Shown: in pieces, positions 1 to 64,000 of the stretch
How the letters are laid out: each line of letters opens with the position of its first letter
How positions within the stretch are numbered: position 1 is the stretch's first letter
Assembly: GCF_003590645.1 (NCBI RefSeq)
Contig: NZ_CP031834.1
Location: 1,612,501-1,676,500 of the forward strand
Source of the DNA: Mesorhizobium sp. DCY119
GTDB taxonomy: Bacteria; Pseudomonadota; Alphaproteobacteria; Rhizobiales; Rhizobiaceae
Length of the DNA stretch: 64,000 bases
Direction: 5' to 3'
The notes under the pieces: model-generated
What the model saw: only the letters and a program-made list of their open reading frames with translations
What the model was told of the DNA's origin: nothing
The model's database searches: none
Program-made: the position numbers and the translations under genes

Positions 1-1036
1 TCTGCTCAGAGTCGGAAATGGCGTCGTCGCCGCGCTTGATGGTGCCGGAAATCGGGCAGGTCTCGACGCGGCGGCCGTTCACCCGCACGAACATCTCGGG
101 CGAAGCGCCGATGAGATATTCGCCTTCGCCCAGATTGATGAAGAAGGAATAGGGCGACGGGTTGATCTTCTTCAGCCGACGCGAAATCTCCGAAGGCGCG
201 GTTTCGCAGCGCTCGTAGAACATCTGGCCGGGCACGACCTCGAACAGGTCGCCGCGCTGGAAGCTTTCCTTGGCCTTGTCGACGATTTTTGCATATTCGC
301 CCGGCTCGTGATCGCCCCGCGGCGGTATGCGGTCGGACGGTTTGAAGGCCAGCGCCTCGTTATCGCGGGGCAGGCCTTCAGTGGAAAAACCGTCGCCGGA
401 ATAGTCGTAGCGGTCGTGCCAGGCCAATGCCTGATGATGGTCGACGACGAGGATTTCGTCCGGCAGGTACAGCACCAGGTCGCGCTGGCTTTCGGCGCGC
501 TGCAGCGTGTGCTCGACCGGATCGAACTGGAAGGCGAGATCGTAGCCGAAGGCGCCGTAGAGGCCGAGATTGGAATCCTGGTCGGTCTTGAAAAGGGCGG
601 TGATGGCGCGCAGCACGGTGAAGACGGATGGCACGCGGCTGCGCTCTTCCTCGGTGAAGACACGGCCGGGTTCGGCAATGGTCAGGGCCAGCCGCTGCTT
701 GGTGGTCTGGGTGAGGCTGACGTCCTTTTCGGCCAGCAAAGCGTGCGCGATGATGGGAAGCAGGACCTCGCCGCGCGCATTCAGCGCTTCGATGCGCATG
801 GCGCGGTTGCGGGCGCTGATCACCACGGGCGGGTCGATGATGGCGGTGTCCCAGCGGGTGTAGCGGCCGGGATATTCGTAGTTGGACGAAAAGACCGCGC
901 CGCGCCGCGAATTCAGCCCGTCGATATAGGTCTCGATGGCGCCGGCATAGGCCGTGTCGTGGCGGCTTCGCGTGATGGTTACGCCGCCGCCGGTCACAAA
1001 GCGCTCGGCACCGTCCTCAAGAGTTTCGATCGTCAT
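1..1036 (-). CDS. trpE(G): Anthranilate synthase, fused TrpE(G) type, N-terminal 345 residues (cut by window edge)
   Basis: Converts chorismate plus glutamine to anthranilate, the first committed step of tryptophan synthesis. The visible protein starts [18 protein letters not shown] and carries the chorismate-binding region near its visible C-terminal end ([19 protein letters not shown], then [15 protein letters not shown]). The start follows a GGAG/GGGAA ribosome site. Rhizobia usually have TrpE fused to the TrpG amidotransferase (about 730 residues). The fusion junction lies outside the window, so the fused form is inferred from the closeness of this N-terminus to rhizobial TrpE(G). The gene is preceded by a Trp leader peptide and attenuator. 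Confidence 0.93.
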
Positions 1037-1081
1037 TTCCCGTCTCCATTTTCGCCGCCAGGCAGACCCGGAAAAACCCTT

Positions 1082-1120
1082 GAAAAAACAAATGGCCGCC
1101 CGGACTTCCCGTTGCGGCCA
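1082..1120 (-). terminator. trp attenuator terminator hairpin
   Basis: On the minus strand a 7-bp stem, TGGCCGC paired with GCGGCCA (1114-1120 with 1093-1099), is followed at once by a T-rich run (complement of the A-run 1083-1092). It lies between the leader peptide and trpE. It is therefore the 3:4 terminator of a transcription attenuator. Confidence 0.85.
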
Positions 1121-1158
1121 CCAGATTTCACGCGCACGCGCTTACGAGGCCGCTGTCA
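1121..1158 (-). promoter_or_regulatory. trp attenuator pause/antiterminator segment
   Basis: Just after the Trp codons, GGCC-T-GCTG can pair with CAGCGGCC (1:2 pause hairpin, complement of about 1148-1166). The same AGCGGCC segment (complement 1148-1154) can instead pair with the GGCCGC arm of the terminator (complement 1114-1119), giving a 2:3 antiterminator. These mutually exclusive pairings are the classical attenuator design: ribosome stalling at Trp codons under tryptophan starvation favours read-through into trpE. Confidence 0.75.
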
Positions 1159-1200
1159 GCAGGCCCACCACCAAGACGTCGTGTTCGAAAACGTGTTCAT
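1156..1200 (-). CDS. trpL: trp operon leader peptide with three consecutive Trp codons
   Basis: A 14-residue ORF, MNTFSNTTSWWWAC followed by TGA, sits about 120 bases upstream of trpE. Three adjacent TGG codons lie just before the attenuator stems, which is the hallmark of trpL. In Sinorhizobium meliloti the equivalent leader is translated from a leaderless RNA, and both the released attenuator RNA (rnTrpL) and the peptide act in trans. Here an AAGGAAAA stretch lies directly 5' of the ATG, so leaderless translation is possible but not shown. It is too short for most gene callers. Confidence 0.9.
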   Translation of the reverse strand: MNTFSNTTSWWWAC

Positions 1201-1258
1201 GATTTTTCCTTAGCGGCGAATGAGAAATCGCGCAACTGGATTCGCGGGGATGTTTCGA

Positions 1259-2446
1259 TCAGCTCGTGCTGCCGACCGGCTCGACGTAGTCGAGTTCGGC
1301 CGGACGGCGGTCGATCCAGAAGGAGAAGAGCGCAACCGCGAGCGCAAGCAATGTCGTTGCCGCTCCGACGAAGGGCAGGTGCTGATAGGCGATGCCCAGC
1401 GAGATCGCCACGCCGCCGATCCAGGCGCCGGCGGCATTGCCGATGTTAAAGGCGCCCTGGTTGAGGGTAGCGGCGAGGTTCGGCGCTTCGGATGCTTTTT
1501 CCACGACGCGCATCTGCATCGGCGGCACGATGACGAAGGTGAGCACGCCCCAGATGAAGACGGTGGCGATGGTGAGCATGGGCAGGCTGCTGATTTCGGC
1601 CAGGAAGAGGAAGAGTGCGACAAGCAGCACCAGCGTGCCAAGCACGGTCGGCATCAGCTTCCAGTCGGCAAGCTTGCCGCCGATGATGTTGCCGACAGTC
1701 ATGCCCGCGCCGAACAGCAGCAGCACCCAGGTGACGGCGCCGACGGAAATGCCGGAGACGTCGGTGAGGATCGGCTTGATGTAGGTGAACACGGAAAACA
1801 GGCTGGCCGAGGCGAGCGCGGAGATGATCATGGCCAGCCACACCTGCAGCTTGCCGAGAACCTTGACCTCGCTGGCAAGCCCACCCGAGCTGGGCGGCGC
1901 AACGCCGGCCGGCACCAGCCAGCCGATAGCCGCGACCGAAATGATGCCGATCGCCACCACGGCGTAGAAGGTCGAGCGCCAGCCGAAGGCCTCGCCGAGT
2001 GCGGTGCCGGCAGGTACGCCGAGGATGTTGGCGAGCGTCAGGCCGGCGAACATCAGCGCGATGGCGCTGGCGCGTTGCTTTTTCGGCACCAGGCTTGCGG
2101 CAACGACCGAGCCGATGCCGAAGAAGGCACCATGGCCGAAGGCGGTGACGACGCGCGCAACCATAAGCGTCCAGTAGTTCGGGGCGAGCGCACAGAACAG
2201 ATTGCCGACGACGAAGAGCGAGGCAAGCCCGACCAATACGGCCTTGCGCGGCAGGCGCGCCGTGCCGATGGCGATGATCGGCGCGCCGAAGACGACGCCG
2301 AGCGCATAGCCGGTGACCAGCAGGCCGGCAGCGGGGATCGACACGCCGAGATCGGCGGCGACTTCCGGCAGCAGGCCCATGATGACGAATTCGGTGGTGC
2401 CGATGCAGAAGGATGCAATGGCGAGGGCAAGGATGGGCAATGGCAT
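1259..2446 (-). CDS. MFS efflux transporter, AraJ/YdhP-like
   Basis: A 395-residue inner-membrane major facilitator with about 12 predicted membrane segments. The first helix carries the signature of the sugar/arabinose-efflux group (FCIGTTEFVIMGLLPEVA). The start at MPLPILALAI places the first helix at the very N-terminus; an in-frame upstream extension (to 2578) is polar and unconvincing. The substrate cannot be read from sequence; relatives export sugars, purines or drugs. It is monocistronic and transcribed toward trpL. Confidence 0.85.
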   Translation of the reverse strand: MPLPILALAIASFCIGTTEFVIMGLLPEVAADLGVSIPAAGLLVTGYALGVVFGAPIIAIGTARLPRKAVLVGLASLFVVGNLFCALAPNYWTLMVARVVTAFGHGAFFGIGSVVAASLVPKKQRASAIALMFAGLTLANILGVPAGTALGEAFGWRSTFYAVVAIGIISVAAIGWLVPAGVAPPSSGGLASEVKVLGKLQVWLAMIISALASASLFSVFTYIKPILTDVSGISVGAVTWVLLLFGAGMTVGNIIGGKLADWKLMPTVLGTLVLLVALFLFLAEISSLPMLTIATVFIWGVLTFVIVPPMQMRVVEKASEAPNLAATLNQGAFNIGNAAGAWIGGVAISLGIAYQHLPFVGAATTLLALAVALFSFWIDRRPAELDYVEPVGSTS

Positions 2447-2605
2447 GGCAAGCTCGGAACATAAAACGATTGAAACGTGATGTTGTCCGATTGGGGCCGG
2501 CGAACAAGTGCTTATGCTGCAACGCAGCAATGCATTTTCAGGTAGGGATGAATTCGGTTCTAGCCGATTGTCTCGCAATGGGAGTGGGACAGGTCAGGTG
2601 GGGCT

Positions 2606-3298
2606 CTAAGCCACGGCGCGGGAACCGCTGGCGAAGGGGCTCAGGCCAAGCCATTGCTGCATCGCTTTCGCGACCGCGGGATCCCCGTCGAGGCTCATGC
2701 GGCCTTCATCGATTTCCCGGCGCACGCGCGACAGGCCCATCCAGATTGAGGTCATGCTGCGGAGAGAACTCGTCACCAGGAGGTCGATTTCGAAGCCGGG
2801 ATCGAATCCGCACAGGTCCACGACGTTGCTTTCGACGACCAGCCACCAGTTCTGTTTGGTTTGGGTAAGCTCCGGGTACAGAAACTGAATCGTGCAGCGC
2901 TTTTTCGGCAAGGGCTCGGGGTTGAGGTGGCGCCGCATGTCCCACATCAGCAGCGACGGATCGAGATTTCTCAGCGACAGCTGCGATTCCACCCAGCGCT
3001 GGCCCCAGAAGCCGATGCCGAAGACGATCGGCTCGAGATCGCGGCCGGCCTGCGAAAGATGATATTCGACCGCGCCGCCTGCGCCGCGAACCGTCTCGAT
3101 GATATGGGCGCGCTCCAGTTCCTTGAGGCGCTTGGACAAAAGTGCGGGCGACATGCGCGGCACGCCGCGGCGAAGGTCGTTGAAACGGGTGGTGCCGGCC
3201 AGAAGCTCGCGGATCACCAGCACGGTCCAGCGCGAGCACAAAATTTCCGCCGCCATCGATACCGGGCAGAACTGGCCGTATCCTCCGTGAGGGTCCAT
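2606..3298 (-). CDS. HxlR-family winged-helix transcriptional regulator with C-terminal extension
   Basis: 230 residues. Residues about 8-100 form the HxlR (DUF24) winged helix (CPVSMAAEILCSRWTVLVIR, then a TTRFNDLRRGVP recognition region). Cys11, in the conserved N-terminal position, is the residue used for thiol sensing in relatives such as HypR. Residues about 110-225 are an additional domain of the kind seen in long HxlR proteins with an SCP2/sterol-carrier-like C-terminus. The gene is divergent from the acyl-CoA dehydrogenase at 3449, which it probably controls. The longer frame reading on to 4168 runs antisense to the dehydrogenase and is rejected. Confidence 0.85.
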   Translation of the reverse strand: MDPHGGYGQFCPVSMAAEILCSRWTVLVIRELLAGTTRFNDLRRGVPRMSPALLSKRLKELERAHIIETVRGAGGAVEYHLSQAGRDLEPIVFGIGFWGQRWVESQLSLRNLDPSLLMWDMRRHLNPEPLPKKRCTIQFLYPELTQTKQNWWLVVESNVVDLCGFDPGFEIDLLVTSSLRSMTSIWMGLSRVRREIDEGRMSLDGDPAVAKAMQQWLGLSPFASGSRAVA

Positions 3299-3377
3299 GT
3301 GAAAACCGGTGTTTGAGATTATTCTTATATAATAGCGCAGAAATACCGCTGAAAACAGATAACAGAAATGGGTAGTA

Positions 3378-3391
3378 CAGTTCGTGAACTG
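3378..3391. promoter_or_regulatory. Candidate operator, 6-bp inverted repeat in the HxlR/acyl-CoA dehydrogenase divergent region
   Basis: CAGTTC-GT-GAACTG is a perfect 6-bp dyad with a 2-base spacer, between the two divergent starts. A TATAAT-like hexamer lies upstream at 3328-3333 on the plus strand, but I see no good -35 at the right distance. Binding by the HxlR protein is inferred from position only. Confidence 0.4.
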
Positions 3392-3448
3392 GATCACAGA
3401 GCCAAACGGAGCGATCCTCCATGCGTGTTGAAGTTGGAGGATGTAAAC

Positions 3449-4621
3449 GTGAGTACTTATTCTAATCTTGCACTGGCAGAAAACGACAAGAAACCCGCTA
3501 TGGTTGAGGACATTGTCGATATCGTGCGGCGCCTGTCTCCCAAATTTGCTGCAAGCGCGGCCGGTGCTGACGAGCAGGACCGTTTCGTCGCCGAAAACTA
3601 CCGCCTGCTGAAGGAAGCCGGGCTCGTCGAAGCAGCCGTCCCGGCCGAGCTTGGCGGGCGCGGCGCTGAAATCGCAGCACTTTGCGACATGATCCGCGAG
3701 ATCGCGCATTCCTGCGGCTCGACGGCACTGGCCTTTTCGATGCACACGCATCAGGTGGCAATCCCGGCATGGCGCTGGCGGCACCAGAAGGTGGCGGTGG
3801 TCGAAGGCCTGCTCAAGCGCGTTGCGACCGAGCGGCTGATCCTGCTTTCGAGCGGCGGGTCGGACTGGCTCGCCGGCTCCGGCAAGGCGGTCAAGGTCGA
3901 CGGCGGCTACAGGATATCGGCGCGCAAGGTGTTCACCTCGGGTGCAGCGGCCGGCGATATCCTGATGACCGGTGCGATCCTGGAGGGCGAAGACGGCTCG
4001 AAGTCGGTGCTTCATTTTGGCGTGCCGATGAAGGCGCCGGAGGTGAAGGTGGTGGAGACCTGGCGGGCGATGGGCATGCGCGGAACCGGCTCGAACGATG
4101 TCGTGATAGACGATTTGTTCGTTGCCGATGCAGGCGTTTCCTTCTCGCGCAAGGCGGCGGAATGGCACCCGGTGTTCCAGATCATCGCCACGATCGCGAT
4201 GCCGCTGATCTACTCGGCCTATCTGGGCGTGGCGGAGAGTGCGCGCGAGATCGCGATCAATCTGGCCAAGAAAAAGGAACCAAACGCCTATGCGACGGAC
4301 CTTGCCGGCAAGATGGACACGGCCTTGCGTTCAGCGCAGCTTGCCCATCGCTGGATGGTGAACATCGTGGAACGCAACGCTCCGTCGGCTGAAAGCGTCA
4401 ACGAGGTGATGATCGGGCGTTCGCTGGTCGCCGAGAATGCGATCAAGACCGTCGAACTGGCGCTCGAACTGGCTGGCGGTGCCGGCTTCTATCGGGTGAA
4501 CGGGCTGGAGCAGCGGTTCCGCGATATCCAGGGCGCGCGCTTCCATCCGCTTCAGCGCGGGCCGCAGGCGCAGTATGCCGGAGCCATGGCGCTGGGACTG
4601 CCGGTCGCGACCGTGTTCTGA
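3449..4621 (+). CDS. Acyl-CoA dehydrogenase family flavoenzyme
   Basis: 390 residues from a GTG start (MSTYSNLALAEN), chosen because a clean GGAGG lies at 3436-3440. An in-frame ATG at 3368 lacks a ribosome site and adds a poorly conserved-looking leader. The family uses FAD to oxidise acyl-CoA or related substrates. The mid-domain segment RISARKVFTSGAAAGDILM and the C-terminal GGAGFYRVNGLEQRFRDIQ segment match the acyl-CoA dehydrogenase fold, nearer to the CaiA/SfnB-like branch than to classical fatty-acid enzymes. The substrate is unknown. The divergent HxlR regulator suggests induction by a small molecule. A terminator hairpin follows. Confidence 0.85.
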   Translation: MSTYSNLALAENDKKPAMVEDIVDIVRRLSPKFAASAAGADEQDRFVAENYRLLKEAGLVEAAVPAELGGRGAEIAALCDMIREIAHSCGSTALAFSMHTHQVAIPAWRWRHQKVAVVEGLLKRVATERLILLSSGGSDWLAGSGKAVKVDGGYRISARKVFTSGAAAGDILMTGAILEGEDGSKSVLHFGVPMKAPEVKVVETWRAMGMRGTGSNDVVIDDLFVADAGVSFSRKAAEWHPVFQIIATIAMPLIYSAYLGVAESAREIAINLAKKKEPNAYATDLAGKMDTALRSAQLAHRWMVNIVERNAPSAESVNEVMIGRSLVAENAIKTVELALELAGGAGFYRVNGLEQRFRDIQGARFHPLQRGPQAQYAGAMALGLPVATVF

Positions 4622-4632
4622 TCGTTTGTGAA

Positions 4633-4657
4633 GAAGGCGCCGGAATCCGGCGCCTTC
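4633..4657. terminator. Hairpin between convergent genes
   Basis: A perfect 11-bp stem, GAAGGCGCCGG / CCGGCGCCTTC with a 3-base loop, sits 12 bases after the dehydrogenase stop and before the convergent SH3-protein stop. It lacks a strong T-run but probably ends transcription from both sides. Confidence 0.6.
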
Positions 4658-4676
4658 AATTCATCTCATCGCAAGA

Positions 4677-5804
4677 TTAGCTGCGGTTGAGAAACTTCTT
4701 GTAGATCCAGCCTTGCTGGCCTTCGTAGGCGATCTTGCACCAGCCCTTGCAGGTGATGATGTCGACGGTGGCCATGGCCGGTATCGTCCGCAGGACCTTG
4801 GATTCGTCGGCGGGACCAGCGCGCAGATTGACGGCGGTGGTGATGCGGCCCTTGCCGATCGAGGCGGCCGGTTGAGGCTTGGCAGTGGCGGCAGGCGGGG
4901 TCTCGGTGGCGGCTGCGGCTTGCACGGCCGCAGGCTTGTCCGCCGGGATTGCCGCGGTCTTTTCCTCGTCGGCGAAGGCGGTGGCCTCGGGTTGCGAGGG
5001 CCCGGCATCCTTAGCCGCAGTCGCCGGCTGGTTCTGGTCCGCTGAAGGGCTTGCCTGTTCGGCGTCCGTGCGCGCCCAACGCTCGCTGTCGGTCTCCAGC
5101 GCGTTTACCGTGGCCTGCGGCTGCGGCACGGCTGCTGCCGGCGCCGGAGGTGTTGCCATGGCGGCCTGCTGCGCGGTTCCATTTTGCGGCACGACTGCCG
5201 GGGGAGCGGGCTGGGCTGGAGCTTCGGCGGCGACGGTGGTCTCTGCCGCTGCCGGCTCTGCGGTAGGATGCGAAAGCGGGTCGTAAAGCAAGGTCATGCC
5301 GGCGATCAGGCCGCCGACCACAACCACGCCGGCTGCGGGTAGCGCCAATGCGCGCGGCGAGACGCTGCCTAGCCAGCCAAGGCGGGCCGCCAGAGCCTGA
5401 TAGACGCGGTCCAGCTTCTCAAATCTGCTCGGTGTGTCGTCGACGGGATCGTCCGCGATCTTGCAATCCCAGTCGTAGTGCCGGTGCGACGCATCCTCGA
5501 CGGGATCATATGCCGGCATCTCTGCCGCAGGCTCGGTCGAGGTGTAGTGGGAAGTGCTGCGGGCAGCGCTGTCCTGATTGGCCGGTTCCGGTTGGGCAGG
5601 TGGATTGCGCTGCGCTTCGGGGGAGGGCCGTGTGCGATCATTGGCGGGGGCCGGGAACGGGCGCTGCCACAAGGGCGATGACGATCCGGTCTCCTGTCTG
5701 CCAGCGGGGGCAGGGGATGAAGCCGGCAGGCTCCGCCAAAGTTCGTCTTCAAGGGTGCCCGCATCCTGCGGGCCATGGATCTCTGCGAGTCGAGAGGCTT
5801 TCAA
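4677..5804 (-). CDS. Membrane-anchored protein with C-terminal bacterial SH3 domain
   Basis: 375 residues. A charged, Pro-rich cytoplasmic N-terminal part (about 1-150) is followed by one membrane helix (ALALPAAGVVVVGGLIAGM, about 153-172). Next comes a long Ala/Pro-rich low-complexity linker, and residues about 315-375 form an SH3b domain (AVNLRAGPADESKVLRTIP, then GWCKIAYEGQQGWIYKKFL). Periplasmic SH3b domains usually bind cell-wall peptides, so a role at the envelope is likely; no enzymatic domain is visible. Such proteins are common but uncharacterised in Rhizobiales. Confidence 0.75.
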   Translation of the reverse strand: MKASRLAEIHGPQDAGTLEDELWRSLPASSPAPAGRQETGSSSPLWQRPFPAPANDRTRPSPEAQRNPPAQPEPANQDSAARSTSHYTSTEPAAEMPAYDPVEDASHRHYDWDCKIADDPVDDTPSRFEKLDRVYQALAARLGWLGSVSPRALALPAAGVVVVGGLIAGMTLLYDPLSHPTAEPAAAETTVAAEAPAQPAPPAVVPQNGTAQQAAMATPPAPAAAVPQPQATVNALETDSERWARTDAEQASPSADQNQPATAAKDAGPSQPEATAFADEEKTAAIPADKPAAVQAAAATETPPAATAKPQPAASIGKGRITTAVNLRAGPADESKVLRTIPAMATVDIITCKGWCKIAYEGQQGWIYKKFLNRS

Positions 5805-6068
5805 GGGGCTACTCCACGCATTACAAACGCGAAAAACCGGACGGCCAAACGCTTCGCTTGCTCGTCATGCGATATGATTTCTGCCTGGCGAGCCAAATCG
5901 CGCATCGGATAGTCCGGTAAGCCCCCGCGGCCACGCGGTCAGCACAATCACCTCTGATTGTGGCGCTGCTGTGCCTAGATTAGGATTTTTGAGCGAAAAA
6001 TCTACAGCCGGCGCATCTTTTTTGCCGGAAAATAGCTCGTTTGGGCGAGTTGCAGGCCGCTCAAACGC
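5805..6068. other. Intergenic region without a recognised gene
   Basis: This is the 5' region of the SH3-protein gene plus the 3' region of the glucose dehydrogenase gene. Short overlapping ORFs on both strands show no family resemblance or ribosome site. Apart from the terminator at its right end I see no structured RNA. Confidence 0.5.
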
Positions 6069-6100
6069 AAAACACCGCACGGTTGCCCGTGCGGTGTTTT
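6069..6100 (-). terminator. Terminator downstream of glucose dehydrogenase
   Basis: A perfect 14-bp stem (AAAACACCGCACGG / CCGTGCGGTGTTTT, 4-base loop) has A/T-rich feet that supply the U-tract on either strand. It lies 30 bases after the stop of the minus-strand dehydrogenase gene. Confidence 0.8.
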
Positions 6101-6129
6101 CATTTTCAACCGGGTTTTGACCCGTCGTC

Positions 6130-8541
6130 TCAGTTCTTTTTCGGCAGGGCGTAGGCGACGATGTAGTCGCCATGATCCGGCGACTGGCGTGCGCCGCCGG
6201 CCGAGATGATGACGAACTGACGCCCGGTCTCGGGCGAGGTGTAGGTCATCGGCGTGGCCTGCGCACCGACCGGCAGGCGGCCTTTCCACAGTTCCTCGCC
6301 GGTCGTCACGTCGATGGCGCGCAGATAATAATCCTGCGTGCCGGCGTAGAAGACGAGGCCGCCTGAAGTCGTCATCGGGCCACCCAGCGAAGGCATGCCG
6401 ATGGGGATCTGCAGGCCGGTCTTCATGCCGAGCGGGCCGGTGTCCTGCAGCGTGCCGGCCGGAACCTGCCAGACGAGCTGGCGCGACTTCAGGTCGATGG
6501 CGCTGATGGTGCCGTAGGGCGGCTGGTGGCAAGGCACACCGAGCGGCGACATGAAGCCGTTCTTCAATGCGCCGTAGGGCGTTCCGAGCTGCGTCCCGAG
6601 GCCGTCATGGGCTGCCGACGGGCCGTAATTATCGGCCTGTTCGCGCGGCAGAAGCGTGATGAACTGCGGCATGCGGATGTCGTTGACGATCAGCAGGCCG
6701 TTGGCTTCGTCGACCGAGGCGCTGCCCCAGTTCATGCCGCCGTAATAGCCCGGATAGATCAGGCTGTAGTCGGTCCTCGGCGGCGTAAACTCGCCGTCGT
6801 AGCGCATCTTCTTGAAGGCGATGCGGCAGTAGAGCTGGTCGAAGGGCGTGGCGCCCCACATGCGTGCTTCCGTGAACGGCTCGGTGCCGATCGAAGGCAT
6901 GCCGGTGGAATAAGGCTGGGTGGCCGACGTCCAGTCGCCTTCAGCAGCACCCTGCGGGACGGGCTTTTCCTCGACCTCGGCGATCGGCTTGCCGTCGCGG
7001 CGGTCGAGCATGAAAATCTGCCCGCGCTTGGTGACCTGGATCAGCGCAGGCGCGGTGCCGCCCTTGCCGTCCGGCACGTCGTAGAGGGCGGGCTGCGAAG
7101 GCACGTCATAGTCCCAGATGTCGTGATGGACGGTCTGGAATTTCCAGCGTTCGCGGCCGGTGGCGATGTCGAGGGCAACGACGGAGGAGGAATATTCCTC
7201 CGCTTCCTTCGAACGGTGGCCGCCCCAGAAGTCGGGCGTGGCGTTGCCGGTCGGCAGGTAGACGAGGCCAAGAGCGTCGTCATAGGCCGGCGTCGACCAG
7301 ACGTTGGGCGTGCCGCGGGTGTAGCTCTCGCCTTCCGGCGGCAGCTTGGTGATGGCGGGGTTGCCGAGATCCCAGGCCCAGACCAGTTCGCCGGTCTTGG
7401 CGCTGAAGGCGCGGACGGCGCCGGAAGGCTCGCCGGTTTCGACATTGTCCCATACCCACCCGCCGATGAGGATCAGGTCGCGCATGACGGTGGGGGCAGA
7501 GGTCTGGAAGTAGAAGCCAGGCTTGATCTCGCCCATGCCCTGCTTGAGGTCGACCGTGCCGCCGGTGCCGAAATCGGCGCAAGGCTCGCCGGTCTTGGCG
7601 TCGAGCTCGATCAGGCGCGCATCGATGGTGGTCATGACGATGCGGGCGGTGCATGCAGCCGTTGCGGGAGCCGCCGGAGCCGTGGGCTGTGCAGCAGCGC
7701 CATCCGCCGGGGCGGGTGCGGCCTCTGCCGGGGTAGCAACCGGCTCGTAGTAGCTGACGCCACGGCAGCGCTGCCACAGCGGAGCCTTGGCCTGCGGGTC
7801 GAACTTCCACTTCACTTCGCCCGTATCAGGGTTCAGCGCGTTGACGATGTTGTTGGGCGAGCAGGTGTAGAGCGTGTCGCCGACGAAGAGCGGCGTGTTC
7901 TGGTCCTGTGCCGAGCCCGCCGGCGTGTCGCCGGAACGGAACGTCCAGGCGACTTCGAGGCCGCTGACATTGTCCGTGTTGATCTGGTCGAGGGGCGCGT
8001 AGCGCGTGCCGGCCGGGGTGCGGCCGTAATAGCGCCAGTCGCCGGCGCTCGCTGCGGCTGCGGGAACCAGAGGCTTCTCAACCTTGGCGAAGGCGTTGCG
8101 CGTCACTTCATGCGGCTGGAAGGCGTAGATGCCGGTGGCGATCAGCGCCAGAACGAGCAGGCCGGCGACCGCGAAGGGACCGCGCTTTCCGGTCGAGTAG
8201 GGAAACACCGGCAGAAGCAGCAGCGCCAGGATCGCCAGCACGGTCGGTGCGACGAGGCGCGGGACGAGCGGCCAGAAGGCAAGGCCCGTCTCCCAAAGCG
8301 CCCAGACGATGGTGGCGAGGAAGATCAAGGCATAGAGCCAGAAGCCGGTCTTGTGGCGCAGCGCATAGAGAACGCCGGAAAGGATGATGCCGAGGCCGGC
8401 AAGCGCGTAATACCACGAGCCGCCAAGGAAGATGAGCTGTGCGCCGCCATAAACCAGCGGCAGGCCTATGATCACCAGGATCACGCCGAATAGCACCAGC
8501 AGCCAGGAGCCGCCGGGTCTGGATGAAGTTTGTTCTGCCAT
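6130..8541 (-). CDS. gcd: Membrane-bound PQQ-dependent glucose dehydrogenase
   Basis: 803 residues, the normal length for Gcd. Residues about 10-145 contain five membrane helices; the rest is the periplasmic eight-bladed PQQ propeller, starting near GDWRYYGRTPAGTRYAPLDQ. Typical blade motifs follow (for example GRERWKFQTVHHDIWDYDVP and the C-terminal GEELWKGRLPVGAQATP). It oxidises glucose and other aldoses to aldonolactones and passes electrons to ubiquinone. An Ala/Pro-rich insertion lies near residues 265-295. No pqq biosynthesis genes are in the window, so cofactor supply must come from elsewhere. A divergent marR lies upstream. Confidence 0.93.
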   Translation of the reverse strand: MAEQTSSRPGGSWLLVLFGVILVIIGLPLVYGGAQLIFLGGSWYYALAGLGIILSGVLYALRHKTGFWLYALIFLATIVWALWETGLAFWPLVPRLVAPTVLAILALLLLPVFPYSTGKRGPFAVAGLLVLALIATGIYAFQPHEVTRNAFAKVEKPLVPAAAASAGDWRYYGRTPAGTRYAPLDQINTDNVSGLEVAWTFRSGDTPAGSAQDQNTPLFVGDTLYTCSPNNIVNALNPDTGEVKWKFDPQAKAPLWQRCRGVSYYEPVATPAEAAPAPADGAAAQPTAPAAPATAACTARIVMTTIDARLIELDAKTGEPCADFGTGGTVDLKQGMGEIKPGFYFQTSAPTVMRDLILIGGWVWDNVETGEPSGAVRAFSAKTGELVWAWDLGNPAITKLPPEGESYTRGTPNVWSTPAYDDALGLVYLPTGNATPDFWGGHRSKEAEEYSSSVVALDIATGRERWKFQTVHHDIWDYDVPSQPALYDVPDGKGGTAPALIQVTKRGQIFMLDRRDGKPIAEVEEKPVPQGAAEGDWTSATQPYSTGMPSIGTEPFTEARMWGATPFDQLYCRIAFKKMRYDGEFTPPRTDYSLIYPGYYGGMNWGSASVDEANGLLIVNDIRMPQFITLLPREQADNYGPSAAHDGLGTQLGTPYGALKNGFMSPLGVPCHQPPYGTISAIDLKSRQLVWQVPAGTLQDTGPLGMKTGLQIPIGMPSLGGPMTTSGGLVFYAGTQDYYLRAIDVTTGEELWKGRLPVGAQATPMTYTSPETGRQFVIISAGGARQSPDHGDYIVAYALPKKN

Positions 8542-8697
8542 GTTGCCTTACTCGCAAAGTTGAACCGGATGCGGGACCGTGCGGTTGATTTGGGATCGGC
8601 CCGGACCATCGTATCGACGGTTCGAAACCGGCCTCGCCAACCTTCCGGGTAGGCAACGGAGCGTCGCCTGCGAGGGAGAATCTGATCGCATCCTAAT

Positions 8698-8713
8698 AGA
8701 TAGTATGTTATCT
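8698..8713. promoter_or_regulatory. Candidate MarR operator
   Basis: AGATA-GTATGT-TATCT is an AT-rich inverted repeat in GC-rich DNA. It ends 8 bases before the marR start codon, over the ribosome-binding/start region, which is where MarR proteins usually autoregulate. Confidence 0.45.
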
Positions 8714-8721
8714 TTTACGGG

Positions 8722-9180
8722 ATGTCCAAGCAAGGTTCGAACCGAGCCAAATTCGGAATGCATATACTGGCCGTGGCCAGGCTGTGGCGGCGCGCGGCCG
8801 ATCAGGCGCTGGACGATTGCGGACTTTCTCACGCTACCGCCATGCCTTTGCTGACGCTGTCGCGGCTCGGCGATAATCTCCGCCAGGGGGTCATTGCCGA
8901 CCAGCTCGGGCTGGAGGGACCGTCGCTGGTGCGCGTGGTCGACCTGCTGTTGGCCGAGGGGCTGGTGACGCGGGCCGAAGACCGCGCCGACCGCCGCGCG
9001 AAGATACTGACGCTGACGGAGACGGGCAGGGCGCGCGTAGACAGGATCGAGAAAATCCTTGCGCGGCTGCGTGCCGAGCTTCTGGCCGATGTCGGCGATG
9101 ACGAGCTCGACGCGGTGGTCGGCGTTCTCACGCGTCTGGAAGAAAAACTGCTCGCACGCGAAGCCGAATCCGACGCATGA
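8722..9180 (+). CDS. MarR-family transcriptional regulator
   Basis: 152 residues. The winged-helix core is visible as LRQGVIADQLGLEGPSLVRV (helix-turn-helix), followed by the wing RAEDRADRRAKILTLTETGR with the conserved DxRD-type motif. MarR proteins are dimeric repressors released by phenolic or oxidative ligands. It is followed after 34 bases by an acetyltransferase gene in the same direction, so the two may be cotranscribed. A candidate operator overlaps its start region. Confidence 0.88.
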   Translation: MSKQGSNRAKFGMHILAVARLWRRAADQALDDCGLSHATAMPLLTLSRLGDNLRQGVIADQLGLEGPSLVRVVDLLLAEGLVTRAEDRADRRAKILTLTETGRARVDRIEKILARLRAELLADVGDDELDAVVGVLTRLEEKLLAREAESDA

Positions 9181-9214
9181 TCCCCGGCCGGAAACGGTCT
9201 TGATGAGGAATGCG

Positions 9215-9769
9215 ATGGGTGCCAGCGAACGCGAGAAGATGGCGGCGGGCGAGTGGTATGTGTGCATCGATGCCGAACTCGATGCGCTGAGAACTGCAGC
9301 GCAGGAGGCGGTGTTCGAGCACAATTCGCTGCCGCCGAGGCAGCGCGGCAATATCGGCCCCGCGCTGCGGCAGCTGTTTGCGGCGGTGGGCGAAAACGCC
9401 CGCGTCGAAGCGCCGTTCTATTGCCCTTATGGCTTCAACATCTCGCTCGGCGATGGCGCGTTCATCAATGCCGGCTCGGTCATTCTCGATACCGCGCCGG
9501 TGCGCATCGGCGCCGGCACGCTGCTAGGCCCGGCGGTGCAGATCTATTGCCCGGAACATCACAAGGATGCCGGGAAACGGCGGGCCGGGCTTGAGATCGC
9601 TCGGCCGGTGACGATCGGCGAGGGCGTGTGGATCGGCGGCGGGGCGATCATCCTTGGCGGCGTGACGATCGGCGATGAAGCCATTGTCGGCGCAGGCGCG
9701 GTGGTGACGAAGGATGTGCCGGCGGGTGTTACGGTGGTGGGTAATCCGGCACGGGTGGTGCGCGGCTGA
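9215..9769 (+). CDS. Sugar O-acetyltransferase, maltose/galactoside (LacA/Maa/NodL) family
   Basis: 184 residues, the standard length for Maa/LacA. The N-terminal Mac domain (MAAGEWYVCIDAELDALR) is followed by left-handed beta-helix hexapeptide repeats. These include FINAGSVILDTAPVRIGAG and the C-terminal VWIGGGAIILGGVTIGDEA, ending GAVVTKDVPAGVTVVGNPA. The catalytic His lies in YCPEHHKDAGKR. It transfers acetyl from acetyl-CoA to a sugar. The start was chosen at 9215 behind GAGGA (9205-9209); an ATG at 9203 is also in frame. The exact sugar is unknown. Confidence 0.88.
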   Translation: MGASEREKMAAGEWYVCIDAELDALRTAAQEAVFEHNSLPPRQRGNIGPALRQLFAAVGENARVEAPFYCPYGFNISLGDGAFINAGSVILDTAPVRIGAGTLLGPAVQIYCPEHHKDAGKRRAGLEIARPVTIGEGVWIGGGAIILGGVTIGDEAIVGAGAVVTKDVPAGVTVVGNPARVVRG

Positions 9770-9776
9770 GGCCGCG

Positions 9777-10760
9777 TCATGCCACTGCTTCGAAGCGCTT
9801 CGAGAATTCCCGGCGATATTGGGCCGGCGAGGTTTTCAGCCTTGCGGCGAAATGCTGGCGCAGGGATGTGGCGCTGCCGAAACCCGCCTCAAAAGCGATT
9901 GCGTCGATGGATTTCTCCGTCGATTCCAGAAGACGCTGCGCCAGCGTCACGCGCTGGTCGGTCAGCCAGTCGCCGAAGCTCGTGCCGACCGTTTTCTGGA
10001 ACCTGCGGGTGAAAGTCCGGCGGGTGAGGCCGGCGTCGTCGGCAACGCGGTCCAGGCTGTGGGCTCGGTCGAGGCTCGCGCGAACGTCGTCCAGTGCCTG
10101 CATGAAGCGATCGGTGGCCGGTGCCTTGGCCACGGGCTTTTCGATGAATTGCGCCTGGCCGCCCTGGCGGTGCGGCGAAAGCACGATGCGCCGGGCGAGC
10201 CGCAGGGTCGCTTCAGCGCCGTAGCGGGCGCGCATGATGTGCAGGCAGCAATCCAGTCCGGCAGCCACGCCTGCCGAGGTGACGACATCGCCATTGTCGA
10301 CATAGAGCACTTCCGGATCGACAACGACATCCGGGTAGAGCGCGGCAAGCTGTTCGGCATAGGCCCAATGCGTCGTTGCGCGCTTGCCCGACAAAAGCCC
10401 TGCCGCCGCCACCGCGAAAGTGCCGAGGCAGAGCCCGACGATGAGCGCGCCGCGCGCATGGGCAGCGCGCAGGGCGTCGATGAACGGCTGGGGCACCGGG
10501 GCGTTCAGATCCTTCCAGCTCGGCACGATGACGATATCGGCTCTGTCGAGCCCTTCCAGCCCATGCGGGGTGACAAGCGTCATGCCTGCGCCGGTGTGTA
10601 GTGGACCGGGCTCGATGGCGCAGACGCGGAAATCGAAGCGGGGCAGGCCGAGAGCGGTCTGGTCCTCGCCGAAGACCAGACAGGGCACCGAGAGATGGAA
10701 CGGGCTGATGTCGTGAAAGGCGATAGCGGCGACGACGGGCGGTTTGATGGAGGCTGTCAT
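9777..10760 (-). CDS. GlxA-family regulator: DJ-1/PfpI domain plus AraC HTH
   Basis: 327 residues. Residues about 10-180 form a class I amidotransferase-like DJ-1/PfpI domain whose nucleophile elbow is GLCLGTFAVAAAGLL. Residues about 225-320 are the AraC double helix-turn-helix (VADDAGLTRRTFTRRFQKTV and AIAFEAGFGSATSLRQHF). The start is MTASIKPPVV rather than the upstream in-frame ATG at 10838, which would extend into the divergent promoter region. Its neighbour, a cysteine hydrolase starting 125 bases away on the other strand, is the likely target; this pairing is common in proteobacteria. Confidence 0.9.
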   Translation of the reverse strand: MTASIKPPVVAAIAFHDISPFHLSVPCLVFGEDQTALGLPRFDFRVCAIEPGPLHTGAGMTLVTPHGLEGLDRADIVIVPSWKDLNAPVPQPFIDALRAAHARGALIVGLCLGTFAVAAAGLLSGKRATTHWAYAEQLAALYPDVVVDPEVLYVDNGDVVTSAGVAAGLDCCLHIMRARYGAEATLRLARRIVLSPHRQGGQAQFIEKPVAKAPATDRFMQALDDVRASLDRAHSLDRVADDAGLTRRTFTRRFQKTVGTSFGDWLTDQRVTLAQRLLESTEKSIDAIAFEAGFGSATSLRQHFAARLKTSPAQYRREFSKRFEAVA

Positions 10761-10884
10761 GCTTGTCTGACCGTGAAAGCATGGATTGTCCCAATTCTTT
10801 CGAATATTGTCAATCGGGCCAATTTTGGCCTGCGGCATCCGTGGTAATGTCGATCATCCCTTACGCAACCGAAAGGAAGAGGCC

Positions 10885-11526
10885 ATGTCCACAACCACCG
10901 CACCGCGCCGCGCACTGATCGTCGTCGACGTGCAGAACGAGTATGACCGCGGCGGCAATCTCGCCATCCAGTATCCGCCGTTCCAGGAAACGGTGCTCAA
11001 TGTTGCGAAAGCCATCGACGCGGCCACTGAGGCCGGCGTCAAGATCGTTGTCGTCAAGCAGATGGCGCCGGAAACCTCACCGGTCTTTGCCGCGGGAAGC
11101 CATGGCGGCGAACTGCATCCCGAAGTCGCGAAACGGCCGCGCGATCATTATGTGGAGAAGAAGCTGCCCAGCGCCTTCACCGACAGCGACCTCGAGGAAT
11201 GGCTGCGCGCCAATGCCATCGATACGATCACGGTGATCGGCTACATGACGCATAATTGCGACCTGTCGACCATTATCCATGCCCTGCATATGGGCTTTGC
11301 GGTCGAGTTCCTGAGCGATGCAAGCGGGTCGCTGGCGTATGCCAACAGCGCCGGCTATGCCTCGGCGGAGGAAATCCACCGCGTCATGACGGTCGTCCTG
11401 CAGTCGCGTTTCGCCGCCGTGCTGAAAACCGACGAATGGGTAGGTCATCTCAAGGCTGGCACATTGCCGGAGCGGGATAATATTCCGGCGTCGTATCAGC
11501 GGGCGCTGTCGAAGCAGGCGGCGTAG
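10885..11526 (+). CDS. Cysteine hydrolase, isochorismatase-like family
   Basis: 213 residues with the full catalytic triad of the family: Asp15 (VVDVQNEY), Lys92 or Lys93 (YVEKKLPSAF) and nucleophile Cys125 (GYMTHNCDLST). The ATG is preceded by GGAAGAGG. Members hydrolyse amides, nicotinamide or isochorismate; Cys125 favours an amidohydrolase. The substrate is not readable. The divergent GlxA-type regulator probably controls it. Confidence 0.88.
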   Translation: MSTTTAPRRALIVVDVQNEYDRGGNLAIQYPPFQETVLNVAKAIDAATEAGVKIVVVKQMAPETSPVFAAGSHGGELHPEVAKRPRDHYVEKKLPSAFTDSDLEEWLRANAIDTITVIGYMTHNCDLSTIIHALHMGFAVEFLSDASGSLAYANSAGYASAEEIHRVMTVVLQSRFAAVLKTDEWVGHLKAGTLPERDNIPASYQRALSKQAA

Positions 11527-11572
11527 GGGTTCTTTGCCTTGATGTGAACGGCAAGGCGTGTGCGTCTGAAGC

Positions 11573-11712
11573 ACCCCCACCCCTAACCCCTCCCCACAAG
11601 GGGGAGGGGGATCGGATGCGTCTTTGCAAGGCGTTGTCGATTAACGATTTTGCGCGGCATAGCGGCCGCGAAATTCCCCTCCCCCTTGTGGGGAGGGGTT
11701 AGGGGTGGGGGT
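11573..11712. repeat. Composite inverted-repeat element, type A (copy 1)
   Basis: Two arms of about 38 bases, 11573-11611 and 11675-11712, are near-perfect reverse complements (left arm begins ACCCCCACCCCTAACCCC). They are separated by about 63 bases of unrelated sequence. Each arm also contains its own small palindrome (CCCCCTTGTGGGG). The same element occurs at 22405-22543. It lies between the convergent hydrolase and fhs genes and could act as a transcription end point. Confidence 0.85.
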
Positions 11713-11758
11713 TGCTCCAATCCGCTTTGCGGATTGGAGGAGAGTGCCGGCGTCTAGT

Positions 11759-13438
11759 CTAGAACAACCCCTCGATCTGTCCCTTGTCGTTGAGGAAGAT
11801 CCTCTCCGACGACGGGGTCTTGGGCAGGCCGGGCATGGTCATCACCTCGCCGCAGATGGCGACGACGAAGCCGGCGCCGGCTGACAGGCGCACCTCGCGC
11901 ACCGGTACGGTGTGGCCGGTCGGCGCGCCGCGCAGGTTCGGGTCGGTCGAGAAGGAATATTGCGTCTTGGCCATGCATACCGGCAGCTTGCCGTAGCCGG
12001 CCTGCTCCCAGGCATGAAGCTGGTCGCGCACGGACTTGTCGGCGATCGCTTCCGAGCCGCGATAGATGCGCTGGACGATGGTGTTGATCTTGTCGAACAG
12101 GCCCATCTCTTCCGGGTAAAGCGGGGCGAACTGCGAGACACCGCTTTCGGCAAGCTGAACCACCTTGTTGGCAAGCTCTTCGATGCCGGCCGAGCCATGC
12201 GCCCAGTGCTTGCACAGGATCGCCTCCTCGCCCATGCCAGCGACATAGTCCTTCAGTGCCTGGATCTCGGCGTCGGTGTCGGAATAGAAGTGGTTGATGG
12301 CAACAACCGCCGGCACGCCGAACTGCTTGACGTTCTCGATGTGGCGGCCAAGGTTGGCGCAGCCCTTCTTCACCGCCTCGATGTTTTCGGTGCCGAGGTC
12401 TTCCTTCTTGACCCCGCCATTCATCTTCATGGCGCGCACCGTGGCGACGATGACGGCGGCTGCCGGCTTCAAGCCCGCCTTACGGCACTTGATGTCGAAG
12501 AACTTTTCCGCACCGAGATCAGCACCGAAGCCTGCTTCCGTCACGACATAGTCGGCAAGTTTCAGCGCCGTCGTTGTGGCGACGACCGAGTTGCAGCCAT
12601 GGGCGATGTTGGCAAAGGGGCCGCCATGGACGAAGGCCGGGTTGTTCTCCAGCGTCTGCACCAGATTGGGCTGCATGGCGTCCTTGAGCAGAACCGTCAT
12701 GGCGCCGTCGGCCTTGATGTCGCGGGCATAGACCGGGGTCTTGTCACGGCGATAGGCGATGATGATGTCGCCGAGGCGTTTTTCCAGATCCTTCAGGTCC
12801 TTCGCCAGGCACAGGATCGCCATGACTTCTGAAGCCACCGTGATGTCGAAGCCGGCCTCGCGCGGATAGCCGTTGGCGACGCCGCCGAGCGAGCAGATGA
12901 TTTCGCGCAAGGCGCGGTCGTTCATGTCCATGACCCGGCGCCAGGCGACGCGGCGGGTGTCGATGGCCTGCTCGTTGCCCCAGTAGATGTGGTTGTCGAT
13001 GAGCGCCGAGAGCAGGTTATGCGCGGTGGTGATGGCGTGAAAGTCGCCGGTGAAGTGGAGGTTCATATCCTCCATCGGCACGACCTGGGCATAGCCGCCG
13101 CCGGCAGCACCGCCCTTGACGCCGAAGTTGGGCCCGAGCGAGGCCTCGCGAATGCAGATGATCGCCTTCTTGCCAATCCTGTTCAAGCCATCGCCAAGGC
13201 CGACCGTCGTCGTCGTCTTGCCTTCGCCGGCCGGCGTCGGGTTGATGGCGGTGACCAGGATGAGCTTGCCATCCTTGTTGCCCTGCACCGACTGAATGAA
13301 CTCGGCCGAGACCTTGGCCTTGTCATGGCCGTAAGGCAGAAGATGCTCCGTCGGGATCCCGATCTTGCCGCCGATCTCCTGGATAACCTTCTTCTTCGCA
13401 CCGCGCGCTATCTCGATGTCGCTCTTTACGTCGGCCAT
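11759..13438 (-). CDS. fhs: Formate-tetrahydrofolate ligase
   Basis: 559 residues, the normal length. It makes 10-formyl-tetrahydrofolate from formate, THF and ATP in one-carbon metabolism. The ATP-binding loop [18 protein letters not shown] and the segment [20 protein letters not shown] are diagnostic, as is the C-terminal [18 protein letters not shown]. The start [11 protein letters not shown] follows a GAGGGAA ribosome site; a longer in-frame start at 13504 is unlikely. Monocistronic. Confidence 0.97.
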
Positions 13439-13596
13439 GGACTGTTCCCTCGGGTTCGATCTGATTTGCCGGAGCTTGGTCGCCCGGCGCTTTGTCGCGT
13501 GCATAGAAGCCCGAGAGGGAAGGGGTGCGCCGTCTCAAAACAGCCGCGCAATACACGGATTGCGACAGGGCGGAGCGGTCATCGGCGAATGGTGAA

Positions 13597-13623
13597 ATCG
13601 CGACGGTTTCAGGCCGTCGCGAT
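13597..13623 (-). terminator. Hairpin downstream of the DUF2333 gene
   Basis: A perfect 10-bp stem (ATCGCGACGG / CCGTCGCGAT, 7-base loop) lies 59 bases after the stop of the minus-strand gene and before fhs. A second 8-bp palindrome (13670-13677 with 13687-13694) overlaps the stop codon. Neither has a clear U-tract, so a terminator role is tentative. Confidence 0.4.
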
Positions 13624-13681
13624 GCTCATTCCAACTGTGTCTCGGGCTATCAGCCGCTGATGTTTCACCGCTCGACCGCTA

Positions 13682-14872
13682 TTACCGGTCGAGCACCTGG
13701 CGAATCTCGACGATCTGGGAGCGGGCGCGCAGCAGATTGAAGCCCATCGTCGCCAGATGCGACGGGAAGATGAAGCTGGACTCGTTGCCGTTGGAGATTA
13801 TCCAGGGCTGCATGTTGAGCGCGTCGCGCATCTGGGTCTGCATCGTATCCCACAGCGTGGTGATGTTGCGCTCGCGGATGACCGCCGAAAAGTCCGTGCG
13901 GGTGGCGTGCAGCATCCCGTAATAGGCGTAGAGCTGGCCGTAGGCGAACCAGAAGCGGTCATCGGCGCGCGGATCGAACCAGCCGGCGTCGGAGGCCTCG
14001 AGCTGGCCGCGCAGAATGTCGGAGGTGGAGCCGATGTCGCCGGAAATGCGGTCGAGGAACTGGAGCAGGTTGTCGGCGCGCGCGTCGAAGGTCGCCTCGC
14101 ATTTCTCCAGGCTGGTATTGAAGGTGCGAAGCTTGGTGATCGCCTCGCGATAGACGCTGGGCGTCGGCCGGGTCGGGCCGCGCAGGCCGACATACCAGGC
14201 GTCCTCGTCCCAGGCGAGCGCGGTGCGTGCGTCCTGCAGGTTCTGGTCGATGCGCGAGGTGCCGCGTGCACGGCCAAGGGCGTCCACCAGCTCCGTCGTG
14301 GTGCGGCGCAGGACCTGATTGATGCCGAGCTGGAAGGCGGCCTTGTTGTCGAAGAAGGGCGTGTTGCGCCACGGCACGCCGAAGAAGCCCAGCTTCGAGG
14401 CAAGCATGGAGGAAATCCATGCGTTCCTGTTGACGTTGAAGTCGATGAGATCGGCCGAAACGGCGGCAATCTCGGAACGCTTGCAGGTTTGAGGCTGGGT
14501 CTGCGCGGTCGTCGTGCCGCTCGCGCCGCCTGTCGCGGGTTGTCCACTCTGGCCGGTGCCGGAGCTGTCCCCTGAAATCGGATCGCCGGCAACGACGTTC
14601 GTCGCCTTCGCGGTGGTGGAGGTGGCGGCTATCCGGGTCGGGTAGTCGGGATCGAAACCGTTCCACACCTGTGTGACGTAGAAGAAATAGCCGTAGAGGA
14701 AGACGATGCCGACCAGGATAAGCCCGAGCACGGCCCGCAGGATCAGCCCGCGATTGCCATACCAGCGGCCGGCCCACATGAAGGGCCACAACAGGATGCC
14801 GATGAGAAGGCCGATGCCGCGGCCGATCCATTGGAAGACCCAGGTGAAGAAGTTCACGATCGGATCAAGCAT
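13682..14872 (-). CDS. DUF2333-like inner-membrane protein
   Basis: 396 residues. One or two membrane helices lie near the N-terminus (about 15-65, including LILRAVLGLILVGIVFLYGY). A Thr/Gly/Ser-rich linker (about 85-125) and a large periplasmic domain rich in Trp and Arg (NRNAWISSMLASKLGFFGVP, ADDRFWFAYGQLYAYYGML) follow. I recognise it as resembling the DUF2333 family, whose function is unknown. The start is set behind AGGGG. It is the last gene of the minus-strand cluster beginning at 21143, 48 bases after the DUF6638-like gene, suggesting that it works with the ATPase and coiled-coil protein at the membrane. Confidence 0.7.
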   Translation of the reverse strand: MLDPIVNFFTWVFQWIGRGIGLLIGILLWPFMWAGRWYGNRGLILRAVLGLILVGIVFLYGYFFYVTQVWNGFDPDYPTRIAATSTTAKATNVVAGDPISGDSSGTGQSGQPATGGASGTTTAQTQPQTCKRSEIAAVSADLIDFNVNRNAWISSMLASKLGFFGVPWRNTPFFDNKAAFQLGINQVLRRTTTELVDALGRARGTSRIDQNLQDARTALAWDEDAWYVGLRGPTRPTPSVYREAITKLRTFNTSLEKCEATFDARADNLLQFLDRISGDIGSTSDILRGQLEASDAGWFDPRADDRFWFAYGQLYAYYGMLHATRTDFSAVIRERNITTLWDTMQTQMRDALNMQPWIISNGNESSFIFPSHLATMGFNLLRARSQIVEIRQVLDR

Positions 14873-14920
14873 CTGGTCCCCCTCGTAGCTGCAAAGCACT
14901 GGTGCCGGACGGGCGCCACA

Positions 14921-16213
14921 TCACGCCTTGTCCGACAGGCCGTAAAGTCGCGCGCGAAACGCATCCTTGTCTTTCAGATATGTGGTTTTCAAGAGGTCCA
15001 CAACATGGGATCGCCATGGCGCGGTGAAGCTCTCGTAATCCTTGTAGAAGCCCTGCTTGTTGAAAACATAGCGCGAGATGAAATCGGCCGGCACGAAATC
15101 CGAGATCAGGCGGTTGGTCAGCCAGGCGTCGGGATGGTCCGGCTTGGCGCGCACCACCAGAAAGCGGTGCAGCGGATCGACGTCATCGAGCTTGAGCTGG
15201 CCGAACTGCGCGATCTGGCGCTTGGCGGCATTGAGAAACGGGAAAGTGCCGTCGCGGTTGATCAGGTCGGCATGGCCGTGAATCCAGGTCTGGAGCCAGA
15301 CCTTGTCGGCATTGGCGAGACTGCGCTCGGGCTCTGACTGGCGGATAAGCGCCAGGATCGCCATTTCGGCGCGGTGTTCGAGATAGTTCGACGCCTCGAT
15401 CCACGAGGCGCGGGGCAGTTCGAGACGGCCCGTTGAGGCAAGGAAACGGAAGACGCGGTCGGCGTCGTTGATCGAGAGATAGCTGACCTGCCATGGCCGC
15501 GAGCGGCGGAAGCCGGGGGCTGACGGATCGCTGATAACGGTTGTCATGTCGGGATCGACAAAGACATAGAGACCGCCGAAATGGCTGGTCCAGTAGGCAT
15601 TGTGGCGGAAAATCACCTGATCCGGCACCAGTGCGTTTTCGCGGATATCGCCGGTGACTTTTGCCAGCTCCACCATGCGCTCCAGCATGGCGGTATCGCG
15701 CCAGGCGTCCGGCTCCTGCTTCAGCCGGTCGACCAGCTTGCCGAGTTCGGTCGCCTTGCCGAGCACGTCCTCGGCCGACAGGACGCGGAACTCGACCTGG
15801 TTGATGGACAGCAGGTCCTCGATGTCCTCGACCTTGGAGACCGAATCCTCGATCTCGCCGTAGATGACGTCCTTGATAGTCAGCGCGTCGATGGCGCGGG
15901 AGTTCTTGGTGAAGAACTCGTAGAGCAGCTGCGAGGTGTTGGAAAAGGCGGTGTGGACGACCGGCAGGTCGGCCTGCGCCGGGGTGAGGATGATGAAGCG
16001 GCGGTTGACCTCGTTGGGGTCGAGATAGAGCCGGTCGTCCAGTTCCTCGGCGATCTGCGGGGAAAACCCGGAGCGGTCGATCTCGAAGGATTTCAGCTTC
16101 GTCGGCTTCAGCCCGAACGCCTTCAGCGCCTTGTTGTAGCGCTCGATGAGATGCGGCTCCTCAACCGGCAGCAGGCGACCGTAGATGAGATCGTTGTCGC
16201 GGAGGAGGTCCAT
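14921..16213 (-). CDS. DUF6638-like protein of unknown function
   Basis: 430 residues, soluble, acidic, without signal peptide or membrane helices. It opens MDLLRDNDLIYGRLLPVEEP. I match it to DUF6638 from general appearance and context only; no catalytic motif is evident. It is encoded between the AAA ATPase gene (upstream, on the far side of the DUF559 cassette) and the DUF2333 gene, all on the minus strand. A longer in-frame reading to 16339 runs into the repeat at 16224-16272 and is rejected. Confidence 0.65.
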   Translation of the reverse strand: MDLLRDNDLIYGRLLPVEEPHLIERYNKALKAFGLKPTKLKSFEIDRSGFSPQIAEELDDRLYLDPNEVNRRFIILTPAQADLPVVHTAFSNTSQLLYEFFTKNSRAIDALTIKDVIYGEIEDSVSKVEDIEDLLSINQVEFRVLSAEDVLGKATELGKLVDRLKQEPDAWRDTAMLERMVELAKVTGDIRENALVPDQVIFRHNAYWTSHFGGLYVFVDPDMTTVISDPSAPGFRRSRPWQVSYLSINDADRVFRFLASTGRLELPRASWIEASNYLEHRAEMAILALIRQSEPERSLANADKVWLQTWIHGHADLINRDGTFPFLNAAKRQIAQFGQLKLDDVDPLHRFLVVRAKPDHPDAWLTNRLISDFVPADFISRYVFNKQGFYKDYESFTAPWRSHVVDLLKTTYLKDKDAFRARLYGLSDKA

Positions 16214-16223
16214 GGCGGTTATT

Positions 16224-16272
16224 CCTTCTCCCCGTTCACGGGGAGAAGGTGCCCGAAGGGCGGATGAGGGGC
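16224..16272. repeat. REP-like repeat, left copy flanking the DUF559 gene
   Basis: 49 bases, exactly the reverse complement of 16707-16755. It folds into two hairpins: CCTTCTCCCCG-TTCA-CGGGGAGAAGG and GCCCGAAGGGC. It lies 10 bases upstream of the DUF6638 start codon, so it is probably in that gene's 5' leader. Confidence 0.9.
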
Positions 16273-16283
16273 GGCACAAGCAT

Positions 16284-16700
16284 TCACGATATTTGCACTC
16301 CGGAGACGCTGGCCGGCACAAACCGCAAATCGGTAGCAACCATCTTTCTATTCAACCGGCCATCGAGTGCGGCAACAATCGTTTCAACGACCTGGCCGCG
16401 ATGTTTCAATACATCGACATGCCAAAACCGCAGAATTGACCACCCATTATTTGACATGGTTTCGTCTCTGATCCGATCTTTTAGTCTGCCCACATGTTGG
16501 CTGCCGTCCACTTCGATCACCAGATTTGCCTCTCGGCATGCAAAATCAGCAAAATATGGTCCGATCGGTAGCTGCCTTACGAATTTGTGACCGTTTAAGC
16601 GTCTGGCGCGGAGTTCGTGCCATAGTTTTTCTTCTGCTTCGTTTTCGACGCCACGAAGTTCCCTGGCTCTGGCTGTCTTTCCGGCATTACCGCCACGCAT
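16284..16700 (-). CDS. DUF559 protein, Vsr/PD-(D/E)XK nuclease-like
   Basis: 138 residues. The core matches the DUF559/very-short-patch-repair-like fold: LWHELRARRLNGHKFVRQ, then FADFACREANLVIEVDGSQH (an Asp...Glu-x-Asp arrangement consistent with a metal-binding nuclease core), then GWSILRFWHVDVLKH. Single-strand nicking is plausible but unproven. The start at 16700 is preferred; the in-frame extension to 16730 reads into the repeat. It is inserted within a minus-strand gene cluster and bounded on both sides by identical inverted repeats, which suggests a mobile or formerly mobile cassette. Confidence 0.85.
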   Translation of the reverse strand: MRGGNAGKTARARELRGVENEAEEKLWHELRARRLNGHKFVRQLPIGPYFADFACREANLVIEVDGSQHVGRLKDRIRDETMSNNGWSILRFWHVDVLKHRGQVVETIVAALDGRLNRKMVATDLRFVPASVSGVQIS

Positions 16701-16706
16701 CGCGCT

Positions 16707-16755
16707 GCCCCTCATCCGCCCTTCGGGCACCTTCTCCCCGTGAACGGGGAGAAGG
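16707..16755. repeat. REP-like repeat, right copy flanking the DUF559 gene
   Basis: A perfect 49-base inverted copy of 16224-16272, separated from it by 434 bases. It ends 9 bases from the stop codon of the AAA ATPase gene. It contains the same double hairpin. Confidence 0.9.
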
Positions 16756-16763
16756 AAGATTCC

Positions 16764-18674
16764 TCACGCATTCCAAGCCCCCTTGGCCTTCAATCCCTCG
16801 ATCTCGCGGATCGCCCGTTCGCGCAGTCTGGTGTCGCGGATCATCTTTTCGACGGCGGCGTCGTCGGAGCGGTCGGAGTAGCGGAATTCGGAATCGGCGT
16901 AGCGGTTGATCTCCTGCATGACCATGTCCATCGAAAACGGCCCGCGCAGTTCCTCGATCATGGCTTTCTTGTCATCGTAGCCCTTGTGCATGAAGGCTTC
17001 GGGCTTCTCGAACCACTCGTCGGGAAGCTCTATGTCCATGGCGCGCATCTTGATGGCGTCGGTGACGTTCTTGATGGCGCGGCCGGTGAAGCGTGGCTCG
17101 GCTTCCTTGATCTGGTGCAGATAGGTGCCGACATCGGCCATGGTCTTTGGCTCGCCATTCTCCTTCATGAAGCGGTCGTAGACTTTTATCAGCCCGTCCT
17201 CATGCGGCTTGGAATAGCCTTCATAGGCGTTCTCGACGGCGCGCTGGATTTCCTGCGCGGCGTAGAGATCATGTTCACCGAGAGGGATCTTGTGGTTCTT
17301 GCCGGCGAGAAGGACGAAGATGTCGATATAGTCGTCGCGGCTCTGCGGGCCGTCGACCAGCCAGCGGGCGCCGGCGCGCTGTCGCAGCGCGTCGTCGACA
17401 TTTTCGGGATAGTTGGAAAACATGCCGAAGGAGCAATTGCCGCGAATGACGGTGGAGGCGCCGGAAAAGGCTTCCATCAGCACGCCGGTGATTTCCTGCT
17501 GGCCCGCCGAGGCGCGGTCGTCGGAGCGTTTGGCGGCGACCTGGTCGATGTCGTCGACCGTGCCGAAGCCGATGGCGCGCGGGTTCAAGACATTGGTGAT
17601 GAACTGCTTGCAGTTCTGGCCGGACTTGCCCTGATAAGACGAGATCTGGTCGACGCCGAAATTCTCGTAGACGAACTGGTAGCCGGCGGTCTGGCAGTAG
17701 CCGTGAAGAAGGCCGGCGATCATCTGGATCAGCGTCGTCTTGCCGGTGCCGGGCGAGCCGTCGCCGATGAAGGTGAAGAGGAAGCCGCCGAGCTCGACGA
17801 AGGGGTTGAGCTCGCGGTCGAAATCATAGGCCATCAGCATCTTGGCGAGCTTGACCGACTGGTATTTGGCGATGTGATTGCCGACAACCTCGTCCGGCTT
17901 CTTGAAGGTCATCACCAGAGGCTTCGACTTCTTGCCCGGGGCAACATCAAAGCCGTCGATGGTGAAATCGTCGGCGTCGATGCGGATATGCGCGTTCTCG
18001 AAGGTGCCGAGACCGTCGAAGCGGCCCTTTCGCGTCAGCAGGCCATCGATGGCGGTGCGGGCGAAGGCGCGGGCGCGCGTCATCAGGTCGGCGTCGTCCT
18101 TGGCGCCGGAAATAGCCCGGTCGAGACCGGCGATCAGCGCCTTCAGCGCGTCCTGCGCCGTGTCGAACAGGAAATCCGGCTCGGCGATGTCATTGGGGGC
18201 CTCGCCATCGGCGTCGATGGTCTGGAGCAAATAGGAGGCAAGCGTGAAGGCCGAGACATAGGCCGAGGCTGTCAGCAGCTTCTTGAAATGCGTGGCTTCG
18301 TCGCCTTCCAGCGGCGCGCGAGCGTTCTTCGCCTGCAGGCTTTCGAGGTCGCCGCCGCGCGCGAAGACGTCTGCGACGGCCAGCGCGATGGCGAGGCCGC
18401 GGCGGGCGCGATAGAGCAGCGTGTGCTGCGAGATGCTCATCAGCCGGTCGTCGGGGCGGATCGCGCCGACGGTCTTCGCCAGCTCGATCTCGCGGGTCTT
18501 GCGCACCGAGCCGGTGGAGACAGTGGAGACGAAGCGGCGGTTGGTGCCGGCAAGTGCGGTGCCCGACTGGCCGGACGAATCCTCCAGCACGACGATGCGC
18601 GTGATGAAGCTCTGCGCGGTGGCGCGATGCTTTTCGATATCGGCTTCGGGAATGGTGGTCAGGCCGGTGTCCAT
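16764..18674 (-). CDS. AAA-family ATPase of an uncharacterised cluster
   Basis: 636 residues. A roughly 270-residue N-terminal region of unknown fold precedes a AAA ATPase module. The Walker A is GDGSPGTGKTT (about 304-314), the Walker B region IGFGTVDDIDQ (about 369-378), and an arginine-rich segment (DDALRQRAGARWLVDG) may hold sensor or finger residues. The C-terminal part is helical. The start MDTGLTTIPEA follows GGGAGGAAA. Genes for a coiled-coil protein and an unknown protein lie upstream, and DUF6638 and DUF2333 proteins downstream. The ATPase is the likely motor or remodelling component of that set; the substrate is unknown. Confidence 0.8.
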   Translation of the reverse strand: MDTGLTTIPEADIEKHRATAQSFITRIVVLEDSSGQSGTALAGTNRRFVSTVSTGSVRKTREIELAKTVGAIRPDDRLMSISQHTLLYRARRGLAIALAVADVFARGGDLESLQAKNARAPLEGDEATHFKKLLTASAYVSAFTLASYLLQTIDADGEAPNDIAEPDFLFDTAQDALKALIAGLDRAISGAKDDADLMTRARAFARTAIDGLLTRKGRFDGLGTFENAHIRIDADDFTIDGFDVAPGKKSKPLVMTFKKPDEVVGNHIAKYQSVKLAKMLMAYDFDRELNPFVELGGFLFTFIGDGSPGTGKTTLIQMIAGLLHGYCQTAGYQFVYENFGVDQISSYQGKSGQNCKQFITNVLNPRAIGFGTVDDIDQVAAKRSDDRASAGQQEITGVLMEAFSGASTVIRGNCSFGMFSNYPENVDDALRQRAGARWLVDGPQSRDDYIDIFVLLAGKNHKIPLGEHDLYAAQEIQRAVENAYEGYSKPHEDGLIKVYDRFMKENGEPKTMADVGTYLHQIKEAEPRFTGRAIKNVTDAIKMRAMDIELPDEWFEKPEAFMHKGYDDKKAMIEELRGPFSMDMVMQEINRYADSEFRYSDRSDDAAVEKMIRDTRLRERAIREIEGLKAKGAWNA

Positions 18675-18716
18675 CAATTTCCTCCCGGAAGCGCAGTGCT
18701 TTGAATGATCGAGATT

Positions 18717-18866
18717 CCCCCACTCCGGTTTGCTTCGCAAACCACCTCTCCCCCCTCCGGAGGGAGAGGAACCCAAGTTCTGTGAGGTCGCGATCTTGGC
18801 GATTGGCGTTTCCTCTCCCCCGGGCAGGGGGAGAGGTGGCGCGCGCAGCGCGACGGAGTGGGGGTG
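18717..18866. repeat. Composite inverted-repeat element, type B (copy 1)
   Basis: The left arm (about 18717-18770, starting CCCCACTCCGG) and right arm (about 18810-18866, ending CGGAGTGGGGG) are largely reverse complementary, around a roughly 40-base centre. Each arm includes a CTCTCCC...GGGAGAG palindrome. A single arm of the same family recurs at 50747-50804. It sits in the gap between the 18894 gene and the ATPase gene, inside the cluster. Confidence 0.8.
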
Positions 18867-18893
18867 ATTTCCTCGGCCGGAAGCAGATTTTCG

Positions 18894-20039
18894 CTAAACA
18901 TCTGAAATCACCTGTCCGTTCGACAGGATATGCACCTTGTAGCCGCCAAAGATCTTTTCCGTTTCGCCGGCGGCGTAGAGCGCCTGATAGGCTTCGTGCG
19001 GGATCAAAGCGTGTTTCTCGTAGTCGCTGACGCCCTGGCGGGCGGCTTCGAGATCGTCGGTATTGATGAAGAATTCCTGCGTTGCCTTCTCGCTCGACCA
19101 GAGGCCGCGGCGGCCGGGCTTTTCGCCCTTGGAATAAATCTCCTGGATGGTCCAGGTCAGCAGCCAGGCGTTTTCGGGCTTGCGCACCTTGGAAAGCACT
19201 TCGGCGACGGAAGAATTGTGCTCGGTGATGCCTGCCGAATAGAAGGGCCCGAGCACGACGCGCCGCAGCTGCTTGGGGTGCAGCGTCTCGAAATCCTTGT
19301 CGAGATTGTTGGCGATGGTGGCCGGCGACAGCGTGTAGGCGGAGTTCTTTTCGGTGAAATCGTCGAAGCGATGGGCAAGCTCTGGGTTGAGCAGTCCGTC
19401 GACGGGAAGCGGGATCTTCACCTTTTCGTTGAGCTTGCCGTCACTGGTGACAAGCTGCCTGACCATGCCGTCGGAAGAATCCTCCACCGTCGCCATGTAG
19501 ATCAGCGGCAGGTTGGCGCTGCCGTCGAAGCTTGCCCAATGGACGAGATAGTAGGGCCGCATGGTCTTCGGGTTGACTGAAACCTTGGCGGTCTGGGCCA
19601 GGAGAAACGGTCCAAAGACGGCGCCGTCTTCGACATCTTCCAGATAGAGCCGCTCGGCCATGGAGCGCTGGAGGGCCTGCGGAAACGCCTTGTGGCGCAG
19701 GATGAAATCCGCCATCTCGCCGCGCAGTTCCTTGGGCGAGGGGATTGCGGCGAGGCGCTCGGTGGCCGTGCGGCGGTCGTTTTCCAGTTCGAGAACGTTC
19801 TGGAAGATCGGAAAGCCGCTTTCGGCGCGCGAAATCTTGAAGGTCTCCATGAAGCCGAGGCGATTGCGCCAGCAGGAGAACGACTTCTCCAGCCGCGCTA
19901 TATATTCGGCGACGACCTTGGCGACGATGCCATGCCGGTAGAGCGGCGAGCGATCGTCGCGCATGAAGATTTCGAGACCGCTGAGGGCGGCGCGAATGGC
20001 ATCGAAATAGCGCGTGGCAGCGTCGGTCTCGGCGCTCAT
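18894..20039 (-). CDS. Conserved-looking protein of unknown function in the AAA/coiled-coil cluster
   Basis: 381 residues, soluble, no signal peptide. I do not recognise a family. It has a helical N-terminal third (YFDAIRAALSGLEIFMRDDR) and a beta-rich centre (YYLVHWASFDGSANLPLIYM). The start codon lies 15 bases after the stop of the coiled-coil gene, so the two are cotranscribed. Its position between the coiled-coil gene and the AAA ATPase gene suggests a shared complex. Confidence 0.7.
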   Translation of the reverse strand: MSAETDAATRYFDAIRAALSGLEIFMRDDRSPLYRHGIVAKVVAEYIARLEKSFSCWRNRLGFMETFKISRAESGFPIFQNVLELENDRRTATERLAAIPSPKELRGEMADFILRHKAFPQALQRSMAERLYLEDVEDGAVFGPFLLAQTAKVSVNPKTMRPYYLVHWASFDGSANLPLIYMATVEDSSDGMVRQLVTSDGKLNEKVKIPLPVDGLLNPELAHRFDDFTEKNSAYTLSPATIANNLDKDFETLHPKQLRRVVLGPFYSAGITEHNSSVAEVLSKVRKPENAWLLTWTIQEIYSKGEKPGRRGLWSSEKATQEFFINTDDLEAARQGVSDYEKHALIPHEAYQALYAAGETEKIFGGYKVHILSNGQVISDV

Positions 20040-20054
20040 GCGGGTATGCCGGGC

Positions 20055-21143
20055 CTAGGTCCGCACATAATCCGAGGCGTTGTGCTTCTTCAGCACTTCC
20101 TCGAAGCGGCGGGCGAAGGCATCGTCGGCAAGCTTCTTGCGGCGCTGGATGTCGGCGGTCGCCACCATGTTCTTCTCGTGCATTTCGAGAAGGTCACCGA
20201 TGTGCTTCTGCGCAGCGGCACCGATGCCGGCCATGGTTTCCTCGGCGGTGTTGTCGACCTGGCTGCCCAGCGTGTTGATCTTGTGGGCGACATCCTGCTG
20301 GGCGGCGGTCTTCAATGAGTCCTCAAGCGCCTTGTAGAGGACGATGCGTTGTTCGGTGTCGATGGTCAGCTTGTTGATCAGCGTGTTCTGCGCTGCGATC
20401 TGGTTGTTGAGCGAATCGACGAAGGTCTGGAACATCGAGGTGTAGCGTTCCAGCGTCTGGCTCTCGGCCAGTAGCTCCTGCTCCTTGGCCTGCTTCTCAT
20501 TGTATTCGGTCGCCAGCTTCGAGCGGTCGCCCTCAAGCTGGGTGCGCTCCTTCTGGCTGGTGGAGGCGGCGATCTTGTTCTCGATGTCGAGCAGCAGCGG
20601 GTTCAGCTCCTCGATGCGCTTCTGCGTGGTCTCGAGATTGGTCATCGTGACCTTGCGGCGCTCGATCACCTGGGCGAGGCTGGCCTCGGAGGTCTTGTAG
20701 CGGGCGTCGAGAACCTGTTTCTGCGCCTTCAGGATGCCGACGATGGTGTCGGACTTCGCCAGCAGCTCCTGAAGATTGCCGGCAAGCGACATGTTGCGGA
20801 CGCGGTCGGTGCGCATGCGCTGCTTCTTCTGGGCCGAAAAGATGCCGACGAAGCTTTCCCAGCCGGTAAAATTCTTCATGCTCTCGAACTCGGTGCCGAA
20901 GACGTTGGTGGCGTCCTCCAGTCCGATGATCAGGTCGGCAATGTTGCCCTCCATCACCTTCTGCTGCTTCAGCACATCCTCGATGCGGGCGTTCTCAATA
21001 TCGAAATCGGCGGAACCGATCTTCTGGTCGGAGGTGGCGAGCTTTTCCAGCACGGTGCTGGACTGGTCGATCTTGGTGCGCATGTCCTCGACGACCTGTT
21101 TGGTCTTCGCAATCTCGGCGTCGAAATTCTGCAAGGTCGCCAT
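20055..21143 (-). CDS. Long coiled-coil protein, first gene of the AAA cluster
   Basis: 362 residues, almost entirely alpha-helical with heptad-like patterns (for example TMTNLETTQKRIEELNPLLL and about 190-260 rich in E/K/Q). It has no membrane helix or signal. The overall look recalls TelA-like helical proteins and other scaffold proteins, but I cannot assign it to a family. The start MATLQNFDAEIA is behind GGAGGG. It is the first gene of the minus-strand series ending at 13682 and so probably sets the transcription unit. Confidence 0.7.
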   Translation of the reverse strand: MATLQNFDAEIAKTKQVVEDMRTKIDQSSTVLEKLATSDQKIGSADFDIENARIEDVLKQQKVMEGNIADLIIGLEDATNVFGTEFESMKNFTGWESFVGIFSAQKKQRMRTDRVRNMSLAGNLQELLAKSDTIVGILKAQKQVLDARYKTSEASLAQVIERRKVTMTNLETTQKRIEELNPLLLDIENKIAASTSQKERTQLEGDRSKLATEYNEKQAKEQELLAESQTLERYTSMFQTFVDSLNNQIAAQNTLINKLTIDTEQRIVLYKALEDSLKTAAQQDVAHKINTLGSQVDNTAEETMAGIGAAAQKHIGDLLEMHEKNMVATADIQRRKKLADDAFARRFEEVLKKHNASDYVRT

Positions 21144-21408
21144 ATTGTCCCTCCGGGTGGCCTGCTCAGGTCGGGCCAATATAGGGTTGGGCCGTATCGA
21201 TTGAAAGACGGCAGGCGCGCGTTTTGGGAGCAGTTGCAGCAATCTACACCGGATGGTTGATGCTGCCCGTGTCGCGCACAGATAAGTGAGCGGCGCGGCT
21301 CGCTCCGCCTTACCGCTTGAAACCACACCAAAATGGTGTTTGGCTTAAGGATACGAACGGCAAGAAATCGTAGCTACTGCCGCACAAGAATCACAATGGG
21401 AGAATTCC

Positions 21409-22341
21409 ATGAATATGAAAGCACTCGCCGCCGGCGTTGGCCTGGTGGCATTTCTGTCGGCTGGTGTCGCGTCTGCTGCCGATCCTGAAAGCTGCAAGAC
21501 CGTTCGGCTCTCCGATGTCGGCTGGACCGATATCCAGGCGACCACGGGCGTCGCCTCGGTGCTGCTGACCGCGCTCGGCTATGAGCCGCAGGTCATCCAG
21601 CTGTCGGTGCCGGTGACCTATGCATCGCTGAAGAACAAGGATCTCGACGTCTTCCTCGGCAACTGGATGCCGTCGATGACCAGCGACATCAAGGAATATG
21701 CCGCCGACGGCTCGGTCGAGACCGTCAGCGAGAACTTGACCGGCGCCGGCTACGGCATCGTCGTGCCGACCTACGTCGCGGAAGCCGGCGTCAAGACGCT
21801 GACCGATCTTGGCAAGTTCAAGGACAAGTTCGACGGCAAGATCTACGGCATCGAGGCCGGCAATGACGGCAACCGAATCATCCTCGACATGATCAAGAAC
21901 CCGGCCGACAACCTCGAAGGCTTCGAGCTGGTCGAATCGTCTGAAGCCGGCATGCTCACCCAGGCCGAGCAGTCAATGAAGAACAATGAATGGATCGCCT
22001 TCCTCGGTTGGACGCCGCATCCGGTTATGGGTGCGATGAAGATCACCTATCTCGACGGCATGGGCGATTCCGGCTTCGGTGCCGCCACCGTCAGCACCAA
22101 TGTGCGCAAGGGCTATCTGACCGAGTGCCCGAATGCCGGCAAGTTCATCGCTAACCTCAAGTTCAATCTGGACATGGAAGGCGAGATGATGGACGCGATC
22201 CTCAAGGGCAGCGACGCCAACACGGTCGCGACCGACTGGCTGAAGAAGAATCCGGACGCCGTGACGCCCTGGATTGCCGGCGTAACCACCTTCGATGGCG
22301 GCGATGCCGCCGCTGCGGTGAAGACCGCGCTTGGCAGCTGA
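21409..22341 (+). CDS. choX: Choline ABC transporter, periplasmic binding protein
   Basis: 310 residues with a Sec signal peptide (cleavage about after residue 23, GVASA-ADPESCK). The OpuAC/glycine-betaine-binding fold is clear (VGWTDIQATTGVASVLL, LDVFLGNWMPSM, WIAFLGWTPHPVMG). Aromatic residues in these segments form the choline cage in S. meliloti ChoX. A GGGAG ribosome site precedes the ATG. The permease and ATPase genes follow, but about 290 bases away because a repeat element intervenes. Confidence 0.95.
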   Translation: MNMKALAAGVGLVAFLSAGVASAADPESCKTVRLSDVGWTDIQATTGVASVLLTALGYEPQVIQLSVPVTYASLKNKDLDVFLGNWMPSMTSDIKEYAADGSVETVSENLTGAGYGIVVPTYVAEAGVKTLTDLGKFKDKFDGKIYGIEAGNDGNRIILDMIKNPADNLEGFELVESSEAGMLTQAEQSMKNNEWIAFLGWTPHPVMGAMKITYLDGMGDSGFGAATVSTNVRKGYLTECPNAGKFIANLKFNLDMEGEMMDAILKGSDANTVATDWLKKNPDAVTPWIAGVTTFDGGDAAAAVKTALGS

Positions 22342-22404
22342 GCTGGTTACTTTCCCTTTGAGGGCAGGGCTGTCGGGGTGTTCTGATGGGCCTTAACGGC
22401 ATAG

Positions 22405-22543
22405 ACCCCCACCCCTAACCCCTCCCCACAAGGGGGAGGGGGACGGTTTCGTGGCCTTGGCCACCTAGAGCGTTGAAGATTGAGGCTGACGGCTATGGAG
22501 CACGTTTTCCCTCCCCCTTGTGGGGAGGGGTAGGGGTGGGGGT
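22405..22543. repeat. Composite inverted-repeat element, type A (copy 2), inside the cho operon
   Basis: Arms 22405-22443 and 22508-22543 match those of the 11573-11712 element, with a different 64-base centre. The right arm differs by small deletions. It lies 63 bases after the choX stop and about 90 bases before choW. It therefore can form a large stem in the choXWV transcript and may protect or end the choX message. Confidence 0.85.
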
Positions 22544-22634
22544 AATCGCTTAAACGGGGCGCTGCACCTCCAAGCGATGCGTGCCGCGCCACCTCTCCCG
22601 CACGTGGGAGGGTAAAGAGAATCGAGGGGACGCA

Positions 22635-23489
22635 ATGGATCCGGTTTCGCAATTCCTGGCCAGCTACAAGATTCCGATCGGTGCCTGGGGCAAGGCGTTC
22701 TTCACCTTCCTGACCGACAATTTCGACGCGATCTTCCGCGGCTTCTCGAACGGCCTCAACTTCCTTCTCAACGGACTGGTCGATGGCTTGCTGATGGTGC
22801 CGCCGGTGCTGCTGGTGCTGATCATCGCGGGCATTGCCTATTTCCTGCAGCGCTCGCGGCCGCTGGCAATCGGCGTCGCGCTCGGCCTGCTGTTCATCAT
22901 CAACCAGGGCCTGTGGAAGCAGACAGTGCAGACGCTGGTGCTGGTGGTGGCTGCTGCCGCAGCCTCCATGGCCATCGGCGTACCGCTCGGCATCTGGGCC
23001 GCGCACAAGCCGAAGGTCTATCGCATCATGCTGCCGGTGCTCGACCTGATGCAGACGCTGCCGACCTTCGTCTACCTGATCCCGGTGCTGACCCTGTTCG
23101 GCCTCGGCAATGCGCCGGGCCTCATCGTCACCATCATCTTCGTGATCCCGACCGCCGTGCGGCTCACCCATCTCGGCGTCGTCTCGGTGCCGACTTCGAT
23201 CGTCGAGGCGGGCGAGGCATTCGGCGCGACCAAGCGGCAATTGCTGTGGAAGGTCGAACTGCCGGCGGCCTTGCCGACCATCATGGCAGGGCTGACCCAG
23301 TGCATCATGCTGTCGCTGTCGATGGTGGTGTTCGCAGCCCTTATCGGCGCCGGTGGACTCGGCACGGAAATCAACCGCGCGCTCGGCTCGCGCAGGATCG
23401 ACCTCGGGCTTGAGGCGGGCCTGGCAATCGTCGTGCTCGCCATCGTGCTCGATCGCATGACGCGCATCGGCGTCGGAGGTAAGAAATGA
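22635..23489 (+). CDS. choW: Choline ABC transporter permease
   Basis: 284 residues, an OpuAB/ProW-type permease. Six or seven membrane helices span about 45-275. The EAA loop GEAFGATKRQLLWKVELPAA contacts the ATPase. The start MDPVSQFLASYK is preceded by GAGGGGACGC; the upstream in-frame ATG (22581) lies in repeat-like sequence. The last four bases overlap the choV start (ATGA), indicating translational coupling. Confidence 0.94.
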   Translation: MDPVSQFLASYKIPIGAWGKAFFTFLTDNFDAIFRGFSNGLNFLLNGLVDGLLMVPPVLLVLIIAGIAYFLQRSRPLAIGVALGLLFIINQGLWKQTVQTLVLVVAAAAASMAIGVPLGIWAAHKPKVYRIMLPVLDLMQTLPTFVYLIPVLTLFGLGNAPGLIVTIIFVIPTAVRLTHLGVVSVPTSIVEAGEAFGATKRQLLWKVELPAALPTIMAGLTQCIMLSLSMVVFAALIGAGGLGTEINRALGSRRIDLGLEAGLAIVVLAIVLDRMTRIGVGGKK

Positions 23490-24670
23490 ACGTCGCCGTA
23501 GACTTCAGGGATGTCGACATCATCTTCGGCCCGGATACGGCCGATGCGCTGGCTATGGTCGATGCCGGTGCGAGCCGCTCGGAAATCCTGGAAAAGACCG
23601 GCAATGTGCTGGGCTGCGCCGGGGCGAACCTCACCGTGCACGAGGGCGAGATTTCGGTGCTGATGGGCCTGTCGGGTTCGGGCAAGTCGACGCTGTTGCG
23701 CGCCGTCAACCGGCTCAACATCGTTTCGCGCGGGCAGGTTCTGGTCAAGGATGGCGACAAGACCGTCGATGTCGTGACCTGCGACGAGCCGACCTTGCGC
23801 CGCCTGCGCCAGAAGCAGGTGGCCATGGTGTTCCAGCAGTTCGGCCTCCTGCCGTGGCGCACCGTGGAGGAAAATGTCGGCCTCGGGCTGGAGCTCGCCG
23901 GCATGCCGGAGGCGGAACGCAAGCAGAAAGTCGGCAAGCAGCTCGAACTCGTCAATCTGACGCCGTGGGCCAAGAAATACGCCCATGAGCTTTCGGGCGG
24001 CATGCAGCAGCGCGTGGGGCTTGCCCGCGCCTTCGCCACGGAAGCGCCGATCCTGCTCATGGACGAGCCGTTTTCCGCACTCGACCCGCTGATCCGCACC
24101 AAGCTGCAGGACGAGCTTCTGCAGCTCCAGGAGAAGCTGAAGAAGACGATCATCTTCGTCAGCCACGATCTCGAAGAAGCGCTGAAGATCGGCAGCCACA
24201 TCACCATCATGGAGGGCGGGCGCATCGTCCAGACCGGCGCGCCGGAAGACATCGTGCTGCGCCCGGCCAACGACTATGTCCGTGAGTTCATTTCGAATGT
24301 GAACCCGCTGTCGGTGCTGACGGCATGGAACGTCATGCGCGACCGGCGCGATCTGGAATCGGCCGGCCGGGGCGGCTGGCTCTGGCTCGACCGGCGCCAG
24401 ACGACGCGCTTCAAGATCGACAAGGACGGCATGGTGGCGGCCGCCGAACGCAACGGCCAGCCGGCGGTGTGGGTGTCGTGCGACGACATCGAAAACCTGC
24501 CTGATGACGCCCCGCAGGTGTTCTGGGCAAAGCCCGGCACCTCGCTGAAGACTGTCATGCTCGCCATGCACCGCAGCCAGACCTCGCCGGTGGCGCTGTT
24601 CGACGAACAGTCGCGGTTTGTCGGCGCGATCGGGATCAGGGACGTGTTGTCAGCGGTGTTGAGGCGGTAG
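23486..24670 (+). CDS. choV: Choline ABC transporter ATP-binding protein
   Basis: 394 residues. Walker A GLSGSGKST (61-69), Q-loop FQQFGLLPW (116-124), signature LSGGMQQR (169-176), Walker B LLMDEP (190-195), then a C-terminal extension of about 125 residues with a single weak CBS-like region, as in ProV/OpuAA proteins. It powers choline uptake with ChoX and ChoW, and choline can feed glycine-betaine synthesis for osmoprotection. No bet genes are in the window. Confidence 0.94.
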   Translation: MNVAVDFRDVDIIFGPDTADALAMVDAGASRSEILEKTGNVLGCAGANLTVHEGEISVLMGLSGSGKSTLLRAVNRLNIVSRGQVLVKDGDKTVDVVTCDEPTLRRLRQKQVAMVFQQFGLLPWRTVEENVGLGLELAGMPEAERKQKVGKQLELVNLTPWAKKYAHELSGGMQQRVGLARAFATEAPILLMDEPFSALDPLIRTKLQDELLQLQEKLKKTIIFVSHDLEEALKIGSHITIMEGGRIVQTGAPEDIVLRPANDYVREFISNVNPLSVLTAWNVMRDRRDLESAGRGGWLWLDRRQTTRFKIDKDGMVAAAERNGQPAVWVSCDDIENLPDDAPQVFWAKPGTSLKTVMLAMHRSQTSPVALFDEQSRFVGAIGIRDVLSAVLRR

Positions 24671-24799
24671 ACTCCTCGCGAAGCGGGTGATCCTAAGGCC
24701 TTTCACCGCGATGTGACTGGCTCTGGGTGCAATCGCATGGACCATCGACGGCGTCTGTGCGAAACTCTGTCATCGTCGCATCCATCATCCGCGCGTCCG

Positions 24800-25105
24800 A
24801 TGCCAGAAACAATCACCATTCCCCGCACAAGAACCAAGCCGAAGATCGAGCGGCCGAAGCTGCACAAAGTCATCCTGATCAATGATGATTTCACGCCGCG
24901 AGAATTCGTCGTGCGGGTGCTCAAGGCCGAGTTTCGGATGAGCGAGGATCAGGCGCATCGCGTCATGATTACCGCGCATCAGCGCGGCGTCTGCGTGGTC
25001 GCGGTGTTTACGAAGGATGTCGCCGAGACGAAGGCGACGCGGGCGACGGACGCCGGCAAGGCGGCGGGCTATCCGCTGATGTTCACGACCGAGCCGGAGG
25101 AGTGA
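24800..25105 (+). CDS. clpS2: ATP-dependent Clp protease adaptor, ClpS2 type
   Basis: 101 residues. The core is ClpS: KVILINDDFTPREFVVRVLK with the N-degron-pocket Asp residues, and TAHQRGVCVVAVFTKDVAET. The C-terminal ending AAGYPLMFTTEPEE and the FRMSEDQAH segment resemble the second ClpS of alphaproteobacteria (ClpS2 of Agrobacterium) rather than the ClpS1 encoded next to clpA. ClpS delivers N-end-rule substrates to ClpAP. The start chosen is MPETITIPRT; the in-frame ATG at 24713 would add a 29-residue tail with no family counterpart. No clpA is adjacent. Confidence 0.85.
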   Translation: MPETITIPRTRTKPKIERPKLHKVILINDDFTPREFVVRVLKAEFRMSEDQAHRVMITAHQRGVCVVAVFTKDVAETKATRATDAGKAAGYPLMFTTEPEE

Positions 25106-25120
25106 AGTGCGCCGGCGCTC

Positions 25121-25268
25121 ACCTCCCCCTTGAGGGGAGGTCGCGTACCGAGCAAAGCGAGGGAAGCGGGTGGGGTCGTTGCGGCAGTGCTCGACGTTCC
25201 TTTGCGCCGAGCGCTGCCTTGACCGCCCCCCTCTGGCGCTGCGCGCCATCTCCCCCTCAAGGGGGGAG
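25121..25268. repeat. Palindromic repeat pair between clpS2 and the peroxiredoxin gene
   Basis: Two small palindromes of the same kind, ACCTCCCCCTTGAGGGGAGG (from 25121) and CTCCCCCTCAAGGGGGGAG (about 25250-25268), bracket about 110 bases of noncoding DNA between convergent genes. They look like REP-type sequences and probably serve as terminators. Confidence 0.6.
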
Positions 25269-25289
25269 AAGACGCCGAGCCGCTCGATC

Positions 25290-25949
25290 TCACCCAGCCG
25301 GCTGCTTGGTCTTGCGCAGATAGGGCAGGATCGTATCGAAGGCGCCGAAGCGCTTGATGGCGTCTTCGTTGGAGACGGCGGCGGTGATGATGACGTCTTC
25401 GCCCTGCTGCCAGTTGGCGGGCGTCGCGACCTGGTGCTTGGCGGTGAGCTGGATCGAATCGATGGCGCGCAGGATCTCGTTGAAGTTGCGGCCAGTGGTC
25501 ATCGGGTAGGTGAGGATCAGTTTTATCTTCTTGTCCGGGCCGATGACGTAGACCGAGCGCACAGTGGCGTTGTCGGCTGGCGTGCGGCCTTCGGAGCTGT
25601 CGCCGGCGCCCTCCGGCAGCATGTCGTAGAGCTTGGCGATCTTCAGGTCCTTGTCGCCGATCAGCGGGTAGTCGACGCTGAACCCGGTCGCGGTCTTGAT
25701 GTCGTCCTTCCACTTGGCGTGGCTTTCGACCGGATCGACCGAGATGCCGATGATCTTGACGCCGCGCTTGCGGAATTCGCCTTCAAGGCCGGCCATGGTG
25801 CCGAGTTCGGTGGTGCAGACGGGCGTGAAATTCTTCGGGTGCGAGAACAGTACGGCCCAGCCGTCGCCGATCCATTCATGGAACTTGACCATGCCTTGGG
25901 TGGTCTCGGCGGTAAAATCGGGGGCGGTTTCGTTGATGCGCAGGCCCAT
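25290..25949 (-). CDS. 1-Cys peroxiredoxin (Prx6 type)
   Basis: 219 residues. Peroxidatic Cys45 lies in HPKNFTPVCTTELG; no other cysteine is present, so this is a true 1-Cys enzyme. The extended C-terminal domain (MTTGRNFNEILRAIDSIQLT onward) is that of the Prx6 subfamily. It reduces hydrogen and alkyl peroxides in the cytoplasm, with an external thiol as reductant. The start MGLRINETAPDF follows a GAGAGGAG-like site; a longer in-frame start at 26072 is rejected. Confidence 0.93.
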   Translation of the reverse strand: MGLRINETAPDFTAETTQGMVKFHEWIGDGWAVLFSHPKNFTPVCTTELGTMAGLEGEFRKRGVKIIGISVDPVESHAKWKDDIKTATGFSVDYPLIGDKDLKIAKLYDMLPEGAGDSSEGRTPADNATVRSVYVIGPDKKIKLILTYPMTTGRNFNEILRAIDSIQLTAKHQVATPANWQQGEDVIITAAVSNEDAIKRFGAFDTILPYLRKTKQPAG

Positions 25950-26136
25950 GGCTCGCTCCTCTCGGTTCTTAACTATTGATTGGCCGCCCAAGATAGCGCA
26001 ATCCGCGCGATTTTGGAGGCCGAAACGGGCTCTATCAGGTCTTCGGGAGAACGACCAAGGCGGATTTTCCACCTTTGGAGGAAAAACATACTCCTATTGG
26101 GGGAGGGGTTACGCCTTGGCCCTCAAAGGGGAAGCG

Positions 26137-28203
26137 TTAGCGCCCCTCGCGGTACCACATGGAGCCGAGCGCCAGGAGGAGCAGGCCGAGGCCGAAGAAG
26201 CCGCCGAACATCGGCACGCGGCTGACCGATTTCAGCACGCTGTCATTGGTGGTGCGCAGGCCGATCCAGTCGCGGCCGGAGGCTTCCGCCGTGCCGCGCA
26301 CCGGAACCACGCTCGGCACGCTGATGCCAGTGAGGCCGGCGAGCCGGCGCACGCTGCCGCCGCTCGCCTCGACTGCCGGCCGTACGATGTTCTCCGTCGA
26401 GATGACGTCGGCGAATTCCGGCGCGTTGATCGGGCCGATATGGGCGAGCGCGGTGAGATCGCCGTTGGCGACCTGATAGAGGCCGATCTCGTTGGTTTCG
26501 ACGCTGCCGGCGAAGATACCGGGCTCGGATTGTGAAAGCGGCACGGTCATCGCCTTGCCCGAAGGGGTGATGACCTGGGCGGCGCCGGGATCGTCGCTCA
26601 TGGTCTGGCGGCGCACGTCCAGCGTCATGCCCCGGCCGTTGGCGGTGAGGCGTTCTTCCTCGAGTTCAGGTTCCTTCATCAGCCAGTGGGCGATGCGGCG
26701 ATAGAGCGAGACATGCGGGCCGCCGCCCTCGAAGCCGCGCGCCCACAGCCAGCCCTGATCGGACAGGAACATGCCGACACGGCCTTCGCCCTTGCGGTCG
26801 AGCAGCAGCAGCGGACGGTCGTCAGGCCCCTTCATCACCACTTCGCCCTCGGGCCGGTCGATGCCGATGAGGCGGAACCAGCGGCTCCATTTGGGCGGTT
26901 CGGTGCCGGAGCCTTCGAGGCCGCGCGTGACGGGATGGCGTTTGCCGACGTCCGTCAGGCGCGGATAGAAGGCCTGATCGACGACCTCGCCGCTGGGCAT
27001 CGCCGGCAGGGCCGACATCAGCGGCGTGCGCGCGATCGACTGGTCGCCGGCATATTCGGGGCCGGCGGCGATCAGGAGCGCGCCGCCCTTTTCGACATAT
27101 TCGGCGATGTAGTCGTAATAGAGGATCGGCAGCACATCGCGGTGCTGGTAGCGATCGAAGATGATGAGGTCGAAATCGTTGATCTTGTCAACGAAGAGTT
27201 CGCGCGTCGGGAAGGCGATGAGCGACAATTCGTTGATCGGCGTGCCGTCCTGCTTTTCCGGCGGGCGCAGGATGGTGAAGTGGACGAGATCGACCGAGGC
27301 GTCGGACTTGAGCAGGTTGCGCCAGGTGCGCTCGCCGGCATGCGGCTCGCCCGAGACCAGCAGCACGCGCAGGTTTTCGCGAATGCCGTCGACCAGCGCG
27401 ATGGCGCGGTTGTTGGTGTCGGTGAGTTCGCCGTCGACACGTTCGATCTGAAGCTCGACGATGTTGCGGCCGGCAGTCGGGATGGTGATGTCGACCGGCA
27501 TTTCCTGGCCGATCGTCGCGCGCTCGACAGACACCTGCTGGCCGTTGACGGAGACGCGGACGTCGACTTCGCCGGTCGCGCCGCCGGTATCGAGCACGCG
27601 ATAGGTCATGGCCAGCGGCTTGCCGACGATGCCGAATCGCGGGGCTTTTTCGAAGCGGATGCGGCGGTCGCGCTCGTTTTCCTCGCCGGTAATCAGGGCA
27701 TGCAGCGGAGCGTGGAAATTGGGTGCGGCGGGCACATCGTGCACCTGCCCATCGGTGACCATGATGGCGCCGCCGATGCGCGAGGGCGGAACGTCGCGGA
27801 AGGCGCCGTCGAGGGCGGAGAACAGCCGCGTCTGCGTGCGCTCGTCGGCGGCATCGGCCTTGCCGGCCTCGACCACGCGCACCTCGAACTGCTTGAAGCG
27901 GGCAAGCCGTTCCTGCAGCGTGGTGACGGCCTGGTCGGTTTCGGCGGTGCGGTTGCCGATGTCCTGGCTCTGGCTGCGGTCGACGATCAGCGCGACGACG
28001 CTTTGCAGGGGCTCGCGGTCTTCATCGAGCAAAACGGGGTTGATGAGGGCTGCCGCCAATGCGGCCAGTGCTGCAAGGCGCAGCCATCCGCCGCGCTGGC
28101 GGAACCACAGGCCGAGGAGGGCCAAAAGCGCCAACGGCACGATGATGGCGGCGACAAGCGGCCAGCCGAGCAGGGGTTCGAAGGAAAGGGACCAGTTGTT
28201 CAC
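26137..28203 (-). CDS. Membrane protein with VWA-like MIDAS domain and amidotransferase-like fold
   Basis: 688 residues. Two helices lie at the N-terminus (about 14-32 and 40-58). A VWA-like domain follows, with a MIDAS-like DRSQS motif (about 73-77) and a TDG motif (AIMVTDGQVHD). The central region (FDLIIFDRYQHRDVLPILYY, GGALLIAAGPEYAGD) resembles the class I glutamine amidotransferase-like fold seen in these proteins. A C-terminal helix anchors it again. Last gene of the MoxR operon, one base after the DUF4159 gene; probably a periplasmic or membrane partner in a MoxR/Bat-type envelope system. Confidence 0.75.
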   Translation of the reverse strand: MNNWSLSFEPLLGWPLVAAIIVPLALLALLGLWFRQRGGWLRLAALAALAAALINPVLLDEDREPLQSVVALIVDRSQSQDIGNRTAETDQAVTTLQERLARFKQFEVRVVEAGKADAADERTQTRLFSALDGAFRDVPPSRIGGAIMVTDGQVHDVPAAPNFHAPLHALITGEENERDRRIRFEKAPRFGIVGKPLAMTYRVLDTGGATGEVDVRVSVNGQQVSVERATIGQEMPVDITIPTAGRNIVELQIERVDGELTDTNNRAIALVDGIRENLRVLLVSGEPHAGERTWRNLLKSDASVDLVHFTILRPPEKQDGTPINELSLIAFPTRELFVDKINDFDLIIFDRYQHRDVLPILYYDYIAEYVEKGGALLIAAGPEYAGDQSIARTPLMSALPAMPSGEVVDQAFYPRLTDVGKRHPVTRGLEGSGTEPPKWSRWFRLIGIDRPEGEVVMKGPDDRPLLLLDRKGEGRVGMFLSDQGWLWARGFEGGGPHVSLYRRIAHWLMKEPELEEERLTANGRGMTLDVRRQTMSDDPGAAQVITPSGKAMTVPLSQSEPGIFAGSVETNEIGLYQVANGDLTALAHIGPINAPEFADVISTENIVRPAVEASGGSVRRLAGLTGISVPSVVPVRGTAEASGRDWIGLRTTNDSVLKSVSRVPMFGGFFGLGLLLLALGSMWYREGR

Positions 28204-28204
28204 G

Positions 28205-31024
28205 CTACTGCCCCAGCCTTTCGAGCAGCACCGGCACGTGGACCTGATCGGATTTGTAGTTGCCGGTCAGCATGTACATGACGATGTTGACGCCGGCGCG
28301 GTAGGCATAGATGCGCTGCATCGGGTCGGCCGGCACGGTCGGCAGCATCGGCTCGCCATTGGCGTCGATGGCCCATGCGCCGGCGAAATCATTGGCGGTG
28401 ATCATGATCGGGGTGACGCCGTCGCCGGTGCGCACGGGGCGATGCTCGGGATTGGTCGCCTCGGCCGAGGCTTCCACCCAAAGTGGGCTACCGTTGAAGC
28501 GCCCGGGGAAATCCGGAAGGATGAAGAAGGATTTGGTCAGGACGTGGTCGGCCGGCACCGGCTCCAGCGGCGGCACGTTGAGATTGCCGAGGATGTCGCG
28601 CAGCCGCTCGGTCGCGGGGCTGGCGGAGCCGGCGTCGATGCCGGTCGAATACTGGTCGCGCGTGTCGAACAGCACCGTGCCGCCCTGCTGCATATAGGCG
28701 TCGATGCGAGCGATCGCCTGCTCGGTCGGCATGGCCGCGTTCGGGTCGATCGGCCAATAGATGATCGGGTAGAAGGAAAGCTCGTCCTTCGCGATGTCGA
28801 CGCCGGCCGGCTTGCCCGGCTCGAGTGCCGTCTTGTCGATGAGGAAGCGCGACAGGCCGTCGAGGCCGGCGCGGCTGATGGCGTCGATGGAGGCGTCGCC
28901 GGTCAGCACATAGGCGAGGCGGGTGGTCGAGACCGCGTCGATGGCCTCGGCGTCGCCCGGCTTGGCATCCTGCGCCATGGCATGCGAGGAGAGCGCGAAC
29001 ATGGCGCCGGCGGCAAGCAGGATGACGGCGGCTGAGCCTGCCGCTCTTGCTGCCTTGCGGCGACGGTTGAACATGCCGCCCATCCAGAAGACGGCGAGGG
29101 TGTCGAGAAGCATCAGCAACAGGGCAGCAGCCACGAGCGGACCTTTCAGATCCCGGGATTCGTCGAAAGCATAGCGCATTTCGGTGACCGGCGCTGCGAC
29201 CTGCGGACGGACGAGCGGGGTGAAGGCGGCATCGGCGCCAAGCAGGTTGTGGGCAACGACGCCTTCCTCGCTGCCATAGAGGCCGGGCGGGTTTTCGATG
29301 GTGACGGGTGCGGGGCCTTGTCCGACGGTCAGCGGCCGGGCATCGGGCGTCGGCGGCACGAGCGCGCCATTGGCGGCGATCATGCGGTAAGGGGCCAGCG
29401 AGGCAATCTGGCCCTCGGCATTCGCGGCAGCGGAACCCTGATTGCGTGAAAGCTGGACGAGACGGCGCAGCATCTCGACGAAGCTGCCTGAGATCGGCAG
29501 GTTGGACCACGTCGCTTCCGGCGTGATGTGGAAGAGGACGACGGTGCCTTTTTCGCGCTTCGCCCCGGTGACCAGCGGCGTGCCGTCGGCAAGGCTTGCC
29601 CAGGTGCGCTCGACGATATCCGCGGTCGGCTCGGCCAGCACCTGACGGCTGACGGTGACCTCGGAGGGTGGGGTCAGGTCGGCAAACGGGCCGGCTGGGA
29701 ACTCGGCCACGGCCTGCGGCTCGGTCCAGGACAGCGCGCCGCCGAGCGAGCGTTCGCCGAGGCGCAAGCGCACAGGCAGAAGCTCTTCGTCATTGCCGGC
29801 TGCAGCGAGGCGCGAGCCGGCGAAGCGGACCAGCGTGCCGCCATTGTCGACCCATTCGATGAGTTTCTGGCGTGCAGCGTCTGGGATGGTGCCGACGTCG
29901 GCCATGACGATCATCGCCGGCTTCTGGTCAAGAAGCTGCGGGATGGCGTCGGCAAGGTCGGGGCTACGGGGCTCGACCAGATCGGCGAAAGGCTCGAGTG
30001 CGCGGCGGATGTAATAGAGCGGCGACAGCAGCGGCTGGGCCTGATCGGCCTCGGACTGGGAGAGCAGGCCGACGCGGCGGCGCTTGGAGCTTTCATCCAG
30101 CACGCGCACGGCTCCGGCCTGGTTTTCGCCGTCGATGGCGATCGCTGCGAAATCGTTGCGCAGTTCGAACGGCACCTGCATCTGGCCTGTCGCCGTCGTT
30201 TCGCCGGCGCCGAAGGTGAGTGCGGCATCGGCGATGCGGCGGCCCTTGTCGTCGAAGGCTCCGGCGGTGACCTGACGCGGGCCGGCATCGCCGGGCGGGC
30301 GAATGGCGGTTAGCGCAAAACCTTCGAGCTGGTTTTCGGCGGCCTTCAGCCCGACCGTGTTGAGCCGGTCGGGAACGACCCAGACGACGTCGGCGGGGTT
30401 CTTGCCGAGCAGGGTGTTGAAGGCGGCTTCGTCGCCCTGGGCCGCTAGGCCGTCGGCAAGGATGGCGACGCTGGCGCCGGGCAGCGCTTCAAGCGCTGCG
30501 GCGACCCGCGCATAGACGGCCGGGCGATCGGTCGGAACCGGGCGCGGCTTGGTGGCGCGCAGCTTGTCGCGGGCGGCTTCGGCGTCAAAGGGACCGATCT
30601 CGGCATTCGGCTTTTCGGCAGTGAAGGCGAGCAGAACCGGCACGCCGGTAGAGTTGGCATCGCCGATCAGGCGCTCTGCGGTGGCGACGCGGCGGTCCCA
30701 GTCGGGCGCGCTCGCCCAGTCATTGTCGATGACCAGCGCCAGCGCGCTGCCATTCGTGGGCAGCTTTTCGCGCGGGTTGAACACCGGCTCGGCCAGCGCC
30801 ATGACGACGAGTGCCGCCATCAGAAGGCGCAGCAGCGTCAGCCACCACGGGCTCTGATGCGGCGTTTCCTCGCGCTTCAGGACGCGGGCGAGAATCTTCA
30901 GCGGCGGAAACACTTCCGTCTGCGGTTTCGGCGGCGTCAGGCGCAGCAGCCACCAGATGACCGGCAGCGCGAGCAGGCCCCAGAGGATGGCCGGAAAGCC
31001 GAAGGAAAGCGGGAGCCAGCTCAT
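28205..31024 (-). CDS. BatA-like membrane protein with C-terminal DUF4159 domain
   Basis: 939 residues. The N-terminal BatA segment (FGFPAILWGLLALPVIWWLL, then PWWLTLLRLLMAALVVMALA) is followed by a degenerate VWA-like region in which the MIDAS becomes DNDWA. A large periplasmic region comes next, then two membrane helices near residues 625-665. The DUF4159 domain (about 700-939) begins TTRLAYVLTGDASIDAISRA. The start overlaps the end of the DUF58 gene by 4 bases. The domain order is standard for alphaproteobacterial Bat-type operons; the biochemical role is unknown. Confidence 0.85.
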   Translation of the reverse strand: MSWLPLSFGFPAILWGLLALPVIWWLLRLTPPKPQTEVFPPLKILARVLKREETPHQSPWWLTLLRLLMAALVVMALAEPVFNPREKLPTNGSALALVIDNDWASAPDWDRRVATAERLIGDANSTGVPVLLAFTAEKPNAEIGPFDAEAARDKLRATKPRPVPTDRPAVYARVAAALEALPGASVAILADGLAAQGDEAAFNTLLGKNPADVVWVVPDRLNTVGLKAAENQLEGFALTAIRPPGDAGPRQVTAGAFDDKGRRIADAALTFGAGETTATGQMQVPFELRNDFAAIAIDGENQAGAVRVLDESSKRRRVGLLSQSEADQAQPLLSPLYYIRRALEPFADLVEPRSPDLADAIPQLLDQKPAMIVMADVGTIPDAARQKLIEWVDNGGTLVRFAGSRLAAAGNDEELLPVRLRLGERSLGGALSWTEPQAVAEFPAGPFADLTPPSEVTVSRQVLAEPTADIVERTWASLADGTPLVTGAKREKGTVVLFHITPEATWSNLPISGSFVEMLRRLVQLSRNQGSAAANAEGQIASLAPYRMIAANGALVPPTPDARPLTVGQGPAPVTIENPPGLYGSEEGVVAHNLLGADAAFTPLVRPQVAAPVTEMRYAFDESRDLKGPLVAAALLLMLLDTLAVFWMGGMFNRRRKAARAAGSAAVILLAAGAMFALSSHAMAQDAKPGDAEAIDAVSTTRLAYVLTGDASIDAISRAGLDGLSRFLIDKTALEPGKPAGVDIAKDELSFYPIIYWPIDPNAAMPTEQAIARIDAYMQQGGTVLFDTRDQYSTGIDAGSASPATERLRDILGNLNVPPLEPVPADHVLTKSFFILPDFPGRFNGSPLWVEASAEATNPEHRPVRTGDGVTPIMITANDFAGAWAIDANGEPMLPTVPADPMQRIYAYRAGVNIVMYMLTGNYKSDQVHVPVLLERLGQ

Positions 31025-31938
31025 GCGCGGACCCCGGAAGCGTAGCCGCCATCGGCGGTCAGCGCCATGTGAATGCGCACAAGCGCATCGGAAGCGAGGC
31101 GGTCGGTGTGGTTGACGGTGTAGCTCCAGCCGAGACGCTTGCACCAGGCGGCCAGCTCATGGCGGCGGGCGGCATAGAGTCGCTGATACTCCTCGCTCAG
31201 CATTTCGGCACGGCCGGCGGTCAGCTTGTCGCCGGTCTCGGGATCGGTGAACTCGGTGCGGCCGGCATAGGGAAAGCTCTCTTCGGCCGGATCGGCGATC
31301 TCGATCAGATGCGCGCGCACGCCGTGACGGGCGAGCACGTCGAGCCATTCCTGGGTTTCCTCGACGGGATCGAGGAAGTCGCTGGCGATAACGATGTCGG
31401 AAAAGCGGCGGATGGCGGTGAGGTCAGGCCGTGCCGGCAGGCTGGAGGCGTGGGACAGGTGTCCGGCAAGCCGCTCGGCACCGTTGCGGGCGGTGAAAGG
31501 GTCGGTGAGGCCGGGCCAGGCGATGCGCTCGCCGCTGCGCGACAGAAGCTCGGCCAGCGCCAGCGTGATCACCAATGCGCGCGATTCCTTGGAAACGCTG
31601 GCCGTGGTCGATTTGTAGAGCATGGAAGCTGAAGGATCGGCCCAGAGCCAGACGGTATGGGCTGCCTCCCATTCGCGGTCGCGGACATAGGTGTGGTCAT
31701 CGCGGGCCGAGCGGCGCCAGTCGATGCGCGACATCGCTTCGCCCTCGACATAGGGCCGGAACTGCCAGAAATTCTCGCCGATGCCGCGCTTGCGGCGGCC
31801 GTGCCAGCCGCCGATGACGGTGTTGACGACGCGGCGGGCCTCGATCAGCAGGTCGGGAACAAGCGAAGCACGCAGCCTTGCGCGGGCAAGGGCGTCTCGC
31901 GTGCCGACCGGGGAGGAGGCCTCGCCGATGCGTGCCAT
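31021..31938 (-). CDS. DUF58 protein of the MoxR operon
   Basis: 305 residues. The DUF58 signature lies at FRPYVEGEAMSRIDWRRSAR, preceded by GWHGRRKRGIGENFWQ. A VWA-like fold follows, with DPSAS as a MIDAS-like motif. It overlaps the MoxR gene by one base and the BatA-like gene by four, so it is translationally coupled. DUF58 proteins accompany MoxR ATPases and are thought to link the ATPase to membrane VWA partners. Confidence 0.9.
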   Translation of the reverse strand: MARIGEASSPVGTRDALARARLRASLVPDLLIEARRVVNTVIGGWHGRRKRGIGENFWQFRPYVEGEAMSRIDWRRSARDDHTYVRDREWEAAHTVWLWADPSASMLYKSTTASVSKESRALVITLALAELLSRSGERIAWPGLTDPFTARNGAERLAGHLSHASSLPARPDLTAIRRFSDIVIASDFLDPVEETQEWLDVLARHGVRAHLIEIADPAEESFPYAGRTEFTDPETGDKLTAGRAEMLSEEYQRLYAARRHELAAWCKRLGWSYTVNHTDRLASDALVRIHMALTADGGYASGVRA

Positions 31939-32942
31939 CAGACCCCTTTCACCAGCCGGGCGACGACATCGCGCACGCTCATGCCTTCGGCGCGGGCGGC
32001 GAATGTCAGCGCCATGCGGTGCTGCAACACGGGTTCAGCCAATGCCTTGACGTCGTCGATGGAGGGGGCAAGACGCCCTTCATAGAGCGCGCGGGCACGG
32101 GCGCAGAGCGTCAGCGCCTGGCTGGCGCGCGGGCCAGGGCCCCAGGCGACATGCTTGTCGGTCTCGGCATTGCCCTGACCTGGACGGGCGGAGCGGACGA
32201 GATCGAGGATCGCCTCGACCACGCTTTCGGGCACCGGCATGCGGCGGATAAGCTGCTGGATTTCCTGGAGCCGCGAAGGCGTCAGCACATTCGCGGCCTT
32301 GGCGTCTTCGACGCCGGTGGTTTCGAGCAGGATGCGGCGCTCGGCCTCGATGTCCGGGTAGAGAATATCGATCTGCATCAGGAAGCGGTCGAGCTGAGCT
32401 TCGGGTAGGGGATAGGTGCCTTCCTGCTCCAGCGGGTTCTGGGTGGCCAGAACGTGGAAGGGGGCGGGCAGATCGTGGCGCGCGCCGGCTATGGTGACGT
32501 GGTATTCCTGCATCGACTGCAGCAGCGCCGACTGGGTGCGCGGCGAGGCGCGGTTGATTTCGTCGGCCATCAGCAATTGCGCGAAGATCGGGCCGGGAAT
32601 GAAGCGGAAGGAGCGCTTGCCGGCCTCGTCCTGCTCCATCACTTCGGAACCGAGAATATCGGACGGCATCAAATCGGGCGTGAACTGGACGCGGCGGGCA
32701 TCCATGCCGAGAACGATGCCCAAAGTCTCGACCAGCTTGGTCTTGGCAAGGCCGGGAACGCCGACCAGAAGCGCGTGGCCGCCAGCCAGCAGGGCGACGA
32801 GCGTGCGCTCGACCACGCTTTCCTGGCCGAAAATGACCTTGCCGACGCCGTCGCGGACCTTGGAGATGTCAGCCAGTGCCGTTTCGGCCTGCGCCACCAT
32901 TTCCTTTTCGCCGATCGATGGGTCCTTGACGATTATGCTCAT
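31938..32942 (-). CDS. MoxR-family AAA+ ATPase
   Basis: 334 residues. Walker A GVPGLAKTK (61-69), Walker B LLMADEINRA, sensor 1 VLATQNPLEQEGTYPLPEAQ and the MoxR-type pre-sensor-1 insertion are all present. MoxR ATPases act as chaperones for the maturation of metalloenzymes or envelope complexes. It is the first gene of the four-gene operon ending at 26137. The 33-kb genes on the plus strand are divergent, so the 130-base gap holds both promoters. Confidence 0.93.
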   Translation of the reverse strand: MSIIVKDPSIGEKEMVAQAETALADISKVRDGVGKVIFGQESVVERTLVALLAGGHALLVGVPGLAKTKLVETLGIVLGMDARRVQFTPDLMPSDILGSEVMEQDEAGKRSFRFIPGPIFAQLLMADEINRASPRTQSALLQSMQEYHVTIAGARHDLPAPFHVLATQNPLEQEGTYPLPEAQLDRFLMQIDILYPDIEAERRILLETTGVEDAKAANVLTPSRLQEIQQLIRRMPVPESVVEAILDLVRSARPGQGNAETDKHVAWGPGPRASQALTLCARARALYEGRLAPSIDDVKALAEPVLQHRMALTFAARAEGMSVRDVVARLVKGV

Positions 32943-33080
32943 GCCGCTTCGATCCTCGTTTGTCTGGAACGTCGGCCGGCAACGTCCAGTGCCGCGATTC
33001 GCACGCCTATGGTGCCATTGAATGAACTTAAATCACTCATCTAGGCTGACAAGCGCAACAACAGTGACTATTTCGTGACC

Positions 33081-33710
33081 ATGACCAAAGTCGAAGATCA
33101 TCGTGAACAGACCCTGACCAGCGTTGCCGACACCGCCGGGCTGTCGGCGCTGATCTCACGCGCGGCCCGCGCAGGCAAGGGTCTGCCGCCGGTCGAGCGC
33201 TGGAATCCCGACTTCTGCGGTGATCTCGACATGGAGATCCGGCCGGACGGGACCTGGTTCTATCTCGGCACGCCGATCGGGCGCATGCCGCTGGTGCAAC
33301 TGTTCTCGACGGTGCTGCGCAAGGACGCCGACGGCAAGACCTATCTCGTCACGCCGGTGGAAAAGGTCGGCATCAGGGTGGTCGATGCGCCGTTCGTTGC
33401 GGTCGAGATGAACGTCTCGGGTAAAGGCAACGGGCAGGTCATCACCTTCCGCACCAATGTCGGCGATGTCGTTGAAGCGGGGCCGGAACATCCGCTGCGT
33501 TTCGTTGACGAGGACGACACCGGCGGTCTGAAGCCCTATGTGCTGGTGCGCGGAAGGCTGGAAGCGCTGGTAGCGCGGCCGGTGATGTATGAACTGGTCG
33601 AACATGGCGAGGAAATCGAGATCGATGGCGAGTTGATGTTTGCGGTGCGGGCAGGGGGCGAGGTCTATCCGATCATGCCGGCCGAGAAACTCCGGCGGTT
33701 GAGCGCCTGA
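33081..33710 (+). CDS. DUF1285 family protein
   Basis: 209 residues. It resembles the DUF1285 family (PPVERWNPDFCGDLDMEIRP, DGTWFYLGTPIGRMPLVQLF, then FRTNVGDVVEAGPEHPLRF), a small soluble two-domain fold of unknown function. The ATG at 33081 was preferred over a GTG six bases upstream; no strong ribosome site is visible for either. It heads a run of three tightly spaced plus-strand genes with the CoA pyrophosphatase and the CCA-adding enzyme, an order common in Rhizobiales. Confidence 0.8.
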   Translation: MTKVEDHREQTLTSVADTAGLSALISRAARAGKGLPPVERWNPDFCGDLDMEIRPDGTWFYLGTPIGRMPLVQLFSTVLRKDADGKTYLVTPVEKVGIRVVDAPFVAVEMNVSGKGNGQVITFRTNVGDVVEAGPEHPLRFVDEDDTGGLKPYVLVRGRLEALVARPVMYELVEHGEEIEIDGELMFAVRAGGEVYPIMPAEKLRRLSA

Positions 33711-33713
33711 GCC

Positions 33714-34346
33714 ATGGACAACGCAGTCGCAACGCATTTTTCGGCTCTCGATTTCCGCAGGCGTGTGGAGCGGGAGCGCGAGCCGGAACCGGACCCGGAC
33801 TATGGCGACCATCGCTTCAATCCGGGTTTTGGCCATCTGATCCGCCGCGATAATCTGCGTGACGCTGCCGTGTTGATCCCCGTAGTAGATCATGGCGACG
33901 AGGCCAGCGTGATCCTGACCAAGCGCACGGAAAAACTGCGCAATCATTCGGGGCAGGTGGCGTTTCCGGGTGGTCGCATCGACCCGACCGACCCGACGCC
34001 GGAGTTTGCCGCACTGCGCGAGACGGTTGAGGAAATCGGGCTGGGCGAGGATCATGTCGAGGTCGTCGGGCGCATGCCCGATTATGTTGCCGGCAGTGGT
34101 TACCGCATCGCGCCGGTGCTTGGCATCGTGCGGCCGGGGTTTCATCTAACGATCAATCCGCATGAAGTGGATACGGCCTTCGAAGTGCCGCTGCGTTTCC
34201 TCATGGACCCCGCCAACCACCACCAGAGCAGCCGGATGTGGAACGACAAGGAATGGGTCTATTACGATATGCCCTATGGCGGCCAGCGCATCTGGGGCGT
34301 CACCGCCGGCATCATCCGCACGCTTTATGAAAGGCTCTATGCATGA
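33714..34346 (+). CDS. NUDIX hydrolase, CoA pyrophosphatase-like
   Basis: 210 residues. The Nudix box occupies 86-110 (GGRIDPTDPTPEFAALRETV, then EEIGL). It is preceded by the UPF0035 signature of CoA diphosphatases (ILTKRTEKLRNHSGQVAFPG). It probably cleaves CoA or oxidised CoA to phosphopantetheine and adenosine 3',5'-bisphosphate. It starts 3 bases after the DUF1285 stop and overlaps the next gene by 4 bases. Confidence 0.9.
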   Translation: MDNAVATHFSALDFRRRVEREREPEPDPDYGDHRFNPGFGHLIRRDNLRDAAVLIPVVDHGDEASVILTKRTEKLRNHSGQVAFPGGRIDPTDPTPEFAALRETVEEIGLGEDHVEVVGRMPDYVAGSGYRIAPVLGIVRPGFHLTINPHEVDTAFEVPLRFLMDPANHHQSSRMWNDKEWVYYDMPYGGQRIWGVTAGIIRTLYERLYA

Positions 34347-35605
34347 GCGATAGGGCGTCGATCGCCGGCCGGGCCAAATGGCTCGGCGACAAGGATATTC
34401 AGCGCCTTCTGGCGGCGCTCTCGGCTGATGGCGAGGAAGCACGCATCGCCGGCGGCGCGGTGCGCAATGCGCTGCTGGGCGAGACGGTTTCCGACATCGA
34501 CATCGCCACGACCAATCGCCCGGAGGAGACGACGCGCCGCGCCGAGGCTGCCGGCTTCAAGGCCGTTCCGACCGGGGCCGAGCACGGTACGATCACCGTC
34601 ATTGCCGGCGGCAAGCCGTTCGAGGTGACGACGCTGCGCGCCGATGTCGAGACCGACGGGCGGCGCGCCAAGGTGCGCTTCGGCCGTGACTGGAAGAGCG
34701 ACGCCGAGCGGCGCGACTTCACCATCAATGCGCTCTACGCCGAAGCCGACGGCACGGTTATCGATCTCGTCGGCGGGCTTGCCGATCTCGAAAGCCGCAC
34801 CTTGCGTTTCATCGGCGATGCGGAAGCGCGCATTCGCGAAGACTATCTGCGCATCCTGCGGTTTTACCGGTTCTTCGCCTGGTACGGCTCGGGCCGGCCG
34901 GACGCCGAGGGCGTGAAGGCCAGCGCGCGGCTGAAAGACGGGCTCGACCAGCTTTCGGCGGAGCGCGTCTGGGCCGAGCTGAAAAAGCTGCTTTCTGCGC
35001 CTGACCCCTCGCGTACGCTTTTGTGGATGCGACAGGCCGGCGTTTTGACGCGTATCCTGCCCGAGAGCGAGAAATGGGGCATCGATGCCATTCACGGGCT
35101 GGTGAAGACCGAACGTGATCTGGGCTGGAAGCCCGATCCGTTGCTGCGGCTCGCGGCGATCGTGCCGCCGGATGCCGCGCGCATGGCCGGGCTGGCCGAG
35201 CGGTTGAAGTTTTCGAAGGTCGAGAGCGAACGCCTGCTGCAGTGGGCGGGCGCGCCGGCGCCGGTATCGACATGGGCTGAAGGCGCTTTTGCAAAGATGC
35301 TCTATCGTGGCGAGCCGAAAGGTTTTGCCGATCGCCTGCGTCTGGCGCTGGCTTCGGCGCGTGCCCGTGCGGTCGAGGACGACAAGGCGCTGATGGAAGC
35401 CGGCGGGTTCTCGCGATTGCTGGCTTTCGCGGAAAAGTGGGAAAGGCCGGATTTCCCGGTCAAGGGCGCGGATTTGACCGCGCTGGGTGTCACGCAAGGG
35501 CCGAAAATAGGCGATACGCTACGCGCGCTGGAAACCGCATGGGTCGATTCCGGCTTTGCGCTCGATCGCGACGCGCTGCTTAAGCGCGCCGCCGGCAGTT
35601 TTTAA
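34343..35605 (+). CDS. cca: CCA tRNA nucleotidyltransferase / polynucleotide adenylyltransferase
   Basis: 420 residues, a class II nucleotidyltransferase. The catalytic head has GGAVRNALLG and the metal-binding DIDIAT motif; RRDFTINALYAEADGTVIDL and REDYLRILRFYRFFAWYG follow. It adds or repairs the 3' CCA of tRNA, which fits the absence of tRNA genes here only by chance. It is translationally coupled to the Nudix gene. Confidence 0.95.
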   Translation: MSDRASIAGRAKWLGDKDIQRLLAALSADGEEARIAGGAVRNALLGETVSDIDIATTNRPEETTRRAEAAGFKAVPTGAEHGTITVIAGGKPFEVTTLRADVETDGRRAKVRFGRDWKSDAERRDFTINALYAEADGTVIDLVGGLADLESRTLRFIGDAEARIREDYLRILRFYRFFAWYGSGRPDAEGVKASARLKDGLDQLSAERVWAELKKLLSAPDPSRTLLWMRQAGVLTRILPESEKWGIDAIHGLVKTERDLGWKPDPLLRLAAIVPPDAARMAGLAERLKFSKVESERLLQWAGAPAPVSTWAEGAFAKMLYRGEPKGFADRLRLALASARARAVEDDKALMEAGGFSRLLAFAEKWERPDFPVKGADLTALGVTQGPKIGDTLRALETAWVDSGFALDRDALLKRAAGSF

Positions 35606-35628
35606 AACAACAAGTTAGCGGATTTCGA

Positions 35629-35814
35629 TCAGGCCGCGTCGCGGACTTTTTCGATCCGTGAGCGGATCGCTTCGATCATGGTTTCGCGAATGATCGTTTC
35701 GCCATGGGTTTCGCGCATATGCTCGACTGCGCGGCGCATCACTTCGGCTTCTTCCTCATGCTTCGTATGCCAGTCGCAGCCGGGAACAAGCGATCCGCAT
35801 TGAAATTCCTTCAT
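35629..35814 (-). CDS. DUF1059 small protein
   Basis: 61 residues, convergent with cca. The pattern KEFQCGSLVPGCDWHTKHEE, with two Cys and a His, is typical of DUF1059, a family of possible small metal-binding proteins of unknown function. A GGAGGA site lies just upstream of the ATG. Confidence 0.85.
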   Translation of the reverse strand: MKEFQCGSLVPGCDWHTKHEEEAEVMRRAVEHMRETHGETIIRETMIEAIRSRIEKVRDAA

Positions 35815-35924
35815 TGGTTTTCCTCCTAATCCTCGCTCTTGGTGGCGGACAGGATGATAACACGGAATGGGGCAATAAGTTGCGTCTGCCGGCCTGGATC
35901 AACTCATTCTGATCAAGGCTTGTT

Positions 35925-36863
35925 TCAGTTCAACGAAACGGCATTCGAACGGGCCAGCCAATCGCTGACGAGCTTGGCGTCTTCGTCGCCGAGACCATGG
36001 TCGGCCTTGATCATATGTGCGTCGATGCGCGCGCCGTGATCCTTCAGCATCGCTTCGAGGGCGGGTGCGAAGGGCGAATAGGTCACGTCGGCCTGACCGG
36101 CGACGACGAGATAACGGACGCTGGACAGATCGACCGCCGGAATTTTTTCCAGCACCGACATTGGCCGCAGCAGCACGGCGCGCTCAACGAGGCCGGGGTG
36201 AAGCAGGGTCAATGCGGCCAGCAGATTGGCGCCGTTGGAATAGCCGACGAAGGTGGTGTGATCGAGATCGAGCATCTTCTTCTTGACGGCGTCCTGCAGG
36301 AAACCAGCAAAGGCGTTTGCCTCCGAGCGGATGTCGCGCTGGTCGAATCGGGTCGGCGTCAGGCGGGCGTACCAGCGCTTGCTGCCATCCTGTACGACGC
36401 GGCCGCGCACGCCCATCAGCACCGAACGCGGGGCGATGCGGGAGGCGAGCGCCATCATCGTCGTCTCGTCGCCGCCCGAGCCGTGAAGGAGCACAAGCGT
36501 TTCGGCAGTGGCCTTTTCCGGCCGCTTGACGAGGACGGTAAAATTCTTCGCGCGGATGATGGACGACGAGGCGGCGGCCGGCGGAACGGCTGCGTTGATT
36601 TCAGGAGCGTGCGAATCCTGTTCGATCATGGCCTTCACTGGCTCGGCTTTAAGGCTTTTCACGGGCGTCTCGACCGACAGGTCCGGGCAGCGCGCCGCAG
36701 CCGCACTTGCGGGTTTCGGTGATTCCTTACTGCTGTTGGAAGCCGCCATTTTTGCCTGCGAACCATTGCGCTCGCAATCAGATAGATCGCGCGCGCCGGC
36801 TGCGCCAGCAAAACCGAGGACAAGAATAAGCGCCATCGCGCCGAGGAGAGACTGCTTGATCAT
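35925..36863 (-). CDS. Secreted alpha/beta hydrolase, phospholipase/carboxylesterase family
   Basis: 312 residues with an N-terminal signal peptide (LLGAMALILVLGFAGAAGA, cleavage near 24). A low-complexity Ser/Ala/Pro stretch follows (about 35-100), then the hydrolase domain. The oxyanion region LLHGSGGDE, nucleophile GYSNGAN and late motifs VAGQADVTYSPFAP (Asp) and KADHGLGDED (His) complete the catalytic triad. Related cytoplasmic enzymes are broad esterases. The secreted form and long linker are slightly unusual. Substrate unknown. Confidence 0.85.
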   Translation of the reverse strand: MIKQSLLGAMALILVLGFAGAAGARDLSDCERNGSQAKMAASNSSKESPKPASAAAARCPDLSVETPVKSLKAEPVKAMIEQDSHAPEINAAVPPAAASSSIIRAKNFTVLVKRPEKATAETLVLLHGSGGDETTMMALASRIAPRSVLMGVRGRVVQDGSKRWYARLTPTRFDQRDIRSEANAFAGFLQDAVKKKMLDLDHTTFVGYSNGANLLAALTLLHPGLVERAVLLRPMSVLEKIPAVDLSSVRYLVVAGQADVTYSPFAPALEAMLKDHGARIDAHMIKADHGLGDEDAKLVSDWLARSNAVSLN

Positions 36864-37258
36864 GGACGGACACTGTCAGCTAAAAGTTAACTAAAATTCT
36901 AGAGCCTGATCCATCACAAGAGATTCCGGATCGTGCTCTATCGTCTTGTTTCGCCACGATCTTTCCGGGAGCCGGGTTCCGGCTGCCGATCATGGTTTAG
37001 CGCGTTTCGCGGGAGGCCCAACCCCACCGCATTTCATGTGTCATGCGTAGATTCTAAGTGTTACAGCGTCCTTTGCGCGTCCGACTGGACGCGCGGCGCT
37101 GTAAGCAGGGCGGCGCGTTTTCACGCTCGCCCCAGCTTCATTCAAGTCCTAATCAGAATATTTTCGTTTGTCACCACGCAATCTTACAGGTGGTAACAAT
37201 CCGGCATAAGTGTCGCTTTCAGGTCACATTGCCTATAAGCGACATGCTACGGGCGAGG
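36864..37258. other. Intergenic region with repeat hairpin, no gene seen
   Basis: About 395 bases between the hydrolase start and the hemF stop. It contains the palindromic repeat at 37061-37104 and a second 8-bp stem (TGTCGCTT 37211-37218 with AAGCGACA 37237-37244) that may end hemF transcription. Short ORFs here have no ribosome sites or recognisable homology. Confidence 0.5.
37061..37104. repeat. Palindromic repeat, type C (copy 1)
   Basis: The stem TTACAGCG...CGCTGTAA encloses an inner stem GCGCGTCC/GGACGCGC. The core 37067-37098 matches, on the opposite strand, 50063-50094 with only a few changes. Such hairpins are repetitive intergenic elements in Rhizobiales. Confidence 0.75.
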
Positions 37259-38173
37259 TCACGGCCACTTCACCTCGGGCGGCATGCTCGACAGGATCGA
37301 GTTGACGTTGCCGCCGGTCTTCAGGCCGAAGATGGTGCCGCGGTCGTAGAGCAGGTTGAACTCGACATAGCGGCCGCGGCGAATCAGTTGCTCCTCGCGG
37401 TCGCCATCGGTCCAGTTCAGGCCGAAATTCTTGCGCACCAGATGCTGGTAGACGACGAGGAAGGAGCGGCCGACGTCCTGCACGAAGCGGAAATCGGCTT
37501 CCCAGCCGCCTTTTTCCTGCGGCGACTGCAGGTAGTCGAAGAAGATGCCGCCGACGCCGCGCGCCTCATTGCGGTGGGGCAGATAAAAATACTCGTCGCA
37601 CCAGGCCTTGTAGCGGTCGTAGTCGGCGATCGCGGCATGCTTGCCGCAGGCGAACTGCATCGTCTTGTGGAAGGCGAGTGTATCAGGGTCTTCCTGCGTG
37701 CGACGCTTGTCGAGCACGGGGGTGAGATCGGCGCCGCCGCCGAACCATTGGCGCGAGGTCACGACCATGCGCGTGTTCATGTGCACGGCGGGCACGTTCG
37801 GGTTCCAGGGATGGGCGATCAGCGAGATGCCGCTTGCCCAGAAACTGGGATCTTCCTCGGCGCCGGGCATCTGCTTGCGGAATTCGGGAGAGAATTCGCC
37901 ATGGACGGTGGAGGTGTGGACGCCGACTTTTTCGAAGACGCGGCCATGCATCATCGACATGATGCCGCCACCGCCCTTGCCTTCTTCGCGCTGCCAGGGG
38001 GTCTTTTCGAAACGGCCCGGCGACCACGAGGCCTGCGGGCCGGTGAGATCGTCCTCGATCTGCTCGAAGCCGGCACAGATGCGGTCGCGCAGTTCCTCGA
38101 ACCAGGCGCGCGCGCGTTCCTTCTTGCCTTCGATATCCGCAGGCAATCCCACCGGTATTTCAGCTCGCTCCAT
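37259..38173 (-). CDS. hemF: Oxygen-dependent coproporphyrinogen III oxidase
   Basis: 304 residues, the normal length. It converts coproporphyrinogen III to protoporphyrinogen IX using O2. Diagnostic stretches include [40 protein letters not shown] and the C-terminal [20 protein letters not shown]. The start [12 protein letters not shown] was chosen; a further in-frame ATG at 38212 is possible. An FNR/FixK-like box lies about 100 bases upstream. Confidence 0.96.
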
Positions 38174-38271
38174 AGGCACTCGTCTCCACTCACTGCCTTG
38201 CAGGCCTGCCATCCCGTGAATGGCGCCTGCGAAAATGACTCGTCTTTTCCCGCGCGATCCCTAATCTGTAA

Positions 38272-38285
38272 TTGATCAGGGTCAA
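38272..38285. promoter_or_regulatory. FNR/FixK-like box between hemF and the 38296 ORF
   Basis: TTGATCAGGGTCAA differs by one base from the palindromic TTGAT-N4-ATCAA consensus of Fnr/FixK/Dnr proteins. Its centre would place a class II activated start on the minus strand about 64 bases upstream of the hemF start codon. For the plus-strand ORF it would fall inside the coding region. Assignment to hemF is inference. Confidence 0.5.
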
Positions 38286-38295
38286 GGAGTTAGTC

Positions 38296-38553
38296 GTGCG
38301 TACCCCGACGAGACCGCCGCTCGATGGTCTGAAAAGAAGGCTCGATCAAAGCCGGGCTGAGCGTGAGCGCACGCCGCGCGACGGCTTTTTGCGCGAGACC
38401 TTCGTGTTGCCCCGTCCGGACGCTCGCGCCAAGGCGCAGGAGTGGTTCGAACGCTGGCCGAAGCAGGCCTACTGGACAACGATCGAAAGCTGGTTCGAGC
38501 GACCGGGCGATGTCATCGAATTCACCATCCGGCGTCTGCCGACTTCCGACTAG
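38296..38553 (+). CDS. Small hypothetical protein
   Basis: 85 residues from GTG, chosen because AAGGAG (38284-38289) lies six bases upstream; an in-frame ATG at 38272 would sit in front of that site. The N-terminus is basic (RTPTRPPLDGLKRRLDQSRA) and the C-terminal half is Trp-rich (EWFERWPKQAYWTTIESWFE). No family is recognised. It is convergent with soxR and divergent from hemF. Confidence 0.65.
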   Translation: MRTPTRPPLDGLKRRLDQSRAERERTPRDGFLRETFVLPRPDARAKAQEWFERWPKQAYWTTIESWFERPGDVIEFTIRRLPTSD

Positions 38554-38587
38554 ACTGTGTTGAGATTCAGGCGGGCGGTAGCCAAGT

Positions 38588-39061
38588 TCAGAGCTTTCCG
38601 CATTCGCGGCTGGATTTTCGATGCGATGCGGTCAGAAGCAGGCGCGGGCCGGGTCCATCTTCGCTGAGATGGTCGTCGGCATTGTGCAAGGGGCAGCGGT
38701 CGATCGACATGCAGCCGCAGCCGATGCAGTTGGTCAGCCCGTTGCGCAATTTCTGCAACTGAAGAATGCGCTGGTCGAGATCAGCGGCCCAGCCTTCCGA
38801 AAGCACGCGCCAGTCCTCCCGTGTCGGCGTCCTTCCGTCCGGCAATGCGGCAAGGGCGGCGGAAATGTCGGCCAGCGAAATGCCGACCTCCTGCGCGACC
38901 TTGATGACGGCGACTCGGCGCAGCACGTCCTGGCCGTAGCGCCGCTGGTTGCCGCCGGTGCGGTGGCTTTTGATCAGGCCCTTCGTCTCATAGAAATGAA
39001 GCGCTGAAACCGCGATGCCGCTGCGATGCGCCACCTCGCCGACCGATAATTCCCTGCCCAT
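38588..39061 (-). CDS. soxR: Redox-sensitive transcriptional activator SoxR
   Basis: 157 residues of the MerR family. The N-terminal HTH is SVGEVAHRSGIAVSALHFYE. A [2Fe-2S] cluster is bound by Cys112, Cys115, Cys117 and Cys123 (CIGCGCMSIDRC), the diagnostic C-X2-C-X-C-X5-C of SoxR. It is activated by redox-cycling compounds. The start MGRELSVGEVA was chosen over an ATG eight codons earlier. A perfect soxbox-like dyad lies immediately upstream. Outside enterics SoxR often controls few genes, usually efflux or reductase genes; none is adjacent here. Confidence 0.95.
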   Translation of the reverse strand: MGRELSVGEVAHRSGIAVSALHFYETKGLIKSHRTGGNQRRYGQDVLRRVAVIKVAQEVGISLADISAALAALPDGRTPTREDWRVLSEGWAADLDQRILQLQKLRNGLTNCIGCGCMSIDRCPLHNADDHLSEDGPGPRLLLTASHRKSSRECGKL

Positions 39062-39078
39062 GTCCGACTTTCCGCTTG

Positions 39079-39098
39079 ACCTCAACTAATGTTGAGGT
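39079..39098. promoter_or_regulatory. SoxR operator (soxbox)
   Basis: ACCTCAAC-TAAT-GTTGAGGT is a perfect 8-bp dyad 18 bases upstream of soxR, close to the known CCTCAAGNNNNNNCTTGAGG-type soxbox. TTGACC at 39077-39082 could be a -35 for a plus-strand transcript, but no good gene starts there, so autoregulation is the simplest reading. Confidence 0.8.
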
Positions 39099-39231
39099 TG
39101 TAGCAAGATATCCTTCAGGACGCAAATCGAAGGATGAGATGATGTTCACACGGCTGAGAATCGGTGGGTCGGTCAGGGTCCGGGGGCGCAAGATCGCAAG
39201 CTGGGCGATCGTGGCCGGCGTGGAGGATGTT

Positions 39232-39699
39232 TCAGCCGAGTTGCCGGATCGCTTCGCCCGCAGCCATCGCGGCACTCAGCGCGAGATTGAGGCTGCGGCC
39301 GCCGCCCTTCATCGGAATGAGGAGCCGCGCGTCGGCGGTCTCATGCACGTCTTCTGGTACGCCCGCCGATTCGCGGCCAAACAATATTACGTCGCCATCA
39401 GCGTAGCGAAATTGCGTGTAGGGCAGGGCGGCTTTGGTCGAGAAAAGAACGAGGCGGCGGCCCTCAGACTTTCGCCACGCCTCAAAAGCCGTGAAATCGA
39501 CATGGCGCGTCAGGGAGGCCATTTCGAGATAATCCATGCCGGCTCGTCTCAGGTTCCGGTCGGAAAGATCGAAGCCGGCTGGCTCGATGATATCCACGGC
39601 GATGCCAAGGCAGGCGGCCATGCGCAGGATGGTGCCGGTGTTGCCGGCGATGTCGGGCTGGTAGAGGGCGATGCGGATGCCGTCGGCCAATATCTTCAC
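39232..39699 (-). CDS. trmL: tRNA (cytidine/uridine-34-2'-O)-methyltransferase
   Basis: 155 residues, a minimal SPOUT methyltransferase. The signatures are IALYQPDIAGNTGTILRMAA, GRESAGVPEDV and the knotted C-terminus IPMKGGGRSLNLALSAA. It 2'-O-methylates the wobble base of tRNA-Leu isoacceptors. The first codon appears to be GTG (KILADGIRIALY); no strong ribosome site is visible. Confidence 0.93.
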   Translation of the reverse strand: MKILADGIRIALYQPDIAGNTGTILRMAACLGIAVDIIEPAGFDLSDRNLRRAGMDYLEMASLTRHVDFTAFEAWRKSEGRRLVLFSTKAALPYTQFRYADGDVILFGRESAGVPEDVHETADARLLIPMKGGGRSLNLALSAAMAAGEAIRQLG

Positions 39700-39826
39700 T
39701 CGCTAATGTGTTGCGTTACAGCCACAGGCGCCGCAAGGTTGCGACAATTTGGCAGTTACGCGTGGTCTTGCGCGCCGAATGCGGTTATAGAGCCGTCATT
39801 GTCAACTCGAACCGACGGAGGCAGTC

Positions 39827-39874
39827 ATGACTATGCGTGTATTCTTGCTCCCGGCCCATGCTGCACGACGCTGA
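39827..39874 (+). CDS. Candidate leader peptide 1
   Basis: The 15-codon ORF MTMRVFLLPAHAARR has a strong GGAGG site at about 39817-39821. It is followed by a possible stem-loop. It is far too short for gene callers and its expression is unproven. The good ribosome site and the similar second peptide downstream are the reasons to keep it. Confidence 0.5.
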   Translation: MTMRVFLLPAHAARR

Positions 39875-39942
39875 CGGCGGTTTTCGGTTCGAAGCTTTCC
39901 TTTGACATTCTAAAGCACCAGTAACTCCATCTCCGCGTATTC

Positions 39943-39984
39943 GTGCGCGTGTCTTTGCTCCCGATCCACGGCCTCTGGGCGTGA
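39943..39984 (+). CDS. Candidate leader peptide 2
   Basis: A 13-codon ORF from GTG, MRVSLLPIHGLWA, is similar to leader peptide 1 over its first nine residues. No clear ribosome site precedes it, so it may be a decayed duplicate or a chance resemblance. Confidence 0.3.
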   Translation: MRVSLLPIHGLWA

Positions 39985-40079
39985 TGTCGGCCTGGGTTTG
40001 GCGCTTTAACTCTGACATTTCGAAGCTTCAGGACTCGATTCCCGCCGGAACTCTTTTCCGTTTTCAAAGGAATCCGACG

Positions 40080-40526
40080 ATGTCTTTTTCATTCAGGGGA
40101 CGAAAATCCCCACCCGAACCAGCCCCTTTGTCGCGGCAGCCGAACGGTCGCGTGAGCCTGTCCGAACGCAAGCTGTCGGCCTGGGCGATGGTCATGGGCG
40201 TGCGGCTGCCGTCCGACTACCCCGAGAGCCGGATGCGGCGTCGCGGCGGTTTGCCCGATGTCGACTTTTCGGGTGCAAGCCCCGATCCGGGCTACCGCTC
40301 GCCATTGCAAAGGCTGAGCGATCGCATTGCTTCGGCGTTGCGGTCTCTCAGGGACTGGCGGGCTCCTGCCACGACCGTGGCAGGAGCGATCGCCGAAGAT
40401 ATCGGCGAATCCGCGCGGACACCCTACATTGAGGAGAACGGGCCTGCCCTGGCGGGCAAGCCCGATCAAGCCGGTGAGGAGACGCCCGAATATGATGGCG
40501 GTGAATCGGTTCGCCGCGCTGCATGA
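40080..40526 (+). CDS. Hypothetical protein preceding the ABC exporters
   Basis: 148 residues from ATG behind AAAGGAA. Basic N-terminus (SFSFRGRKSPPEP), then SLSERKLSAWAMVMGVRLPS and an acidic C-terminus. No membrane helix, signal peptide or recognised domain. The gap of about 120 bases to the first ABC gene leaves cotranscription open. Confidence 0.6.
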   Translation: MSFSFRGRKSPPEPAPLSRQPNGRVSLSERKLSAWAMVMGVRLPSDYPESRMRRRGGLPDVDFSGASPDPGYRSPLQRLSDRIASALRSLRDWRAPATTVAGAIAEDIGESARTPYIEENGPALAGKPDQAGEETPEYDGGESVRRAA

Positions 40527-40647
40527 CGCAACGCTGTAACATGATCGCGGATTGATTCCGGGGCATGTTACAAGTTGTTGCTTTTACGAACGATTTGCCC
40601 GAACGGCGCGCCGCTTTTCGGGAAAGGCACCAAACAGAGAATGAACG

Positions 40648-42522
40648 ATGTTTCGCTGGTTTGAAAAAAGGTTAGATCCGTTTCCCGCTGCGGAGCCGGT
40701 CGAGCCGCCCAAGACGCTGGTGGCCTTCTGCCTCCATTACACCAAGGGATCGTGGCCCTTCATTGCCGTCTCGGCTGTTCTGACGGCGCTGGTCGCGTTG
40801 GCCGAAGTGTGGATGTTCGGCTTCCTCGGCTCGATCGTCGACTGGCTGTCGGCACAGAATCGCGAGACGTTCCTCCAGACCGAGGGCTGGAAGCTGGCGG
40901 CGATGGCTTTCGTCGTGCTGTTTCTGTTGCCGGGCACGGTGTTCATCAATTCGATGGTCAACCAGCAGACGCTGATGGGCAACTATCCCATGCGCATCCG
41001 CTGGCAGGTGCATCGCTACCTGCTCAAGCAGTCGATGACCTTCTATCAGGACGAGTTCGCCGGCCGCATCGCCACCAAGCTGATGCAGACCGCGCTCGCC
41101 GTGCGCGAATGCGTGATCAAGCTGGTCGACGTGCTGAACTATGTCATCGTCTATTTCCTCGGCATGCTGGCCATCGTCGGATCGGCCGACTGGCGGCTGG
41201 CTGCGCCGCTGGCAATCTGGCTCGTCTGCTACGTCATCCTGCTGCGCTATTTCATACCCCGGCTCGGCAAGGTGGCCGAAGAGCAGGCTGATGCGCGTTC
41301 AGTAATGACGGGACGCGTCGTCGACAGCTACACCAATATCCAGACGGTGAAGCTGTTTTCGCACAGCCGGCGTGAAGCCTCCTTTGCGCGCGAGGGCATG
41401 TCGAGCTTCCTCGAGACGGTCTACCGCTCGATGCGGCTGGTCACCGGGCTTTATGGCGTTCTCTACGTCCTCAACTCGATCCTGCTCACTGCCGTCACAG
41501 CACTGTCCATCTGGCTGTGGCTCGGCGAGGCCGTGTCGATCGGCGCGGTCGCCGTCGTCATCGGGCTGGTGCTGCGGCTGTGGGGCATGTCGCAATGGAT
41601 CATGTGGGAAGTGTCTGGCCTGTTCGAGAATATCGGCACGGTGCAGGACGGCATCGGCTCGATTTCGATGCCGCGGCTTGTCGAGGACAAGCCCGGTGCG
41701 AAGGAGATCGTCGTCAGCAAGGGCGAGATCGCGTTCGAGAATATCGGCTTCCATTATGGCAAGGGCAAAGGGGTCATCGAGCATCTTTCGCTGACGATCA
41801 GGCCGGGCGAGAAGGTCGGTCTGGTCGGGCGCTCGGGTGCGGGCAAGTCGACGCTGGTGAACCTTTTGCTGCGCTTCTACGATCTGGAAAGCGGACGCAT
41901 CCTTGTCGACGGCCAGGACATCTCGGCCGTGGCGCAGGATTCGCTGCGCGCCGAGATCGGCATGGTCACGCAGGATACGTCGCTGCTGCATCGCTCGGTG
42001 CGCGACAATATTCTCTATGGCCGTCCCGACGCCGACGACGAGATGATGGTGGAAGCGGCGCGGCGCGCCTCGGCTGCCGAATTCATCGCCGGGCTTTCCG
42101 ATCCGAAGGGCCGCAAGGGCTATGACGCCCACGTCGGCGAACGCGGCGTGAAATTGTCGGGCGGCCAAAGGCAACGCATCGCCATTGCCCGCGTTATGCT
42201 GAAGGACGCGCCGATCCTCATTCTCGACGAGGCGACGTCTGCGCTCGATTCCGAGGTCGAAGCGGCAATCCAGGAAAACCTCTACCGGCTGATGGAGGGC
42301 AAGACAGTGATCGCGATCGCCCACCGGCTTTCCACCATCGCCGCGATGGACCGGCTCGTCGTCATGGATCAGGGCCGCGTCATCGAGGAAGGCTCGCATG
42401 AGGAACTCGTCGCACGCGGCGGGCTCTATGCGCAGCTCTGGAATCGGCAATCTGGTGGCTTCCTGCCCAGCGACGAATCGGTTGAGAATGGACCCATAGG
42501 AAAGGGTCTCGCCGCCGAATGA
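40648..42522 (+). CDS. ABC half-exporter 1 (fused membrane and ATPase domains)
   Basis: 624 residues. A type IV (MsbA/LmrA-like) membrane domain of six helices occupies about 25-330. In the nucleotide-binding domain, Walker A is GRSGAGKST (about 393-401), the signature is LSGGQRQ (about 502-508), Walker B is ILILDEATSALDSE and the H-loop is IAIAHRLST. All catalytic motifs are intact. It overlaps the next ABC gene by four bases (ATGA). Substrate unknown; the family exports lipids, drugs or peptides. Confidence 0.92.
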   Translation: MFRWFEKRLDPFPAAEPVEPPKTLVAFCLHYTKGSWPFIAVSAVLTALVALAEVWMFGFLGSIVDWLSAQNRETFLQTEGWKLAAMAFVVLFLLPGTVFINSMVNQQTLMGNYPMRIRWQVHRYLLKQSMTFYQDEFAGRIATKLMQTALAVRECVIKLVDVLNYVIVYFLGMLAIVGSADWRLAAPLAIWLVCYVILLRYFIPRLGKVAEEQADARSVMTGRVVDSYTNIQTVKLFSHSRREASFAREGMSSFLETVYRSMRLVTGLYGVLYVLNSILLTAVTALSIWLWLGEAVSIGAVAVVIGLVLRLWGMSQWIMWEVSGLFENIGTVQDGIGSISMPRLVEDKPGAKEIVVSKGEIAFENIGFHYGKGKGVIEHLSLTIRPGEKVGLVGRSGAGKSTLVNLLLRFYDLESGRILVDGQDISAVAQDSLRAEIGMVTQDTSLLHRSVRDNILYGRPDADDEMMVEAARRASAAEFIAGLSDPKGRKGYDAHVGERGVKLSGGQRQRIAIARVMLKDAPILILDEATSALDSEVEAAIQENLYRLMEGKTVIAIAHRLSTIAAMDRLVVMDQGRVIEEGSHEELVARGGLYAQLWNRQSGGFLPSDESVENGPIGKGLAAE

Positions 42523-44398
42523 GCATGCGCGCCGTCTATGAGATGTTCGAAGGCTGGGTGAACCCGTTTCGGGAGCCCCGGAGCCTTCGGCCACCCGAGA
42601 CGGTGTGGGGCTTTATCTGGCACTATGTCGGCCAGGCAAAGCTCGCCTTCTTCGCCATGCTGGTTATCGGTGGAATAGCCCCGCTCGTCGAAGCGGGGCT
42701 TTTCTACTTTGTCGGGCACCTCGTCGATATTCTCGATCAGGCGTCCGGCAACAGAAGCTGGCAGGGGCTCTGGGATGCTGCCGGCATGCAGCTGCTGTTC
42801 ATGCTGGTCACCGTTCTGGTGCTGCGGACGATCGTCGAGGCGCTGTCCGACCTGATCGACGAGCAGACCATCACGCCGGGATTCTACAATCTCGTGCGAT
42901 GGCAGGCGCATCGCCATGTCTCGCGCCAGTCCTATGCGTTTTTCCAGAACGATTTCGCCGGCCGCATCGCCACCAAGGTTTGGCAGGCGGGGCAGGCAAC
43001 CGGCGACCTGATGGAAAGCTTCATCGAGGTCGTGTGGTTCATGATCATCTATACGATCACCACGCTGGCGCTGGTGGCGAGCCTCGATCTCAGGATGGCG
43101 GGGCTGGTGGTGATCTGGATCATCGCCTTCGGCTTCGTCGCCCGCCATTACCTGCCGTCGATCCGCAAGCATGCCGAGGCGACTGCCGAGGCCGGCTCGA
43201 TGATCAATGGCCGCATCGTCGATTCCTATTCCAATGTGCTGACGCTGAAGCTGTTCGCCGCCGATGGCGACGATCGCTACATTCGCAACGGCTTCGACAT
43301 CTATGTCGAGACGCAGCGGCCGTTCATGCGCAAGCTGACCGGCCTGCGCATCAGCATGACCGCGCTGTCGGGTGTGATGATCACGGCGATCGCCTGCTTT
43401 GCCGTCTTTCTCTGGGTCGAGGGCACGATCACGGTCGGCGCGGTCGCCTTCACGCTCAGTCTCGTGCTGCGGCTCAACATGCTGCTGCTGCGGCTGATGA
43501 TGCAGCTCAACGGCATCCTGCGAAATCTCGGCGTGCTGGAAAACTCCAAGGCGCTGATCTCGCAGCCGCTCGGGCTGATCGACAAGCCCGGTGCGAAGGA
43601 CCTGGTGGTCAAGGGCGGCGAAATCCGCGCGGAGAACGTCGTCTTCCACTACGGCAAGGGCGGCGGCGTGCTGGACGGCATCGATCTTGTCGTCAAGCCG
43701 GGCGAAAAGGTTGGGCTGGTCGGGCCGTCCGGCGCCGGCAAGACGACGCTCGTCAATCTGATGCTCCGGCTCTACGACCTCGAAGGTGGCAGGATTCTCA
43801 TCGACGGGCAGGATGTCTCCACGGTGACGCAGAATTCGCTGCGCGCCAATATCGGCGTCGTCAGCCAGGATACCGCGCTCTTCCATCGCTCGCTGCGCGA
43901 CAATATCAAGCTCGGCAAGCCGGACGCGACCGAGGCCGAGGTGATCGCGGCAGCACGAAAGGCCGAGGCGCATGGGTTCATCGGCCGGCTGCGCGACAAC
44001 AATGAGCGCTCCGGCTACGACGCCTATGCCGGCGAGCGCGGCGTGAAGCTGTCGGGCGGCCAGCGCCAGCGCATCGCCATTGCCCGTGTTTTCCTGAAGG
44101 ACGCGCCTATATTGGTGCTGGATGAAGCGACGTCGGCGCTCGATTCGGATGTCGAAGCGGCGATCCAGGAAAATCTCCATGCGCTGATGCAGAACAAGAC
44201 CGTCATCGCCATTGCGCACCGCCTCTCTACCATCGCAGCCCTCGACCGGCTGGTGGTGCTCGATGACGGACGCATCGTCGAGCAGGGCACGCATGATGAG
44301 CTGGTCGAAATGGATGGGCTTTATGCGCGGCTGTGGAAGCGCCAGTCGGGCGGCTTCCTGTTCCATGAAGACCAGATCGAAGCGACGAGGCCGGCCGA

Positions 44399-44402
<4 letters not shown>
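42519..44402 (+). CDS. ABC half-exporter 2
   Basis: 627 residues, closely similar in layout to its neighbours. N-terminal six-helix domain, Walker A GPSGAGKTT (about 405-413), signature LSGGQRQ (about 510-516), Walker B ILVLDEATSALDSD and H-loop IAIAHRLST are all canonical. It overlaps both flanking ABC genes by four bases. It could pair with either neighbour or form a homodimer. Confidence 0.92.
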
Positions 44403-46267
<1,865 letters not shown>

Positions 46268-46273
46268 GCGGTC

Positions 46274-46585
46274 ATGTCGCTTCGTCCCCCGGGCAAGTAT
46301 TCGCATCCATCGCAGGAAACCGGCTTCAACGTGCTCGAGCACGAGATGCTGGCGGAAATGGCCGTATCGCTCGGACGCGCCGGACAGCGCGCCGAAGAGG
46401 CGCTGGCGCTGCTGCGCGATCACCATGGCGACGAGGCAACGAGACCGAAGCTGCTGAAAGCGGCGGCGCGGGCCGTGCATGCCTATTTCATCCAGCGCGA
46501 GCTTTGCGGCCTGCGCCGCCATGACGACGTGATCCGCGATCTCGCCATTCCGAAGGAAGTGCTGGTCAGGCTCGGGGCGATGTGA
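46274..46585 (+). CDS. DUF6665-like small protein
   Basis: 103 residues, helical and soluble (FNVLEHEMLAEMAVSLGRAG, then YFIQRELCGLRRHDDVIRD). I match it to DUF6665 from general resemblance; no function is known. It starts 6 bases after ABC half-exporter 3 and is very probably cotranscribed. It converges with the cupin gene, whose stop is 6 bases away. Confidence 0.6.
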   Translation: MSLRPPGKYSHPSQETGFNVLEHEMLAEMAVSLGRAGQRAEEALALLRDHHGDEATRPKLLKAAARAVHAYFIQRELCGLRRHDDVIRDLAIPKEVLVRLGAM

Positions 46586-46591
46586 GCGCGC

Positions 46592-46936
46592 TCATTCGAG
46601 CCATTCGGTGATGAAACTATCGCTGGCGTGAATGTCGATCGTTTCCAGCAGGTCGGGACCGATGTTTTCGAATTTGTGCGGCGTGTTGGCCGGTGCGACA
46701 AGGACCATGCCGGCCCGTGCTTCGATCTGCTGGTCACCAACCGTGAAGCGGGCGCGGCCGGACCGGATGATGAAGGTTTCGGCATAAGGATGCCGGTGCA
46801 GCCTTGGCCCGCTGCCGATCGTTTCCAAGCTGTTGAAGATTATCGAAACCGGTGAGCCGCATGCGGTACCTGGCAACTCGCCGTGCCACAAGGTCGGCGA
46901 TTCGGCCCATCCATCGCGATCGATCACGGTCACCAT
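46592..46936 (-). CDS. Cupin-domain protein
   Basis: 114 residues, a single cupin barrel. Motif 1 is GPRLHRHPYAETFIIRSG and motif 2 GMVLVAPANTPHKFENIG, giving the His/His/Glu/His metal-binding set. Such small cupins act as binding proteins, isomerases or sensor domains; the substrate is unknown. The start MVTVIDRDGWAESP was chosen. The in-frame upstream part (to 47068) reads like a broken HTH segment, described separately. Confidence 0.8.
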   Translation of the reverse strand: MVTVIDRDGWAESPTLWHGELPGTACGSPVSIIFNSLETIGSGPRLHRHPYAETFIIRSGRARFTVGDQQIEARAGMVLVAPANTPHKFENIGPDLLETIDIHASDSFITEWLE

Positions 46937-47070
46937 GGCGGCGACGATACTCTGGAGCGTTGCTGCATGTCGAGGAGGCGGGCGGGGAGTGCCGTTTTCT
47001 ACCTTGTTGATAGACTCTCCACAGCCACCCGCGACAATCTGCCCTGACCCCTTGTCCCGTCTGGACAAGA
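46937..47070 (-). pseudogene. Possible remnant of an XRE-type helix-turn-helix regulator
   Basis: In the cupin frame just upstream of its ATG the translation reads INKVENGTPRPPPRHAATLQ, then SIVAAM. This closely resembles the second half of XRE domains (VENGT.RP..ATL..I..AL). Earlier helices appear only in another frame (GQGRLSRVAVESLST), suggesting a small frameshift. The segment is short, so chance cannot be excluded. Confidence 0.4.
47051..47069. promoter_or_regulatory. Inverted repeat upstream of petA
   Basis: CTTGTCC-CGTCT-GGACAAG, 7-bp arms with a 5-base spacer, lies in the divergent region between the cupin gene and petA, within the HTH remnant. It could be an operator or just part of the old coding sequence. 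Confidence 0.35.
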
Positions 47071-47208
47071 GCCGGCTTCGCGCATAAACCGAGTGCCAAA
47101 TGCCGGAGGAATTCGTCAGCCTGTTCCGCTATGCGGTTGCGGGCTGTCGACAGTGAGCGGGGACATGGCTCGACCGCCGGCGTGGGTAAGGCGAAAGGAT
47201 CATATCTC

Positions 47209-47769
47209 GTGAGCGCAAACGACACGATCGACCCAACCCGTCGTGATTTTCTTTATGTGGCGACCGGCATGGCTGGCGTCGTTGGCGCTGGTGCGGTCGC
47301 CTGGCCGTTCATCGACCAGATGCGCCCCGACGCCTCGACGCTTGCAGCCTCCTCGGTCGAGGTCGACGTTTCGTCGCTGACGCCGGGCATGTCGCTGACG
47401 GTCAAGTGGCGCGGCAAGCCGGTGGCTATCCGCAACCGCACGGAAAAAGAAATGAAGGATGCCGAGGCTGTCAGCCTTAGCGACCTCAAGGATCCGCTTG
47501 CGCGCAACGCCAATCTGGCCAGCGACGCGCCCGCGACCGACGCGAACCGCACCGTGCCGGGCAAGGAAGCCTGGATGGTGATGGTTCAGGTCTGCACCCA
47601 TCTTGGCTGCATCCCGCTCGGCGAGCAGGGTGAATATGGCGGCTGGTTCTGCCCGTGCCACGGCTCGGCATACGATACGGCCGGGCGCATTCGCAAAGGA
47701 CCGGCGCCTGAGAACATGGCGATCCCGATATTCTCGTTCATTTCCGACACTTCGATCCGGATCGGCTAA
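47209..47769 (+). CDS. petA: Ubiquinol-cytochrome c reductase, Rieske iron-sulfur subunit
   Basis: 186 residues from GTG (SANDTIDPTRRDFLYVATGM), with AAAGGA nine bases upstream. The twin-arginine-type N-terminus (TRRDFLYVA) leads into one membrane anchor. The [2Fe-2S] ligands are Cys129-His131 (CTHLGC, 129-134) and Cys148-His151 (CPCHGS, 148-153). It is the first gene of the bc1 operon petABC (fbcFBH) of the aerobic respiratory chain. A longer in-frame start at 47131 lacks a ribosome site. Confidence 0.95.
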   Translation: MSANDTIDPTRRDFLYVATGMAGVVGAGAVAWPFIDQMRPDASTLAASSVEVDVSSLTPGMSLTVKWRGKPVAIRNRTEKEMKDAEAVSLSDLKDPLARNANLASDAPATDANRTVPGKEAWMVMVQVCTHLGCIPLGEQGEYGGWFCPCHGSAYDTAGRIRKGPAPENMAIPIFSFISDTSIRIG

Positions 47770-47788
47770 GGCAGAGGGAACTTAATCC

Positions 47789-49090
47789 ATGAGCGGTGGA
47801 CACTCGACCTATTCGCCAAAAACAGGCATCGAACGCTGGTTCGACGCGCGCATGCCATTGCCGCGCCTCATCCATGATTCGTTCGTCTCTTTTCCGGTTC
47901 CGCGTAACCTGAACTATGCCTACACCTTCGGCGGCATCCTTTCGCTGATGCTGGGCGCGCAGATCCTGACCGGCATCGTGCTGGCCATGCACTATGCGGC
48001 AGACACGACGCTGGCTTTCCAGTCGGTCGAAAAGATCATGCGTGACGTGAATTCGGGCTGGCTGCTGCGCTACCTGCATTCCAACGGCGCTTCGATGTTC
48101 TTTATTGCGGTCTATATCCACATCATGCGCGGCCTCTACTACGGCTCATACAAGGCGCCGCGTGAGTTGCTCTGGATTCTCGGCTGCATCATTTACCTCC
48201 TGATGATGGCGACCGGTTTCATGGGCTACGTGCTGCCTTGGGGCCAGATGTCCTTCTGGGGCGCCACCGTCATCACCGGCTTCTTCACCGCCATTCCGCT
48301 GGTGGGCGAGTGGATCCAGCAGCTTCTGCTTGGTGGCTTCGCCGTCGACAATCCGACGCTGAACCGCTTCTTTGCGCTGCACTACCTGCTGCCCTTCATG
48401 ATCGCCGGCGTCGTCATTCTTCATATCTGGGCGCTGCATGTGGTCGGCCAGACCAACCCGACCGGCATCGAGATCAAGTCGAAGACCGACACCGTGGCCT
48501 TCACGCCCTATGCGACCATCAAGGATGCGTTCGGCATGGTCGTGTTCCTCGCCGTGTTCGCCTACTTCGTCTTCTACATCCCGAACTATCTCGGCCACCC
48601 CGACAACTACATCGTTGCCGACTCGCTGAAGACGCCGGCCCATATCGTGCCTGAATGGTACTACCTGCCGTTCTACGCGATCCTGCGCGCCATCACCTTC
48701 AACATCGGTCCGATCGACTCGAAGCTCGGCGGCGTGCTGGCCATGTTCGGCGCCATCGCGGTCCTGTTCTTCGTGCCGTGGCTGGATACGTCGAAGGTTC
48801 GTTCGGCCGTCTATCGCCCATGGTACAAGCTGTTCTTCTGGCTGTTCGTTGCCAATGCCATCTTCCTCGGCTGGCTCGGTTCGCGCCCCGCGGAAGGCAC
48901 CTATGTGGCACTGGCCCAGGCCTCGACGCTTTACTACTTCGCGTTCTTCCTCGTCATCATGCCGGTTCTCGGCCTGATCGAGACGCCGCGGCGGTTGCCG
49001 AACTCGATCACCGAAGCGGTGCTTGAGAAGAACAAGTCCGGCTCGGGTCACCCTGCGGGTGCTGCGGCATCGCCGGAAACCAAGGGCTGA
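47789..49090 (+). CDS. petB: Cytochrome b of the bc1 complex
   Basis: 433 residues. Eight membrane helices, with haem-ligand histidines in [20 protein letters not shown] and in the paired helix [20 protein letters not shown]. The Qo-site motif appears as [15 protein letters not shown]. It forms the quinol-oxidising core with the Rieske protein and cytochrome c1. Short C-terminal Gly/Ala/Ser tail. It begins 19 bases after petA. Confidence 0.97.
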
Positions 49091-49116
49091 GCGAGAATCT
49101 TGAGAGGAATGTTCGC

Positions 49117-49980
49117 ATGAAAAAGATTCTCACTGGATTGGCTGTGTTCGGACTGGTCGTTGCCGGCGCTTTCGGTGCCGCCCTCGCCGCCGAGGAAGGC
49201 CACAACGAGGCTGAGCCGACCCATTTCCCGATCCACAAGCCTACGCAGGAAAAGTGGTCGTTCGCAGGTCCGTTCGGTACCTACGACAAGGCCCAGCTCC
49301 AGCGCGGCCTGAAGGTCTACAAGGAAGTCTGCTCGGCCTGTCATTCGATGGAGCTGGTCGCTTTCCGCACGCTGGAAGATCTCGGTTATTCCGAGGCCCA
49401 GGTGAAGGCTTTCGCTGCCGAATACGAAGTGCAGGATGGCCCCAACGCCGATGGCGAGATGTTCACGCGCAAGGCGATCCCCAGCGATCACTTCCCTTCG
49501 CCGTTCCCGAACCACGCTGCGGCTGCCGCTGCAAACGGTGGTGCTGCACCGCCGGACTTCTCGCTGATCGCCAAGGCGCGCGGCGTGGAGCGTGGGTTCC
49601 CGACCTTCATCTTCGACATCTTCACGCAGTATGCCGAAGCCGGCCCGGACTATATTCACGCGCTGCTGACGGGCTTCGACGAGCAGCCGCCTGCGGGAAT
49701 GCAGATTGCCGAGGGCACGCACTACAATCCGTATTTCATTGCCGGCAAGTCGCTGGCCATGGCCAAGCCGATCTCGGATGACCAGGTCACCTATGACGAT
49801 GGCGCGCCGCAGACGGTCGACCAGTATTCCCGCGACGTTTCCGCGTTCCTGATGTGGGCCGCCGAGCCGCATCTGGAAGCGCGCAAGCAGACCGGCTTCC
49901 GCGTCATGGCCTTCCTGCTGCTGTTCGGAGCGCTGGTCTACCTGACCAAGCGCAAGGTCTGGTCGGGCGTCGCCCACTAA
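49117..49980 (+). CDS. petC: Cytochrome c1 of the bc1 complex
   Basis: 287 residues. A Sec signal peptide (about 1-24, ending ALAAE) is followed by the haem c site CSACH at 72-76. The axial Met is probably in GKSLAMAKPISDD, and the C-terminal anchor helix is FRVMAFLLLFGALVYLTKRK. Unlike in Bradyrhizobium, cytochrome b and c1 are separate genes here. A strong terminator follows. Confidence 0.96.
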   Translation: MKKILTGLAVFGLVVAGAFGAALAAEEGHNEAEPTHFPIHKPTQEKWSFAGPFGTYDKAQLQRGLKVYKEVCSACHSMELVAFRTLEDLGYSEAQVKAFAAEYEVQDGPNADGEMFTRKAIPSDHFPSPFPNHAAAAAANGGAAPPDFSLIAKARGVERGFPTFIFDIFTQYAEAGPDYIHALLTGFDEQPPAGMQIAEGTHYNPYFIAGKSLAMAKPISDDQVTYDDGAPQTVDQYSRDVSAFLMWAAEPHLEARKQTGFRVMAFLLLFGALVYLTKRKVWSGVAH

Positions 49981-50010
49981 GCGTGGTCACGGCAAAATCA
50001 AATCTGGAAG

Positions 50011-50039
50011 AGGGCGCTGAGAGCGCCCTTTTCTTTTTG
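50011..50039 (+). terminator. Rho-independent terminator of petABC
   Basis: A GGGCGCT/AGCGCCC stem with a 3-base loop is followed by TTTTCTTTTTG. It is 32 bases after the petC stop and is the clearest intrinsic terminator in the window. Confidence 0.92.
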
Positions 50040-50062
50040 TCCGCACGGCGGCACAACTAGAT

Positions 50063-50094
50063 CGCCGTGCGTCCGTTCGGACGCGCAAAGGACG
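50063..50094. repeat. Palindromic repeat, type C (copy 2)
   Basis: Reverse-complement match to 37067-37098 (shared core CGTCCTTTGCGCGTCCGA and GGACGC). Overlaps a second possible stem GCACGGCG/CGCCGTGC (50043-50070). It lies between petC and apt. Confidence 0.7.
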
Positions 50095-50178
50095 ATCAAG
50101 CACTTTGAGGATCGGAATATTCCGAAAACCGGTAACCACTTTTCGGTCCGATGCTCTAAGCCTCAACGGAACAATCTC

Positions 50179-50724
50179 ATGAAATCCTCCCTCGAAGAAA
50201 CCTTGATCTCCGCGATCCGCAACATTCCGGACTATCCAAAGCCGGGCATCATGTTTCGCGACATCACCACGCTGCTCGGCAATGCGCGGGCTTTCCGGCG
50301 CGCCATAGACGAGCTGGTGCACCCCTATGCCGGCTCGAAGATCGACAAGATCGCCGGCATCGAGGCGCGGGGTTTCATCCTTGGCGGGGCGATGGCGCAC
50401 CAGCTCTCGTCAGGCTTTATTCCGATCCGCAAGAAGGGAAAGCTGCCGCACGAGACCGTGCGGGTGGCCTACAGCCTGGAATACGGTCTGGACGAGATGG
50501 AGATGCACAAGGACGCCGTCACGGCCGGTGAGAAGGTTATCCTCGTCGACGACCTGATTGCCACCGGAGGCACGGCTGAGGGCGCGGTGAAGCTGCTGCG
50601 CCAGATGGGCGCCGACATCGTCGCTGCCTGCTTCGTCATCGACCTGCCGGAACTCGGCGGCCGGGCAAAGCTGGAGGCGCTGGACGTGCCGGTGAGGACG
50701 CTGGTCTCATTCGACGGGCATTGA
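50179..50724 (+). CDS. apt: Adenine phosphoribosyltransferase
   Basis: 181 residues, standard length. It makes AMP from adenine and PRPP. The PRPP loop [20 protein letters not shown] and the APRT-specific [18 protein letters not shown] are present. The N-terminal hood region [20 protein letters not shown] confirms the assignment. Monocistronic, with repeats on both sides. Confidence 0.97.
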
Positions 50725-50746
50725 GGCTTTGGGAGGTTGGCACCCT

Positions 50747-50804
50747 TCCTCTCCCCTTTTGAGGGGGAGAGGTGGCTCGGCGAAGCCGAGACGGAGTGGG
50801 GGTG
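50747..50804. repeat. Type B repeat, single arm
   Basis: TCCTCTCCCC...GGGGGAGAGGTGG followed by GCTCGGCGAAGCCGAG and ACGGAGTGGGGGTG matches the right arm of the 18717-18866 element. It lies between convergent apt and MaoC genes. Confidence 0.75.
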
Positions 50805-50862
50805 GGCCGCGCTATATACGATTGGGGAGAAGGTCGCGGCAGCGCCGAGCCCTAAATAGTTC

Positions 50863-51330
50863 TCAATCCGCCTTCAGCAGAACCGCGCTTTCGAATTCCA
50901 GAACCTTGTCGCCGGTCGAATCGAAGGCGTCGGCGCGTATGGTTACGAGACGCCATCCGGGACGGCTGGCGACCGGCCTATGGCTCAAGCCGGTGCGGGT
51001 GAAGGTTACTGTTTCGCCGGCATAGACCGGCTTCAGCCATTTCAGGTTCTTGAAGCCGGGTGAGGGGCCGAATTCCGGCTTCGGGCCGGGGCCGTCCCAT
51101 TTACCGTCTGCCAGCGCCTGTTGTTCAAGATTGTAACGCATCCAGGTCGCGGTGGTGTGCCAGCCGGAGGCGCAGAGCCTGCCGAACACGCTGTTCTCGG
51201 CCTTCTTCTCATCCATGTGAAAAGGCTGCGGGTCATACTTGGCGGCAAAAGCCTTGATGGCTTCGGGCTCGAATCTGTGCGACCCGAGCGTGACCGTGGT
51301 GCCGATGCCGAGGAATTCGTCCAGCGTCAT
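50863..51330 (-). CDS. MaoC-family (R)-hydratase-like protein, second of a pair
   Basis: 155 residues, a single hot-dog fold. The hydratase-type active-site segment is FAAKYDPQPFHMDEKKAENS followed by GRLCASGWHT. Such proteins hydrate enoyl-CoAs, but many act in lipid or secondary metabolism with unknown substrates. It overlaps the next gene upstream by 4 bases, and the two are homologous, so they may form a heteromeric two-subunit hydratase. Confidence 0.85.
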   Translation of the reverse strand: MTLDEFLGIGTTVTLGSHRFEPEAIKAFAAKYDPQPFHMDEKKAENSVFGRLCASGWHTTATWMRYNLEQQALADGKWDGPGPKPEFGPSPGFKNLKWLKPVYAGETVTFTRTGLSHRPVASRPGWRLVTIRADAFDSTGDKVLEFESAVLLKAD

Positions 51331-51788
51331 GCCGTGCCCTCACGCGTCAGGAACATCCCGGTGTTTTCCAGCTCGATCACGCTTTCGCCCTTCTGGTTGA
51401 AGAGTTCGTGGCGGCAGGTGACGAAGCCGAGCGTCGGCCGCGATTTCGACAGCCGCTTGGCAAGGACGGAGCTGCGGCCGGTCAGGGTGTCGCCGGCCAG
51501 CACCGGCTTCTTCCAGCGGGCATATTCGATGCCCGGCGCGCCCTGGGAGGTAGAGTCGAGCAGGAAGGCATCGCACATCATGCGCATGAACATCGCGCAG
51601 GTGTGCCAGCCGGATGCGGAAAGGCCACCGAGAATGCTCGCCTTGCCTGCTTCCTCATCAAGGTGCATCGGCTGAGGATCGAATTCGCCGGCGAATTCTA
51701 TGATCTCGGCTGCGGTGACAATTTTCGTGCCGAGGTCGATCGAGCCGCCTTCGGGGAAATCCTCATAGGCCCATTTCTTGGTGGTCAT
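51327..51788 (-). CDS. MaoC-family (R)-hydratase-like protein, first of a pair
   Basis: 153 residues with the same hot-dog fold (IIEFAGEFDPQPMHLDEEAG and GGLSASGWHTCAMFMRMM). Asp and His of the catalytic pair are present in both partners. It lies directly upstream of its paralogue on the minus strand, overlapping by four bases. Confidence 0.85.
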   Translation of the reverse strand: MTTKKWAYEDFPEGGSIDLGTKIVTAAEIIEFAGEFDPQPMHLDEEAGKASILGGLSASGWHTCAMFMRMMCDAFLLDSTSQGAPGIEYARWKKPVLAGDTLTGRSSVLAKRLSKSRPTLGFVTCRHELFNQKGESVIELENTGMFLTREGTA

Positions 51789-51880
51789 GCCGCAATCCTG
51801 TTCAGGCTTGAACTTTCATAGTGCCAATTGTCGCCTCCGACGGCAAGGCCGGGGGTGGCGCCACAGGTGCCTTACGGTTG

Positions 51881-52852
51881 TTACAGCCAGCCGCGCCGCT
51901 TGAAATAGAGGTAGGGCAGGATGGCCGACAGGACCATCAGGCAAAGCGCAAAGGGATAGCCGAGAAGCCACTTCAGTTCGGGCATGATGTCGAAATTCAT
52001 GCCGTAGATGGAGGCGACGAGCGTCGGCGGCAGGAAGACCACGGCAGCCACCGAGAAGATCTTGATGATGCCATTCTGCTCGATGTTGATCATGCCCAGC
52101 GTGGCGTCGAGCAGGAAGGTGATCTTGTTGGATAGGAACGAGGCGTGGTCGGTCAGTGACGAGACGTCCCGCGACAGCGTTTTGACGCGGGCGCGCACAT
52201 CCTTGCTCTTGGCCTGCATGGTGACGTTGCCGAGAAACCCTGAGAGCCGCTGAAGCGTCATCAGGCTTTCGCGGATGTTGGAGGTCAGTTCTTCCTTGCG
52301 GCCGATGGCCTGCAGTACCTTCTTGAAGTCGTGGTCGCGCTTGGAGGCATTCTTTTCGGATGACTGGAAGATGCCGTGCGAAATGGTGTCGATGTCGTGG
52401 CCGATACGCTCCAGAACGTCTGCAAGGCGGTCGACGATCGCTTCGAGCAGACTGACGAGGATGGTCTCGCCATTGGTGCAGCCCATGGTGACTTTTTCGG
52501 CGCGCAGCGGAAAGGTCTGGAACGCACGTGGTTCGTGGTAGCGAATGGTGATCAGTCGTTTGCCCGACAGCACGAAGGTCACCGGCGACATGATGGGATG
52601 ATCCTCATCCGTCTTCGCTGGCAGCGTGGCGGTCATGAAGTAGGCGCCGTTCTCGATATAGAGACGCGAGGAAATCTCGATCTCCTCCATCTCCTCGCGC
52701 GTCGGTACGCCAACGCCGAGCCACTTCTCGACTTCCACCTCTTCTTCCTTGGTGGGGACAACGAGATCGGCCCAGATCACCGCATCCTTATTCGCCTCGA
52801 GATCGTCCACGGGGCGCAGGCGATCATTGTCGAGGACAAAGGCCTTGATCAT
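51881..52852 (-). CDS. corA: CorA-family magnesium/divalent cation channel
   Basis: 323 residues. Two C-terminal membrane helices flank the selectivity motif YGMNFDIMPEL (GMN at 284-286). The long N-terminal cytoplasmic domain ends in the coiled stalk helix. The start MIKAFVLDNDRL was chosen; the in-frame upstream ATG (52933) gives an unlikely extension. MPEL after GMN is typical of CorA proper. Zinc transport by some homologues cannot be excluded. Confidence 0.92.
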   Translation of the reverse strand: MIKAFVLDNDRLRPVDDLEANKDAVIWADLVVPTKEEEVEVEKWLGVGVPTREEMEEIEISSRLYIENGAYFMTATLPAKTDEDHPIMSPVTFVLSGKRLITIRYHEPRAFQTFPLRAEKVTMGCTNGETILVSLLEAIVDRLADVLERIGHDIDTISHGIFQSSEKNASKRDHDFKKVLQAIGRKEELTSNIRESLMTLQRLSGFLGNVTMQAKSKDVRARVKTLSRDVSSLTDHASFLSNKITFLLDATLGMINIEQNGIIKIFSVAAVVFLPPTLVASIYGMNFDIMPELKWLLGYPFALCLMVLSAILPYLYFKRRGWL

Positions 52853-52971
52853 CGCTGGGCTCCGTTTCTTGAGAGAAAGCGCGTCAGAAGCCGACGCTTG
52901 GTATAAGTGAACGCCGTAGACCTCGGCGTTCAATGCGTCAAGAATTGGGTATCGGCGTTACATCGCTGCGA

Positions 52972-54075
52972 TCAGGTGTTGAACTTGAACATCAGAACGT
53001 CGCCGTCCTGCACGACATATTCCTTGCCTTCGTCGCGGGCCTTGCCGGCTTCCTTGGCCGGCACTTCGCCGCCGAGCGTGACGAAATCATTGTAGGCGAT
53101 GGTCTGGGCGCGGATGAAGCCGCGTTCGAAATCCGTGTGGATGACGCCGGCGGCCTGCGGCGCCTTGGTGCCCTTCTGGATGGTCCAGGCGCGCGTTTCC
53201 TTGGGGCCGGCGGTGAAATAGGTGATCAGGTGCAGGAGGTCGTAGCCGGCGCGGATAAGCTTATCCAGGCCGGGTTCCTCAAGACCGAGATCAGCCAGAA
53301 ACTCCTGAGCTTCTTCGTCGGGAAGCTGGGCGACTTCGGCCTCGATCGCTGCCGAGATGACGACGGTGCCGGCACCTTGCGCGGCTGCCATCTTCTCCAC
53401 GGCCTGCGTGTGCTCGTTGCCGGTCGCAGCCTCGGCTTCCGAGACGTTGCAGACATAGAGGACAGGGTGCGAGGTCAGGAGGTTGAGACCCTGCAGGATG
53501 GCGAGGTCTTCCGCAGCGATGCCCTTGAGCAGCATGCGCGCGGGCTTGCCTTCCTGCAGCAAGGCAAGCGCCTGTTCCATCATCGGCAGGATGGTCAGCG
53601 CTTCCTTGTCCTTGCTGCCGGCGCGCTTGCGGAACTGGACGATGCGGCGCTCGAGGCTTTCGAGGTCGGCGAGCATAAGCTCGGTTTCGACGGTCTCGGC
53701 GTCGGCGACCGGGTCGATGCGGCCCTCGACATGGGTGATGTCGTCATCCTCGAAGCAGCGCAGCACATGCACGATGGCGTCGACCTCGCGGATGTTGGCG
53801 AGGAACTGGTTGCCCAGGCCTTCGCCCTTCGAGGCGCCGCGCACGAGGCCGGCGATGTCGACGAAGGAGATGCGGGTCGGGATGATCTCCTTCGACTTCG
53901 CTGCGTCGGCGATCTTCTTCAGGCGCGGATCGGGCACCGCCACTTCGCCGGTGTTAGGCTCGATGGTGCAGAAGGGGTAGTTGGCGGCCTGTGCTGCAGC
54001 CGTGCGCGTGAGCGCGTTGAAAAGCGTCGATTTGCCTACGTTGGGCAGGCCGACGATGCCGCATTTGAAACCCAT
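52972..54075 (-). CDS. ychF: Ribosome-associated ATPase YchF (Obg family)
   Basis: 367 residues. G1 is GLPNVGKST, followed by the YchF-typical NYPFCTIEPNTG, switch II DIAGLVRGASKGEGLGNQFL, the coiled-coil insertion and a C-terminal TGS domain (QKGTKAPQAAGVIHTDFERG). YchF binds ATP rather than GTP and takes part in the stress response and translation. It is downstream of pth and rplY, with a toxin-antitoxin pair inserted between pth and ychF. Confidence 0.96.
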   Translation of the reverse strand: MGFKCGIVGLPNVGKSTLFNALTRTAAAQAANYPFCTIEPNTGEVAVPDPRLKKIADAAKSKEIIPTRISFVDIAGLVRGASKGEGLGNQFLANIREVDAIVHVLRCFEDDDITHVEGRIDPVADAETVETELMLADLESLERRIVQFRKRAGSKDKEALTILPMMEQALALLQEGKPARMLLKGIAAEDLAILQGLNLLTSHPVLYVCNVSEAEAATGNEHTQAVEKMAAAQGAGTVVISAAIEAEVAQLPDEEAQEFLADLGLEEPGLDKLIRAGYDLLHLITYFTAGPKETRAWTIQKGTKAPQAAGVIHTDFERGFIRAQTIAYNDFVTLGGEVPAKEAGKARDEGKEYVVQDGDVLMFKFNT

Positions 54076-54087
54076 GATGATAAAGCC

Positions 54088-54537
54088 TTATCGAGAAACC
54101 AAGATTTGTTCAGGGCTATGGGCGAAAGGGTCGATGATCGTCAAGCCTTCGATGACCTGACAGTCCTTCAAATCCTCGGAAAGGAAGTATTTGCAGCCCA
54201 GTTCGAGCGCTGAGGCGAGGAGAAGGCAGTCCCACCAGGAGAAGCGAAAGGTAAGATGGATTGCGCGAGCTGAGATTGCCGTTTCGAGCCGAAGTGGATT
54301 TGAGCCGAATGCAGCGAAGGCATCGATCCTGAAAAATACGTTGGTGTCGCCGAATTTGGCCGACTTGCGTATCGCAACATTGGCAATTTCGTTCAGCACC
54401 TGAAGGTTGGTAACGCCGCAATCGCGATCGGACAGATATCCCAGCCAGCGCTGCGCTACGGGCCTCTTCTCCTCTTCATAGACGTCAAAAGTATAGAGAA
54501 ATGTATTGCTGTCGATGAAGACCTTAGCGCCTGGCAT
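54088..54537 (-). CDS. PIN-domain toxin, VapC family
   Basis: 149 residues. The acidic PIN active site is complete: Asp9 (VFIDSNTFLY), Glu50 (VLNEIANVAI), Asp103 (WWDCLLLASA) and Asp122 (FLSEDL). It is probably an RNase that cleaves specific tRNA or rRNA when unopposed. The start MPGAKVFIDSN overlaps the antitoxin gene by 14 bases, so translation is coupled. It lies between pth and ychF, an unusual place in an otherwise core segment. Confidence 0.9.
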   Translation of the reverse strand: MPGAKVFIDSNTFLYTFDVYEEEKRPVAQRWLGYLSDRDCGVTNLQVLNEIANVAIRKSAKFGDTNVFFRIDAFAAFGSNPLRLETAISARAIHLTFRFSWWDCLLLASALELGCKYFLSEDLKDCQVIEGLTIIDPFAHSPEQILVSR

Positions 54538-54775
54538 TCCGCTCTTCCGCAGTAGGCATGCGCCCATTTTCGGAAATAGGAAGCTTAGGCCCGTCGAAGA
54601 CACGCTGCAAAGCCTCCAGCCGGCGCTTTATCTCGTGTGCTTTGGTGGTTTCCTGGGAGGTTTCCCGTTCCAGCAAGTCGGCGACATATTGCGACATGCT
54701 CTTGCCAGCCTTGGCTGCGTTCACTCTGGTGTCCTGCAGCAACTCTTCTTTCAGTGATATGGTCAGGTTTTTCAT
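54524..54775 (-). CDS. Antitoxin of the PIN-domain pair (ribbon-helix-helix-like)
   Basis: 83 residues. The N-terminus KNLTISLKEELLQDTRVNAA followed by GKSMSQYVADLLERE has the beta strand plus two helices of ribbon-helix-helix antitoxins. The C-terminal half is charged and probably wraps around the toxin. A near-consensus promoter and a 9-bp inverted repeat lie directly upstream, as expected for autorepression. Confidence 0.88.
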   Translation of the reverse strand: MKNLTISLKEELLQDTRVNAAKAGKSMSQYVADLLERETSQETTKAHEIKRRLEALQRVFDGPKLPISENGRMPTAEERNARR

Positions 54776-54782
54776 GGCTCAA

Positions 54783-54838
54783 TCTCACGAAAACACGAGG
54801 TTCGTGAGAAATATAGCGATAATGGGAGATTGCTTCAA
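54783..54838 (-). promoter_or_regulatory. Promoter and operator of the toxin-antitoxin operon
   Basis: On the minus strand, TTGAAG (complement 54833-54838) and TATATT (complement 54810-54815) are separated by 17 bases, a good sigma-70-type promoter. Immediately downstream lies a 9-bp inverted repeat, TCTCACGAA (54783-54791) / TTCGTGAGA (54801-54809), covering the expected start site. The antitoxin or the complex probably binds here. Confidence 0.8.
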
Positions 54839-54904
54839 GAAATCAGGCCATCGCGCCGTTTGAACGCTATGCGGAAGTGACTGCCGGTGCCTAGCCGGGC
54901 AAAG

Positions 54905-55633
54905 TCACTCTTTGCCGCCGAACAGCTTCTTCAGCATTGCGGCCATCGGGCCGCTCTCGGGAATTTTTACAGCCGGCGCCTGCGGTTTGCGAGCCTGCCT
55001 GATGTGGCTTTGAGCCTTTGGTGCCTTCGGCGGTGGGGTATCGTCGGTGCCGGTCGGCTGCAGCTTGTCGCGCAGTGCCAGCGTGATGCGGTTCATGAAG
55101 CCGCTTTCGTCGCCCTTGATGAGCAAAGGGGCGTTGTCCGCTATTGAGTCCAGAAGCACGTCCAGCCATTCACTGTCGGCCTTGGCGAAGTCGCCGAGTA
55201 CATGGTTGTGCACCATTTCCTTGACGCCCGGATGGCCGATGCCGATGCGCACGCGGCGGTAATCCCTGGCGATGTGCTGGTCGATCGAGCGGATGCCGTT
55301 GTGGCCGCCGGCGCCGCCGCCGGTCTTCACCCGCACCTTGCCGGAAACAAGGTCCAACTCGTCGTAGAAGACGGTGAGATCAGAAGGCTGTAGCTTGTAG
55401 AAGCGTAGCGCCTCGCCGACTGACTGGCCGGACAGGTTCATGAAAGTCTGGGGCTTCAGCAGGATGACTTTTTCGCCGTCGAGCTTGCCTTCGGCGATCA
55501 GACCCTGGAACTTCTTCGACCAGGGCGAAAAATCATGGCGGCGGGCGATTGCCTCCGCCGCCATGAAGCCGACATTGTGCCGGTTGTTGGCATATTTGGC
55601 ACCCGGATTGCCGAGACCTGCAAAAAGCAGCAT
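54905..55633 (-). CDS. pth: Peptidyl-tRNA hydrolase
   Basis: 242 residues; the catalytic domain covers about 1-190 and a basic Pro/Lys-rich tail follows, longer than in E. coli but usual in Rhizobiales. Active-site features are [20 protein letters not shown] (with the catalytic His), [20 protein letters not shown] and [20 protein letters not shown]. It recycles peptidyl-tRNA from stalled ribosomes. It lies 27 bases downstream of rplY. Confidence 0.96.
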
Positions 55634-55660
55634 CGATGCGGCCCTCCGGAGCCTCGAAGA

Positions 55661-56305
55661 TTACTCTTCGGTTTCAGCCTCGGTCTCGGTTGCAGTTTCG
55701 GCCGTGGCTTCGGCTGCGTTGTCTTCGCTCTTGAGGCCGGCAGGTGCGGCAACGGTCGCGATGGTGAAGTCGCGATCGGAGATGACCGGCTTCACGTCCT
55801 TGGGCAGCTTGATGGCCGAGATGTGAACCGAATCGCCGATGTCGAGACCGGTGAGGTCGACTTCGATGAATTCCGGGATCGCATTGGCCGGGCAGTGGAA
55901 TTCCACGTCATGGCGCACGATGTTGAGAACGCCGCCGCGCTTGATGCCGGGCGACTTCTCTTCATTGGTGAAGTGAACCGGAACGTTGACGTTGACTTCG
56001 GTGTTCTTGCCGACGCGCAGGAAATCCACATGCATGGGGAAGTCACGGACCGGGTCGAGCTGGTAATCCTTCGGCAGGACCTGGATCTTCTTGCCGTCAA
56101 GGTCGATCGTCGCGATGGTGGTTTTGAAACCGCCGCCGTGGATCTTGTAGTAGATGTCCTTGTAGGACAGGGCGATCGCCAGGGGAGGCTGCTTGTCGCC
56201 GTAAATAACTGCAGGCACTTTACCGTTGCGGCGAACTGCACGGGCGGACCCCTTACCGACCTGTTCGCGAGCTTCGGCCTTGAGCTCATAAGTATCGTGG
56301 CTCAT
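55661..56305 (-). CDS. rplY: 50S ribosomal protein L25/general stress protein Ctc
   Basis: 214 residues, the long CTC form. The N-terminal L25 domain binds 5S rRNA ([40 protein letters not shown]). The C-terminal TL5 domain ([20 protein letters not shown]) ends in an acidic Ala/Glu/Thr tail. The start [12 protein letters not shown] is behind GAAAGGAAATG. It forms an operon with pth. Confidence 0.96.
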
Positions 56306-56371
56306 GGCATTTCCTTTCGTGTTATGGAGCATCTCCGGATACCGCGAGCGCGGGTGCCGAAAATGTCGAAA

Positions 56372-56388
56372 GCCGCGAATTTCGCGGC
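56372..56388 (-). terminator. Hairpin between the helicase gene and rplY
   Basis: GCCGCGAA/TTCGCGGC forms an 8-bp stem with a 1-base centre (effectively a shorter stem with a small loop), followed on the minus strand by a weak T-rich stretch. It may end the helicase transcript or be part of the rplY leader. Confidence 0.4.
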
Positions 56389-56483
56389 CCTCGCCCGCGT
56401 TGCCTCCAAGGGTGTCTACGCGGGTGGCGGCTCTATAGCCGAAGGTACATCTAAGCGCAAGGTTTGGCGCGAAATCGCCGTTC

Positions 56484-58265
56484 TCAGGCGGGTTTTGCCT
56501 TGTTGAACTTCTTCTTCGGCTTCTTGTGCGGCGGCTCGCCTGAAAAACCCTCGGTTCTGGGCTTGGATTTGTTGGGCTTGAACTTGCCCTTCTTCTCGTT
56601 GTTCCAGGAAGGGGCGGCTGCAGCTTCGGGGGCAGGGGCCTTGCCGTCGATCTTCTGGATCGTCACGCCCTTTTCGCCGGTGCCGGTTTCCTTGACCGCC
56701 GCCCAGAAGCTATTTGCCTTGTCGCCGGCGATCTCGAAATGGCTGTCGGTGTCGTTGATCTTGATAGAGCCGACCGCACGCTTGGTGATGTGCCCGGCCT
56801 TGCAGATCATCGGCAGCAGCCAGCGCGGCTCGGCACGATGCTTGCGGCCGACCGTGACGCGGAACCAGACGCCATTGTCGAAATCACTGCGGTCGCGTGG
56901 TGCGGCATCGCCGCGGCCTTCGCCACGCGGCGCACGCTCGGCAAAGTGCGTCGGCGCGTCCATCAGCTCTTCAGGCGCAGGGCGCGCGGCAAGCTGCAGC
57001 CGCAGATAGGCGGCAGCGATGTTTTCGGCGCCGTGTGCCTTCATCAGCTCTGCGACGAAAGCGACCTCATCCTCGGTCGGAGCGACCGAAAGTGCCGGAT
57101 CTTCAAGGATTTGTTCGCGGTTGTGACGCTCGATATCGCTGGCGGTCGGTGCGGGCACGGTGCGTGCCGTCAATTTCGCCAGTTTCAGCACGCGGCTTGC
57201 AGCGCCGCGGCGGTGAAGCGGCACGATCAGCGTGCAGATGCCCTTGCGGCCGGCGCGTCCGGTGCGGCCGCTGCGGTGGAGGAGCGTGTCGGGGTTGGTT
57301 GGCAGATCGGCATGAATGACCAGACCGAGATTGGGCAGGTCGATGCCGCGCGCCGCGACGTCAGTCGCCACGCAGACGCGGGCCCTGCCGTCGCGCATCG
57401 ACTGCAGCGCGTTGGTACGCTCGGCTTGGCTGAGTTCGCCCGACAGCGAAACCACGGCAAAGCCGCGATTGGAAAGGCGGCTCGTCAGATGCTTCACCGC
57501 TTCGCGCGTATGGCAGAAGACGATGGTGTTCTGGGAATCGAAGAACAGCAGCGTGTTGATGATGGCGTTTTCGCGATCGGCGGCGGCTACCAGGATCTGC
57601 TGGTATTCGATGTCGCTGTGCTGGTCGCTTTCGCCCTCAGCGGTGATGCGGTGGGCGTCGCGCTGGAAGCGCTTGGCCAGCTGCGCGATCTGATTTGGAA
57701 CGGTGGCCGAAAACAGAAGCGTGCGGCGCTCGGCCGGGGCGGCTGCGAGAATGAATTCGAGATCGTCGCGGAAGCCTAGATCGAGCATTTCGTCGGCCTC
57801 GTCGAGCACGACGGCGCGAAGCTCGGAGATATCCAGCGAGCCGCGCGTGATGTGGTCACGCAGGCGGCCGGGTGTTCCGACGACGATGTGCGCGCCATCC
57901 GCTAGAGCGCGGCGTTCCGTGCGCATGTCCATGCCGCCAACACAGGAGCCGATGCGGGCACCGGTTTCGCGATAAAGCCATTCGAGCTCGCGGCGAACCT
58001 GCAAGGCCAGTTCGCGCGTCGGCGCGACGATCAAGGCAAGTGGCAGGCCGGCGGCGCCAAAACGTTCGCGCCCTTCAAGCAGGGTCGGGGCAATGGCGAT
58101 GCCGAAGGCCACGGTCTTGCCGGAACCGGTCTGCGCAGAGACCAGAAGGTCGGCGTCGCGCGCCTCCGGGGTCAGCATAGCGCGCTGGACAGGGGTGAGG
58201 GTCTCGTATCCACGCGATGCGAGTGCGGCAGCCAGCGCGGGCGCCATCAGTTCAAAGTCGGTCAT
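56484..58265 (-). CDS. DEAD-box RNA helicase with DbpA-type RNA-binding domain
   Basis: 593 residues. Helicase motifs in order: Q motif [13 protein letters not shown], motif [13 protein letters not shown] box [18 protein letters not shown], motif [13 protein letters not shown]. The DbpA RNA-binding domain (about 455-525, [20 protein letters not shown]) and a very basic Lys-rich tail follow. It probably remodels rRNA during 50S assembly or cold growth. The ATG at 58265 was used; a TTG one codon upstream is also in frame. Confidence 0.9.
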
Positions 58266-58527
58266 CAAGTCAGGCTTTCATCGTAAGCGCGGCGGTGACA
58301 GGCTTCTGGTCAACGACTGGCCGCGCGGTTCGCAAATCTTTTTCGAACCCTCCCCTAAAGCCTCTTGGCGAAAGCAGCAAGTCGCGGATGCAATCGATCG
58401 AAAGACGATTATCCGGTTGAAGCGCTGCCAAAGCGGGAATAATGTCGGTTTACCGGGGGCATGGTGGACTCCCCGTTTGAGGCGCAATGCCCAAGCTCCG
58501 CCTTCGCTGCTGCATGCGGAGGATACC

Positions 58528-59334
58528 ATGCCACGGAGAATTTCAGCCCAGGACCTTATCGCTTTGACCGGGACCGACCGGTTTCCGCATGTCGTCGATG
58601 TTCGCCGCGAGGCCGTTTTCAAGGAGTCGCCGACGCGCATAGCGGCGGCGGTATGGCGCGATCATATGAAGACCGCGGAATGGTCGCCTGAATTTCGTGA
58701 TGGAGAGCAGATCGTCGTCTATTGCACGCATGGGCACAATGTCAGCGAGATAGCGGCTGCAGGGCTTGCCCGTGCCGGGGCCGACGTCGCGATCCTTGAC
58801 GGCGGCATTGATGATTATGAAGAGGCCGGAGGCGTTCTGGTCGCGCGCGCCGGGACCGGTGTCGATGTTGCCGCCGGACCAAGCGTCTGGGTGACGCGGG
58901 AGCGGCCAAAGATCGATCGCATCGCCTGTCCTTGGCTTATCCGGCGGTTTATCGATCCATTCGCGGTTTTTCATTTTGTTGCAGCGGAATGGGTGAAGGA
59001 TGTCGCCGAAGAAATCGGAGCGATTCCTTATGATATCCAGGATGTCCATTATTCGCATCGCGGGGAGGGCTGCACCTTCGACACGCTCATTGCGGAGTTC
59101 GGCCTTTCCGATGCGCCGCTTCTCCATCTGGCGCGGATAGTGCGCGGTGCGGACACGGCCCGGCTGGATATCGAGCCACAGGCGGCGGGTCTTCTGGCTG
59201 TCTCGCTTGGACTTTCAGCAACCGAGCAGGATGATTTGCGGCAGCTGGAAAAGGGCATGGTCATCTATGATGCAATGTATGGCTGGTGCAGGCATGCAGC
59301 CGACGAGCGCCACAACTGGCCGGTGGCAGCATGA
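58528..59334 (+). CDS. chrB: Rhodanese-ChrB fusion protein, chromate resistance
   Basis: 268 residues. Residues about 1-105 form a rhodanese domain with active-site loop YCTHGHNVSEIA (Cys66). Residues about 115-255 match the ChrB C-terminal domain (WVTRERPKIDRIACPWLIRR, YDIQDVHYSHRGEGCTFDTL). ChrB proteins are chromate-responsive regulators or helpers of ChrA. The start follows GGAGGA (58518-58523). It overlaps chrA by four bases. Confidence 0.88.
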   Translation: MPRRISAQDLIALTGTDRFPHVVDVRREAVFKESPTRIAAAVWRDHMKTAEWSPEFRDGEQIVVYCTHGHNVSEIAAAGLARAGADVAILDGGIDDYEEAGGVLVARAGTGVDVAAGPSVWVTRERPKIDRIACPWLIRRFIDPFAVFHFVAAEWVKDVAEEIGAIPYDIQDVHYSHRGEGCTFDTLIAEFGLSDAPLLHLARIVRGADTARLDIEPQAAGLLAVSLGLSATEQDDLRQLEKGMVIYDAMYGWCRHAADERHNWPVAA

Positions 59335-60692
59335 CGATGGTTGAGAACGCAGTCGTGTCGGAGCCGGGTTTCGAGTTGCCCGCGCCGACCTTCGCCGAAG
59401 CGACGAAGGTCTTCGCCAAGATCGGGTTTTTGTCGTTCGGAGGGCCTGCCGGGCAGATCGCGCTGATGCACCGGATACTGGTGGACGAGAAGCGCTGGCT
59501 CGACGAGCCGCGATTTCTGCATGCGCTGAACTACTGCATGCTCCTGCCGGGGCCGGAGGCGATGCAGCTGGCGACCTATTCGGGCTGGTTGCTGCATGGG
59601 GTCCGCGGCGGGCTGATCGCCGGGCTGCTGTTCGTGCTGCCGGGAGCCGTCGTCATCACGCTGCTGTCGGCGATCTATATGACGGTTGGCGACGTGCCGC
59701 TGGTTCAGGGCCTGCTGTTCGGGTTGAAGGCTGCCGTGCTGGCGGTCGTTCTGGAGGCGCTGATCAAGGTTTCGAAGCGGGCGCTGAAGGGCGGTTTCAT
59801 GGTCGCGCTGGCCGTGGCGGCATTTGTCGCCATCGCCTTTCTGAAGGTGCCGTTTCCGGTGATCATCGCAGTTGCGGCGCTGTGCGGGGCGGCGGCACAT
59901 TTTTTTACTGCCAGACAGCCAATTCCCGACGATGAGCAGGAAGCATCTATTCCTGTTGCCGCCATGCCGGAGTGGACTCAGCCAAGCTGGCGACGTTTCC
60001 TGACGACGCTGTCCGTCTGGCTGGTGATCTGGTTCGTGCCGCTCGCGGTTTTACATGTAGCGCTCGGCGGGGCGAATGTCTTTGCAGCAGAGTCGCTGTT
60101 CTTTTCGAAGATGGCGGCCGTCACTTTCGGTGGTGCCTATGCGGTGCTGGCCTATGTCGCGCAGCAGGCCGTGGAGGTTCATGGCTGGCTGAAGCCAGAC
60201 GAGATGCTGACCGGGCTCGGCCTTGCCGAGACCACGCCGGGGCCTCTCATTTTGGTGCTGGTGTTCGTCGGCTTTCTCGGCGGCGCGCGCCTTTCCGGTT
60301 TCGAGCCGCCGATTGGTGGGCTGGCGGGTGCGCTGGTCACCCTGTGGTTCACCTTCGTGCCGTGCTTCTTGTGGATTTTCGTCGGCGCGCCTTTTGTCGA
60401 AACCGTGCGTAATATCCGCTGGCTTGCCGGCTCGCTTGGTGCGGTCACCGCTGCGGTCGTCGGCATCATCGCCAATCTGGCAGTGTGGTTTTCGCTGCAT
60501 GTGCTGTTCGGCCATGTCGGCGAATGGAAGGTTGGACCGTTCACGCTGCCGGTGCCGGATTTTTCGTCACTGGATATAGCTGCAGGCGTCATCGCAATTG
60601 CCGCAGGCGTCGCGCTGATCAGATGGCATGCCAACATGATCGCTGTGCTGGTTGCGGCGGCACTGGCCGGGATGGTGTGGACGCTTGTGTAG
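59331..60692 (+). CDS. chrA: Chromate efflux transporter ChrA
   Basis: 453 residues, the long two-domain CHR form. The first CHR domain has FAKIGFLSFGGPAGQIALMH and LNYCMLLPGPEAMQLATYSG. The second has FFSKMAAVTFGGAYAVLAYV and GLGLAETTPGPLILVLVFVG. Ten or more membrane helices. It exports chromate across the inner membrane using the proton motive force. Translationally coupled to chrB. Confidence 0.95.
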   Translation: MTMVENAVVSEPGFELPAPTFAEATKVFAKIGFLSFGGPAGQIALMHRILVDEKRWLDEPRFLHALNYCMLLPGPEAMQLATYSGWLLHGVRGGLIAGLLFVLPGAVVITLLSAIYMTVGDVPLVQGLLFGLKAAVLAVVLEALIKVSKRALKGGFMVALAVAAFVAIAFLKVPFPVIIAVAALCGAAAHFFTARQPIPDDEQEASIPVAAMPEWTQPSWRRFLTTLSVWLVIWFVPLAVLHVALGGANVFAAESLFFSKMAAVTFGGAYAVLAYVAQQAVEVHGWLKPDEMLTGLGLAETTPGPLILVLVFVGFLGGARLSGFEPPIGGLAGALVTLWFTFVPCFLWIFVGAPFVETVRNIRWLAGSLGAVTAAVVGIIANLAVWFSLHVLFGHVGEWKVGPFTLPVPDFSSLDIAAGVIAIAAGVALIRWHANMIAVLVAAALAGMVWTLV

Positions 60693-60761
60693 GGCTCGAG
60701 AGCCGAAGCCTCATCCGTCACAATAGAATCAGGACGACAGCCTATCTGCCTGTTCCTGAAT

Positions 60762-60792
60762 CGATTTCCCGAAATCAGGTTTCGGGAAATCG
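60762..60792. terminator. Hairpin between convergent chrA and prs
   Basis: A perfect 13-bp stem (CGATTTCCCGAAA / TTTCGGGAAATCG, 5-base loop) sits in the 110-base gap between the two stop codons. It has no U-tract but is well placed to block read-through from both sides. Confidence 0.6.
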
Positions 60793-60802
60793 TTGCCGAA
60801 AC

Positions 60803-61738
<936 letters not shown>

Positions 61739-61854
61739 GCACCGTTCCTGGTGAAGGATTTCATCGGGCTTTTAGCGGGCTGCGCCGCTATTGCAAGCGG
61801 CGTCGGATTATTTCGTCGGATATTCCAAAGAAACGGTGCTTCATCGCAACAGGA

Positions 61855-62442
61855 TCACCCCGTGGAGCCGGCCAGCCACGTGGCCAGTTGATCGACCGTC
61901 GTGTCGGCGATGGCCTGCATGGCGGTTGCCGGAACCGACGACCAGCCGTCGCCGCCCGTCACCTGAACCTTCTGCTGGCCGTTGATGCGGTGCAGCCTCG
62001 TGCCAGCGGGATCGTATACGTCCCAGACATAGACCACCGTCGTTTCCTTGCCCTCTGTAAGCGCCGAGAAATAGCCCTTGAGGATATGAGTCGCCGATCC
62101 GTCCGACCCGCCGGCAAGGCGGATGCCGCGTTGGCGGGCGCGGCTTGCCAGCCGTTCGGTCAGCGGGGTCGCGGCCTCGACGCTTGCGCCGACGATCGGC
62201 GCAATCTGGATGCGGGCGTTGGTGGGGATGGCCGCAGTGGTGCCTGCCGGCGCGGGGGACGGCGCCGTCGGCGACGACGGCTGAGGTGTGGTCGTTCCTG
62301 TCGGGGAAGGCTGGCCCGCGGTTGCGCCCTGCTGTTGCTGGGCAGATATTGCCGACGGCTCAAGAACATCCTGCGTGCTGGTGCAGGCGGTCAGCGCGGC
62401 GACTGCGAGCAGGGACAGAGCGCTTGCCGGCAATCGCCTCAT
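61855..62442 (-). CDS. Lipoprotein of unknown function
   Basis: 195 residues. A signal peptide with lipobox LTAC gives the lipidated Cys20 (MRRLPASALSLLAVAALTAC). A low-complexity Gln/Pro/Ser/Thr region (about 25-75) follows, then a compact domain (VGASVEAATPLTERLASRAR, ILKGYFSALTEGKETTVVYV). The second residue after Cys is Ser, with no Asp at +2, so outer-membrane sorting is likely. An in-frame ATG at 62496 lies before the M24-fold gene's stop and was not chosen. No known function. Confidence 0.75.
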   Translation of the reverse strand: MRRLPASALSLLAVAALTACTSTQDVLEPSAISAQQQQGATAGQPSPTGTTTPQPSSPTAPSPAPAGTTAAIPTNARIQIAPIVGASVEAATPLTERLASRARQRGIRLAGGSDGSATHILKGYFSALTEGKETTVVYVWDVYDPAGTRLHRINGQQKVQVTGGDGWSSVPATAMQAIADTTVDQLATWLAGSTG

Positions 62443-62492
62443 TGTTCTCGAACTCCCCGGCGATATACGCGCAACCATCTTCACCAGCGGAT

Positions 62493-63644
62493 TCACTTCA
62501 CGATCAAGTCGAGATCATGGCGCGAAAGCGGCTTCGGTTGGGAATCCGTCGTCAGGTAGGTACGGCCGAGCGTCATCGCGGTTTCGGTTTCGGAATCCAT
62601 GATGATCATATGGGCAAACAGCGTCATGTTGGGCGCGATCGGTTCGGGATTGCCCTGGTAGAACATCGGCATGTCCATCCAGGACGGCGTGAAGCGCGCG
62701 CCGAGCGAATAGCCGCAGGCGTTGAGCCGGTGCTTGGTCAGGCCATGCGCTTCCATGACCTTGGCGTGGGCGTCGAAGACATCGCCGAAAGTGTTGCCGG
62801 GCGTCATCGCCTTTTCCACGGCGATGAGCGCGTCGCGGGACGCGTCGAACAGTTCCTGATGGCGCTTCGAAACCTTGCCGGTTAGAACGGTGCGCATCAT
62901 GGCAGCGTGGTAATGGTGGAATACGCCGGCCCATTCCAGCGTCAGCTGGTCGTTCTTGTTGAGCTTGCGGCGGCCGGCCTTGTAGCGGCAGAGCAGCGCG
63001 TCGGAGCCCGAGCCGATGATGAATTCGTTGGCGGGATAATCGCCGCCGCCTTCGAAGATCGCGCCCTGCATGGCGGCAAGGATCGCACCTTCGTCCGCAC
63101 CCTGCTTGATGAGCTTCAAGCCGGCATCGAGCGCGTCGTCGGCGAGATTGGCGGCCTTTTCGGCCTTCTTGATTTCGGCCGGGCTCTTGAACAGGCGCAG
63201 CCGGCTGATGATGCCCGAGGCGTCGACGATCTGGCCGAAGGTCTGGAGCTGTTCGTCCAGCCGGCGGCCATTGTAGGCGGTAAGGCCATGCGTGTCATAT
63301 TCGATGCCGATGCGGGCACCGAGAAGGTCCAGGTCGTTCAGCAGGTTGCGAAGGTCGAGCGTCGGGTTCGCGCCATCGCGGTCCGTCCACAAGACGATGT
63401 TCTCGATGGTCGAGGTGTGCCTGGCCTGGCGCAGATCGGCCGAGCGCGTCAGCAGAACCATCGAGCCGTCGGCCTTCATGACGAGGCACTGGAAGAAGCA
63501 GAAGCCGAAGGTGTCGTAACCGGTCAGCCAGTACATGCTTTCCTGCGCGAACATCAGGATCGCGTCGAGCTTCTTCTCCGCCATCTCGATGACCAGCCGG
63601 TCGCGGCGGGCGTCAAACTCGGAGCGTTCGAAATGCAGCGCCAT
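62493..63644 (-). CDS. M24-fold (creatinase/prolidase-like) protein lacking canonical metal ligands
   Basis: 383 residues with the creatinase N-terminal domain (MFAQESMYWLTGYDTFGFCF) and the pita-bread C-terminal domain. The five usual dinuclear-metal ligands are not found: EWAGVFHHYHAAMMRT stands where DxG...SDxTR is expected, CGYSLGARFTPSW replaces the GHGIG region, and the terminal Glu ligands are absent. Metal-free creatinase and ectoine hydrolase (DoeA) share this condition, so a hydrolase of a small C-N substrate is more likely than an aminopeptidase. Its start overlaps the pgeF stop by one base. Confidence 0.75.
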   Translation of the reverse strand: MALHFERSEFDARRDRLVIEMAEKKLDAILMFAQESMYWLTGYDTFGFCFFQCLVMKADGSMVLLTRSADLRQARHTSTIENIVLWTDRDGANPTLDLRNLLNDLDLLGARIGIEYDTHGLTAYNGRRLDEQLQTFGQIVDASGIISRLRLFKSPAEIKKAEKAANLADDALDAGLKLIKQGADEGAILAAMQGAIFEGGGDYPANEFIIGSGSDALLCRYKAGRRKLNKNDQLTLEWAGVFHHYHAAMMRTVLTGKVSKRHQELFDASRDALIAVEKAMTPGNTFGDVFDAHAKVMEAHGLTKHRLNACGYSLGARFTPSWMDMPMFYQGNPEPIAPNMTLFAHMIIMDSETETAMTLGRTYLTTDSQPKPLSRHDLDLIVK

Positions 63645-64000
63645 CAGATGTCCTCCAGAATGATTGCCGATATCTGCCGGCCGTAATCCGCTTCCTTGCG
63701 GTGGGTGGAGCGGCGATAGGAATAGAACAGGTCTTCCTCGGCATAGGTGCAGCGGTCGAGGCTTTCGGCGTTGACCCCTGCCTTTAGCAAGCGATCGACC
63801 GTGTAGAGATTGAGGTCGAACATGGCGTGGCCGGGCGTTTTCGACGGTGCGAAGTAACGCGCATTTTCGCCGTCGACTTCCACGAAGCGCGCGACGAATT
63901 CGGGGCCAACCTCGTAGTTGTCCGGGCCGATCGAGGGGCCTAGCACGGCGACGATACGCTCGCGCTTGGCGCCCAGACCTTCCATGGCGGTGATGGTGTT
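63644..64000 (-). CDS. pgeF: Peptidoglycan editing factor PgeF (laccase-domain), 3' part only
   Basis: The last 118 residues are visible; the gene continues past the window edge. The segment IVAVLGPSIGPDNYEVGPEF, the CTYAEEDLFYSYRR stretch and HRKEADYGRQISAI match the YfiH/PgeF (DUF152) family. These are purine nucleoside phosphorylase-like enzymes that also edit peptidoglycan stem peptides. It is transcribed together with the M24-fold gene. The full start is not in view. Confidence 0.9.
   Translation of the reverse strand, partial: NTITAMEGLGAKRERIVAVLGPSIGPDNYEVGPEFVARFVEVDGENARYFAPSKTPGHAMFDLNLYTVDRLLKAGVNAESLDRCTYAEEDLFYSYRRSTHRKEADYGRQISAIILEDI

Follow-up and report, generated by a model that had tools for sequence, protein, structure and literature searches.

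We know of no mover for REPs without RAYTs, which are common in Alphaproteobacteria. I-Bth0305I is a Vsr-like homing endonuclease of the EDxHD family, for which an intron or intein is the usual context. In REPtrons (tnpA-REP), a small nuclease gene encoding a RAYT, an HuH tyrosine transposase, is flanked by dispersed REPs of its own class, and gene and REP are paired class by class, according to the consulted part of the source (PMC6006769). The GTAG and CGTC REP super-families consist of dispersed palindromes which carry a conserved motif at one end and are often arranged as inverted pairs; per the authors, CGTC repeats seem to have no dedicated transposase, and the propagator of CGTC and untagged repeats is left open in the section of the paper used here (PMC3733652). 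RIMEs (Rhizobium-specific intergenic mosaic elements) are rhizobial intergenic repeats of unknown function, and the excerpts of the two papers used here name no partner gene for them (PMC2573895, PMC2245857). Finally, the DUF559 protein VsrA of Caulobacter (CCNA_02930), with E73, D102, D115 and H119, was read as Vsr-like, and the consulted part of the report proposes a role in mismatch repair with a functional link to a methyltransferase, the gene itself being unlinked (PMC12907096).

The cassette and its nuclease

The window, which is the whole 64-kb stretch of DNA analyzed here, holds a 532-bp cassette (16224-16755) between the stop codon of the AAA ATPase gene upstream (PF00004, 16764-18668, minus strand) and the start codon of the DUF6638 gene downstream (PF20343, 14921-16213, minus strand), both belonging to the host cluster. 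It consists of a DUF559 nuclease gene (PF04480, E 5e-32; 16284-16700, minus strand, 417 bp, 138 aa, ATG at 16700) and two arms of 49 bases, which are identical and opposite in orientation, one 3' of the gene (16224-16272, plus strand) and one 5' of it (16707-16755, minus strand); when extended, the arms match over 54 nt at 98% identity. Each of these REP-A arms is composed of a 26-bp palindrome, CCTTCTCCCCG-N4-CGGGGAGAAGG (16224-16249 and 16730-16755), a small second hairpin, GCCCGAAGGGC (16251-16261 and 16718-16728), and an 11-nt tail, GGATGAGGGGC (16262-16272 and 16707-16717), and both tails are directed at the gene. The arm starts with CCTTCTCCCC, has neither a GTAG nor a CGTC tag at its foot, and folds with z -4.5, none of 200 shuffles being equally good. 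A sequence-only reading of this DNA had described a DUF559-like gene of 417 bp between perfect 49-bp inverted flanks with two hairpins each, and this description was borne out. Its spacing of 10 bases between the left arm and the DUF6638 start codon was also correct, but the right arm lies 8 bases from the ATPase stop codon, not 9. Two alternative in-frame starts of the gene, GTG at 16730 and ATG at 16715, both lie within the REP arm, and no further copy of the cassette palindrome with up to 3 mismatches was found in the 64-kb window (chance mean 0). The surrounding cluster (13682-21326) comprises the AAA ATPase, DUF6638 and DUF2333 together with two proteins that match no Pfam family (18894-20039 and 20055-21326).

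The residues E15, Q35, D44, E55, D57, H61, D67, R70 and R83 of the nuclease are conserved in 99-100% of 216 homologs, and they include the conserved acidic and histidine active-site set of a Vsr-like homing endonuclease (E15, D44, E55, D57, H61 and D67). Apart from the last D, which is one residue off, the E-D-D-H residues are spaced as in VsrA, taking the VsrA residues from the consulted part of that report. When the predicted model (pLDDT 83.9) was compared with known structures, it matched 3hrl, an endonuclease-like, DUF559-like protein that is also the single PDB sequence match (Z 13.5), the catalytic domain of I-Bth0305I (3r3p; Z 11.3, rmsd 2.9, 93 residues) and Vsr (1cw0; Z 9.5, rmsd 3.9, 122 residues), the next unrelated row being a mitoribosomal protein at Z 8.6. 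Using Foldseek, the best match was again 3hrl (E 1.4e-7), and 3r3p and 1vsr were found at E 9.3e-3 and 0.35, respectively. Judged from this model, the protein has the catalytic-domain fold of a Vsr-like homing endonuclease. There was no methyltransferase among the six window proteins scanned with profiles, which include five neighbors, two of them without any match.

Compared with the described systems, the cassette is REPtron-like in arrangement, with a small nuclease gene flanked by dispersed REPs of its own class and with class pairing, but it is not a REPtron by membership, because nuclease and REP tag both differ. Its nuclease is a PD-(D/E)XK-type DUF559 protein and not an HuH Y1 transposase, its REPs have GAGGGG-type tails and not a GTAG or CGTC tag, and the bracket is inverted at both ends. 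No match to PF01797 (Y1_Tnp, RAYT-type) was found in the own genome (such matches occur in 9 of 61 genomes); a RAYT of the own genome is thereby ruled out as the mover of these REPs, and one from elsewhere is a possible mover. Palindromes linked to DUF559 resemble those of the GTAG and CGTC super-families in being dispersed, but their common feature is a CTCCC/GGGAG stem, which in many cases is accompanied by a second hairpin. With I-Bth0305I, the cassette shares the catalytic-domain fold and the presence or absence at a fixed site, but its gene lies outside any intron or intein and is bounded by REPs. Vsr and VsrA have the same fold as the cassette nuclease and equivalent active-site residues, and the difference is that VsrA is read, in the consulted part of its report, as a mismatch-repair enzyme linked in function to a methyltransferase. 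The repeats also resemble RIMEs as rhizobial intergenic repeats, for which the excerpts used here name no partner gene.

Association and pairing of DUF559 genes with REPs

The association was scored as the best ungapped inverted repeat between the 250 bp upstream and the 250 bp downstream of the domain, with a threshold of at least 16. Among the DUF559 genes of relatives (74 of 77 matches in 34 genomes, own genome included), 42 of 74 reached the threshold, compared with none of 296 placements chosen at random within these loci; the other 32 have no flanking inverted repeat at this threshold, and L057, L070, L085, L112 and L117 are below it and also have no upstream CTCCC hairpin. Among the named loci, scored with slightly different flanks and without a separate control, 60 of 79 scorable ones reached it (L174, with too short a flank, was left out). 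A phylum-wide sample of 70 loci, the strong ones among the matches listed (5 from the same family, 17 from the order, 24 from the class and 24 from the phylum), showed a flanking inverted repeat in 47 loci versus 1 of 210 placements; 62 loci, versus 6 of 210 placements, had a CTCCC hairpin on one or both sides. The 74-, 79- and 70-locus counts are counts of loci, many of which share one site (52 of 154 loci are the ATPase/DUF6638 junction). With one locus per site, the inverted repeat was found at 88 of 137 sites and the CTCCC hairpin on either side at 123 of 137, versus 24 of 373 own control genes; in these counts, phylum loci were taken as separate without clustering, and 68 sites were defined from like flanks only, some of which may be one region (as in the G029 pair below).

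The controls point the same way. In 464 kb of own DNA (400 kb plus the window), only the window's DUF559 gene among 375 genes had a flanking repeat of at least 14 (0 of the 374 others), and PIN-domain genes, which served as a control of small cargo-like genes, had no flanking inverted repeat at the threshold in 29 loci (one of 30 was left out for its short flank). The own genome has five DUF559 genes, each adjoining a REP-like element by eye, and four of the five reach a score of 16; their elements follow one design (C-rich palindrome, second hairpin and G-rich tail) in different sequences, and at one of these loci (L003) the element is upstream only. CTCCC-type palindromes also occur at a GC content of 0.43-0.48 (L274, L276, L294 and L295). 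Chance palindromes are thus ruled out by the random placements and by the other own genes, and a peculiarity of one genus is ruled out by the recurrence of the association phylum-wide. The sequence-only reading made its proposal depend on DUF559 genes elsewhere also being bounded by such repeats, and they are, far beyond chance. This recurrence of DUF559 with matching hairpin repeats across many bacteria suggests a so far overlooked repeat-nuclease partnership. No report on a link between DUF559 and REPs was found in the open-access literature, which was the scope of the search, and a report elsewhere, in subscription papers or preprints, is possible.

Sequence comparison shows that nuclease clades have REP classes of their own. 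Over 99 sites, nuclease similarity and REP similarity were correlated (Mantel r 0.219, a value reached by none of 2000 permutations), and the nearest DUF559 at another site had a top-10% similar REP in 57 of 99, both values still including host relatedness; the same holds for the REPtron-like co-variation of gene clade and REP class that is seen here. With flanking copies removed, genomes that have the matching partner hold more class-A and class-F REPs than genomes whose DUF559 genes are others (one-sided p 0.006 and 0.004, respectively, uncorrected for phylogeny). In this copy-number test, the own genome (G000) was counted as an F-partner because one of its 28 class-F REPs, and no more than one, lies near any of its five DUF559 genes (L001). 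Exceptions are G034 and G005, with 58 and 35 class-F REPs and no F-flanked DUF559, and G001, with 26 class-A REPs and no A-flanked DUF559.

The REP core, GGGGAGAAGG-N6..24-GGATGAGGG, occurs at 48 places in the 4.84-Mb own genome, and the reversed pattern at none; together with the cassette arms, these places give dispersed REPs bracketing a gene, as in REPtrons. Seven gene-less inverted pairs, with members 89-137 bp apart, account for 14 of the 48, and the tails are outward in all seven. These pairs may be linked with RIME. The exact hairpin variant of the cassette has just two copies outside it (897878 and 4445033), and REP classes C, D and E have 0-1 matches each in the 464-kb sample of own DNA. 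Away from the DUF559 gene, the window also has an element of like design at 50764-50806, with 6 mismatches to the REP core of L003.

In E. coli K-12, ycjD is annotated as DUF559 and lies between sapF and fabI. On its 3' side, CCCCTCTGGGGAGAGGGTTAGGGTGAGGGG forms part of a 65-mer (L343 5198-5262, K-12 MG1655), for which the median number of places in an E. coli genome is 17, with any match in 5375 of 5426 genomes; the inverted partner at the ycjD end is weak (25 nt at 80%). This dispersed repeat is probably Box C. Two E. coli strains without ycjD did not provide clean empty sites: they have a TetR and an efflux gene before fabI, and their sequence in common with K-12 begins about 40 bases beyond the repeat. 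In one strain (L346), ycjD is annotated as an incomplete pseudogene, and IS1 is found at the same place in another.

Turnover at the junction and copies at other sites

DUF6638 was found in 23 of 61 genomes, and the stretch before it was read in 16 of 24 loci. ATPase and DUF6638 are separated by a gap of 10-20 bp in L123, L128 and L132, and this gap is filled by DUF559 and REPs in L119 (own), L120 and L124; L122 has DUF559 and REPs before DUF6638, with no ATPase found in its flank. Judged by eye, the slot (window 14921-18668) also holds toxin-antitoxin-like genes in other genera, at L121, L125, L126, L129 and L133, and a different pair of this kind at L130; the flank of L133 showed no ATPase, and the PIN gene of G033 (PF01850 match) is located before DUF6638.

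The junction was then compared in 110 Mesorhizobium genomes (of 117 with DUF6638), the own genome and G001; L368 and L406, with no ATPase in the stretch, were left out of the states. Among the 112 junctions, 25 have cassette A, 20 cassette B, 35 REPs without a gene and 30 are empty (7 of these keep one palindrome), so that DUF559 is present in 45 and absent from 65, the remaining 2 being unresolved. When arms were counted with up to 9 edits allowed, all 25 A cassettes had two A arms and no B arm, and all 20 B cassettes had two B arms and no A arm. Twenty-five of the 35 REP-only junctions keep just the REP-A arm on the DUF6638 side, which looks like gene loss, and two of the 35 are of class F by eye. 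The sister genome G001 has flanking proteins of 98-99% identity, yet a nuclease of 56% identity and a REP of a different class. Before the left arm of the 25 A loci there are 15 different lead-ins; empty junctions have a spacer unlike that of occupied ones, and visual inspection of the displayed junctions showed no target duplication.

In a tree built from the flanks (109 rows, five states; L411, with a short flank and a larger insert in the gap, was left out), at least 57 changes are required, compared with a mean of 62.5 after shuffling, and 7 of 200 shuffles were as low. The minimum is 35 changes for DUF559 presence and 15 between A and B, with 45 of the 106 inner branches open. Turnover at the junction is fast, although many forks of the tree have weak support and the same scatter of states would result from recombination in the flanks. 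A unit fixed in the ATPase/DUF6638 cluster is ruled out by the empty, REP-only and other-cassette states in relatives, and the sequence-only reading, which required that the cluster also exist without the unit, is upheld on this point. The locus thus shows a presence/absence polymorphism at one fixed site, as is known for Vsr-like homing endonucleases.

The same reading had considered a REP-mobilizing element of a different, Vsr-like type. Its non-RAYT, Vsr-like partner nuclease is backed by the association, by the class pairing and by the lack of a Y1_Tnp match in the own genome, but two observations speak against a freely moving element at this locus. The matches listed for 119 Mesorhizobium genomes include 25 relatives with at least 66% identity, every one of which adjoins DUF6638 (short fragments elsewhere may be missed), and the REP-only junctions mostly keep a single arm. 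Free movement was rejected as a general property of the window's clade. In other clades, DUF559 units probably do move to other sites, as far as related copies can tell. Rhizobium sp. CCGE 510 has 100% identical DUF559 genes on two contigs, and G028 has 91% identical ones at two places; in both pairs the common DNA ends at the REP or the REP tail, the left end in CCGE 510 being cut by the contig start. The flanks of a third pair (G029, 96%) also share a 1-kb block (88%, inverted), and this pair may be part of a larger duplication. A genome has up to 11 matches to the window's DUF559 among the matches listed for the 119 genomes, and 44 of 72,556 plasmid records match the protein, all below 60% identity.

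A homing-like reading and its rivals

The class-by-class pairing, the palindromes as unit ends and the homing endonuclease fold together lead us to read the 532-bp unit as a REP-bounded, homing-like nuclease cassette, in which a DUF559 protein with the Vsr/I-Bth0305I fold is the partner of the REP; we give this reading about an even chance. A large super-family of REP-like palindromes would have its partner nucleases in the DUF559 proteins; these palindromes have a CTCCC...GGGAG stem, usually a second hairpin, and then a GGATGAGGGG-, GGGTGAGGGG- or CAGAGGGGG-type tail. The nuclease probably nicks or cuts its own REP while the palindrome is in an extruded or single-stranded state. Repair of the break against a REP-flanked copy would carry the nuclease gene, in the fashion of homing, to sites that bear REPs or are orthologous, and the same repair may spread or homogenize the REPs. 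Gain, loss and swapping of the cassette at the junction are seen in its states, and their route would be either homing or ordinary recombination.

A transposon would explain several features in another way. Here, the REPs would be terminal inverted repeats, which the cassette indeed has with identical ends, DUF559 would be transposase-like, and tail-to-tail REP pairs without a gene, which occur in Mesorhizobium, would be MITE-like deletion derivatives. The CCGE 510 and G028 copies at different places, with common DNA stopping at the REP or its tail, fit this explanation, but the G029 pair may be a larger duplication, no target duplication was visible at the junctions displayed, the lead-ins before the left arm vary, and the 25 close relatives among the matches listed share one site. 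In addition, the gene-less REP pairs of the own genome face the opposite way. We consider a transposon unlikely at this locus and a possible mode for other clades. Because the clade keeps to a single site and yet appears, disappears and is swapped there, homing-like cassette exchange is preferred over transposition here, although ordinary recombination in the flanks could also give swaps.

The REPs could also be passive company, marking permissive intergenic spots where DUF559 cassettes merely survive, with no functional link between them. Such a slot would readily take the toxin-antitoxin-like genes that stand before DUF6638 in other genera, and REPs do occur at the junction without DUF559. 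However, PIN genes are not flanked by inverted REPs, REP class follows nuclease clade, and the association is phylum-wide, which makes mere company quite improbable. Least credible in our view is that the protein is a Vsr-like mismatch-repair enzyme, as proposed for VsrA in the consulted part of that report, and that the flanking hairpins only terminate or attenuate transcription. The E-D-D-H spacing and the fold match to Vsr are compatible with it, but it gives no reason for clade-specific REP classes in inverted orientation at both ends, the neighbors scanned include no methyltransferase, and genomes with up to 11 matches among those listed would be difficult to explain.

Beyond the window, we tentatively propose, at somewhat less than even confidence, that DUF559 is the driver of a third, RAYT-independent REP super-family across Pseudomonadota, in which ycjD and its repeat would be included, and that cutting its own palindrome both homes the gene and multiplies the REP. 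DUF559, a widespread nuclease family of unknown function, thereby gains a candidate substrate. If the proposal is true, a large share of short palindromic repeats would be explained, and DUF559 would have a role other than mismatch repair.
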